Virus record (IMG/VR): IMGVR_UViG_3300013094_005471
Coordinates: 1 to 37,490 of that record
Source: a virus
Length of the DNA: 37,490 nt
Strand: one strand, 5' to 3'
This document shows positions 1 through 37,490 of this stretch, piece by piece; positions within the stretch are counted from its first letter, which is position 1; each line of letters starts with the position of its first letter. A model generated the notes under the pieces. It was not told the DNA's origin. It saw nothing but the letters and a program-made list of their open reading frames with translations, and searched no databases. Both the position numbers and the translations under genes were made by a program.

Positions 1-390
1 TACGCGCTGCAGAATTTCGATCCTGTCGGCTACGAACTGCTTGCCGCCCGCGGGCCTCGCCACTATCGCGCCAACCCGGCGAAATGGCAGCGCGGGCTGA
101 CGGACGCGATCGATATCATGGCGGACTGGTCGGCCCGAACTGGTAAGCCGATGGCGAGCACGGAGTGCTGGGCCACAGTCAACTACAAGGATGGCCCGGG
201 GCTTGAATGGGACTGGGTGATCGAACTCTGCGAGATTGGGACACGTCATGCAACCGACAGCGGCCAATTTGTCGCAGTTGGCACTTCCAACTTCTGCGCT
301 CCGCAGTTCAATGGCATGTGGCGTGACATTGAATGGCATCGCAAATTGACAGCGCACATTCATGCGGGCCGTGTGCCTGGCTCTCGCTGA
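1..390 (+). CDS. Cellulase-like family protein, C-terminal fragment (5' end outside window)
   Basis: The frame is open from base 1 to a TGA at 388-390. The peptide resembles the C-terminus of the sugar-binding cellulase-like family (TIM-barrel glycoside-hydrolase-like), including STECWATVNYKD near the middle and VAVGTSNFCAPQFNGMWRD followed by an IEWH segment near the end. The first ATG at 118 is internal to the domain, so the true start lies upstream of the window. The family match fades at about LTAHIHA (around 360), and the last residues, AGRVPGSR, look out of place. This is where the antisense tape-measure gene begins, so the host gene may have lost its natural stop. Base use is less GC-biased than the phage genes. 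It is a host flank, not phage cargo (inference). Confidence 0.6.
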   Translation, partial: YALQNFDPVGYELLAARGPRHYRANPAKWQRGLTDAIDIMADWSARTGKPMASTECWATVNYKDGPGLEWDWVIELCEIGTRHATDSGQFVAVGTSNFCAPQFNGMWRDIEWHRKLTAHIHAGRVPGSR

Positions 391-3300
391 GCGCGGTATC
401 CGCTGTTCTGTGACGGTCAAGGTCTGCTCGATCTGCACTAGGCGCTCCGCGGCATATTGGGTGCCGTCGAGGCCCATGGCGAGGATCTGGTCGTTGAGCT
501 GCTGGCGCTCCTGCGCCGCGGCGGTGTCGAAGGCCAGCAGGTCGGCCTGCTCGTTGCCGCCAGTGGCACGGAGATAGCGGACCTGGAGGCCGGCGGTGAG
601 GCTGCTGGCCTGGAGATCGCGGCGGGCCGTGAGGTCGGCGAGGCGGCGGTCGCGCTCGGTGGTGAGCCCGTCCTCGGCCAGCGCGTATTGCTTGGCCTTG
701 GCGATGGCAGCGTCGTAGGTGTCATTCACGCCCTTCAGCGCGGTCGCGAAGTCATTGACCGGCGCCTTCTCCAGGGCCGCCATGGTCTGGGTCACGAAGG
801 TGGTAAAGTCGGCGAGTTGGTTGGCGTCGGTGAAGGTGCGGTCGCTGAGCAGACTGTTCAGCCGGTTGTCGTTGGCCGCGGTGAAGCGGAGGTTGGAGAA
901 GCCGGCCGCGAAGCTGGCGTAGTCGTGTTCGAGATTGGGGTCGTTGTTGCCGCCGACGATGTAGGCACCGGTGGAACGCATGCCCTGCTGCGCCATCCAG
1001 GTGTTGAAAGCGGCGACCTGCTGCTGCTCCTGGGCGAACTGCTGCTGGGCGACGGGGTCGACGTTGGCCGTCTTGAAGCCGATCATCCCGGCCTCGTCGG
1101 AGGCGAGCGTCCAGGACCAGCCGTGATGCTTCGGACCCGGGCCGAACAGTCCGCCGAGCCCACCACCGGCAGCGCCGCCAATGAGGCCGCCGATCAGGGT
1201 GCCGACACCGGGGATGATGGACCCGATGGCGGCGCCGGCCATGGCGCCAACGCCGGAGCCGATGGTGCCGCCGAGCTGGTGACCACCGAGCAGGCTGTTC
1301 AGCAGCATTCCCGCGCCAAACCCGGCGCCAACACCACCGAGCATGGTGCCGAGCGTCGGAGCGCCACTGGCAGCGATCCCGCTGGCAGTGACTGGGCCCG
1401 CGACATCCGCACCCCACAGCGGCGTCGCCATCAGCCCGGAGATGCCACCGGAACCGCCGAACAGGCTGCCGAGCCCGGAGAACAGCCCGCTGCTGCCGAG
1501 GCTCGACACGCCGGACATGCCGGAACTGATCGATACCGCCGGCAGCGAACTGCTGAGCACCGAGTTCAGCAGCGGGTTGATCACCGCCAGCTTGAGCGCC
1601 TGCTGCACCACCGAGGAGATGATGGAGGAGGCGACGTTGCCCCAGTTGATGGCAGCCCGCTGGCCACCGACGAATGCGTTGGCAATCGCGTTGCCGACCT
1701 GGTCGAAGGCCTGGCTCGCGGCGTTGGCGATGCCCTCGTAGAGCGACTGCTGCTGCTTCAGCGCGTAGTTGGCACTGGCGATCTGCTTGGCCTGCTCGAC
1801 CAGGGCCTGCTGGGTGTCGGACAGGCTGCCGGCATCGGGCGCCTTGCCGCTGCTGACCAGACCGCGGATCGTGCGCAGCGCCGCAAGTTCCCGCTCGAGC
1901 TGCTCGGCCGACAGCCCGATCAGCGAGGCCTCGGTGCGGAGATCGTCCAATTGCCCTTGGCCGGCGCGCAAGGCCCGCTCGGCGTCGAGGTCGGCGTTGA
2001 GCCGCTCCTGGGCCGCGGTCTTCTGGCCGATCAGCACCACCTCGGCGGTGAGCGCCGCCTTGATCGCCGGGTCAGTGGCGGCGTCACGATGGGCTCGCAG
2101 CGACACCGTGGCCTGGCGCACCTTCTCGTCGATGGCGGCGTAGTAGGCGGCGCGGTCGCCACCTCGTTCGGCGGCAATCAGCGCCTGAGTGGCGGCGATC
2201 TGCTCGTTGAGCTCGACCAGGGTCTGCGCCCCCTTGGCCGCTTCCTGGGCGGCGTTGCGGTTGAGGATCGCGGCAGCCAACGCACTCTCCGCCACGCCGG
2301 CATGGGTGGCAGCCTGCTCGTGTGCTTCGGCGGCGGCGTTGGCGGCCAGCATGGCGGCGCGGCCCTGTTCGGCGGCGCGCACCAGCACCATCTGGGCGCT
2401 GCCGGCGCGTTCGATCGCTGCCAGTTCCTGGCCGCGGGCGTCGATCTCGGCTGCCATGGCCAGCGCGACCGACTTGCGGCGGTATTCCTCGGCGACGAGG
2501 CCAGTGAGGGCGTGGTCGCGGATATAGGCCTCTGCCTCGATCTCGGCCTTGACGCGGACGCGGTCGGGCAGCCCGGCGGCGAGCAAGCGCTGTTGCTCGG
2601 CCAGCGCCTTGTTGATGTCCTCGAGTTGCTTCTGCTGCCGCTCCGCCTCGGCAGCGCCCGGGGCGGCGTTCGTCGCCGTCGCCGGCTTCGGCACGTCCGA
2701 GGCGTTGGCGGCGAGGCCCTGGACCTGTTCACCGGCGAGCATGCGCTCGGCCATCAGGTTGGCACGCTGGGCACGGAGGATGCGCTCGGCATCGCCGTTG
2801 ACGGCGGGGGCACCGTAAGAATCACGCTCGGCCAGCTTGGTGTCGATCTGGGCGATGCGGCGATCGATCGCGGCTGTGGCGGGCTCGGCCTCGAGGAGCT
2901 TGTTGGCCGCGGCGGCGATGGCGGTTAGGCCAACGAGTGCGACCTGGATCGGACCGGACTGGGCGATGCGGTCCATCAGGCTGGACCACTCATTGCCCAG
3001 CGCCCGCATCGCCTTGGCCGCCGGCGACAGTGCTTCCTGGTCGAGGCCCTTCACCCGGCCGCGTAGGGCATCCATTGCCTTGGCGACCGCCTCGGTGCGC
3101 TCGCCATGCTCCAGCATGACCCGGATGGCGGCGCGCTGGTCGGCGGTCAGGATGTTGAGTTCGTCGTCCAGCGCCTTCAGCGCCACATAGGAGCCAGAGG
3201 CGATCTCGCCGAGCCGCTTGGCAACGGCTGCCTGGTCGCTGGTCCCGAGCGCGGCGGCGGTGTCGGCAGTGAGGCCGACAACCTGCTGGATGGCGGAGGT

Positions 3301-5181
3301 GTCGAGGGCTGGCACGCGCGCCAGGCCCTGGACGATGGAGGCCGCGGCGCTGCGGGCGACACCAGCGTGCTGCAGGGTCGTGATGTAGGTCTGGAGCGAT
3401 GCGGTGGCGAGGTCACCCTCGCGGCCGACGGCGTGCAGCGCGACCGAGAGGCTGCGCGCCTCGCTCTCCAGCGACGCCGCATGCGCCATGGCCAGCGCGA
3501 AGGCACCACCGACGGCGACGGCCGCGCCGATGGGCGAGAGCAGAGCCCCGGCGACCATGCGGGCTGCCGTGCCGAGCACGCCGAAGCCGGTGCCTGTGGC
3601 GATGGCGACGTCGGCGACCTGATGGCCCTGCTGGATCAGGGTCATCATCACCGGCTGGCCCGCGGCGATGGACGACACCGCCTGCATCGACTGCACGCCC
3701 AACTGGCGCAGGGCGAAGGCGTTGGCCCCCGCCGAGACGCCGAGCGCCTCCTGTTGCTTCGCAGCCTCGACGGTCTTGCCGGCCAGCGCTGCGGTGGCGG
3801 ATGCGGCCGCGCCCGTCGGCGCTGCGGCGTCGGCGAACGCCTTGGTGGCGGCCTCGCGGGCCCGGGCGGCAACGGTGGCCGAGATCGCCCCGACGCGCTC
3901 GGCCTGGGCGATCTCAGCGAGAGTGGTCTCGTAGGTTCGGGAGACCGCAAACAGGGGATCAAACTTCGCGCGGAGCCGATCGAGTTCGGCGCCGTAGGCG
4001 GCGATGTCGGCAGCGCGGTCTGCGAGCGCCTCGCCAGCCAACGGCGTGGCGACGCCGGCCGCGCGATTGGCGGCCTGTTGGACGTCGACCAACCGGGTGA
4101 CGGCGAGGCCGAGTTGTCCGTAGCTCGCCGCCAGGTCCGCGTTGGCGGCAACCTGCTGCTCATAGCCGGCGAAGGCACGTTGCCGGGCTGCCAGAGCCTC
4201 TCCGGCGGCGATGGCGCCGACGCGCTCGGCCCGGGCAATCTCGGCAAGCGATGTCTCATAGCGCTGCTGCGCAGCGACCAGCGGATTGAACGACGCCTGG
4301 AGCCGATTGAGCTCGGCACCATAGGCAGCGATATCGGCCGTCCGAGCCGCGAGGGCATCGCCCGCCAGGGGCGCGGCGACACCGGCACCGCGGTTCGCCG
4401 CTTGCTGGACATCGACCATGCGGGTCACAGCAATGCCGAGCTGGCTGTAGCTCTCGGCCAGACCGGCGTTGGCGCTGATCTGCTGCTCGAAGCTGGCAAA
4501 TGCGCGTTGGCGGGCGACGACCGCCTCACCCGTGGCGATCGCGCCGACCCTCTCGGCCTGTGCGATTTCGGCCAGACTGGCTTCATAGCGTTGCTGGGCT
4601 GCTATGAGCGGATTGAAGGACGCCTGGAGACGATCGAGCTCGTAACCATAGGCCCCCACGTCCGCCGCGCGCGCCGCGAGGCTTTCCCCGACCAGCGGTG
4701 TCGTGACCCCAGCGCCGCGGTTGGCGGCCTGCTGGACGTCGATAAGGCGCGTGACGGCAATGCCCAACTGGCTGTAGCTCTCGGCCAGGTTTGCATTGGC
4801 GGAGACCTGCTGCTCGTAGCCGGCAAAGGCGCGCCGCCGGGCGGCAACGGCCTCGCCCGTGGCGATGGCTCCAACCTTCTCCGCCTGCGCGATCTCGGCG
4901 AGCGTCGCCTCGTAGCGCCGCATCGCGCCGAACAGCGGGTTGAACGACGCTTGCACTCGGTCGAGGCTGGCGCCGTAGGCTGCGATGTCGGCGGCACGCC
5001 GGCTGAAAGCTCCTTCAGGACCGGCGATGCCCGACATCGACGACGAGGCGCGCTGGCCGGCCTGGGTGATGCGGTCGAGAACTTGGTCGCCGAGGCTGCC
5101 GAGCGCCTCGAACTTGCCGCGCGCGGCATCGAGGTCCTCGGTCGACAGCCGGATCGCGGCGGTGCGGGTCGATCCACTCAT
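1..5181 (-). CDS. Phage tail tape measure protein, 3' end truncated into host DNA
   Basis: Translation starts at ATG 5181, overlapping the stop of the upstream DUF6441 gene as ATGA. The frame then runs without a stop to base 1. Tape-measure sequence extends to about position 400 (roughly 1,590 residues); beyond that the frame reads the antisense of the cellulase-like gene, so the natural C-terminus is missing. The family sets tail length and occupies the tail tube. Residues about 60-440 contain four copies (the last partial) of a 109-residue repeat. A conserved tail-length-tape-measure (TMP_2-like) segment follows, with LRQLGVQSMQAVSSIAAGQP and MMTLIQQGHQVADVA. Then come long Ala/Glu/Gln-rich helices and a Gly-rich hydrophobic stretch near 1140-1290 (minus strand GTLIGGLIGGAAGGGLGGLF). 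No minor-tail or baseplate genes follow, so virion assembly from this locus is unlikely. Confidence 0.85.
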   Translation of the reverse strand, partial: MSGSTRTAAIRLSTEDLDAARGKFEALGSLGDQVLDRITQAGQRASSSMSGIAGPEGAFSRRAADIAAYGASLDRVQASFNPLFGAMRRYEATLAEIAQAEKVGAIATGEAVAARRRAFAGYEQQVSANANLAESYSQLGIAVTRLIDVQQAANRGAGVTTPLVGESLAARAADVGAYGYELDRLQASFNPLIAAQQRYEASLAEIAQAERVGAIATGEAVVARQRAFASFEQQISANAGLAESYSQLGIAVTRMVDVQQAANRGAGVAAPLAGDALAARTADIAAYGAELNRLQASFNPLVAAQQRYETSLAEIARAERVGAIAAGEALAARQRAFAGYEQQVAANADLAASYGQLGLAVTRLVDVQQAANRAAGVATPLAGEALADRAADIAAYGAELDRLRAKFDPLFAVSRTYETTLAEIAQAERVGAISATVAARAREAATKAFADAAAPTGAAASATAALAGKTVEAAKQQEALGVSAGANAFALRQLGVQSMQAVSSIAAGQPVMMTLIQQGHQVADVAIATGTGFGVLGTAARMVAGALLSPIGAAVAVGGAFALAMAHAASLESEARSLSVALHAVGREGDLATASLQTYITTLQHAGVARSAAASIVQGLARVPALDTSAIQQVVGLTADTAAALGTSDQAAVAKRLGEIASGSYVALKALDDELNILTADQRAAIRVMLEHGERTEAVAKAMDALRGRVKGLDQEALSPAAKAMRALGNEWSSLMDRIAQSGPIQVALVGLTAIAAAANKLLEAEPATAAIDRRIAQIDTKLAERDSYGAPAVNGDAERILRAQRANLMAERMLAGEQVQGLAANASDVPKPATATNAAPGAAEAERQQKQLEDINKALAEQQRLLAAGLPDRVRVKAEIEAEAYIRDHALTGLVAEEYRRKSVALAMAAEIDARGQELAAIERAGSAQMVLVRAAEQGRAAMLAANAAAEAHEQAATHAGVAESALAAAILNRNAAQEAAKGAQTLVELNEQIAATQALIAAERGGDRAAYYAAIDEKVRQATVSLRAHRDAATDPAIKAALTAEVVLIGQKTAAQERLNADLDAERALRAGQGQLDDLRTEASLIGLSAEQLERELAALRTIRGLVSSGKAPDAGSLSDTQQALVEQAKQIASANYALKQQQSLYEGIANAASQAFDQVGNAIANAFVGGQRAAINWGNVASSIISSVVQQALKLAVINPLLNSVLSSSLPAVSISSGMSGVSSLGSSGLFSGLGSLFGGSGGISGLMATPLWGADVAGPVTASGIAASGAPTLGTMLGGVGAGFGAGMLLNSLLGGHQLGGTIGSGVGAMAGAAIGSIIPGVGTLIGGLIGGAAGGGLGGLFGPGPKHHGWSWTLASDEAGMIGFKTANVDPVAQQQFAQEQQQVAAFNTWMAQQGMRSTGAYIVGGNNDPNLEHDYASFAAGFSNLRFTAANDNRLNSLLSDRTFTDANQLADFTTFVTQTMAALEKAPVNDFATALKGVNDTYDAAIAKAKQYALAEDGLTTERDRRLADLTARRDLQASSLTAGLQVRYLRATGGNEQADLLAFDTAAAQERQQLNDQILAMGLDGTQYAAERLVQIEQTLTVTEQRIPRSARARHTARMNVRCQFAMPFNVTPHAIELRSAEVGSANCDKLAAVGCMTCPNLAEFDHPVPFKPRAILVVDCGPALRARHRLTSSGRPVRHDIDRVRQPALPFRRVGAIVARPAGGKQFVADRIEILQRV
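3870..4990 (-). repeat. 327-bp tandem repeats within the tape measure gene
   Basis: Equivalent points of the repeat fall at 3967, 4294, 4621 and 4948, giving an exact 327-bp (109-codon) period. There are three full copies and one partial copy. Each encodes a helical unit with AAYG.ELDRLQASFNPL, RYEASLAEIAQAERVGAIA, a QRAFAGYEQQV segment and AVTRL.DVQQAANRGAGV. Copies differ at scattered codons, so the duplication is not very recent, but strict preservation of length keeps the frame. Copy-number change here would be expected to alter tail length. Confidence 0.9.
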
Positions 5182-5909
5182 GATGGGTTCAACTCCGCGA
5201 GGACATTGGCCAGGAGCAGCGGGACCGCCTGGTCGCGCACGGAATTGACATCGAGGCGCTTGCGCAGGACGACCTGACGCACGAGCACGAACATCGGCAC
5301 GAAGCCGCGGGCGAGCACCTCGGCGGCGACCTGCTGCTGGCCCTTGCGATGGCCGGTCAGCACCTCGGTGGCATCGCCGACGAACAGCCGGATGCGGTTG
5401 CGTCCGCGCCGCTTGAGGCCTCGGGCCTCATTGACGCGCAGGCACCAGAGGTAGACGCCGCGATGGGTCCTGGCCGGGATAACAAAGGCCTGCCCGCCGG
5501 CCGCCATCATGTCCTGGGTGGACACGCGCACACCGCCACGTCCGCCGGCACCGAGCCAGCCACGCCGTGCGTTGTACGCGGTCGGGAAGGCCAGATACTT
5601 GCGATTGCGCGCGATGATCGGCTCGCCACGGTCGAATGCCTGGATCGCCTCAGGCATCTTGGAGAACACCAGCGCCGCCGGATGGAAGGTGACGACGCCG
5701 GCGGAAGGAAAGGTCTTGAGCCGCCAGGCATTGGCCATGGCCCGGCCGCCATCGCTGAAACCGGCGGCGCGGACTTGGGTGCGCAGGGTGTCCTGCACCT
5801 GCCGGCCGGTCTGCTCGACGGCGCGGCGCAGGCCCGCGGCGATCCCACGCGCCTCCGCTTTCATGGCGTCCAAGACGGTGCCACGAGGGATGGAGGTCAG
5901 TGCCGGCAT
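5178..5909 (-). CDS. DUF6441 family phage protein
   Basis: This 243-residue protein lies between the tail assembly chaperones and the tape measure gene, and matches the DUF6441 family of alphaproteobacterial prophages. I chose ATG 5909, giving MPALTSIPRGTVLDAMKAEA, because AAGGA sits just upstream and the extra N-terminal 20 residues of the longer frame are proline-rich and unlike coding sequence. It has amphipathic N-terminal helices (AAGLRRAVEQTGRQVQDTLR), then a basic region with FSKMPEAIQAFDRGEPI and RKYLAFPTA, and a C-terminal segment VPMFVLVRQVVLRKRLDV. Its biochemical role is unknown; position suggests tail assembly or a minor tail component. The stop overlaps the tape measure ATG, implying translational coupling. 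Confidence 0.75.
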   Translation of the reverse strand: MPALTSIPRGTVLDAMKAEARGIAAGLRRAVEQTGRQVQDTLRTQVRAAGFSDGGRAMANAWRLKTFPSAGVVTFHPAALVFSKMPEAIQAFDRGEPIIARNRKYLAFPTAYNARRGWLGAGGRGGVRVSTQDMMAAGGQAFVIPARTHRGVYLWCLRVNEARGLKRRGRNRIRLFVGDATEVLTGHRKGQQQVAAEVLARGFVPMFVLVRQVVLRKRLDVNSVRDQAVPLLLANVLAELNPS

Positions 5910-5984
5910 CGGGAAGTCCTTCGGCACCGGCAATGCCGGGCACAGAACCGGCAGTGGCGGCCTGGGCAAGGGATGAGGATTGAT

Positions 5985-6033
5985 TTAGCGTATCCACGAA
6001 ATTTCACTCGCGGAAATCTTGGGGATACGCTAA
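5985..6033 (+). promoter_or_regulatory. Inverted repeat upstream of brnT, probable BrnTA operator
   Basis: Perfect 11-bp arms TTAGCGTATCC (5985-5995) and GGATACGCTAA (6023-6033) face each other across 27 bp. They end three bases before the brnT ATG at 6037. An 8-bp palindrome GAAATTTC (5998-6005) lies in the spacer. BrnTA systems are autoregulated by the ribbon-helix-helix BrnA protein bound to BrnT, so these arms are the obvious operator (inference). No Shine-Dalgarno is seen before brnT, so its mRNA may have a very short leader. Confidence 0.6.
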
Positions 6034-6036
6034 TTC

Positions 6037-6318
6037 ATGTTTCTGAGCTTCGACCCGGCGAAGCGAGCCAAGACCCTGGCGGAAAGAGGGTTGGATTTCG
6101 CGGATGCAGGGGAGGTGTTTGCCGGCGAGACCGCCACGGTCCAGGACCTCCGGCAGGACTACGGTGAAGATCGCTACATCACCATCGGTCGTCTCCGCGG
6201 GCGATGCGTGGTTCTGGTTTGGACGATGCGGGGCGACAGCCGACGCATTATTTCGATGAGGTATGCCCATGCCGCAGAAGAAAAGCGTTTCCTCGGCGAG
6301 CAGGCCGGACCCGGATGA
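6037..6318 (+). CDS. brnT: BrnT family toxin (RelE-like ribonuclease)
   Basis: A 93-residue protein with the BrnT signature: N-terminal FDPAKRAKTLAERGLDFADA, then a beta-rich core with EDRYITIGRLRGRCVVLVWT, and the terminal RRIISMRYAHAAEEKRF. BrnT toxins have a RelE-type fold and cut RNA to arrest growth. The gene is on the plus strand, opposite to the phage tail genes around it, and overlaps the downstream antitoxin gene. Toxin-first order is normal for this family. It is probably a moron or stabilising insertion in the prophage. Confidence 0.88.
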   Translation: MFLSFDPAKRAKTLAERGLDFADAGEVFAGETATVQDLRQDYGEDRYITIGRLRGRCVVLVWTMRGDSRRIISMRYAHAAEEKRFLGEQAGPG

Positions 6319-6559
6319 CGCGCCCGAATTGACGGACGCGTTCTTCACCGAGGCCGAGGTCTTCAAGGGCGACACGTTCGTGCGGCGTGGCCGCGGACGA
6401 CCGAAGGCCGCCGCGACCAAGGAGCAGATCAATGTTAGGCTCGACTCCGATGTACTGGCCGCGCTGCGTGCAGGTGGACCGGGGTGGCAGTCACGGATCA
6501 ATGCGATCCTGCGCGATGCCCTGGAACTGGACGCCGGCAAAGTCCGGCTGACCGCCTGA
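6269..6559 (+). CDS. brnA: BrnA family antitoxin (ribbon-helix-helix)
   Basis: A 96-residue protein overlapping the end of brnT by about 50 bp. The N-terminal half is acidic (DPDDAPELTDAFF, the likely toxin-neutralising segment). The C-terminal half has the DNA-binding RHH pattern INVRLDSDVLAALRAGGPGW followed by QSRINAILRDAL, typical of BrnA. I prefer ATG 6269 because GAGG lies about 9 nt upstream; an in-frame ATG at 6263 is the alternative. BrnA neutralises BrnT and represses the operon, probably at the inverted repeat 5985-6033. Confidence 0.85.
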   Translation: MPQKKSVSSASRPDPDDAPELTDAFFTEAEVFKGDTFVRRGRGRPKAAATKEQINVRLDSDVLAALRAGGPGWQSRINAILRDALELDAGKVRLTA

Positions 6560-6629
6560 GTTGGACGAGGAGCAGCGAGGCCGACGGGACTGCGCCAGAC
6601 GGGAACGCGGCGCTCTCGACGGTCGCTGA

Positions 6630-6934
6630 CTACGCCCGTGCCCGCCTTGCCGCGTCGTCCAGAGCAGCGTCGATCGCCGCCAGCATGGCGAAGGCGTCAA
6701 CGATCCAAGCGGCCTGGTCGCCGATGCCACCCGGATCAGGCCAGTGCGCCATCCCGCCCATGCCGCTGCGACACGCGCCCCAGAGCCGGATGAAGTCGTG
6801 CCAGGGTTGCGGAATGGTCAGCCGCGGGTTGCCGGGGACCGGCTCGCCAGCGACCAGCCATTCGCCGCCATCGTCGGGCGTCAGCCCTCCGTCGTAGGCG
6901 CCGGGGTCTCGGGCGACGGCGAGGGCGCCCCGGA
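6630..6934 (-). CDS. Tail assembly chaperone T part, reached by -1 frameshift
   Basis: This is the downstream frame after the slippery site, closing with TAG at 6630-6632. After slipping it reads about 100 further codons, including TPDDGGEWLVAGEPVPG, IPQPWHDFIRLWGACRSGMG and a C-terminal helix AWIVDAFAMLAAIDAALDD. It has no plausible start codon or ribosome binding site of its own; the first in-frame ATG is well inside the conserved part. The aromatic W-F-W pattern recalls small tail chaperone T proteins (DUF1799-like). By analogy with lambda G/GT, the G-T fusion would load the tape measure protein during tail assembly. The family assignment rests mainly on position and architecture. Confidence 0.65.
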
Positions 6935-7471
6935 GTTTCCCTCGGCACTCCCGGCAGGCTGCATGAGAGTGCTGGCCTTCCAGCCGATCGCTTCGATCTC
7001 GGCGTCGGGCAGGGTGTCGAGCAGGTCGGGTGGGACGGAGCCACGCTCACGGTGGAAGGGCGGCAGGTCGGGCCCGTCCCAGCCGCGCAGACCGTGGCGA
7101 GCGGCGACCCAGGGCAGCGTGCCGAGATAGCGCTCGCGTGCGGCGAGCAGCGCAGCATAGACCGGCACCTCCGCCGCAGTGGCCTCGATGGCGGCGAGCC
7201 GAGCCTGGGCGTTGGCGTCGTCAGGCGCGGCCTCGGCCGCGTCGATGTCGGCGAGCAGTTCGCCGGCATTGCCGGGGGCAATCTCCTGGATGGCGGAACG
7301 CAGCGCCGCGATGAGCTGGCCGCGCGGCGGGAACACGCCACCCTCACGCGCCAGATCGGCCCGGAAGGCTTGCCGCTCGCGGAAAGTGAGTGGCGCGATG
7401 ACGTAGCTGCGGGGCGAGCCATCGGGAACGAAGGTCACGGCATCGCGCCGCGAGAACACGGGATCGGTCAT
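6881..7471 (-). CDS. Phage tail assembly chaperone (lambda G-like)
   Basis: A 196-residue protein directly downstream of the major tail protein, where G-type chaperones sit. It begins MTDPVFSRRDAVTFVPDG and has APLTFRERQAFRADLAREGG, a helical middle rich in Ala and Glu, and a segment RERYLGTLPWVAARHG. The C-terminus (SAEGNSGAPSPSPETPAPT) is Pro/Ser-rich and contains the frameshift site, as expected for a linker to the T domain. The product would bind the tape measure protein during tail polymerisation. Similarity to a named family is weak by eye; the call rests on synteny plus the frameshift. Confidence 0.7.
   Translation of the reverse strand: MTDPVFSRRDAVTFVPDGSPRSYVIAPLTFRERQAFRADLAREGGVFPPRGQLIAALRSAIQEIAPGNAGELLADIDAAEAAPDDANAQARLAAIEATAAEVPVYAALLAARERYLGTLPWVAARHGLRGWDGPDLPPFHRERGSVPPDLLDTLPDAEIEAIGWKASTLMQPAGSAEGNSGAPSPSPETPAPTTEG
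6935..6941 (-). promoter_or_regulatory. Programmed -1 frameshift slippery heptamer GGGAAAC
   Basis: The minus strand reads GGGAAAC in phase with the upstream chaperone frame as G GGA AAC, the canonical X XXY YYZ arrangement. It sits about 17 codons before the stop of that frame (TGA at 6881-6883). Slipping back one base enters the frame that ends at 6630. Lambda uses the closely related GGGAAAG at the same place in its G/GT gene. Confidence 0.75.
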
Positions 7472-7542
7472 GGGCGGGGATCCTTGGGATGGTGGAGTCG
7501 AGCGCTTTCGCGGCGCAAGGGCGCTGCTGCCGCTTCCGTCGC

Positions 7543-7561
7543 CGCGACGCAGTGCGTCGCG
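7543..7561. terminator. Perfect GC-rich palindrome after the major tail protein gene
   Basis: CGCGACGCA (7543-7551) pairs perfectly with TGCGTCGCG (7553-7561) around one central base. It lies 5 bp beyond the major tail protein stop on the minus strand, in the 95-bp gap before the chaperone gene. No T-tract follows, so it is more likely an attenuator, mRNA stabiliser or partial terminator that keeps tail-tube expression above chaperone expression (inference). Confidence 0.4.
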
Positions 7562-7566
7562 TCAGG

Positions 7567-8733
7567 TCAGAACGAGCAGATAAACAGGTCGCTATCGGCC
7601 CCATCGCACTGGAAGCTGACCTCGTTCTGGCCGAGGTTGTCGCGATCGGAGGGGCGGAACCCGACCGCTTTGGCGGCGGGAGCGATGACCAGGAAGCGGT
7701 TGCCGGCGGTGCTGCCGACGATGGCCATCAGCCGCATCGCCGCGCCGGCGAGGAAGGCGTTGTAGAGGGCGACCTGGCTGGTGGTGTCCATCAGCGGGTC
7801 GATGGTGCCCTTGGTATCGCGCAGGATCGGCACGGCCGGGTCGTAGCCCTGCGCCGCCTCGGGATTATCGGGCAGTACCGTCTGGATGCCGGCCTCGAGC
7901 ATGAGACGCCGGCAGCGCGCCAGGTTGCCGTTGAGCTGCGCCCGGCCGGCGACCCAGCGCGGCGGGGTCTGGCGGATGGCAGTGTTCCAGCCAGACGGCA
8001 TCGCCGCAGTGGTGTGGGTGCCCATCTGGCCCTGCATTTCGAAGTTGAGGAACCCCATGCCGCCCGAGGTCAGTTCCAGCGACCAGGTGCCCTGGCACCC
8101 CGTGAAGGTCCATTGCAGGCCGTCGGCGTAGAAGTAGATCGTGCAGGTCTTGTACTGGGTCTCGTCGGAGATCGGCGCGTAGAGCACGTTGACCGGGATC
8201 TGGCAGAGGGTGGAGACCGACGCGGCGGGGGAGAGCGTCTCGCCGACGGTGGCGACCTTGGCCGCGGTGTAGTCGGCAACGCCGGTGGTGACGGCACGAT
8301 CGCCGGAGAGCAGCAGCGGCATGCCGCGATACTGCTGCGCGGTGGTGCCGAAGATGGCACCCATGGTGATGGTCGTGGTGGTGCCGGCGGTCGCTGCGGT
8401 GGGGGCGCCGACGGCGGCGGCGGTGGTGGTCTCGACCATGGTACAGCAGCGCAGCAGCTTGCCGAAGTCGGGCGCGGTGCCGGCGGTGCCGACGCCGCGC
8501 AACGGCACCCGCATTTTGATCTGCGGCCGCAGCCCGCCGACGATGGACGGGGCTTTGTCCAGTGTGCCGGTGAGCTCCGGGTTGTCGATCACCTGCGGGT
8601 TGAAGTCGACCTGGAAGTCGCCGGCGATCCAGTCGGTGCTGGCGGGGGTGCCAGCGATGGCATCGGTGCCGGGCGTGGTCTCGATCTTGGCCGCCGCGGC
8701 CGAAAACCGCATGCGCACGAGGGACAGGGTCAT
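7567..8733 (-). CDS. Major tail (tube) protein
   Basis: A 388-residue protein between the tail terminator and the tail chaperones, the standard place for the tail-tube subunit. ATG 8733 is preceded by GGAG at good spacing. The N-terminus has the typical opening KIETTPGTDAIAGTPASTDW, then DFQVDFNPQVIDNPELTGTL, and a later segment TCTIYFYADGLQWTFTGCQG, followed by SGGMGFLNFEMQGQ, all usual in phage tail tube proteins. The C-terminal part (about 240-388) ends DSDLFICSF. It polymerises around the tape measure protein to form the tail tube. At 388 residues it is longer than minimal tube proteins, consistent with an added Ig-like or decoration domain (inference). Confidence 0.8.
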   Translation of the reverse strand: MTLSLVRMRFSAAAAKIETTPGTDAIAGTPASTDWIAGDFQVDFNPQVIDNPELTGTLDKAPSIVGGLRPQIKMRVPLRGVGTAGTAPDFGKLLRCCTMVETTTAAAVGAPTAATAGTTTTITMGAIFGTTAQQYRGMPLLLSGDRAVTTGVADYTAAKVATVGETLSPAASVSTLCQIPVNVLYAPISDETQYKTCTIYFYADGLQWTFTGCQGTWSLELTSGGMGFLNFEMQGQMGTHTTAAMPSGWNTAIRQTPPRWVAGRAQLNGNLARCRRLMLEAGIQTVLPDNPEAAQGYDPAVPILRDTKGTIDPLMDTTSQVALYNAFLAGAAMRLMAIVGSTAGNRFLVIAPAAKAVGFRPSDRDNLGQNEVSFQCDGADSDLFICSF

Positions 8734-8745
8734 AGCGATCTCCGA

Positions 8746-9195
8746 TCAGAGGTAGGGGTTGCCGGTCGGCGCGACTGCGAGCAGTTCGAAGCGGGCGGCA
8801 AATTCACCCGCGGGCGTGGCGGACTGGTCGACGTCGTGGAGCAGGAAGTCGGCCCCGAGTTCGGCGACATCGCCGAGACCGGTGGTGCTGGGGGTCCAGC
8901 CGGCAAGCGCGGCGACGACCGATGCGTGCAACGTCAGCACCGCCTGTTGGGCATCGAGATCGCCGGTGCCGATCGCGGTGCCGACGACGGTGAGGCCAAT
9001 TCGATAGTGGGTTGCGCCGGGTTCGGCGCTGGCGTCCGCGTCGAGATTGTCGATGTGCAGCACCAGTCGCGGGAGTGTTTCACTCTCGATATCGACAGGG
9101 GCGCGGCGGGCGCGTTCGACGACGGCGGACGGCACCATCGCCACCAGCCGCGCGGTGAGGGCCGCGAGCGCCGCCTCGGTGACCGGGCTGGTCAC
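8746..9195 (-). CDS. Tail terminator/completion protein (lambda U-like)
   Basis: A 149-residue protein beginning MTSPVTEAALAALTARL and containing RARRAPVDIESETLPRLVLH, THYRIGLTVVG and ARFELLAVAPTG. The alternation of an N-terminal helix and beta strands, with its place directly upstream of the major tail protein, fits the tail terminator family, which caps the tail tube and joins it to the head. Its start overlaps the stop of the preceding gene by 4 bp (ATGA). Sequence similarity alone is modest; synteny carries the call. Confidence 0.65.
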   Translation of the reverse strand: MTSPVTEAALAALTARLVAMVPSAVVERARRAPVDIESETLPRLVLHIDNLDADASAEPGATHYRIGLTVVGTAIGTGDLDAQQAVLTLHASVVAALAGWTPSTTGLGDVAELGADFLLHDVDQSATPAGEFAARFELLAVAPTGNPYL

Positions 9196-9506
9196 GGCGC
9201 CAGCGTCAGGCGGAAGGTGAGGCCGAGCGGATCACGCTCGACGTCCTCGACCCGGTAGGTGGTGGCGCCGACGGTCAGCGTATCTGCCCGCTTCGGAATC
9301 AGCCCACCCAGCTGCGACGCCAGCACGTTGGCGGTGATCGAGCCGGCGCGGGCGCCCACCGCCCCGAAGCCTGGCAACTGGTCGGACGGATGCGACAGGC
9401 TCACCCGCACGGTGATGCCCGCGGCCGGCGCCCGCGCATAGACGGCATCGACGCCGATGTTGGGATCGGCGTGCAGCGCCTCCAGCATAGCGGCGAACGC
9501 ACTCAT
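9192..9506 (-). CDS. Head-tail joining protein (FII-like)
   Basis: A 104-residue, beta-rich protein starting MSAFAAMLEALHADPNIGVD. It has YARAPAAGITVRVSLSHPSD and ends TYRVEDVERDPLGLTFRLTL, the usual shape of small head-tail attachment proteins. It lies between the holin and the tail terminator, overlapping both neighbours' ends by 4 bp, so translation is probably coupled. It would sit between connector and tail terminator in the virion. The role is inferred from fold pattern and gene order. Confidence 0.6.
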   Translation of the reverse strand: MSAFAAMLEALHADPNIGVDAVYARAPAAGITVRVSLSHPSDQLPGFGAVGARAGSITANVLASQLGGLIPKRADTLTVGATTYRVEDVERDPLGLTFRLTLAP

Positions 9507-9895
9507 CGCTTGGCCACGATCTGGGACAGTTGCGGCACGATCTTCTCGGCGCTACGGCCGATGACGTAGCCGCCGAGGCCAAGCTGGACGATATCCCACA
9601 GCTTGAGTACTTCGGCCTCGGAGATGCCCGGCGCGGAGTAGCCGAGCCAGCGAGCGACGATCAGGGCGGTGAATGTGAGCATGACCATCGGCCGCCAGGA
9701 CGCCGCCAGCCAATGCTCGGACTTGGCCTCGTCGGCGATGATGCCGGCGGCGGCCTTCTCGATCTCGGCTGCGTTGGCGAGCAGGGCGTTGTTGAGTTCG
9801 GCCTGCGCCTTGGCGGCCTCGGCCGGGTCGGGAAACAGGCGGCGCAGCGCATCGCCCAGGATCGGGACGAGCGCCGGCAACAGGGCGGCGAGCAT
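9503..9895 (-). CDS. Holin, 3-TM GTA-type family
   Basis: A 130-residue protein starting at ATG 9895, which has AGGAGG at ideal spacing; the longer frame to 9946 has no such signal. It opens with a hydrophobic stretch MLAALLPALVPILGDAL, then a charged helix (DPAEAAKAQAELNNALL), then SEHWLAASWRPMVMLTFTAL and a C-terminal hydrophobic segment KLWDIVQLGLGGYVIGRSAE. The WRP motif and the GGYVIGRS.EK ending are typical of the three-transmembrane holins found beside gene-transfer-agent and prophage endolysins. It would permeabilise the inner membrane and release the endolysin encoded just upstream. Confidence 0.8.
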   Translation of the reverse strand: MLAALLPALVPILGDALRRLFPDPAEAAKAQAELNNALLANAAEIEKAAAGIIADEAKSEHWLAASWRPMVMLTFTALIVARWLGYSAPGISEAEVLKLWDIVQLGLGGYVIGRSAEKIVPQLSQIVAKR

Positions 9896-9923
9896 GGAGG
9901 CCTCCTGGGTTCTCAGTTGATGA

Positions 9924-10484
9924 TCAGGACGGGAGACTGGCGCCAAGGGCGCGGTTCAACTGCCAGCCGAACTCGAACGCTTCCTGGGTCGGATTGCGTT
10001 CGGCGATCTCGAGGTAGCGAACAGATTGCTGGGCGGTGACCATGCCGAACAGCACGCGCCGCCCGTCATCGCCGCGCCGTCCGAGCAGGGCCTGGACGGC
10101 ACCGAGCGTGGCGGAGCCAAGCGCACCATCCGTGGCGATGTCGGGATAGTCGACCCCCTGCCGGTTGAGCGCGTTCAACGCCCGCTGCAGAAGGCCGATA
10201 GCCACCGGTGGCCCCATGTTCACGGCGATGTCGAGTAGCCGGACGGCGAGCGGCGTGTCGACTCCCGCCAGCCGGTCGAGCCCGGGACCGGTCCAGTAAC
10301 GCTGCCGGTAGATCGCCACCGCAGTCTCGCGGGGCATCGCTGCCATCGATTCAGCATATCCGGCGGAGCGGGCAACTGCGGCGGCGATGCCCCACATGGT
10401 CTCGCCACCACGATCCGCCGGGTCGTTGCTGTAGCGCCCCTCCCGACCGATGACGCCATCGATTGCAGTCTCGAACGCGTCCAT
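9924..10484 (-). CDS. Endolysin, glycoside hydrolase family 108 (muramidase)
   Basis: A 186-residue protein with the GH108 pattern near the N-terminus: AIDGVIGREGRYSNDPADRG then GETMWGI, in which the Glu of GREG is the expected catalytic acid. Next come YRQRYWTGPGLDRLAG and LLDIAVNMGPPVAIGLLQRA, matching the predicted peptidoglycan-binding part of the family (DGALGSATLGAVQALL). It would cut the glycan backbone of peptidoglycan at lysis. No signal peptide is visible, so export depends on the holin encoded directly downstream. The lysis pair sits inside the head-tail operon. Confidence 0.85.
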   Translation of the reverse strand: MDAFETAIDGVIGREGRYSNDPADRGGETMWGIAAAVARSAGYAESMAAMPRETAVAIYRQRYWTGPGLDRLAGVDTPLAVRLLDIAVNMGPPVAIGLLQRALNALNRQGVDYPDIATDGALGSATLGAVQALLGRRGDDGRRVLFGMVTAQQSVRYLEIAERNPTQEAFEFGWQLNRALGASLPS

Positions 10485-10489
10485 CGCCG

Positions 10490-11176
10490 TCAGACCGTCG
10501 GCATCAGTTCGAACACAAGAACGCCAGCGCCGACCGCGGTCTGGCCGGTCTGGGCGATACGCACATAGAGCGTGCCGGCCGGCAGTGGGGTGAAGCCCGG
10601 CGTGCTGGCATCGACCAGGGTCAGCGTGCGGGAGGCGATGGCCTTGATGTCGGTCGCGGCCACGATGTCGACGCCGCCCAAACTGGTGCCGACCTGAACG
10701 GTGACAGTGGTGCCGGTGAAGGCGACCGTGGTGCGCTCGGAGATGCGCAGGAGATGCCCGGCGGGCACCACGACGGTCAGATCGGTGCTCGCCGCCGCGG
10801 TCGGGACCAGCGCCACCGCACGGGATGCGACCGAACCCGGCGTCAGCGCCGCCTGGCCGTCGATCCAGGTGCGGACAGTGCTGTCCGAGGAGGCCGCGGC
10901 GACAGTGGCGGCGCCGATCGGGAAGTTGCCGTTCGACGTCGTGGTGACACGCCGATTGGTGTTGTCCCAGAACACGCGGGCGCCCTGGGCGATGGCGAGC
11001 GCCGGCTCCTTCGTGAGGTCGAACACGCCCTCGACCTGAAGTTCGACCGCGGCACCATTGGCGGCATCGAAGGCCGCGACGCCGAACAGGCCACCGACCA
11101 GGGCACCCTGGCCGGAGGTCACGGCATAGGGCGCGAGGACGTTGAGGCTATCGCCGGGCTGGACGAAGTTCTTCAT
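10490..11176 (-). CDS. DUF2190 family capsid decoration-like protein
   Basis: A 228-residue protein with GGAGA before ATG 11176. The first 110 residues (MKNFVQPGDSLNVLAPYAVT, SGQGALVGGLFGVAAFDAAN, EGVFDLTKEPALAIAQGARV, FWDNTNRRVTT) match DUF2190, a small beta-rich protein encoded next to capsid genes and often assigned as a capsid cement or decoration protein. The C-terminal 115 residues are a separate beta-strand-rich, Thr/Val-rich extension (LTVVVPAGHLLRISERTTVA) not usual in the family and possibly surface exposed. It is encoded just downstream of the capsid gene, after a hairpin. Confidence 0.75.
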   Translation of the reverse strand: MKNFVQPGDSLNVLAPYAVTSGQGALVGGLFGVAAFDAANGAAVELQVEGVFDLTKEPALAIAQGARVFWDNTNRRVTTTSNGNFPIGAATVAAASSDSTVRTWIDGQAALTPGSVASRAVALVPTAAASTDLTVVVPAGHLLRISERTTVAFTGTTVTVQVGTSLGGVDIVAATDIKAIASRTLTLVDASTPGFTPLPAGTLYVRIAQTGQTAVGAGVLVFELMPTV

Positions 11177-11195
11177 GGAGAAGTCTCCCTGGAAT

Positions 11196-11225
11196 CAGCA
11201 AGGGCGCCCGGAGGCGCCCCTGCTG
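11196..11225. terminator. Strong hairpin between the capsid and decoration genes
   Basis: A 13-bp stem with one mismatch (CAGCAAGGGCGCC 11196-11208 with GGCGCCCCTGCTG 11213-11225) and loop CGGA lies in the 87-bp gap downstream of the major capsid gene on the minus strand. There is no T-tract on either side. It probably acts as a partial terminator or 3' stabiliser that raises capsid mRNA relative to downstream genes (inference). Confidence 0.5.
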
Positions 11226-11263
11226 AAGAGATGGATAAGGATGTGGCGGAGGAACAGGACCGA

Positions 11264-13315
11264 TCAGGTGCCGGGATTGAACCAGGCACCGCGCCAGTCG
11301 ATGGCGCCGACGCCAAAGTCGAAGATGACGGAGACCTCGACGCCATCGACGCCGGAGACCGGGCCGGTGGTGACCTGCGGCCCCTCGGCGCCGTTGAGGT
11401 AACCGTAGACGTAGACCGGGGCGGCGAAGGGGTCGGAGAAGAGATACCAGCGGTTGGCCGGGATCTGCGGCTCGACCACCGGTTGGACGTAGCCGGCGAA
11501 GACGTTGGCGTTCGCGATCTGGGTCGCCTGGACCGAGACGGTGAGCTGGCGGGCGGCGAGCTCGAGATTGGGCCCGACCAGCAGCCGCATCGAGGAGCCG
11601 ATCGAAATCGGCAGCCCGTCGAGGGTCTTCTGCTTCATGATCGCCGCACGCCCGGTGGCGAGGTTGGTGACGTCGAGCGCGGTGCCGGCGGAGGCCTGAT
11701 TGGCGCGTGTGGCGCCGGTGGCGAACACCGTGGTGCTGCCGGTGGTCAGCGTCGGGCCGGCGCCGCTGGCGGTGTTGAGGAGGGCGTAGGCGGTGGCGTT
11801 CTCGAAGTCGGCGACGCGACGGCCGATCATCGCCGCGAAGTCGGTGAAGGCGCCGAGGTCGTCGTTGACCAGCATCTGCCGGGTGACGCGGATGCGCCGC
11901 GCGAAGGTGGAGAGGGTGACGAGTTCCTGGCTCTCGGACATGGTGCCAGCCTGGATCTCGCCGTTCTCCGACAGGGCCACCAGATTCGGGAAGTCGCCGA
12001 CACGGAGGTGGCGATGCGGCTTGAAGTCGCGGAAGTCGCGGCGGAGGAAAAAGCTGCGATAGGTCGGGTTGGCCGGCTGGTAGGCGGCGAGCAGCATCTT
12101 GTTGGCGGCGGCCGAGAGCAGCAGCGGGAAGTCCGAGGTGGTGTGGAAGGCGCGCTCGGCGAGCTTGGCGGTGTCGCGGGGGACGTTGCGCTCGCCGCGG
12201 GCGCGCATGAGCTCGGCGACCATCTCGGAGGGGCGCCAGCCCAGGAACTCGGCGTGACGGGTGCTGCCCTGCGGGACCTGGTAGCCCGGCATGGCGCGCA
12301 CCGCGAGTGCCTCCGCCATGGCCTCGCGGATGACGGCCGGGTCCTCGTTGGCCGCGCTCGGCGAGGCAGGCGCGGCCGGGATGGCGGGCGGCTTGGCACC
12401 CTGGACCATGGCGTCCCACAGGGCCCCGCGGAGGGCCTCGGGGGGCCAACCCTCGGCGATCGCGCGCTGATGGAGGGCGTCACCGATGGCCGGCGCGACC
12501 ACAGCACGGCTGGCGGTCAGGATCGGATTGAGGGCGGCCACGCGCTCGCGTTCGGCCCGCACGGCATCCGCCGCGGCGTCGGCGCTGGGCGGCGGGGCTG
12601 CGCGATTGGCGTCCGTGGGCGGCGCGGCCGCCGGGGCAGAGGGCGGGACCGCGGGAACTGCCGGCGTGGCGGGGTCGGCGGCCGGATTGGCATCGGGCAT
12701 GGAGGTCTCCTTGGGGGCGGACGAAGTGGGATCGGGGAGCGGCGGCTCGATGGCTGCCGCTGGAGCGGGATGGCCGGCGTCGCCGCGCACGGCAGCGGCG
12801 GGATCGACGGGAATGGGGACGACCGAGATCTCGTAGGGCTCCCAGTCCACCGCACGGTGGACGGTCCCGGCGGTGGGGTCCTGGAGCGGCGTGTAGCGAT
12901 GGACGCGGTAGCCGACGCTCACCGACCGCAGGGTGCCGTCGGCGACGCGCTGCCAGAGCGGCTCGACGTCGGCGGCGGATGAAAACTGCAGCGTGGCGAT
13001 GCCGCGGCCGGCCTCGAGGCGGGCATCGATCACTCGGCCAACAACATCGCGCGCGTCGTTGCTGCGATGGGTGTTGAGCACCGGCGCGCCACCGCCACGG
13101 AGTCCGTCCATGCGCACCGCGGCCGGCGACATGTCGAGTTCCTCGGTGATCATCCCGAGGGGTGGGACGAAGTTACGCGCGCGCGCGCCGGTCGACCACA
13201 CCACCTCGACGGTGCGGGCGGCGCGATTGACGGTGGCCGGCGCTGCCAGCGCTCGGGCGGCAATGAAGATGTCCGGCACGGGATTGCTCCCGCCCGGGTC
13301 GGGCGTATCGGTCAT
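11264..13315 (-). CDS. Prohead protease/major capsid protein fusion
   Basis: A 683-residue protein. ATG 13315 (MTDTPDPGGSNPVPD) is chosen because GGAGAT lies 7 nt upstream; the longer frame would overlap the upstream gene. Residues about 25-195 form an HK97-type prohead protease: VLNTHRSNDARDVVGRVIDA with the likely catalytic His, then VADGTLRSVSVGYRVHRY with the likely Ser. Residues about 195-290 are a Pro/Ala-rich and charged scaffold-like linker. Residues about 330-683 are the capsid domain, including TSDFPLLLSAAANKMLLAAY, FENATAYALLNT and a C-terminal VEVSVIFDFGVGAIDWRGAW. The protease would cut itself and the scaffold away during maturation. Fusions of this kind are known in proteobacterial phages. 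A separate initiation site lies at 12700. Confidence 0.88.
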   Translation of the reverse strand: MTDTPDPGGSNPVPDIFIAARALAAPATVNRAARTVEVVWSTGARARNFVPPLGMITEELDMSPAAVRMDGLRGGGAPVLNTHRSNDARDVVGRVIDARLEAGRGIATLQFSSAADVEPLWQRVADGTLRSVSVGYRVHRYTPLQDPTAGTVHRAVDWEPYEISVVPIPVDPAAAVRGDAGHPAPAAAIEPPLPDPTSSAPKETSMPDANPAADPATPAVPAVPPSAPAAAPPTDANRAAPPPSADAAADAVRAERERVAALNPILTASRAVVAPAIGDALHQRAIAEGWPPEALRGALWDAMVQGAKPPAIPAAPASPSAANEDPAVIREAMAEALAVRAMPGYQVPQGSTRHAEFLGWRPSEMVAELMRARGERNVPRDTAKLAERAFHTTSDFPLLLSAAANKMLLAAYQPANPTYRSFFLRRDFRDFKPHRHLRVGDFPNLVALSENGEIQAGTMSESQELVTLSTFARRIRVTRQMLVNDDLGAFTDFAAMIGRRVADFENATAYALLNTASGAGPTLTTGSTTVFATGATRANQASAGTALDVTNLATGRAAIMKQKTLDGLPISIGSSMRLLVGPNLELAARQLTVSVQATQIANANVFAGYVQPVVEPQIPANRWYLFSDPFAAPVYVYGYLNGAEGPQVTTGPVSGVDGVEVSVIFDFGVGAIDWRGAWFNPGT
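12698..12712 (-). promoter_or_regulatory. Internal Shine-Dalgarno and ATG within the protease/capsid fusion
   Basis: AAGGAG (12707-12712) stands 6 nt before an in-frame ATG at 12700, inside the fusion at residue 206. This is the end of the protease domain and the start of the scaffold-like linker (MPDANPAADPATPAVPAVPP). It is stronger than the ribosome binding sites of several neighbouring genes, so a scaffold-plus-capsid product of about 478 residues is probably made independently, analogous to lambda C/Nu3 nested starts. Confidence 0.6.
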
Positions 13316-13340
13316 GCGGGATCTCCGATCGAGGGTGGCG

Positions 13341-14588
13341 CTATGGCGCCTGGTAGCCCTGGGCATTGACCACGACGGCGGAACTGGCGGTGACCGCCTG
13401 GACGTTCAGTGCCGTGTTGGTGGTCGCTCGCAGCGGCGTCGGGAAGTCGAAGGCGACCGGATTGGCCATGCCGGCCGGCAGGCTCGCCCGCCAAATCACC
13501 GTCGCTCCGTCCTTCACTTGGAACTCGGTCGCTGCGGTGCCGAGGTTCTGCAGTTGCAAGCCGGTGAGGTATTGCCGGTTGCTCGCCACCGCCGCACGGA
13601 CGGCGGTGTCCGCGCCTGTGGCGACACCGGTGAGCGCCGAGGCATAGACCCAATCCGCCTCGGGAATGCTGTATGGCTTGGTGACGAGCGCCCCGATCAG
13701 GGTCGCCATCAGATCGACGTTGCGCCCGGTGGCGATGGCGGTCGGATTCGCACTCAGGCCGGTCGCGACATAGAGCGGGTTGCCGTTCGATGCCGCGCTG
13801 CGCGCGGCCGCCCCCTGCACGAACACCGCCGATGCGCCCGCGAGCGACCCGGCAACCTGGACGGCAACACCCTGCCCTGCGACGGATTGGCCGCGTCCAG
13901 CGGTAATCTCGGCGGTGAGCTCGGCATAGTCCTGGACGGTAATGAAGGCGAGGACGGCGTTCGTGCTCGATGCAGGCGCCGTCGTCCCGTTTAGCCAGCG
14001 CAGACGAACTTTGTAGAGCGCATTGGGGTCGGGGATCTGCTGGTGGCGCCGATAGGAGTTCGCCCGCGCCGAGGTGGCATCCATGGTGGCGCCATGGAAC
14101 CAGGCCTCGTCGATGAAGGCTTCCAACTCGTAGACGCCGCCGGCAGCGGAGGTCGGGAACGTCGAAGCGGCCGAGGTCAGCCGCACCATGCCGCCGGCCT
14201 GTACCTCGTACTTCGCCTGGGTCGCGGTGACGCCGTCGAACAGCAGGCCGAGCATATGCTGGCCGTCGGGTTGGCCGCTATCGCGGTCGACGCTCACCGC
14301 CTCGAGGTAGAAACTTTGGTTGGCGATGCGCTGCGACAGGGCGAGTCCAACCGAGACACGGAACGGCACCGTGAAGCTCTCGGTCGACAGCACCCAGGTC
14401 TCGTCATTGGCGTTGGCGCCGCTGGACAGCGTGAGCGCACCGCTATTGACCGTGATTGCGCCGCCTGCGGCGACCTGGCTGGTCCATTTGCGGCTGTCCA
14501 GCGCGCCGGTGGCGAAGGCGTCGCGCCACTTCTTCTGGACGCTGGTGACCTTGCGCAGGTCCTCGACCGGATCGTAGCCGTAGGTCAT
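13341..14588 (-). CDS. Phage structural protein of unknown function (415 aa)
   Basis: It starts MTYGYDPVEDLRKVTSVQKK followed by WRDAF, then has a beta-rich, concanavalin-like segment (SRKWTSQVAAGGAITVNSGA, RVSVGLALSQRIANQSFYLE, AGGVYELEAFIDEAWFHG). The C-terminal half is Ala/Thr/Val-rich with repeated strands (LQNLGTAATEFQVKDGATVI). No cysteines or enzyme motifs are evident. It lies between portal and protease/capsid genes and is transcribed with them, so it is likely a virion protein, perhaps a head fibre or decoration protein (inference). I do not recognise a named family. The upstream ribosome binding site is weak. The neighbouring GST gene diverges from it. Confidence 0.6.
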   Translation of the reverse strand: MTYGYDPVEDLRKVTSVQKKWRDAFATGALDSRKWTSQVAAGGAITVNSGALTLSSGANANDETWVLSTESFTVPFRVSVGLALSQRIANQSFYLEAVSVDRDSGQPDGQHMLGLLFDGVTATQAKYEVQAGGMVRLTSAASTFPTSAAGGVYELEAFIDEAWFHGATMDATSARANSYRRHQQIPDPNALYKVRLRWLNGTTAPASSTNAVLAFITVQDYAELTAEITAGRGQSVAGQGVAVQVAGSLAGASAVFVQGAAARSAASNGNPLYVATGLSANPTAIATGRNVDLMATLIGALVTKPYSIPEADWVYASALTGVATGADTAVRAAVASNRQYLTGLQLQNLGTAATEFQVKDGATVIWRASLPAGMANPVAFDFPTPLRATTNTALNVQAVTASSAVVVNAQGYQAP

Positions 14589-14668
14589 GGGGATTGGTCC
14601 TGGCTGAACATTGCTGGCCCGACTGAGGGGCGTGCTAAGGGAGAAGATCAGAACTGGGGAGGAATCGC

Positions 14669-15310
14669 ATGCTGACCGTCCACCATCTCGGCAAGTCGCA
14701 GTCCGAACGGATCGTGTGGCTGTGCGAGGAACTCGGCATTCCCTACGAGCTCCAAATCCACACGCGCGACGCCGTCACCATGCTCTCGCCGCCCTCGCTG
14801 AAGGCGGTGAGTCCGACCGGCTCGGCGCCGGTGATCACCGAGGGTGACGTGGTCCTGGCGGAATCCGGCGCCATCGTTGACTACATCATCGCCAAGCACG
14901 GCTCGGGGCGGTTGACGCTCGGCCCGTCCCATCCCGACTTCGCGCACTACCTCTACTGGCTGCACTTCTCGAACGGGACGCTGCAGCCGGCCATGGGCCG
15001 CTGCATGATCCTCGGCCGCCTGAATCTGCCGGCGGACAACCCCATGCTGGTCGCGATGCAGGGACGGCTCGCCCGCGCGCTCGGCCTGGTCGAGGAGCGG
15101 CTCGGCAAGGCCACATACCTGGCCGGCAGCGAGTTCACCGCGGCCGACATCATGATGGTGTTCTCATTGACGACGATGCGGCTGTTCAATCCGCTCGATC
15201 TGTCGCCCTATCCAAATATCCTCGCCTATCTCCAGCGGATTGCCGCGCGCCCGGGCTATCAGCGGGCGATGGCGAAGGGTGATCCCGGATTGGTGCCGCT
15301 GCTTACCTGA
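14669..15310 (+). CDS. Glutathione S-transferase family protein
   Basis: A 213-residue protein with a GST N-terminal thioredoxin-like domain (MLTVHHLGKSQSERIVWLCE followed by ELGIPYEL). It has the SPTGSAPVITEGDVVLAESG segment, whose cis-Pro and ES residues bind glutathione, followed by AIVDYIIAKHG, and an all-helical C-terminal domain including YLAGSEFTAADIMMVFSLTT. GGGGAGGA precedes ATG 14669. GSTs conjugate or reduce electrophiles with glutathione in the cytoplasm. It is on the plus strand between portal and structural genes, and its 3' end overlaps the portal 3' end by 8 bp. It has no virion role I know of and is best read as a cargo (moron) gene acquired from a bacterial host. Confidence 0.9.
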   Translation: MLTVHHLGKSQSERIVWLCEELGIPYELQIHTRDAVTMLSPPSLKAVSPTGSAPVITEGDVVLAESGAIVDYIIAKHGSGRLTLGPSHPDFAHYLYWLHFSNGTLQPAMGRCMILGRLNLPADNPMLVAMQGRLARALGLVEERLGKATYLAGSEFTAADIMMVFSLTTMRLFNPLDLSPYPNILAYLQRIAARPGYQRAMAKGDPGLVPLLT

Positions 15311-16760
15311 CGCCAGCGGAAGCCGCCCCGGTAGCGGCGATCTCAACCGCGGCGATCTGCGCCGCGTCTTGCGCGGCGCCGGACTTGGCGACGCGACGGG
15401 GATCAGTGTCGAGCGCGATGCCGGCGGCGTCGATCTCGGCATTGGCCTTGCGGATGTCCTCGACCACCTGGCGGAAGTCGTAGCCAAAGGAGCCCACCGC
15501 CTCGGCCTGCGGCACGAAGCCGGCGCGGACCTGGGCGATCAAGGCACTGGTGTCCTTCAGCGGGTCAATCATCTCATGCGCCGGCGGCACGTGGCTGACA
15601 TCGTCCGGCAGTTCCGGCGCCCACAGGCCGAGCAGCGCCCCCTGGGCATGGAACCGTTCGGCGATCGGCCGCACGAGCATCGGGATCAGCATGCCGTATT
15701 GCACCTGCTCGCAGAGACGGCGGAACTCGATCTTGCCCGCCCGCAGGCTGGAGTAGTTGGCCTGGGTCAGGTCGCCCGAGACCTGGTCGTAGGTTAGGCC
15801 AGCGCCGACGGCGGCGGCTTCCAGCGCACGGCGGGCGAAGGCGGCGTGGCTGCCGCCGCTCGACGGGTTCACCACCTCGACGCTCCCAGCACCGCGGCGA
15901 TAGAGGATCATGCCGGGCTCGAAGGCTTCCACGGCGCGACCCTGGGCGTCGCGCAACAGGCTGGCCGCCGTGCCGGTCAGTGCCTCGTCGCCCTCCTCAG
16001 TGACGACAGCGGCGAGGCAGGCCTCGATCTTGGCCTTCATTAACAGGGCGGCCTCGTAGTCGCCGAGATCGCGCAGCCGGGTCAGCACCGGGGCCAACCA
16101 GGAGACGTCCCTCAACTGGCCGGGTCGGCGCTTGCGATAGAGATGCAGCACGTCGCGGGCGTCGACGGGCACGCTGGCGTAGGCCGCCGGCATGCCAGGC
16201 CACCAGTTGCCGGGATGGCGCGGGAACAGCCAGTAGATTTGCGGCGCGCCGGCGTCATCGAGGCCGATGCCATTGAGCGTGGCGAGGCCGTCGAGCAACC
16301 CGGTGCGGGTGGTGTCGAGATGGTCGCTCTCCAGCACTTGGAGACGCAGGCCGATCGGGTTGGCCGGCGTGATCTCGACCGGTAACAGCCGGATGAAACA
16401 CTCGCCGCTCTCGACGACAGCGCGCATGGCCAGGGCCTGGAGCCCGTAGAGATCGAGGCGGCGCTCGGCGTCGCAGGTGGTGCTGTCGCACCAGCGCTTC
16501 CAGGCATCGGCATGGGCGGCGTCGGGCCAGCGGGTGGTAATGCCGGCGCCGACGGCATTGCCGGTCCAGAGGTCGACGATGCGCGCGGCGTAGGGGTCGT
16601 TGCGCACGGCGTCGCGGGCACGGCGCGCAACTGTGGCCGCGGCACCGGCGACCTCCGCGGTGGCGCTGCCCGACGACGGTGCCCAGACGGAGGAGCGCAG
16701 GTCGCCTGCGGCGGCATAGCCGCGGAAAGCCCGCCAGGCAGCACGTAGGCGGGGGACCAT
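15303..16760 (-). CDS. Phage portal protein, lambda family
   Basis: A 485-residue lambda-type portal. It has the N-terminal block ARRARDAVRNDPYAARIVDL followed by WTGNAVGAGI, then GECFIRLLPVEI, LQVLESDHLD, ARDVLHLYRKRRPGQLRDVS and AAAVGAGLTYDQVSGDLTQA followed by NYSSLRAGKIEFRR, all conserved in the family. A dodecameric portal forms the DNA entry vertex and binds the terminase. The C-terminus is Ala-rich after about residue 430. The ATG overlaps the stop of the 79-residue gene upstream (TGATG). Full length compared with family members; no disruption seen. Confidence 0.92.
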   Translation of the reverse strand: MVPRLRAAWRAFRGYAAAGDLRSSVWAPSSGSATAEVAGAAATVARRARDAVRNDPYAARIVDLWTGNAVGAGITTRWPDAAHADAWKRWCDSTTCDAERRLDLYGLQALAMRAVVESGECFIRLLPVEITPANPIGLRLQVLESDHLDTTRTGLLDGLATLNGIGLDDAGAPQIYWLFPRHPGNWWPGMPAAYASVPVDARDVLHLYRKRRPGQLRDVSWLAPVLTRLRDLGDYEAALLMKAKIEACLAAVVTEEGDEALTGTAASLLRDAQGRAVEAFEPGMILYRRGAGSVEVVNPSSGGSHAAFARRALEAAAVGAGLTYDQVSGDLTQANYSSLRAGKIEFRRLCEQVQYGMLIPMLVRPIAERFHAQGALLGLWAPELPDDVSHVPPAHEMIDPLKDTSALIAQVRAGFVPQAEAVGSFGYDFRQVVEDIRKANAEIDAAGIALDTDPRRVAKSGAAQDAAQIAAVEIAATGAASAGVR

Positions 16761-16999
16761 CAGCGACCCATCGTGGTCTTGATTGCGTCGAACAGCGCGT
16801 TCACTCCATCACCAACCATCCCCGTGGCCGTGCCGCCGACGGCATCCTGCCAGGCGATGGCGAGCCGCGCGGCCTGGGTGACGTCGACGCGGGCGTCCCA
16901 ACCCATCCCGTTGAGATGGACGAATGCGCGGAACGCCTCGTCCGGCACGCCGAGAGCGGCGGCGAGCAGCGGAACCGGCCAGGTGCTGTCCTGGGTCAT
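16760..16999 (-). CDS. Small hypothetical phage protein upstream of portal
   Basis: A 79-residue protein (MTQDSTWPVPLLAAALGVPD and so on) in phase-coupled overlap with the portal start downstream. Its own ATG overlaps the stop of the decayed gpW copy upstream (ATGA). This tight packing shows it belongs to the original head operon. A conserved-looking centre GMGWDARVDVTQAARLAIAW resembles no family I can name. It is a candidate small head or packaging accessory protein by position only. Confidence 0.5.
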   Translation of the reverse strand: MTQDSTWPVPLLAAALGVPDEAFRAFVHLNGMGWDARVDVTQAARLAIAWQDAVGGTATGMVGDGVNALFDAIKTTMGR

Positions 17000-17145
17000 T
17001 CGGGCCTCGTGAAGCTGGCGAAGGTGGTTGTGACGGGCTGCGTCGTACGCATCTCGGTCGCGTCGCCAGAGGCGAGCACGCGGCTGATCCGAACGGGCAG
17101 GCGCTATTCGATGGTTCCGCTCGCACAGGTGGTGCGAGGTCCATG
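16996..17145 (-). pseudogene. Decayed 3' remnant of a gpW-like head-tail joining gene
   Basis: Read on the minus strand, 49 codons plus stop align without gaps to the last 49 residues of the intact gpW gene at 18470-18700. Both end with TTTFASFT then R, one residue and E, and both have DISR/RISR and VEYR/IE-stop-R in register. The remnant has a TAG at 17104-17106 where the intact copy has Tyr. Upstream of 17145 the similarity ends. A 19-bp stretch GCCTCGTGAAGCTGGCGAA is identical at 17004-17022 and 18478-18496. The stop still overlaps the next gene's ATG, so this is the original locus. Confidence 0.8.
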
Positions 17146-17191
17146 CTTCGGTCTCGTAAGGTTCAGCGCTGGCCCTACCAAGACACGGATG

Positions 17192-18352
17192 TCATGCCTC
17201 TGCCAGCTGCTCGTTCACCGCCTGCTTAGCTGGAGGCCAACCCAGGACACCCTCAGGCCCCGGACGATTGCGCAACCACCAAGCCCAATCCTCCGGCAGC
17301 AGTGAGATCGGATCATGATGTGCAAGCTCACGTGCCGCCCAAATGGGCCAATGCGCATTGGACAACGCCGGTCGTCCCAGCATCACCAGGTCGATCAGTT
17401 CCTCTCGGATCACCTGATCGGCGACCGCCGGGACACCCAGGTTCCAGCTGACACCGACGGGAATACCGACAGCCCGTCGTACGCGGTTTGCCCGCTCCAC
17501 CATGAAGCCTAGATCACGGAACGGCAGGTCGGTCACCTGGTCAGTGTTCATGCCGAGGCTGAGATCGGCCAAGTCCAGCCCGTGCCGCTTTAGTTCACCG
17601 ACCGCCCAGATCGAGTCATCAAACTGCACGCCGTTCGCGTTGAAATCGTCGGATCCGAGACGCATTGTCAGCGGCAGGCGTTCCGGCCAGACCGCGCGGA
17701 CCGCATCCATCGCCTCGCGGTGAAACCTCAGGCGATTCTCCAGGCTGCCGCCATAGGCGTCGGTCCGCTGGTTCGCCAGCGGCGAGAAGAAACTGGCGCC
17801 GAGATAACCATGGGCAAAGTGCATCTCCAGCCACTCAAAGCCAGCTTCCAAGGCACGGCGGGCCGCTTGGGCATAGGCGTGATGGATATCGTGGATCTCC
17901 GCCACCGTCAGCGCATGGACTGGGTACTTGTAACGACCACCGTAGGGGATCGCCGACGGCGCACGCACCTGCCATCCGTCCGGATGATCAGGCGGTAGTT
18001 GGATCTTGCCCTGCCACGGCTTCGTTTCACTGCCCTTGCGGCCGGTATGACCGAGCTGGATGGCAGGCACGGCGCCCATATCTTTGATGAGGGCTGTGAC
18101 GCGCGACCAACTCTCGATCTGACTGTCGTCCCAGAGGCCTGCGCAGGACGTGCAGGTTCGCCCATCTGGCGTAATAGCGATCTGCTCGGGAAAGACGAGA
18201 CCGAAGCCGCCGGCAGCACGGGAGCCAAGGAGCATGAGATGGAAGTCACTCGCCCGCCCATCGGTGGACCGGTACATGGTCATGGGCGACATCGCTATGC
18301 GATTGCGCAAGGTGATGTCTTTGAGCGTGAAGGGACTGAAAAGGTCGGGCAT
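17192..18352 (-). CDS. NADH:flavin oxidoreductase, old yellow enzyme family
   Basis: A 386-residue OYE-family flavoenzyme. I place the start at ATG 18352 (MPDLFSPFTLKDITLRNRIA) because this matches the family N-terminus; longer forms to 18376 or 18403 are possible. The FMN-barrel signatures are AMSPMTMYRS, AIQLGHTGRKG (flavin contact and active-site His region), MHFAHGYLGASFFSPLANQR then TDAYGGSLENR, and the late phosphate-binding segment DLVMLGRPAL. The YqjM/XenA-like class II form reduces activated alkenes, nitro-esters and quinones with NAD(P)H. Phage use is not known. It sits between intact and decayed gpW copies on the operon strand, so it arrived by insertion or recombination. AMRLGSDDFNANG-type residues appear as MRLGSDDFNANG. 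Confidence 0.92.
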   Translation of the reverse strand: MPDLFSPFTLKDITLRNRIAMSPMTMYRSTDGRASDFHLMLLGSRAAGGFGLVFPEQIAITPDGRTCTSCAGLWDDSQIESWSRVTALIKDMGAVPAIQLGHTGRKGSETKPWQGKIQLPPDHPDGWQVRAPSAIPYGGRYKYPVHALTVAEIHDIHHAYAQAARRALEAGFEWLEMHFAHGYLGASFFSPLANQRTDAYGGSLENRLRFHREAMDAVRAVWPERLPLTMRLGSDDFNANGVQFDDSIWAVGELKRHGLDLADLSLGMNTDQVTDLPFRDLGFMVERANRVRRAVGIPVGVSWNLGVPAVADQVIREELIDLVMLGRPALSNAHWPIWAARELAHHDPISLLPEDWAWWLRNRPGPEGVLGWPPAKQAVNEQLAEA

Positions 18353-18469
18353 TGAGGCGTTCCAACGGCGAGACATATGACGCAATTCACGCCACGGCGG
18401 CATTTGGCGCCAACCCAGGATACAATTGGGCGGCCGGCCAATACTACCTGCGCACCATGCACATCTCCT
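18353..18469 (-). other. Intergenic segment between intact gpW and the OYE gene
   Basis: After the gpW stop there is AAGGAG followed 6 nt later by an ATG that opens only a four-codon frame (TAG). This looks like the start signal of a gene cut off by the OYE insertion. No clear promoter is seen, so OYE may be read by operon transcription. Confidence 0.35.
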
Positions 18470-18700
18470 TCACTCCAGCCTCGTGAAGCTGGCGAAAGTC
18501 GTAGTGGGGCGGCGGGTGGTGGCGTTCTCGCTGGCGTAGCCGACGGCAAGGGCGCGGCTGATGTCGTCGAGGACGCGGTATTCGACGGTGCGGCCCTCAT
18601 AGGTCACCCGCAGCGTGCCGGCGGTGAAGGCGTCGGCCAGCGCCCGCCAGCGATTGCCGGCCGGCTGCGCCAGAGCCCAGGTCAGGACGTCAGGATTCAT
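18470..18700 (-). CDS. gpW family head-tail joining protein (intact copy)
   Basis: A 76-residue protein of gpW size and pattern: an N-terminal helix (NRWRALADAFTAGT), a two-strand hairpin (LRVTYEGRTVEYRVL), a second helix (DDISRALAVGYAS) and a flexible tail ending PTTTFASFTRLE. gpW-like proteins plug the portal and stabilise packaged DNA. It is immediately downstream of the large terminase. A decayed second copy lies at 16996-17145, beyond the OYE gene. Confidence 0.75.
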   Translation of the reverse strand: MNPDVLTWALAQPAGNRWRALADAFTAGTLRVTYEGRTVEYRVLDDISRALAVGYASENATTRRPTTTFASFTRLE

Positions 18701-18709
18701 CGTTGATCC

Positions 18710-20683
18710 TCAGCGGAGCCAGCCGCCGCGCTGGCCGAGCCAGGAGCGGGGGCGGAGCATCAGTTCGTTCGAGCCTAGCGCCGGTGCCGGCTCCATCACG
18801 GACGGCGGTGCCTTGGTCTCGGGTTCCGCGGCACCGGCCGGCTCGGCTGTCGTCAGCACGGGCGCGTCGGCGATCTCACTCCGCATCCGCTGCCAGTAGC
18901 GCTCGCCGTAACGGTCGGCGCCCAGCAGCCACAGCGCCGCACGGGCGAGCACCGCGCAGTCCAGCGCCTCGTTCCTCTCCCTTAGCTTGGCCCATTCCTG
19001 GCGGGCAAAGCCGCGCTTGTCCTTGGTCGTCCGCAACTGCTCGGCGACCAGCTGCTTCACCCACTCGATCTCGATCGACCGCGGCAGATGGACCCAGCCA
19101 GGCGGGAACTCCTCCGCCTCGCCGCAGCCAAGCCACAGCCGGCGATACAGGTCCGCCTTCCAGGTCGAGACCGACACCGTCCACAGCTTCAACCCGCGCC
19201 GTAGCTTGCGGCCATTCACCAGCGCATCGACCAACGTCGGTCCCTGCACCGGCTGCGCCCGGTTCCAGCCATCGACGCCCTTGGTCGGCGCAATCCGCGG
19301 ATCCCGCAAATGGCGCAGGTGGCCATAGACGGCTGCCGTATCGCGGCCGCCAGTGTCGACGCAGACCTTGGCAATCCGCATCGCTCCGCCTGTCGCGTGC
19401 GGCCAGTCGCGCGCCAGCAGCTTCGCCAATTCATCCCATGGCGCCTGTTCTCGCGGGCTGCCGGCGATCACCACGTGGTCGATCAGCCAGGAGCTGTAGC
19501 CCTCGGCCCAACCCCAGACGTCGCACTCGATGCGGTCGTCCTGGACGTCAACGCCGGCGGTCATCACCAACGCATCGGACGGCACGACACCGAGCGCGAT
19601 GTCCTCCCGCCGTTCGGCCAGCCGCTCCCAATCCGGTGCCTCGCCCTGCTCCTGCCAGGTCTCGCCGAGCACCGTGTTCTTGAAGGTCTTCAAGTCCTCC
19701 GGGTTGCCCTGCGCTGCCTCCCAATCCCGGGCGATCTGCTCCCAGGACAGCCAGCCCACCGGTGAATAGAGCGCCGAGATGTGGAAGCCGACCGTGTGCG
19801 GGTCCTGCGATTGCGCCGTTGCCCGCCACTCGCCGCCGGCCAGCATCGCCGTCTTGTGATGCTCACCGATTGGCGTCTCGCAGGCATCGCAGTGATAGGC
19901 GGCACTCGCGGGGTTGCCCTTCTCCCATACGAGCCGCTCGAACCGCAGCCACTGCATCGCCTGGCAATGCGGGCACGGCACGAAGAACCGGCGCTGGTCG
20001 CTTGCTGCATACTCCCGCTCGATCCGGCTCCGCCCGGCGATGGTCGGCGTCGAGACCAGGAACGCCTTGCGCCGCCAGCCGAAGGTGCGTGCCCGTGCCT
20101 CGGCCAGCGCGATCGGGTCGCCTTCGCCCTCGACGTCGCCGGGATAGGCGTCGACCTCGTCGAGGAACAGGAACCGCGCCGTCATCGAGCGCAGCCCGAC
20201 CGCCGAGTTGGCCCCGGTCAGCACCAGGATGCCGCCGGGGAACTCCTTCGAGAGCATGGTGTTGCCAGCGTCGCGTGCCCGTGCCGGCGCCACCCGCTCC
20301 CGCAGCGCCGGGGTCTCCTCCAGCAGCGGGTCGATCCTCTGCCGGCTGAAGCGCTTGGCCAGTTCCACCGTCGGCTGCACCGCCAGCACCGGCGCCGGCA
20401 CGTGGTGCATGATGTAGCCGAGCCAGCAATTGCCACTCTCGGTCGCGCCGACCTGCGCCCCCTTCATGAACACGACGCGGCGTGCGGGATGCACCGCCGA
20501 GAGCGCATCCATCACGTCGCGCAGATAGGGCGTACGCGCCGTCCGCCACGGACCGGGCTCCGATGAGGCCCTGGTCCCGAGCACGCGATGCTGCTCTGCC
20601 CAGGCGCTCACGGTCAGTTGCGGCGGTGGCCGCAGCATGGCGCCGGCGCGGCGCCGGACATGCTCAGCCGTCCGCTCGCCCAC
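18710..20683 (-). CDS. Phage terminase large subunit, GpA family
   Basis: A 657-residue GpA-type packaging motor. The ATPase region has the Walker A-like loop VFMKGAQVGATESGN, ADAPTERS-like VQPTVELAKRFSRQRIDPLL, Walker B FLFLDEVDAYPGD and a coupling motif LVSTPTIAG. A zinc-type CPHC...CDAC segment follows at about residues 236-265. The nuclease region has AGVDVQDDRIECDVWGW with a metal-binding Asp, CVDTGGRDTAAVY and NEALDCAVLARAALWL. Length is normal for the family. The Walker A position has GAT rather than GKT, a known kind of variation in GpA proteins. The start overlaps the small subunit by 20 bp; Met16 is an alternative start. Confidence 0.93.
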   Translation of the reverse strand: MGERTAEHVRRRAGAMLRPPPQLTVSAWAEQHRVLGTRASSEPGPWRTARTPYLRDVMDALSAVHPARRVVFMKGAQVGATESGNCWLGYIMHHVPAPVLAVQPTVELAKRFSRQRIDPLLEETPALRERVAPARARDAGNTMLSKEFPGGILVLTGANSAVGLRSMTARFLFLDEVDAYPGDVEGEGDPIALAEARARTFGWRRKAFLVSTPTIAGRSRIEREYAASDQRRFFVPCPHCQAMQWLRFERLVWEKGNPASAAYHCDACETPIGEHHKTAMLAGGEWRATAQSQDPHTVGFHISALYSPVGWLSWEQIARDWEAAQGNPEDLKTFKNTVLGETWQEQGEAPDWERLAERREDIALGVVPSDALVMTAGVDVQDDRIECDVWGWAEGYSSWLIDHVVIAGSPREQAPWDELAKLLARDWPHATGGAMRIAKVCVDTGGRDTAAVYGHLRHLRDPRIAPTKGVDGWNRAQPVQGPTLVDALVNGRKLRRGLKLWTVSVSTWKADLYRRLWLGCGEAEEFPPGWVHLPRSIEIEWVKQLVAEQLRTTKDKRGFARQEWAKLRERNEALDCAVLARAALWLLGADRYGERYWQRMRSEIADAPVLTTAEPAGAAEPETKAPPSVMEPAPALGSNELMLRPRSWLGQRGGWLR

Positions 20684-21200
20684 CGATGCCTGGGGGATCG
20701 AAGCGATCGGCGGCCTCCGTCAGCAGGTCGGTGATGTGCTGCTGCAGCACGGTCTGCACCAGGTGAGGATCGGCCCCAAGGTCGGCGGCGATCAGGCCGG
20801 AGACCCGGGCGGGCCAGTTCAGCAGGGCGTCACGCATGGCGCCGGCGATCTCGTCGATCGCGGCGTTGGCGGACGCCGCGTCGAGCAGCCTGCCCTTTTC
20901 CTCGTCGAGCGCCATGCGCTGGGCTTCGACCTTGAGGGCAAGCTGGGCGACCTTGAGCCGGGCGAAGGGCGTGGCGTCGGCCGACACGCTGGGCATCGCG
21001 ATACCGGCGCCAATGGCACCCGCCAGGGGGGAGCGCACCGGATCGGCCGTCTCGACCATGCGGCGGCGGGTCTTGTCGATGTCCCACAGGCCGTCCGGCT
21101 CTCGTGCGATGCGGCCTTTCGCCGCGGCCTTGCGGAGGGCGGTTTCGGTAACGCCGATGCGGCGGGCGACCTCGCGGGTGGACTGGGTCAGTTCAGGCAT
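20664..21200 (-). CDS. Phage terminase small subunit (Nu1-like)
   Basis: A 178-residue protein starting at ATG 21200, with GGGAGG 8 nt upstream. The N-terminal winged-helix pattern is TQSTREVARRIGVTETALRK followed by AAAKGRIAREPDGLWDIDKT, as in Nu1-type DNA-binding subunits that recognise cos or pac. A helical oligomerisation part follows (FARLKVAQLALKVEAQRMAL). The C-terminal part, DLLTEAADRFDP, would bind the large subunit. It is the first gene of the minus-strand structural operon; a divergent plus-strand gene begins at 21339. Confidence 0.8.
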   Translation of the reverse strand: MPELTQSTREVARRIGVTETALRKAAAKGRIAREPDGLWDIDKTRRRMVETADPVRSPLAGAIGAGIAMPSVSADATPFARLKVAQLALKVEAQRMALDEEKGRLLDAASANAAIDEIAGAMRDALLNWPARVSGLIAADLGADPHLVQTVLQQHITDLLTEAADRFDPPGIGGRADG

Positions 21201-21338
21201 TGCGGCCACCTCCCGCCGCTCGGAGAAGCCGGAAGATTAATGTGATTCCAGTGCGTTATCAGCTTGGCTCTGCCGCGGCACAGCGCGAAGTGTGCATCAC
21301 GCGCAGGGGAGAGCCCCCGCCAGAACGGAGACCGGACG
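21201..21338. promoter_or_regulatory. Divergent intergenic region upstream of terminase genes
   Basis: This 138-bp gap separates the late operon (minus) from a plus-strand small gene. It must hold start signals for both, and a cos/pac site is often found near the small terminase gene. The less GC-rich stretch ATTAATGTGATTCC (21237-21250) is a possible minus-strand promoter area. I cannot identify a definite -35/-10 pair or a cos site. Confidence 0.3.
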
Positions 21339-21584
21339 ATGAGCAGCACCCGCACCCAGACTCGCACCCAGAAGAGCCAGGAAGCGAGCTTCAACGAGTT
21401 CATGAAGCAGATGGAGGTCTTCCGGGGGCACGTCGCCGAGCTTCAGGCGATGGCGGACGAGCACATCGGCGCCGACCCCGACAGCATGCTCTGGGGCACC
21501 GCCGGCACCCTGCAGCATTGGAACGCCATCCTCGCCCGGGTCACCGACGCCTACCACCAGCGCGGAGAATTCGCCCCCGAGTAG
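21339..21584 (+). CDS. Small conserved-looking hypothetical protein
   Basis: An 81-residue protein on the plus strand. ATG 21339 (MSSTRTQTRTQKSQEASFNE) is preceded by CGGAG; the longer frame from 21264 has no such signal. The polar N-terminus is followed by a helical segment FMKQMEVFRGHVAELQAMAD and then WGTAGTLQHWNAILARVTDA. It looks like a small all-helical cytoplasmic protein. No family is recognised. A hairpin follows at 21603-21630. Confidence 0.55.
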   Translation: MSSTRTQTRTQKSQEASFNEFMKQMEVFRGHVAELQAMADEHIGADPDSMLWGTAGTLQHWNAILARVTDAYHQRGEFAPE

Positions 21585-21602
21585 GCAGGCCCTTCCTCCA
21601 CC

Positions 21603-21630
21603 GCCCCGCCAGGGTTCTGCCCTGCGGGGC
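21603..21630 (+). terminator. GC-rich hairpin after the 81-residue gene
   Basis: GCCCCGC(C)AGGG pairs with CCCTGCGGGGC around the loop TTCTG, with a single bulged C. It is 18 bp after the gene stop and about 50 bp before the DUF3489 ATG. There is no long T-tract, so it is either a terminator for the small gene or an attenuator for DUF3489. Confidence 0.45.
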
Positions 21631-21682
21631 TCGGGGTGGTAGCAGCCTCTGATCGTCAGGGGTCTGCATAGGAGACACCCCG

Positions 21683-22537
21683 ATGACCAAGCTCTCTGAC
21701 ACCGCCCTGGTCCTGCTCGGCAAGGCCGCCCAGAACGACGACCGCTTCGCCGAACCGCCCAAGCACCTCCCCGCCGCCGCGCGCAACGCGGTGGTCCGCA
21801 GCCTGCTCAAGCAGGGGCTGCTGATCGAGGATGCAGTTCCGCTCAATCACCCCATGACCTGGCGCACAGACGATAGCGACGCGGATGGCGGTGGTGCCGA
21901 ACTCCGCTGCAGCATCGCCCTGCGTATCACCGACGCCGGCTTCCGCGCCATCGGCCAGGAGCCGCCGACCATGACCGAGGCCGCCATCGAGCACGAACTC
22001 GACCTCCTGCAGGAGCAGATCGACGCGGAGAACGCGGCGGACGACGCCGGCACGGTTCGGCACGCGGCGACGAACGACGCGGTGGCACGGGAAGCCGCCG
22101 CCGTGGCCGACGACCTCGACGCCGCCAAGGTGGCGCCGACGCCGCGCAACAACCTGCGCACCGCCGCCGCCGCGGTGCTCGCCGCCTGGGACGACCAGGA
22201 CAACCGCGACACCGACAGCATCGCCGCCCTCGAGGCGCCGATGGAGGCGCTCCGCATCTTGCTAGCTGGCTCCGCGCCGCGCGAGGCGACCGCGCCGCGC
22301 AAGCCTCGCGAGGGGACCAAGCAGAAGATGGTCCTGACCCTGCTCCGCCGGACCGAGGGTGCCACGATCGCACAGATCATCGAAGCCACCGGCTGGCAGC
22401 AGCACACCGTCCGCGGCTTCCTCGCCGGACTGAAGAAGAAGGGCATCAATGTCGAGACCCTGGAGCGGGTGCGGATGGTCGGCCCCAACAAGGAAGGCGC
22501 CAAGGGGTCCTATAGCGTCTACTCCATCAAGGACTGA
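21683..22537 (+). CDS. DUF3489 domain-containing protein
   Basis: A 284-residue protein with GGAG upstream of ATG 21683. Residues 1-90 are a winged-helix-like N-terminal region (MTKLSDTALVLLGKAAQNDD, VVRSLLKQGLLIEDAV, LRITDAGFRAIG). The centre is Ala/Asp-rich and probably flexible. Residues about 210-284 are the DUF3489 domain (KQKMVLTLLRRTEGATIAQI, EATGWQQHTVRGFLAGLKKK, GSYSVYSIKD), a predicted helix-turn-helix. The two DNA-binding-like modules suggest a regulator. Such genes are common in alphaproteobacterial mobile elements, but their function is not established. Confidence 0.8.
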   Translation: MTKLSDTALVLLGKAAQNDDRFAEPPKHLPAAARNAVVRSLLKQGLLIEDAVPLNHPMTWRTDDSDADGGGAELRCSIALRITDAGFRAIGQEPPTMTEAAIEHELDLLQEQIDAENAADDAGTVRHAATNDAVAREAAAVADDLDAAKVAPTPRNNLRTAAAAVLAAWDDQDNRDTDSIAALEAPMEALRILLAGSAPREATAPRKPREGTKQKMVLTLLRRTEGATIAQIIEATGWQQHTVRGFLAGLKKKGINVETLERVRMVGPNKEGAKGSYSVYSIKD

Positions 22538-22567
22538 CGCCTGCAACTGGAAAGCGGCGTCCAACGC

Positions 22568-22594
22568 GCGGGGTGGGGCAGAGCCTCACCCCGC
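22568..22594. terminator. Bidirectional hairpin between convergent genes
   Basis: GCGGGGTG (22568-22575) pairs perfectly with CACCCCGC (22587-22594), with further GGGC/GCC-type pairing possible in the loop. It lies exactly between the stop of the DUF3489 gene (22537, plus) and the stop of the 68-residue gene (22597, minus). This placement is what a shared terminator would have, though no T-run is present. Confidence 0.55.
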
Positions 22595-22596
22595 AC

Positions 22597-22803
22597 TCAC
22601 GGTGCGGACGGCCTATCCAGGACGGTGAGTAACTCGGCCAATTGCCAGCCCTGCCGCTTGGCCTCCTTCAAACCGGCGACGAGGGCGACGCGGGCGTCCT
22701 CGACATACTCCCGCAGTACGCGATCTGTTGAGGGCGCACCGTCAGCGAGTGCAAGGGCGCGTGTGCTCGCCCTGACGACCTTCTCCGCATCCTTCGTTGC
22801 CAC
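22597..22803 (-). CDS. Small hypothetical protein (68 aa)
   Basis: A 68-residue, mostly helical, charged protein (MATKDAEKVVRASTRALALA, LREYVEDARVALVAGLKEAK, RQGWQLAELLTVLDR). It lies downstream of the two methyltransferase genes on the same strand, 38 bp from the first. There is no recognisable family. Size and charge suggest a small cytoplasmic accessory protein. Confidence 0.45.
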   Translation of the reverse strand: MATKDAEKVVRASTRALALADGAPSTDRVLREYVEDARVALVAGLKEAKRQGWQLAELLTVLDRPSAP

Positions 22804-22841
22804 GGCCGGTGCCTCCCTCGTTCGGAAAGCCTTGTTGCATA

Positions 22842-24089
22842 TTAGGTTGAAGCTGGCACGCCACGACTTGCTGCGACTGCTGAAAAGCTCTGGCCATCGC
22901 CGTCCAACGCAGCCTCTTCACCACTCGCCTCCTGCCAGCGCCGGACGATGACGTCGACATAGGCGGGATCGATCTCCACCAGCACAGCCTGCCGACCGGT
23001 GCGCTCCGCGGCGATCATCGTCGTGCCCGAGCCACCGAACAGGTCCAGGACGGTATCGCGCTGCTTGCTGCTGTTGCGGATGGCGCGCTCGACCAGCGCC
23101 ACCGGCTTCATCGTCGGATGAAGGTCGTTGCGGGCCGGCTTGTCGAAGTGCCAGACGTTTCCCTGGTCCCGGGCGCCGCACCAGTAGTGCTGACTGCCAG
23201 CCTTCCAGCCATAGAGCATAGCCTCGAACTGCTGGTGGTAGTCGGCGCGGCCAAGCGCGAAGGTGTTCTTGGCCCAGATGATGGTGCTCGACCATTTGCC
23301 GCCGGCGTCCTGCCAAGCCCGGTGCAGCGTCGGCCATTCCGACGAGGACATGCAGACGTAGCTGGCACCCTTGGTCATCGCGAGCAGGTTCGTCAGCGCC
23401 GGCCGCAGGAAGTCGATGAAGCCGCCACCCAGTGCGTCATTGGCGATCGTCATCTTGGCTGCCGTGCCGCCCTCGTAGGCAACATTGTAGGGCGGGTCGA
23501 TGAAGGCCATGTCCGCCAGCCGATCGGCGCCGAGGGCGCGCTGGACGTCCTCCAGCTTCGTCGCATCGCCGCACAGCACGCGGTGCGGGCCGCAGACCCA
23601 GAGATCCCCGGTGCGCGACGCTGGCGTCGCCGGCACAGGCGGCACCTCGTCGGCATCGCCGTCATCACCCGCGTCGGCTGCGGCCAGCAACTGGTCGAGT
23701 TCGAGCGGCGAGAAGCCGAGCACGTCGAGGTCGACGGCGCCCTCGTCGCGGATTCTCGCGAGCTCGGCGGCCAGCAGCGTCTCGTCCCAGCCGGAGTTGA
23801 GCGCGATCTGGTTGTCGGCCAGCCGCAGCGCCCGGGCCTGCGCCTCCGTGAGATGCGCGAGCCGAATGGCCGGCACCATGGCGAGGCCGAGCCGCTTAGC
23901 GGCCAGGACGCGGCCATGGCCGGCGACCAGCACGCCCGCGGCATCGACAAGCACCGGGTTCACGAAGCCGAACTCGGCGATCGAGGCAGCGATCTGCCCG
24001 ACCTGTGCCTCGCTGTGCGTCCGCGCGTTGGCGGCATAGGGCACCAACGACGCGGTCGGCACGGATGCCACAGCGATGTCAGGCTGCAT
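22842..24089 (-). CDS. ParB-like nuclease / DNA methyltransferase fusion (DPPY type)
   Basis: A 415-residue protein. ATG 24089 (MQPDIAVASVPTASLVPYAA) has GGAGG 8 nt upstream; a TTG two codons earlier is unlikely. Residues about 8-105 form a ParB N-terminal-like domain with LVPYAANARTHSEAQVGQIA, VLVAGHGRVLAAKRLGL and RLADNQIALN. The rest is a beta-class DNA methyltransferase in which the catalytic motif IV DPPYNVAYEGG (about residue 198) comes before the S-adenosylmethionine motif I DLFGGSGTTMIAAERTGR (about 360). DPPY predicts N6-adenine methylation. Such fusions are common in prophages, without a partner restriction enzyme. A very similar paralogue overlaps its 5' end. Confidence 0.88.
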   Translation of the reverse strand: MQPDIAVASVPTASLVPYAANARTHSEAQVGQIAASIAEFGFVNPVLVDAAGVLVAGHGRVLAAKRLGLAMVPAIRLAHLTEAQARALRLADNQIALNSGWDETLLAAELARIRDEGAVDLDVLGFSPLELDQLLAAADAGDDGDADEVPPVPATPASRTGDLWVCGPHRVLCGDATKLEDVQRALGADRLADMAFIDPPYNVAYEGGTAAKMTIANDALGGGFIDFLRPALTNLLAMTKGASYVCMSSSEWPTLHRAWQDAGGKWSSTIIWAKNTFALGRADYHQQFEAMLYGWKAGSQHYWCGARDQGNVWHFDKPARNDLHPTMKPVALVERAIRNSSKQRDTVLDLFGGSGTTMIAAERTGRQAVLVEIDPAYVDVIVRRWQEASGEEAALDGDGQSFSAVAASRGVPAST

Positions 24090-25563
24090 GGGCAACCTCC
24101 GTCACGCCGCGCGCCGCCGCGACGACGTCATAGTCGAGGCCGTCGCCATCGAGCGTGATCGGCAGGTCGGGATGCAGCGCGCGGAACCGGGCGATGGCGA
24201 GATCGACATAGGCCGGCGCCAACTCGATTGCCCGAACCAGACGGCCGGTGCGCTGGCCGGCGAGGATGGTGGTGCCGGAGCCAGCGAAAGGCTCGAACAC
24301 CAGCGCGCCCTCGTCGGCGAACGTGCGCATCAGGAACTCAGGTAGCTTCACCGGGAACACCGCGGGATGCTCGGTCTCGATGCCGCGCGCCTTGTGGCGG
24401 GTGATACGCAGCACATTGTCGGGGATCCGGGTGTCCTGCACGCCCTGGCCGGCATGGGTCCATTCGCCGACGGTGCCGTCCTTCGCCCGCAGCCCGCCCT
24501 TCTCGGAGTTGACGTGGCCGGCCCAGCGGCAAGGAATGATCTTGTTGGCCTGGCGCGCCGTGCGGTTGAAGTGAAAGACGAACTCGAAGGACGGCGCGAG
24601 CCGCCCGTTCCAGTCGCCGGGTAAGCCAGGCCCCTGATCCCAGACATACCAGCCGAACCGGCGCCAGCCGGCGGTGCGCATCCAGTCGATCCAGCCGGAC
24701 CAGTAGGGCTGCCACTCGGCCTCGCGATGGATCAGGCCGAGGTTGACCAGCACCTGGCCGTCCGGCGCAACCGCAGCATCGAGGTGGCCGCAGACGCCGC
24801 GCATCAGGGCATCCCAGTCACCGATGCCGCCGGTCGTGTAGTCGCGCTGGTTGCCATAGGGCGGCGAGGTGAACAGCAGGGCGGCGCGCTCGTCGCCCAT
24901 CAGCCGCGCCACGGCGGCGGCGTCGGTGGAGTCCCCGCACAGCAGCCGATGGTCGCCGAGCAACCAGAGGTCGCCGGGACGCGTTACCGCCGCGCGGGGC
25001 GGCTCGGGCTCGGCGTCTGCGGGGTCTTCGACCTCATCGTCACCCGATGCGGCCGCGCCACCCGCAATCTCGCCGACCTGATCTTCGTCATCCTGCTCAT
25101 CCGGCGCATCGCCATCGATGACGGCCTCTTCCGCCGCGGCCAGGATGGCGCTGATTTCGTCGCGCGAGAACCCGATGGCGAGCAGATCGACCTCGCCAGC
25201 CTCCTGCAATCCGGCCAGGGCATCGCGCAGCAGCGCCTGGTCCCAGGTCGCGTTCTCGGCGATGCGATTGTCGGCCAGTCGCAGCGCGTCCTTCTGGGCC
25301 GGCGACAAATGCCGCAGCACGATCACTGGCACCTTGGCGATGCCGAGCGCCGACGCAGCCTCGAGGCGTCCATGTCCGGCGATCAGTTCGCCCGCCTCAT
25401 CCACCAGCAGCGGGTTGGTGAAGCCGAAGGTCAGCATACTGGCCTTGATCTGCTCCAACTGCTCCAACTGCTCCGCCGCGTGCTGCCGGGCGTTGCCGGC
25501 GTGCGGACGCAAGTCCGCGACCGGGCGCAGCACGATCTTCGCGGCCATCCATGGGAGGGTCAT
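24079..25563 (-). CDS. ParB-like nuclease / DNA methyltransferase fusion (SPPY type)
   Basis: A 494-residue protein with start taken at ATG 25563 (MTLPWMAAKIVLRPVADLRP); Met at 25548 is an alternative. The ParB-like domain has LRPHAGNARQHAAEQLEQLE, ELIAGHGRLEAASALGIAKV and LRLADNRIAENATWDQALL. An acidic linker (DGDAPDEQDDEDQVGEIAGG) leads to a beta-class methyltransferase with motif IV TSPPYGNQRDYTTGG and motif I EPFAGSGTTILAGQRTGR. The SPPY form is often N4-cytosine-specific, so this enzyme probably targets a different base from its neighbour. It overlaps the downstream gene by 11 bp, so the two are co-expressed. Likely role: self-modification against host restriction, or gene regulation. 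Confidence 0.88.
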   Translation of the reverse strand: MTLPWMAAKIVLRPVADLRPHAGNARQHAAEQLEQLEQIKASMLTFGFTNPLLVDEAGELIAGHGRLEAASALGIAKVPVIVLRHLSPAQKDALRLADNRIAENATWDQALLRDALAGLQEAGEVDLLAIGFSRDEISAILAAAEEAVIDGDAPDEQDDEDQVGEIAGGAAASGDDEVEDPADAEPEPPRAAVTRPGDLWLLGDHRLLCGDSTDAAAVARLMGDERAALLFTSPPYGNQRDYTTGGIGDWDALMRGVCGHLDAAVAPDGQVLVNLGLIHREAEWQPYWSGWIDWMRTAGWRRFGWYVWDQGPGLPGDWNGRLAPSFEFVFHFNRTARQANKIIPCRWAGHVNSEKGGLRAKDGTVGEWTHAGQGVQDTRIPDNVLRITRHKARGIETEHPAVFPVKLPEFLMRTFADEGALVFEPFAGSGTTILAGQRTGRLVRAIELAPAYVDLAIARFRALHPDLPITLDGDGLDYDVVAAARGVTEVAHAA

Positions 25564-25922
25564 CGTGGGCATCCGTGCTGCGTGTGGGGTGCGAACCGCA
25601 CCGACGGTTGGGCGACGCAGGAATGGCGGCAAACTGCGGGCGCAGAAGCGGCGCGTGCGCACCGCGAACCAATTTTGCGACCTGGCGCTAGCTCTTTATC
25701 GCGCTTCCGCTTCCCGCATCGATCCGGCTAGGGAAGGAACCATGGCCTTGCGATGCCGACTGCTGTGGGGGGGGGTGGCTTCGGCCTGCCACCCAAATCG
25801 TCTATCGTGGCCAGACCATAGCCGATGTGGTTCCAGCGCCTCAATCGGGTTTCGTGCGTCTCGCGTTCGCATGGTGGACGTTGTCTATACACTCAGATAA
25901 AATGCAGGCAGGAGAAGCACTC
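25564..25922. other. Intergenic region between methyltransferase and toxin-antitoxin genes
   Basis: About 360 bp divergently flanked. It contains a run of nine G at 25767-25775 and, near the antitoxin gene, TTGTCT-TATACA-GATAAAAT elements (25880-25905) that could be a promoter for the plus-strand pair. A 52-codon frame opens at ATG 25741 after AAGGAA and spans the G-run, but its product is not protein-like and I do not call it. Confidence 0.35.
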
Positions 25923-26255
25923 ATGCTGAAGACAAAGCCGACCACCAAGCCCACTGTCAGTCGAAAGCCCGCGGCCAATCCTGTCGCCACATCCACCACG
26001 GCTGGCGCCATCAACATCCGCGTCCGCGACGACGATCGCACGCTGATCGATCAGGCTGCGCTGCTGGCGGGCAAGTCGCGCTCGGAGTTCATGCTCGACG
26101 CCGCACGCCGCGCGGCCAACGAGACGATCCTCGACCGAGCGCTGTTTCGCATGGCGCCAGCGGCCTTCACGAAGTTTGCCGCCATGCTCGACGCTCCGCC
26201 TCAGCCCAACGAACGCCTGCGCAAGCTGCTGGCGACCAAGGCGCCCTGGGAGTGA
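25923..26255 (+). CDS. DUF1778 antitoxin (TacA-like)
   Basis: A 110-residue protein with GGAG before ATG 25923. After a basic, Thr/Lys-rich tail (MLKTKPTTKPTVSRKPAANP) comes the ribbon-helix-helix DUF1778 core INIRVRDDDRTLIDQAALLA followed by GKSRSEFMLDAARRAANETI. The C-terminal segment FAAMLDAPPQPNERLRKLLA is the toxin-binding part in TacA proteins. It would neutralise the acetyltransferase encoded next to it and repress their shared promoter. The stop overlaps the toxin GTG start by 4 bp. The N-terminal extension of about 35 residues is longer than usual. Confidence 0.85.
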   Translation: MLKTKPTTKPTVSRKPAANPVATSTTAGAINIRVRDDDRTLIDQAALLAGKSRSEFMLDAARRAANETILDRALFRMAPAAFTKFAAMLDAPPQPNERLRKLLATKAPWE

Positions 26256-26755
26256 GCGGAGGCGCGTTGTCTGCGCCGGTTGCGCTCGATGAAGGCCACG
26301 ACTGCACGCTGTTCGATTGCGGTGAGCTGTCGCTGAACGACTGGTTGCGCCGGCGCGCCCTGGCCAACCAGGTCTCGGGTGCCTCGCGGACCTTCGTGGT
26401 CTGCCGGGATGGGTTCGTCGTCGCCTACTACGCCCTTGCCGCTGGGGCGGTGGCCTCGGCCAGTGCGCCCGGGCGAGTGCGGCGGAACATGCCCGACCCG
26501 ATCCCGATGGCCGTGCTCGGCAGGCTCGCCATCGACCGGACCTTGCAGGGCCAGGGCATCGGCCGGGCCCTGCTGCGCGACGCGGTGCTGCGTGTCGTCC
26601 AAGCCGCCGATGCGCTCGCCATTCGCGGCATCCTGGTGCAGGCGATCAGCGAGGATGCCCGGCGGTTCTACATCGCCTGCGGCTTCGTGCCGTCGCCCGG
26701 TGACCCGATGCTGCTGATGGTCACGCTAGGCGACGTCACGGCGTTGCTGGGCTGA
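26252..26755 (+). CDS. GNAT family acetyltransferase toxin (TacT-like)
   Basis: A 167-residue protein with a GTG start inside the antitoxin stop. TacT signatures are FDCGELSLNDWLRRRALANQ, SGASRTFVVCRDGFVVAYYA and PIPMAVLGRLAIDRTLQGQG, followed by IGRALLRDAVLRV, the acetyl-CoA-binding QGQGIG loop. Also present is a conserved catalytic Tyr in ARRFYIACGFVPSPGDP. These enzymes acetylate the amino acid on charged tRNAs and stop translation. This is the second complete toxin-antitoxin pair in the element, after BrnTA. Confidence 0.88.
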   Translation: MSGGALSAPVALDEGHDCTLFDCGELSLNDWLRRRALANQVSGASRTFVVCRDGFVVAYYALAAGAVASASAPGRVRRNMPDPIPMAVLGRLAIDRTLQGQGIGRALLRDAVLRVVQAADALAIRGILVQAISEDARRFYIACGFVPSPGDPMLLMVTLGDVTALLG

Positions 26756-26759
26756 GGCG

Positions 26760-27314
26760 TCAGGCCGCCTGCGATCGCGGGATCAGCCCGTAGTGGACGG
26801 CCAGCACGTTGAGGGCGCCGACCAGGATGCCCTGGGCCTGGACGTGGTTGATGGGACGACCACCCCAGCCCTGGCGGGTGGCCCATTCCCGCACCGAGCC
26901 CTCCATGCCGACGACGTGCCACAGGCAACTGCCGCAAGCGCTGTCGGCGCCCCCGAAAAGCGCCATGGCCTGGGCGACACGCCGACGGGCACCAGCCTGG
27001 CGCTCGGCCGGGGCATCGCCAGCAGCACTGCCACTGACGCGGACGAGGGCTGCGGCGCGCATGCCGTCGAGTGCCGCCACCCGAAAATGGCCGCGGAACA
27101 TGGTCCCGGCGTCATGCATGGCCGGGGTGATGCTGCCGTTGGCTAGCATCTGGCCCAGCGTGTCGATTACCCGTCGATGGGTGACCGGTGCGCCGGTCTC
27201 CGGATCCTGGCCACGGATCGGCGCGGACACGCCGCCATGCTGGAGACGCCAGCGCGACGGCTTGCCCAGGTCCTCGGCCGGTTTGGTACGGACGGATTTG
27301 CGTTTAGCGGCCAT
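26760..27314 (-). CDS. DUF6456-like phage protein
   Basis: A 184-residue protein starting at ATG 27314 (MAAKRKSVRTKPAEDLGKPS). It has a basic N-terminus, then THRRVIDTLGQMLANGSITP and AMHDAGTMFRGHFRVAALDG. The C-terminal block ARRRVAQAMALFGGADSACG then SCLWHVVGMEGSVREWATRQ resembles DUF6456 proteins of alphaproteobacterial phages, which look helix-turn-helix-like. WGGRPINHVQAQGILVGALN closes the domain. It overlaps the 75-residue gene upstream by 11 bp. Possible late-gene regulator; the family call is moderate. Confidence 0.6.
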   Translation of the reverse strand: MAAKRKSVRTKPAEDLGKPSRWRLQHGGVSAPIRGQDPETGAPVTHRRVIDTLGQMLANGSITPAMHDAGTMFRGHFRVAALDGMRAAALVRVSGSAAGDAPAERQAGARRRVAQAMALFGGADSACGSCLWHVVGMEGSVREWATRQGWGGRPINHVQAQGILVGALNVLAVHYGLIPRSQAA

Positions 27315-27531
27315 GGTGTTGTCCTCCGAGACGCCGCCCCCAGCGGCGGTTGGCTTCGTTGGTGACCGCCTGCCGCAGCCACGGATCGGTGATGTCGTCG
27401 ATGGCGAGCGAGGCCACGCCGTGGTCGCGCCAGACCCGCGCCCGCATGGCTTCGAGGTCCTGGGGCGTGGATGGGCTGCGTGCCAGGTCCAGAGACGACC
27501 GGGGCGGTTGCGGCGCATAGGGCAGCCTCAT
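27304..27531 (-). CDS. Small hypothetical phage protein (75 aa)
   Basis: A 75-residue protein starting at ATG 27531, which overlaps the RuvC-like stop as ATGA; the longer frame upstream is an Arg-rich shadow of RuvC. The central part STPQDLEAMRARVWRDHGVA followed by SLAIDDITDPWLRQAVTNEA resembles small phage proteins with a short helix-rich motif, and it ends NRRWGRRLGGQ. No family is certain. The coupled overlaps on both sides support translation. Confidence 0.6.
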   Translation of the reverse strand: MRLPYAPQPPRSSLDLARSPSTPQDLEAMRARVWRDHGVASLAIDDITDPWLRQAVTNEANRRWGRRLGGQHHGR

Positions 27532-28079
27532 GCCGCGCCGCCTTGGGCATTGATCGCCCACAGCAGGATGGCCAGGGCGTCGGCTTCGTTGTCGTCGGCC
27601 GGCGCGAAGCCGCGGGCCTTGATCGCGGCGATGACCGCCTCCTTGCCGACGTTGCCCTTGCCGGTCGCGAAGCGCTTGATCGTGCCGACCGGGACGCCCT
27701 CGTAGGGCACCGCACGCTCTTCGCACCAGGCGGTGAGGTGGCCGAGGAAGCCGCCGTAGATGTGGGCGGCGTCGGTGCCGGCATGGGCACGGACTTCCTC
27801 GAACACGACGCGATCGAAGCCGCGGGACAGCTGGCTGACCTCGGCGAGCCATCCGCGGAAGCGGAGGTAGCGCATGCCACCGCCTTCGAAGCGGGTGGGT
27901 TTGAAGGCGATGGTGCCGGAGGTGATTGCGCCGTCACGGCTGCGCAGTGCCCAGCCGGTGTTGGTGCCGAGGTCGACGGCAAGGACGATTTGGCGGGCCG
28001 TGCTCGGCGCACGGCTGATAGGCGCATGGGGCGGCAGGCTTGCGTCAGGTGCCCGAGCCGCCAGAGTGGTGGAAGCCAT
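27528..28079 (-). CDS. RuvC-like Holliday junction resolvase
   Basis: A 183-residue protein with GGAG before ATG 28079. After a disordered leader of about 30 residues comes an RNase H-fold nuclease: strand 1 IVLAVDLGTNTGWAL (first catalytic Asp), FDRVVFEEVRAHAGTDAAHI (Glu), then VPYEGVPVGTIKRFATGKGN, KEAVIAAIKARGF and the terminal acidic ADDNEADALAILLW (last catalytic Asp). These match phage and bacterial RuvC-type resolvases, which resolve branched DNA before packaging. It is on the replication-operon strand, downstream of the repeat array. Confidence 0.8.
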   Translation of the reverse strand: MASTTLAARAPDASLPPHAPISRAPSTARQIVLAVDLGTNTGWALRSRDGAITSGTIAFKPTRFEGGGMRYLRFRGWLAEVSQLSRGFDRVVFEEVRAHAGTDAAHIYGGFLGHLTAWCEERAVPYEGVPVGTIKRFATGKGNVGKEAVIAAIKARGFAPADDNEADALAILLWAINAQGGAA

Positions 28080-28500
28080 GGTGATCTCCTGCGAGGGGGA
28101 TTGGTGTGGTCAGGGCGATGTCGACGCGGTTCTTGGCGGAGCTCGTCGGCATCGCCCGCCTCGGCGGTGGCGGGTCAGTAGGAGGGGGATCACGGGCCCG
28201 CCCTACGGCACCACGGGTGCGGTGTGCGCGCGCCAAACTGGCGCGCACGCACACCCCCCGTAGGGGGGTGGTTTTGTGCGGAACTTCCCGACCTTCCGTA
28301 AGCTTCTGAATTCGTGAGATATTTTCAAGTTCCGCAGGCAAGTTCCGCAAAGCTTCCGTGCGGAACTTGCGGAACTTGGACAACCCATTGATCACGTTGG
28401 GGAATTCAAGTTCCGCAACCAAGTTCCGCAGGATTGCGGAACTTGCGGAACTTCCAAGTTCCGCAGCAAGTTCCGCACGCCAGAATGCCCCATCGGTCAT
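28045..28500 (-). CDS. Possible 151-aa protein spanning the repeat array
   Basis: ATG 28500 overlaps the primase-helicase stop as ATGA, the coupling pattern used throughout this operon. The frame stays open across the repeat array and into the RuvC-like gene. The first 80 residues (MTDGAFWRAELAAELGSSAS and so on, with repeated AEL/KF motifs from the DNA repeats) could be real; the rest is Arg/Pro-rich and looks untranslated. Either a genuine small protein encoded through the repeats or a chance frame. Confidence 0.3.
   Translation of the reverse strand: MTDGAFWRAELAAELGSSASSAILRNLVAELEFPNVINGLSKFRKFRTEALRNLPAELENISRIQKLTEGREVPHKTTPLRGVCVRASLARAHRTRGAVGRARDPPPTDPPPPRRAMPTSSAKNRVDIALTTPIPLAGDHHGFHHSGGSGT
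28224..28274. terminator. Tandem hairpins next to the repeat array
   Basis: Hairpin one has GCGCGCCA (28228-28235) pairing with TGGCGCGC (28239-28246). Hairpin two has CACCCCCC (28252-28259) pairing with GGGGGGTG (28263-28270) around GTA, followed on the plus strand by GTTTTG. They lie between the RuvC-like gene and the repeats. They could be a terminator for plus-strand transcription or structural elements of an origin. Confidence 0.5.
28278..28476. repeat. Iteron-like array of GCGGAACTT in both orientations
   Basis: There are eleven perfect copies in 199 bp. Plus orientation copies start at 28278, 28360, 28369, 28436 and 28445; reverse copies (AAGTTCCGC) start at 28327, 28340, 28408, 28421, 28456 and 28468. 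The order is modular: two reverse copies 13 bp apart followed by two head-to-tail forward copies 9 bp apart, and this module occurs twice (28327-28377 and 28408-28453) with a half module after it. An AT-rich stretch (about 28308-28330) sits at one edge. It lies just downstream of the primase-helicase gene. The arrangement suggests protein binding sites of a phage origin or partition centre (inference). Confidence 0.75.
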
Positions 28501-29750
28501 GCCGCACCCCCGTCCAGATCGGGGTCGGTGAGCACCCACACCTCGGGGTTTTCGACCGGCAGCACCGCGTGGTTCGTCTCGGACTGAAAATGGGTCGGCA
28601 GGAGCCGAACCTGCTGCCTGGTGACCTCCCCGGTGTCCGGATCCACCTCCTCCTGGTCGGAGGCGAACAGCATGTCCTGGACGACGAGGTAGCCCTTGCT
28701 GGACCTGCTCGGGGCGATACCGAGATCGGGCGCGGCTCGGAGGAACTTGATGTAGCCCTTGTTGGCGAGGACGTTGATACGCCTGGAGATTGTGTCCTCG
28801 CCGCCGAGGCCATGGGTGTTCTCGAACTGGGCGGCGAAGGCCCCGCCAGTGAACACGCGACCAGCGAGGGCCTCATTGGCGATGATGTCGAGGATGAGGT
28901 CCTGCCGGCGCGTGCGCTCGGCATCGAGCCTGCTGCCGAGATGCTGGCGGACGAGCCGCTCGCCTCGGGCATCGAGCTCGATCCAGCGCCCGTTGCGCTT
29001 GTCGATGATCATGGCATCGAGCGCAGGGCCGTTGCGCAGCTCGATCTCGAGGCGGCGTTCCGGCTGATCCTCCTCGGGCCGGTACATGATGATCCCCGAC
29101 GTGTAGAAGCTGCGTAGCGCGCTGGCGCCGGACAGCGCCATGAACGGGTCCTCGGTCAGCGCCTTCTTCGCCACCTTCTTGGTGTGGTGGCAGAGGATCA
29201 GCCCGGCGTCGGGTGCCACGGCCTCGCGCACGGCCTCGACCCGGCTTTGCAGAAAGAACAGCATGGCGGTGTTGTCGTTTTCGCCGTCCCCGTCGGGCCC
29301 GCCATCGAACAGGTTGCGGATCGGGTCGATGCAGATGATGTCCGGCGGTTCGGTCGGGAAGTGCGCCTGGATGGCGGCGATGGTGAGCGCCACGCCGTTG
29401 TCGAGATCGACCAGCGCAGTCTGCATCTGCTGGACATGCTCGGCGCGGGCCTCGCCGTGCGCGGCGACCGTGCCGGGGATGACATAGACCGCGCTGCCTT
29501 CCTTGGCCGCCCAGGCGGCGTAGGTGGCGAGCAGGTCGGGAGCGGTGGCGTCGGCGTTGATCCAGATATTGTGCGGGCGGGTCGTATGGCCCTGGCCGAC
29601 ATCGACGAAGCCGCGGACGGGAATCAGGCCGTCGCAGTAGCCGAACACCACGTCGAGGAAGGTGGCGAGCGCCCCGTGGTTGATGCCAACGGTGCCGTTC
29701 TCCTCCCAAGGCAGGCCAGGCGCATCATTGAAGTCGCGCCATGCGTTCAT
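28497..29750 (-). CDS. Phage primase-helicase with internal deletion (AEP N-terminus joined to RecA-like C-part)
   Basis: A 417-residue protein starting at ATG 29750, overlapping the nuclease stop (ATGA). Residues 1-118 match the N-terminal part of alphaproteobacterial phage primase-polymerases (FLDVVFGYCDGLIPVRGFVD, AVYVIPGTVAAHGEARAEHV, QQMQTALVDLDNG). From about residue 122 it continues directly into the Walker B region of a RepA-like helicase, PDIICIDPIRNLFDGGPDG, then LILCHHTKKVAKKAL, MALSGASALRSFYTSGIIMY and a C-terminal winged-helix-like part. No Walker A (GxxxxGK[T/S]) and no full primase active site are present. The join is in frame near 29385-29400. The product should lack ATPase and priming activity. 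Confidence 0.75.
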   Translation of the reverse strand: MNAWRDFNDAPGLPWEENGTVGINHGALATFLDVVFGYCDGLIPVRGFVDVGQGHTTRPHNIWINADATAPDLLATYAAWAAKEGSAVYVIPGTVAAHGEARAEHVQQMQTALVDLDNGVALTIAAIQAHFPTEPPDIICIDPIRNLFDGGPDGDGENDNTAMLFFLQSRVEAVREAVAPDAGLILCHHTKKVAKKALTEDPFMALSGASALRSFYTSGIIMYRPEEDQPERRLEIELRNGPALDAMIIDKRNGRWIELDARGERLVRQHLGSRLDAERTRRQDLILDIIANEALAGRVFTGGAFAAQFENTHGLGGEDTISRRINVLANKGYIKFLRAAPDLGIAPSRSSKGYLVVQDMLFASDQEEVDPDTGEVTRQQVRLLPTHFQSETNHAVLPVENPEVWVLTDPDLDGGAA

Positions 29751-30514
29751 CCCGGCAGTCTCCAGCACCGTTTGGCCCAGGGGCACATGCGGCACTCGAA
29801 GTGGTCGGACTGCTGGGCAACGCGCGGCAGCAGCTCGCCGGCGTCCGTGGCGCGCAGGACGCGCACGGCGCGGTCGGACATGCGCTGCGCCAGCGCGGCG
29901 TTGAACGGCACCAGTTCGTGATGCAGCTCGGCGGTATCCTTGTTGATGGCGGTGAACAGCGCCGGATGGTCGGCGATGCCGGTCACGGTGCCATCCATAT
30001 AGGCCTGGTAAACGGCGATCTGCGCCGCGTAGATCGGCTTGGAGACAGCCACGCCCTTGCTGGCGGTCTCGCGCCAGGACTTGGCGTTCATCGTCTTGCA
30101 TTCCCACAGCGACGGGAAACCCATGCCGGGGACGGGCGGTCCGCCGGCGAGGATGCCGTCGACATGACCACGGATGCGACCGCCGGCGACGCGAAAGCCG
30201 AACTGCTCGCCATCCGGCCGCCCACCCTTGCGGGTGTAGAGATCGAAGCCGGCGGTGCGGAGCCAGGCGACGGCGAGGTCTTCGAGGGCGTGACCGATCG
30301 CGAAGATGCGCAGGATGCGGCCGTCGAAGTCGGCGCCCTCGTCCTTGAGGGCGTGGGCGAACTCGAACTGCAGGGCGCGCTCGCAGGCATGGCCCAGGCG
30401 CGAGCCGCCGAGATAATCCCGCGGCGGGGTCGCGGCGTTGGCCTTCTGCAGCGCGGTGTCGATCGCCGCGTTGACGGCATCGGCGGCGCGCGAGGTGCTG
30501 TTGTAGTCGAGCAT
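29747..30514 (-). CDS. PD-(D/E)XK nuclease, Cas4/RecB-like with Fe-S cysteines
   Basis: A 255-residue protein. The nuclease core has GHALEDLAVAWL, IRGHVDGILAGG (catalytic Asp) and SLWECKTMNAKSW (E-x-K), followed by a helix with KPIYAAQIAVYQAYMDG (QxxxY-type motif). One Cys in LGHACERALQFEF and three in CRMCPWAKRC make the four-cysteine iron-sulphur arrangement of Cas4, AddB and phage exonucleases. It probably resects DNA ends for recombination with the RecA/Sak4-like ATPase encoded upstream. Both ends overlap neighbours by 1-4 bp. Confidence 0.82.
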   Translation of the reverse strand: MLDYNSTSRAADAVNAAIDTALQKANAATPPRDYLGGSRLGHACERALQFEFAHALKDEGADFDGRILRIFAIGHALEDLAVAWLRTAGFDLYTRKGGRPDGEQFGFRVAGGRIRGHVDGILAGGPPVPGMGFPSLWECKTMNAKSWRETASKGVAVSKPIYAAQIAVYQAYMDGTVTGIADHPALFTAINKDTAELHHELVPFNAALAQRMSDRAVRVLRATDAGELLPRVAQQSDHFECRMCPWAKRCWRLPG

Positions 30515-30720
30515 CAGAACGGGATCTCCGATTCCTGGATGCGGGCGGTGGCGTGCATGGCGTCCTGGAAGCCGCCCACGGCGACTTCGATCAGGGTCAG
30601 CACCTGCGCCTCGGTGAGGTCGCAGAAGCGGGTCTGCCAGCCGATCTCGGAGATGATCTGGGCGACCGGCTTCATTGCCGCGGCGATGGCCGCACGTTCC
30701 TGCGGGGTGAGGTCAACCAT
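30514..30720 (-). CDS. Small phage protein, DUF6511-like
   Basis: A 68-residue protein, MVDLTPQERAAIAAAMKPVA then QIISEIGWQTRFCDLTEAQV and LTLIEVAVGGFQDAMHATAR, ending SEIPF. I recognise this as a small helical protein common in alphaproteobacterial prophage replication operons and resembling DUF6511. The stop is shared with the nuclease ATG (TGATG). The function is unknown; position suggests DNA metabolism. Confidence 0.55.
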   Translation of the reverse strand: MVDLTPQERAAIAAAMKPVAQIISEIGWQTRFCDLTEAQVLTLIEVAVGGFQDAMHATARIQESEIPF

Positions 30721-31777
30721 GCCGGCCGACCTGCGCGCCAAGCGCGACCAGAAGCCCTGGCAGGGCATGGAGCAAAACCAGCGCGGCAATGACGATGGCT
30801 TCGAGCGCCGCGGGGGCGACCAGCCAAAGCCATGCGCCGGCCGCCGGCAGACCGCGCAGAGATGCCAGCGCGGATGCCAGAGGCGGTACCGATCGGCGGC
30901 GGATGACCACCACCTGCGCCTCGCCGGCGGCATAGGCAGCGAGTGCATTGCGGCGCTCGCCATCCGGCATGTCGCCGGTGACCACCACCGTGGGGACGCC
31001 GCCCCGGTTGAAGGCGGCGGCGACGTGCTCGGCATGGCCGACAGTCGAGCAGAACACCACGGTCTGCCGATCGCCGGCATGCTCGCGCCAGTGCTTCAGC
31101 ACAGCGTCGGTCACCGGGACGGTGTCCATGACCCGCGCGACCGCGGCCATGTCGTAGTCCTCGCCGGCCCGCGGCACATTGCGGAGATCATCCTGGACGC
31201 CGACGTCGATGACGAAGGTGCGCGGCTTGACCAGGTGGCCGGAGGCGATCAACTCACCGAGCCTGATCTGGTCGGCAACGTTCGAGAAGACCTTGCGCAG
31301 CCCCTTGCGGTCGCCGCGGTTCGGCGTGGCGGTGACGCCGAACACCCGGCACATCGGGTTGCGATCGAGCGCGCGATCGATGACACGACGGTAGCTGTCG
31401 GCGATGACGTGGTGCGCCTCGTCGATCACCAGCAGGTCGAGCGCCGGCATGGCATCGAGATTGGCGGCGCGCGCCAGCGTCGGCACCATGGCGAAGGTGA
31501 CCTGGCCGGCCCAGGACTTCTCTGCCGCGTCGACCACCGAAGTGGCGACGCCCGGCGCAACGCGGCGGAACTTGCTGCGGTTCTGGTCGGTCAGTTCGTC
31601 GCGGTGCGCGAGGACGGCGGCCTTCGCGCCGGAGCCGGCGATCCGGTCGCGCACCACGGCGGAGAGCATGATGGTCTTGCCCGCCCCTGTCGGAGCGACA
31701 CCGAGGGTATTGGTGTGCTCGTCGAGCGCGCGCAGGCTGCGCTCGACGAACTGCTTCTGACGGGGACGGAGCAACAT
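30713..31777 (-). CDS. SF2 DEAD/DEAH helicase, truncated and fused to a membrane-peptide tail
   Basis: A 354-residue protein starting at ATG 31777 (MLLRPRQKQFVERSLRALDE). It has helicase motif I VAPTGAGKT, motif II LLVIDEAHH, motif III FGVTATPNRGDRKG and motif IV-like TVVFCSTVGHAEHVAAAF, ending in AAYAAGEAQVVV at residue 291. There the helicase should continue into motifs V and VI (TEGWD, QMVGRGLR), but the sequence changes to a 63-residue tail with a hydrophobic segment AWLWLVAPAALEAIVIAALV followed by LLHALPGLLVAL. The tail ends overlapping the next ATG. The join (about 30904) is in frame and the protein is probably inactive. Confidence 0.75.
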   Translation of the reverse strand: MLLRPRQKQFVERSLRALDEHTNTLGVAPTGAGKTIMLSAVVRDRIAGSGAKAAVLAHRDELTDQNRSKFRRVAPGVATSVVDAAEKSWAGQVTFAMVPTLARAANLDAMPALDLLVIDEAHHVIADSYRRVIDRALDRNPMCRVFGVTATPNRGDRKGLRKVFSNVADQIRLGELIASGHLVKPRTFVIDVGVQDDLRNVPRAGEDYDMAAVARVMDTVPVTDAVLKHWREHAGDRQTVVFCSTVGHAEHVAAAFNRGGVPTVVVTGDMPDGERRNALAAYAAGEAQVVVIRRRSVPPLASALASLRGLPAAGAWLWLVAPAALEAIVIAALVLLHALPGLLVALGAQVGRHG

Positions 31778-31790
31778 GTGGTGATGCTCC

Positions 31791-32450
31791 TCAGCGCGCC
31801 CAGGCCGGCCGCATGTCCGGCGCAGCCGACACTGCGGGCGCTGCCGCCTGGCCAACGGGGAACCCATGCGCCGGGGCGGCGGGCGCTGCCTGGGGCGGCG
31901 GCGCGGCCATGGGGGCGTAGGCTTGCTGCGGTGCATAGGCGGCCGCCGTGGTGACCTGGCCCATCAGCTGAGCATAGTCGCGATGGTCGCGGGTAACGGC
32001 GCCGCGCACCTCGTTCTTGTCGTCGCCGTTGGTGTCGGTGCCGATGTCGATGCGCGCGACGAACTCCAGCCCGTCGAGGTCGGCGAAACCGTTGATCCGC
32101 CGCGCCGCCTGCGCCTGCGGCGAGACATCCTTGTCGGACAGCCCACGCGCCGAGTTCAGCATGGCGCGGATCAGGCTGCGCCCCATGTTCGACCAATCGG
32201 GGCCCTTCGGGCTGTAGAGACCGATCAGTGTCCAGATCTTCCGCTTGGCGTAGGGGCCCTCCAACACGGTGAACTCACCATTGAGGTAGACCGCGCCGGT
32301 GCTACCGCGCGTGGCGTAGCCACCGGTCCAGCCCTGGCTCGGATCATCGAAGCCACCCGGGCGGATGGTCAGCCGCACCTTGGCGAGCGTGCCTTTGGGG
32401 ATGACATTGGGGTTGGATTTGGCGTCGTTGTAGTCGTTCCATGCAGCCAT
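31791..32450 (-). CDS. Conserved phage protein of unknown function, possible ssDNA-binding
   Basis: A 219-residue protein with GGAG before ATG 32450. The folded N-terminal part (MAAWNDYNDAKSNPNVIPKG, AKVRLTIRPGGFDDPSQGWT, GAVYLNGEFTVLEGPYAKRK, DWSNMGRSLIRAMLNSARGL, GLEFVARIDIGTDTNGDDKN) is beta-rich and widely shared by alphaproteobacterial phages. The last 60 residues are Pro/Ala-rich and flexible, as in ssDNA-binding protein tails. It lies between the ATPase and helicase genes. A single-strand-binding or annealing partner role is a reasonable guess, not shown. Confidence 0.6.
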   Translation of the reverse strand: MAAWNDYNDAKSNPNVIPKGTLAKVRLTIRPGGFDDPSQGWTGGYATRGSTGAVYLNGEFTVLEGPYAKRKIWTLIGLYSPKGPDWSNMGRSLIRAMLNSARGLSDKDVSPQAQAARRINGFADLDGLEFVARIDIGTDTNGDDKNEVRGAVTRDHRDYAQLMGQVTTAAAYAPQQAYAPMAAPPPQAAPAAPAHGFPVGQAAAPAVSAAPDMRPAWAR

Positions 32451-32466
32451 GGGGGTGCTCCGAGGT

Positions 32467-33366
32467 TCAGGCCGTGGGGGAGGTGGAGTGGTCGGTGCCG
32501 CCCTCGGCGGCCGGCGGCGCCGGCAGCATCAGGAGGCGTTCGGTGATTGGCTTTGCGGGGCCAGCGATCTTCTCGAAGAGCCGCCCGAGATGCGGCGGTT
32601 CCAGGATCCCCAAGCGCCCACTGCGGTCCTTGGCCGGGTAGCCCCAGGGGTTGATGGTCTGGCAGACCAACCAACGGGCGGGCGGCTGGACCGATTGACC
32701 CGTCGGCGGCTCCAGCGCGATCTCGGCCATGGTGATGACCTGATCGACGATGCCCGGCAGCTCGAGCCCGGTCTTGCTGCCGTCGATCTGCGGGCTGAAG
32801 ACCTTCTTGTTGAAGTCATCGAGCCGCTCGTCGAGGATGCCGACGAACACGACGTTGCGGCCGCGAGCGTGCTGCATGTGGGTCAACCAGGCGATCATCT
32901 CGCGCCCGTGCAGCCCATAGGCGCCGCGCACGTCCGGCTTGCCGGTACGGTCCGAGAAGGCCTCCGGCTGCCCGCGGCACCACTGGAAACAGAGCCGGCC
33001 CGCGACCGTGATGCTGTCGATGAACCAGGTCCGGTAGCCGTCCATCTGCGCCGGGTCGCCGTAGTGCTGGACAACCCGCTCATGCTGTTTGGCCGAATAG
33101 GGCTGCTCGTCGCGCAACGCCGGGTTCGGTCCCGCCAGGAACAGCGCGAGGTCCCGGCAGTCCTCCCAGGTGCGCGGCCGGATCGACGTGCCCGCCCATC
33201 CCTGGACGGCGAGATCGCCGGCCTCGAGGTCGATGAACAGTGTGCTGGCCGGGTCCAGCGACCACAGCAGCGATGTCTTGCCGATGCCGCTCTTGCCGAA
33301 GATGCAGGCCTTGATGCCGCGGTTCTCGGCCAGCCGCTCGTCCGCGGTGATGATGCGCAGGGCCAT
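32467..33366 (-). CDS. RecA-like ATPase, AAA_24/Sak4-like
   Basis: A 299-residue protein starting at ATG 33366 (MALRIITADERLAENRGIKA). Walker A is FGKSGIGKTSLLWSL, followed by ASTLFIDLEAGDLAVQGWAG, Walker B-like TWFIDSITVAGRL, and RNVVFVGILDERLDDFNKKV. These are typical of phage AAA_24/Sak4 ATPases that promote single-strand annealing recombination. The C-terminus (LGRLFEKIAGPAKPITERLL) is family-specific. It overlaps the preceding gene as TGATG. Together with the nuclease and RuvC-like enzyme it forms the phage recombination set. Confidence 0.78.
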   Translation of the reverse strand: MALRIITADERLAENRGIKACIFGKSGIGKTSLLWSLDPASTLFIDLEAGDLAVQGWAGTSIRPRTWEDCRDLALFLAGPNPALRDEQPYSAKQHERVVQHYGDPAQMDGYRTWFIDSITVAGRLCFQWCRGQPEAFSDRTGKPDVRGAYGLHGREMIAWLTHMQHARGRNVVFVGILDERLDDFNKKVFSPQIDGSKTGLELPGIVDQVITMAEIALEPPTGQSVQPPARWLVCQTINPWGYPAKDRSGRLGILEPPHLGRLFEKIAGPAKPITERLLMLPAPPAAEGGTDHSTSPTA

Positions 33367-33866
33367 CACACGCCTCCCTGTGCCGGATCGAGCGACAGCT
33401 TGTAGGTGGCCTTGCCGGTTCGGACGGTTCGCGCCGCGGTGAAGGCGGAGCGGATGTGCTCGGGCCAGGTGGTATAGGCACGCTCGGCGACCTTGTAGGT
33501 CACCTCGACATACTCGGCCGGGTCGTCGCCGGCGGCGCGGATGCGCTCGGCGATCGCGGCGAGCTTGGCCTGGTCCCACTCGACCTTCTTGGGCAGGTCG
33601 GCGATGACGGTGACGTCGCCGTCGGCGAAGCGGACCGTGCCAGCATCCTTGCGCTGATCAGCGCGCAGAGCGATGGCCCGGTCGCTGTAGCGCACCGCGA
33701 TGATCCCCTCGATCCAGTCCTGCTGCCGCTTGGCGGCCTCGAGGGTGCTGCGCGCTTCTTCCTGCAGCAGCGCCAAATGGGCGGCGGGAAGCGCGAGGAG
33801 ATCCGACGCCGGCAGATGGCGGGCGGTATCTAGCGACGGACGGTTGGAGTTGCTCGGGCGATCCAT
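33366..33866 (-). CDS. Phage early protein of unknown function (166 aa)
   Basis: It starts MDRPSNSNRPSLDTARHLPA. A helical segment LPAAHLALLQEEARSTLEAA KRQ-type (hydrophobic-plus-charged) is followed by a globular part with GTVRFADGDVTVIADLPKKV, WDQAKLAAIAERIRAAGDDP and YVEVTYKVAERAYTTWPEHI, then RTGKATYKLSL. The pattern is found upstream of the AAA_24 ATPase in related phages as I recall. Function unknown, likely DNA metabolism. Coupled to both neighbours by overlap. Confidence 0.6.
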   Translation of the reverse strand: MDRPSNSNRPSLDTARHLPASDLLALPAAHLALLQEEARSTLEAAKRQQDWIEGIIAVRYSDRAIALRADQRKDAGTVRFADGDVTVIADLPKKVEWDQAKLAAIAERIRAAGDDPAEYVEVTYKVAERAYTTWPEHIRSAFTAARTVRTGKATYKLSLDPAQGGV

Positions 33867-34249
33867 CACGCCGCCTCCGCCAGAGCACGACCGAAGATCG
33901 GCGCCGCCATCTCGCGGCCGATCCGCCGCGGCTGGGGGCGGACGACCGCCAGGTAGGCGAAGCGCTCCGGCCCGAGGCGTCGCTGCAGCAGATGCACCCG
34001 ACCGGCTTCGGCCAGCTGAAGGGCGCGGCTGGCGATGGCGCAGAGCTCCAGTCGGCGCGGCTCGGGAAGCACGAGGCTCATCGCTCCGCAATCATGGGCG
34101 AGCATCCCGACGTAGTAGGTGAGGGTCTCACCCGGCGCGGCGGCCGCCAGTCGGTCACAGAAAGCGTTCAAGGTGAGGATGTCGCCGTCCGCGGCGCCGC
34201 GGTCGGACATCGGAACAAGGGACGAGGGGGTCACGCGCGAGATGCGCAT
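33866..34249 (-). CDS. Phage early protein of unknown function (127 aa), first gene of the early operon
   Basis: ATG 34249 (MRISRVTPSSLVPMSDRGAA) has GGAG 9 nt upstream; the longer frame from 34306 lacks a signal, and Met at 34210 is possible. It has NAFCDRLAAAAPGETLTYYV, GMLAHDCGAMSLVLPEPRRL, ELCAIASRALQLAEAGRVHL and LQRRLGPERFAYLAVVR, with a short winged-helix look. No family is certain. Being the most upstream gene, it is a candidate early regulator or accessory protein. Confidence 0.55.
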   Translation of the reverse strand: MRISRVTPSSLVPMSDRGAADGDILTLNAFCDRLAAAAPGETLTYYVGMLAHDCGAMSLVLPEPRRLELCAIASRALQLAEAGRVHLLQRRLGPERFAYLAVVRPQPRRIGREMAAPIFGRALAEAA

Positions 34250-34424
34250 TGGGTGGGTCTCCGTTGATGCATGGCTTGGCATTTCGTTCTCTACCGATCG
34301 GGCCACGGATTTTTCTCAGCCCACCGCGGAACAGCGCCGGCGCGCGGTTCCGCGCGGAGGCCGTATCCCCGCTGCCTGCAGCCAGAACCGGAGGTCATTG
34401 AGCGCGCGGTAGAAGCCGGCCGGC
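34250..34424. promoter_or_regulatory. Upstream region of the early operon; prophage/defence-island boundary
   Basis: No gene is evident. The lower-GC stretch around 34280-34315 should hold the leftward early promoter, but no clear -35/-10 pair is seen. In an intact prophage a divergent repressor gene would be expected here, and it is absent. The sequence becomes helicase-coding on the plus strand from about 34425. Confidence 0.35.
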
Positions 34425-34704
34425 GACAGCGGGCAACGTCGGCCGCAAGGTGCAAATCAGCCTCGCCGACATGGACGTGCCATCCTGGAAGCACGACCTC
34501 GCCGCCGATCGTGCCCTGATCCAGGAACTGATCGTCTCGATGGACAAGGTTGGCCCCGAGGACGACGCGAAGCTCCAGCATTTGCTATCGTTGATCAGGG
34601 AGAAGGTCTCGGCTCCCATCAACCCAGGCAACCGGAAGGTACTACTTTTCACCGCCTTTGCCGACACGGCCGACTACCTCTACGAGAACTTGGTCCCCTT
34701 CGCA
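34425..34704 (+). pseudogene. Fragment of a large SF2 helicase
   Basis: An open stretch of about 90 codons encodes [40 protein letters not shown] and [20 protein letters not shown]. This is the segment just before and at the first motif ([13 protein letters not shown]) of the helicase C-domain in large helicases found beside type III restriction genes. Both ends are missing: an in-frame TGA lies near 34398, and after about 34704 the frame passes into another gene. A GTG at 34450 could start translation, but the product would be non-functional. Confidence 0.7.
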
Positions 34705-37490
34705 CGGCCATCCACCTCGATATCGAAATGGAGACCGGCACCGGCAAGACCTACTGCTACATCAAGACCATCTTCGAGATGAACAAGCGTTATGGTTGGT
34801 CGAAGTTCATTATCATGGTGCCCTCGATTGCCATCCGCGAGGGGGTCTACAAATCGCTGCAAATCACTGCAGAGCACTTCACAGAAGGCTACGGAAAGAG
34901 GGCAAGGTTCTTCATCTACAATTCCAAGCAGTTGCACGAGCTGGAGAGCTTCTCGTCCGACGCCGGCATCAGCGTCATGATCATGAACATCCAGGCGTTC
35001 AATGCCCGCGGTGCCGACAACCGCCGCATCTACGACGAGCTTGACAATTTCCAGTCCCGCAAGCCGATCGACGTGATCGCCGCCAACCGGCCCATCCTGA
35101 TCCTGGATGAGCCGCAGAAGATGCAGGGTACGGCGACGATGGAGGCGCTGCCGAAGTTCAAGTCGCTGATGATACTGCGCTATTCCGCCACTCACAGCAC
35201 CCAGCACAACCGTGTGCACCGTCTCGATGCGCTGGATGCCTTCAACCAGAAGCTAGTGAAGAAGATCGCGGTACGCGGCATCCAGACCCGTGGCCTGGCT
35301 GGCACCAATGCCTACCTCTATCTGGAAGGCATCGAGATTTCGAAGCAAGCCCCGGTGGCGCGGATCGACCTCGAGGTCCGGCTGAAGTCGGGCGAGATCA
35401 AGCGCCAGATGCGGCGGTTAGAGTTCCGTGACAGCCTTTTCGTGGCCTCCGGGGAGCTTGACCAGTACCGCGAGGGCTTCGTCATTTCGCAGATCGACGC
35501 GCGCAATGACACCGTCGAATTCGCAAATGGAGTCATCCTGCACGCCGGCGAGGCGACCGGGGACGTCTCGGAGGTTGACATTCGCCGCATCCAGATTCGC
35601 GAGACGATCAAGGCGCACTTCGACAAGGAAAAGCAGCTCTTTGCCGAGGGGATCAAGGTTCTCTCGCTCTTCTTCATCGACGAGGTGGTGAAGTACCGCG
35701 ACTACGCGCGGCCAGATACCAATGGCGAATACGCTCGTGTCTTCGCGGAGGAGTACGATCTCATCAAGTCGGACTACCTATCGGAGCTGGCGGTCGACAA
35801 CGCGGCCTATCGTGCCTATCTGAGCGGCATCGACGCCGCCCAGACCCACAAGGGCTACTTCTCGATCGACAAGAAGACCAACCGGTTGAAGGACCCGGAT
35901 GCCGCCAAGACGGGCGACAACAAGGGCCAGTCCGATGACTCCGACGCATATGACCTGATCCTGAAGGACAAGGAACGGTTGTTGTCCTTCGCGGAACCCA
36001 CGCGGTTCATCTTCTCTCACTCAGCGCTGCGCGAAGGTTGGGACAACCCAAACGTCTTCGTCATGTGCATGCTCAAGCACAGCGACAACACCATCTCACG
36101 GCGCCAGGAGGTGGGGCGCGGCCTGCGCCTTAGCGTCAATCAGCAGGGCGACCGCATGGACCAGCCGGCGGTGGTGCATGATATCAACGTGCTCACGGTC
36201 GTCGCCAGCGAGAGCTACAAGGCCTTTGTGGCCGGGCTGCAGAGTGAGATCGCTGAAACTCTGTCCTCCCGTCCACGGCAGGCGACGGAGGCCTATTTCA
36301 CCGGTAAGACCATCGTTACCGAGCAAGGTGAATTCCAGGTCACCGGGGCGATGGCGAAGCAGATCTATCGCTACCTGCTGAAGAACGACTACACCGATGA
36401 TGCCGACAACATCGCCGAGGCCTATCACGCCGCCAAGACGGCGGGCACTCTGGCGGCCCTGTCGGAAGAGCTCAAGCCATACACCGACCAGGTGTTCCAG
36501 CTGATCGACAGTGTCTTCAGCGCCGCACAGATGCCCAAGATCGATGACGGCCGGAAGCCGAAGACCAATCCGCTCAATGCGAATTTCGAGAAGAAGGAGT
36601 TCCAGGAGCTGTGGTCGCGGATCAATCGCAAGGCCGTCTATCGGGTTGAGTTCGACTCATCGGAACTGATCGGAAAGTGCATCAGCGCGCTGAATGGCGA
36701 TCTGCGCGTGACCCCGCTCCAGTACACAGTTCAGAGCGGTGAACAAAACGCGGGCCTGACCGACAGCCAGCTTCGAGCCGGCGACGGCTTCACGGTCACG
36801 AGCACGACGACCGAGAGGGGCGACTCCATCCACTCGCGGGTGAAGTATGATTTGGTGGGGAAGGTCGCGGAAAAGGCTCAACTCACGCGGGAAACCACCG
36901 CCAGCATACTGAAGCAGATCGAGCCGGCTGTTTTCGCGCAGTTCAAGCAGAACCCTGAGCACTTCATCTCCGAGGCGTCGCGAATCCTCTCGGAGCAGAA
37001 GGCATCCATGGTGATCGAGCGCCTGGCCTACGGCGATGTGGGCGAGGGATTTACCGTGGACATCTTCACAGCCGCGCAGACTGGGCAGGACCTCTCGCGC
37101 GCCACGGCGCAGCTCAAGAAGCATGTCTACGATTATGCGATTACCGACTCAAATGTGGAGCGGGAGTTCGTCGACGAATTGGACACGAGCAGCGAGGTGG
37201 TCGTCTACGCTAAGCTCCCACGCGGCTTCCTCATCCCAACTCCAGTGGGCGACTACAACCCGGATTGGGCGATCTCCTTCCAAGCTGGCCACGTGAAGCA
37301 CATCTACTTCGTCGCAGAGACCAAGGGCTCAATGTCGTCGCTGAAGCTGCGAGAGATCGAGAGAACCAAGATCGAGTGCGCGAGGAAGTTCTTCGACGAG
37401 ATCAACCTGCGGGTCACCGAGGATCGCGTCAGGTATGACGTCGTCACCGACTACGCCAAACTGATGGATATCGTCGGCCGTGCGCCATGA
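34705..37490 (+). CDS. res: Type III restriction endonuclease Res subunit, N-terminally truncated
   Basis: From about 34705 the frame reads [20 protein letters not shown], the Walker A region of a type III Res ATPase, and continues about 927 residues to TGA at 37488-37490. The first ATG is 34728, within motif I. Other motifs are [10 protein letters not shown] (DExx box), [32 protein letters not shown] and [15 protein letters not shown] (motif VI). The C-terminal nuclease has [11 protein letters not shown] and YFVAETKGS (PD-x-ExK). The usual N-terminal 50-60 residues before motif I, and any Mod (methyltransferase) gene, are missing. Without Mod no specific cleavage is expected, though ATPase and nuclease domains remain. 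Confidence 0.85.

What the first reader, a model, noticed from the sequence alone, without database searches (positions are those of the whole stretch)
28224..28500. Modular palindromic array of GCGGAACTT: candidate replication origin
Eleven perfect 9-bp repeats in 199 bp form two identical modules (two reverse copies, then two head-to-tail forward copies), with an AT-rich stretch and two strong hairpins at one side, located next to the replication gene. Iterons of this geometry are not a feature I know from a named phage origin. It could bind the primase-helicase winged-helix end or the DUF3489/DUF6456 proteins. The array may also be translated as part of a small gene coupled to the primase-helicase.
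Basis: partly seen in the sequence, partly recalled or inferred. Interest (0 to 1): 0.7.

Follow-up and report, generated by a model that had tools for sequence, protein, structure and literature searches.

The report
Swappable phage replication-origin cassette
A cluster of short repeated DNA words in this bacterial virus is very probably the start point for copying its genome, and related viruses trade this start point together with the matching DNA-reading end of the copying enzyme, like swapping a lock and its key as one piece.

Summary
Observation confirmed: eleven exact GCGGAACTT copies in 199 bp (12 in the window, 0.21 expected), flanked by two hairpins. The array is not unique. About 20 other phage/prophage contigs of Acetobacteraceae (Roseomonas group) carry it with the same spacing. 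Others have the same layout built from different repeat words (types A-F, and more in distant relatives). It follows the stop codon of a primase-helicase. Across 56 such proteins the ATPase ignores repeat type (same-type minus different-type identity 0.012), while the C-terminal winged-helix domain follows it exactly (0.83 versus 0.56, no overlap). Repeat type changes 16 times on the ATPase tree and 5 times, the minimum, on the winged-helix tree. DNA is mostly 85-100% identical on both sides of a ~650-bp island holding winged helix plus array. So the domain and its array move as one cassette. IHF-like sites fall only at two fixed offsets in the array. Full-length relatives resemble RSF1010 primase RepB' and helicase RepA. 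Best reading: an iteron replication origin read by the enzyme's own winged helix, with hairpins as possible primase sites. Replication itself is untested. Phage WO of Wolbachia has the same domain and a similar array. The window's own enzyme lacks ~345 residues.

The parts
28278..28476 (.). iteron array: 11 exact 9-mers GCGGAACTT in both orientations, pattern > << >> << >> <<
   Evidence: identical spacing in about 20 other contigs
28327..28377 (.). module 1: two reverse copies (28327, 28340) then two head-to-tail forward copies (28360, 28369)
28408..28453 (.). module 2: two reverse copies (28408, 28421) then two head-to-tail forward copies (28436, 28445)
28381..28393 (-). candidate IHF site in spacer 2 (GATCAATGGGTTG, 1 mismatch to WATCAANNNNTTR), the only match in the window at up to 1 mismatch
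28299..28311 (-). degenerate counterpart of the first IHF site in spacer 1 (ATTCAGAAGCTTA, 2 mismatches; perfect or 1 mismatch in many relatives at the same offset)
   Evidence: for relatives; window read directly
28221..28255 (.). hairpin 1, GGTGTGCGCGCGCC-AAACT-GGCGCGCACGCACACC; kept across all repeat types of the group
28254..28268 (.). hairpin 2, CCCCCC-GTA-GGGGGG; distant relatives keep the stem through changes on both sides, mostly with a GTA or GAA loop
28497..29750 (-). primase-helicase gene from MNAWRDFN; this copy lacks about 345 residues (part of the primase domain and Walker A) present in relatives
28683..28904 (-). winged-helix part of the C-terminal domain (three helices and wing), proposed iteron reader
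   Evidence: AlphaFold2 mean pLDDT 84.5; type-specific columns
28500..28682 (-). beta-rich C-terminal extension, also type-specific
28269..28925 (.). approximate extent of the exchangeable cassette (winged helix, C-terminal extension and array)
   Evidence: DNA identity profiles of pairs of relatives; alignment column about 200 onwards
27528..28079 (-). RuvC-like Holliday junction resolvase gene, the flanking gene beyond the hairpins
   Evidence: phrog_159, E 2e-32

Best explanation
The region is the replication origin of a tailed phage of Acetobacteraceae. The C-terminal winged helix of the phage's own primase-helicase binds the 9-bp iterons (inferred from exact covariation). Host IHF bends the two spacers between iteron pairs and folds the array into a compact complex (inferred from site placement). 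The RepA-like ring of the same protein then opens and unwinds the DNA toward the hairpins, and the RepB'-like primase domain starts primers there or nearby, as RSF1010 does at its ssi sites (inferred by analogy). Shown here: array and winged helix form one exchangeable specificity cassette between a constant helicase core and constant hairpins. Rough confidence by step: winged helix reads the iterons 0.93, array is the origin 0.82, IHF takes part 0.75, hairpins are primase start sites 0.45.
For: Array with identical spacing in about 20 other contigs. Same layout with other repeat words, all beside the stop codon of the same gene. ATPase identity independent of repeat type (0.012, permutation sd 0.010); C-terminal identity fully dependent (0.274, sd 0.012), with lowest same-type 0.69 above highest different-type 0.66. 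Pairs with 98-99% ATPase identity but 57-61% C-terminal identity and different repeats. Sharp edges of the exchanged island in DNA. 16 versus 5 changes of type on the two trees. Winged-helix fold. Structure matches of a full-length relative to RSF1010 RepB' (E 2e-8) and RepA (1.4e-3) and to S-2L PrimPol (1.3e-9). 74 IHF-like hits in 65 distinct arrays, all at two offsets on one strand, 1.14 per array versus 0.16 in shuffles. No dispersed copies in 12 host genomes. Vibrio PLE: the RepA DNA-binding domain covaries with the ori while the rest is conserved, and replication needs cognate pairs (PMC8263062).
Against: No replication, binding or copy-number data exist here. The window's own helicase is internally deleted, so this copy may not replicate by itself. 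IHF-like sites are missing or weak in some arrays (8 of 65) and in many distant relatives. The full-length model has low overall confidence (pTM 0.37). PDB hits of the winged helix alone are weak. The first set of relatives was selected by part of the hairpin sequence, so hairpin constancy within it is partly built in; the protein-selected set shows more variable hairpins.
Confidence: 0.82

Rival explanations
1. The array is a regulatory operator: the winged helix and IHF bind it to control transcription of the next genes (RuvC-like and beyond) or to limit its own synthesis, without starting replication there.
For: Winged-helix proteins and IHF often act at operators; the array lies upstream of the RuvC-like gene. 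Nothing here measures replication.
Against: The array follows the initiator gene rather than preceding its operon. The conserved hairpins and the length and geometry fit an origin better. Known systems with this logic (P4, PLE, RSF1010) are origins.
Confidence: 0.11
2. It is a partition (centromere-like) or packaging recognition site.
For: Such sites can be arrays of direct and inverted repeats with IHF sites (general knowledge). Two genes with ParB_N domains joined to DNA methylases lie nearby.
Against: The only protein part shown to covary with the repeats is the C-terminus of the primase-helicase; the terminase gene lies about 8 kb away. Covariation with the ParB-like proteins was not tested.
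Confidence: 0.04
3. It is a structured RNA (leader or attenuator); the inverted copies pair in RNA and the type changes are compensatory.
For: Inverted copies can pair, and complementarity is kept when repeat type changes.
Against: Directly repeated copies are kept identical too, which RNA pairing does not require. Repeat type follows a DNA-binding domain. IHF-like DNA sites sit between the repeats.
Confidence: 0.02
4. The array encodes part of a small protein.
For: Open frames cross the array in the window and in many type A relatives.
Against: No frame is shared across types, type E arrays have no open frame, and third codon positions vary least (0.124 versus 0.151-0.163).
Confidence: 0.01

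Closest known systems
Vibrio cholerae PLE satellite replicons (RepA and its ori)
   Same: [quoted passage not shown] modules have been exchanged; cognate pairs shown to be required (PMC8263062).
   Different: PLE has two groups of RepA_N-type proteins; PLE1 has three ~30-bp iterons. Here there are at least six types in one phage group, a different winged helix fused to its own primase and helicase, 9-bp iterons, IHF-like sites and hairpins.
Phage P4 alpha protein with its ori
   Same: One protein with primase, helicase and a winged helix that binds origin repeats (described in PMC4234260).
   Different: P4 uses a TOPRIM primase and, from general knowledge, an SF3-type helicase. The phages here have an AEP-type primase and a RepA/DnaB-like helicase with a different winged helix. 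No cassette exchange on this scale is known to me for P4.
IncQ plasmid RSF1010 oriV (RepA, RepB', RepC, ssiA/ssiB)
   Same: Iterons beside hairpins; RepB'-like primase and RepA-like helicase by fold.
   Different: The three functions are in one polypeptide. The iterons are short and in both orientations. No sequence match to RepC was found. The hairpins are not shown to be primase sites.
Lambdoid phage O protein and its iterons
   Same: Initiator and origin repeats are linked and differ between related phages (general knowledge).
   Different: Lambda iterons lie inside the O gene, and O loads the host helicase through P. Here the array follows the gene and the initiator carries its own helicase.
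Phage WO of Wolbachia (WOVitA1 'RepA/ATPase' gene)
   Same: The same C-terminal winged helix (41% identity, E 8e-37) followed by an array of AAGTTGGC/AAGATGGC with a perfect IHF consensus.
   Different: TOPRIM-type instead of AEP-type primase half (read from the sequence); only one IHF-like site; AT-rich hairpin. The origin function is not described in the WO genomics paper checked (PMC9203015).

Membership tests
Iteron-type replication origin | Clustered short repeats of one sequence, far above chance | tested here: met
   12 exact copies versus 0.21 expected
Iteron-type replication origin | Repeats specific to a cognate initiator encoded next door | tested here: met
   Exact covariation with the C-terminal winged helix; binding itself not tested
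Iteron-type replication origin | AT-rich or easily opened segment and architectural protein sites | tested here: met
   Spacers 50-55% A+T in a 32% A+T window; IHF-like sites at two fixed offsets. IHF binding itself not tested
Iteron-type replication origin | Supports autonomous replication | not testable with these tools
   Needs a plasmid replication assay or marker frequency
IncQ-like oriV (RSF1010) | RepB'-type primase and RepA-type helicase | tested here: met
   Foldseek of a full-length relative: 3h20 2e-8, 3h25 2.6e-6, 1g8y 1.4e-3; model confidence moderate
IncQ-like oriV (RSF1010) | RepC-type initiator | tested here: not met
   No sequence match of the C-terminal domain to a known RepC; no clear fold match
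IncQ-like oriV (RSF1010) | ssi hairpins used by the primase | tested here: inconclusive
   Two hairpins conserved beside the array; use by the primase unknown
P4 alpha/ori | Single primase-helicase-winged helix protein with origin repeats | tested here: met
   Domain order by Pfam, fold and covariation
P4 alpha/ori | TOPRIM primase | tested here: not met
   AEP-type fold in this group
PLE RepA/ori | RepA_N-type DNA-binding domain | tested here: not met
   No RepA_N match; weak LexA-like winged-helix matches only
Structured RNA family | Match to a known RNA family | not tested
   Rfam was not searched

The most novel reading that the evidence does not exclude
A portable 'initiator winged helix plus iteron array' cassette, with ten or more DNA specificities, is traded among phages of Alphaproteobacteria and beyond. 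It is grafted onto AEP- or TOPRIM-type primase-helicases, with constant hairpins acting as primase start sites. This would give a large natural series of matched protein-DNA pairs for origin recognition and would place the origin of Wolbachia phage WO.
Probability: 0.45. Interest if true: 0.75.

Novelty: new variant of a known kind. Interest (0 to 1): 0.62.

Why it matters
It gives a naturally replicated experiment in how an initiator protein and its origin change specificity together, with near-identical backgrounds (98-99% identical helicase cores) and at least six matched pairs in one phage group. It suggests that origin specificity is under diversifying selection in these phages, for example to escape origin-directed nucleases or competing replicons as in the PLE/ICP1 case. 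The same signature (this winged helix followed by an array) marks candidate origins in phages where none is described, including phage WO of Wolbachia, whose replication could be tested from read depth.

Tried and rejected
Translation of the array: rejected. Dispersed host repeat: rejected in 12 genomes. Similar DNA in annotated phages and plasmids: none found by blastn. Known PDB relative of the C-terminal domain by sequence or fold: only weak, general winged-helix hits. Exclusion of same-type prophages in one genome: not seen; N. alba has A, A, E and F. tokyonensis B, B, E, E, which is not expected to matter for integrated prophages. Hairpins as intrinsic terminators: no run of T follows in the gene direction (read). 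Laying the whole genome in the Python box was not possible; the window is the whole virus record. A search for a nuclease carrying the same winged helix (an origin-directed nuclease) in 12 host genomes found only long helicase-type frames.

Full report
Observation. The window holds eleven exact copies of GCGGAACTT at 28278-28476 and one stray copy at 31565. Shuffled sequence gives 0.21 on average. Orientation runs > << >> << >> <<. Beside the array lie two hairpins (28221-28255 and 28254-28268). The window is a complete virus record of 37,490 bases with terminase, portal and head genes. The array lies between the stop codon of a primase-helicase gene (28497, minus strand) and a RuvC-like resolvase gene.

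Relatives with the same array. A scan of viral contigs with the head-to-tail pair found 28 contigs. About 17 of them, plus further genome contigs found later, carry the whole array, with exactly the same spacing and a length of 199 bp in most. The window lost one copy that relatives keep. The bases between the repeats vary while the repeats stay fixed.

Same layout, other words. Scans with the hairpin core found 52 viral contigs and 32 genome contigs, nearly all Acetobacteraceae or Rhodospirillales (Roseomonas, Falsiroseomonas, Neoroseomonas, Roseococcus, Siccirubricoccus and others). Wherever enough sequence is held there is an array at the same place, but the repeat differs: A AAGTTCCGCA, B CAGTTTCGG, C CAGTTGCCA, D AAGCTGCCA, E GGAGTTAGG, F CAGTTGGGA. 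Relatives found by protein rather than by DNA show further words, such as CCAGATTCC, CAGATTTC and an ACTCATAT type.

Who reads the repeats. In every locus that reaches that far, the primase-helicase stop lies 142-257 bp from the hairpin core. In an alignment of 56 distinct proteins, the ATPase region shows no dependence on repeat type. From the motif LDAERxRR to the C-terminus, sequence follows repeat type completely. Same-type minus different-type identity is 0.012 for the ATPase (permutation sd 0.010) and 0.274 for the C-terminus (sd 0.012); the lowest same-type value (0.69) exceeds the highest different-type value (0.66). Label permutation ignores descent, so trees were built as well. Repeat type changes 16 times on the ATPase tree and 5 times, the least possible, on the C-terminal tree. 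Pairs such as L057 (B) and L050 (C) have ATPase regions that are identical over the tree columns, yet 57% C-terminal identity. Along the DNA, identity is mostly about 85-100% up to about 700 bp before the hairpins, falls to about 50-70% over the C-terminal domain and array, and returns at the hairpins. This is cassette exchange. AlphaFold2 shows a winged helix plus a beta extension (pLDDT 84.5); type-specific columns include the third (recognition) helix and the wing.

The rest of the machine. A full-length relative (L078, 787 residues) has an AAA_25 domain and a weak RepB_primase match. Its model, of moderate quality (pTM 0.37), matches the S-2L PrimPol domain (1.3e-9), RSF1010 RepB' (2e-8, 2.6e-6) and RSF1010 RepA (1.4e-3). 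In RSF1010, RepC binds iterons, RepA unwinds, and RepB' primes at the hairpin sites ssiA and ssiB. In the phages these roles would sit in one protein, as in P4 alpha. The hairpins beside the array would then be candidate primase sites. Among protein-selected relatives the second hairpin keeps its stem through changes on both sides, often with a GTA or GAA loop.

IHF. The spacers contain matches to the IHF consensus WATCAANNNNTTR (consensus from general knowledge). Across 65 distinct arrays there are 74 hits with at most one mismatch, all on one strand at offsets 29-31 or 109-112; shuffles give 0.16 per array against 1.14 observed. In the window the only such match anywhere is in the array (28381-28393). 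Many distant relatives lack clear sites.

In 12 host genomes all 15 copies of the tandem pair lie beside the helicase gene, so this is not a dispersed repeat. Where the 9-mer is absent beside a conserved helicase, another array replaces it. The array is not coding.

Comparison. The nearest tested precedent is the Vibrio PLE satellite: the DNA-binding domain of RepA covaries with the origin, the rest of RepA is conserved, and swapped origins need the cognate RepA (PMC8263062). The principle is therefore known. What differs here is the protein architecture, the number of specificities, the fixed array geometry with IHF-like sites, and the clear repeated exchange between otherwise near-identical phages.

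Wider reach. Phage WO of Wolbachia (WOVitA1) carries the same C-terminal domain (41% identity, E 8e-37) on a TOPRIM-type protein. It is followed by an array of AAGTTGGC/AAGATGGC (12 matches in 6.7 kb versus 0.5 expected, nine of them at 3710-3917 of L213) with a perfect IHF consensus. WOVitA2, whose C-terminus is truncated, shows no such array in the held stretch. A plasmid of Eleftheria terrae has the same domain and CAGTTGGC repeats. The WO genomics paper checked speaks only of the Wolbachia chromosomal origin.

Caveats. The window's own protein lacks about 345 residues, including part of the primase domain and Walker A, against L078. Whether this is a real deletion or an assembly error cannot be told here. 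No step of replication was measured. Hairpin constancy in the hairpin-selected set is partly a result of the selection.

Noticed in passing
window 28497-29750 (-): The primase-helicase of this record lacks about 345 residues (rest of the primase domain and Walker A) that relatives such as L078 have; real deletion or assembly error.
   Followed up: partly
L213:3710-3920 (Wolbachia phage WO, KX522565): Candidate origin of phage WO: array of AAGTTGGC/AAGATGGC with a perfect IHF consensus, after a gene whose C-terminal winged helix is homologous to the window's.
   Followed up: partly
L032:860-1040: A phage with an AEP-plus-AAA_25-like protein showing no BLAST similarity to the window's has an array of AAGTTCCGC with IHF-like sites and a hairpin CCCTACTTTAGTAGGG: same layout, possibly the same repeat word by convergence or distant descent.
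   Followed up: partly
L060, L090, L121, L130, L138 (type E loci): In type E the helicase reading frame runs into the array, so iterons also encode DLTP-like repeats at the protein's C-terminus.
   Followed up: no
L200-L212: Several host genomes hold two to four of these prophages, often of different types (A with E, B with E), which could supply material for exchange.
   Followed up: partly
window 25827-26755 (+): TacA-like antitoxin followed by a GNAT acetyltransferase, probably a TacAT-type toxin-antitoxin pair.
   Followed up: no
window 22842-25662 (-): Two adjacent genes each joining a ParB_N domain to an N6/N4 DNA methylase domain.
   Followed up: no
window 34728-37490 (+): Large ResIII plus endonuclease-domain protein (type III restriction Res-like) running to the end of the record.
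   Followed up: no
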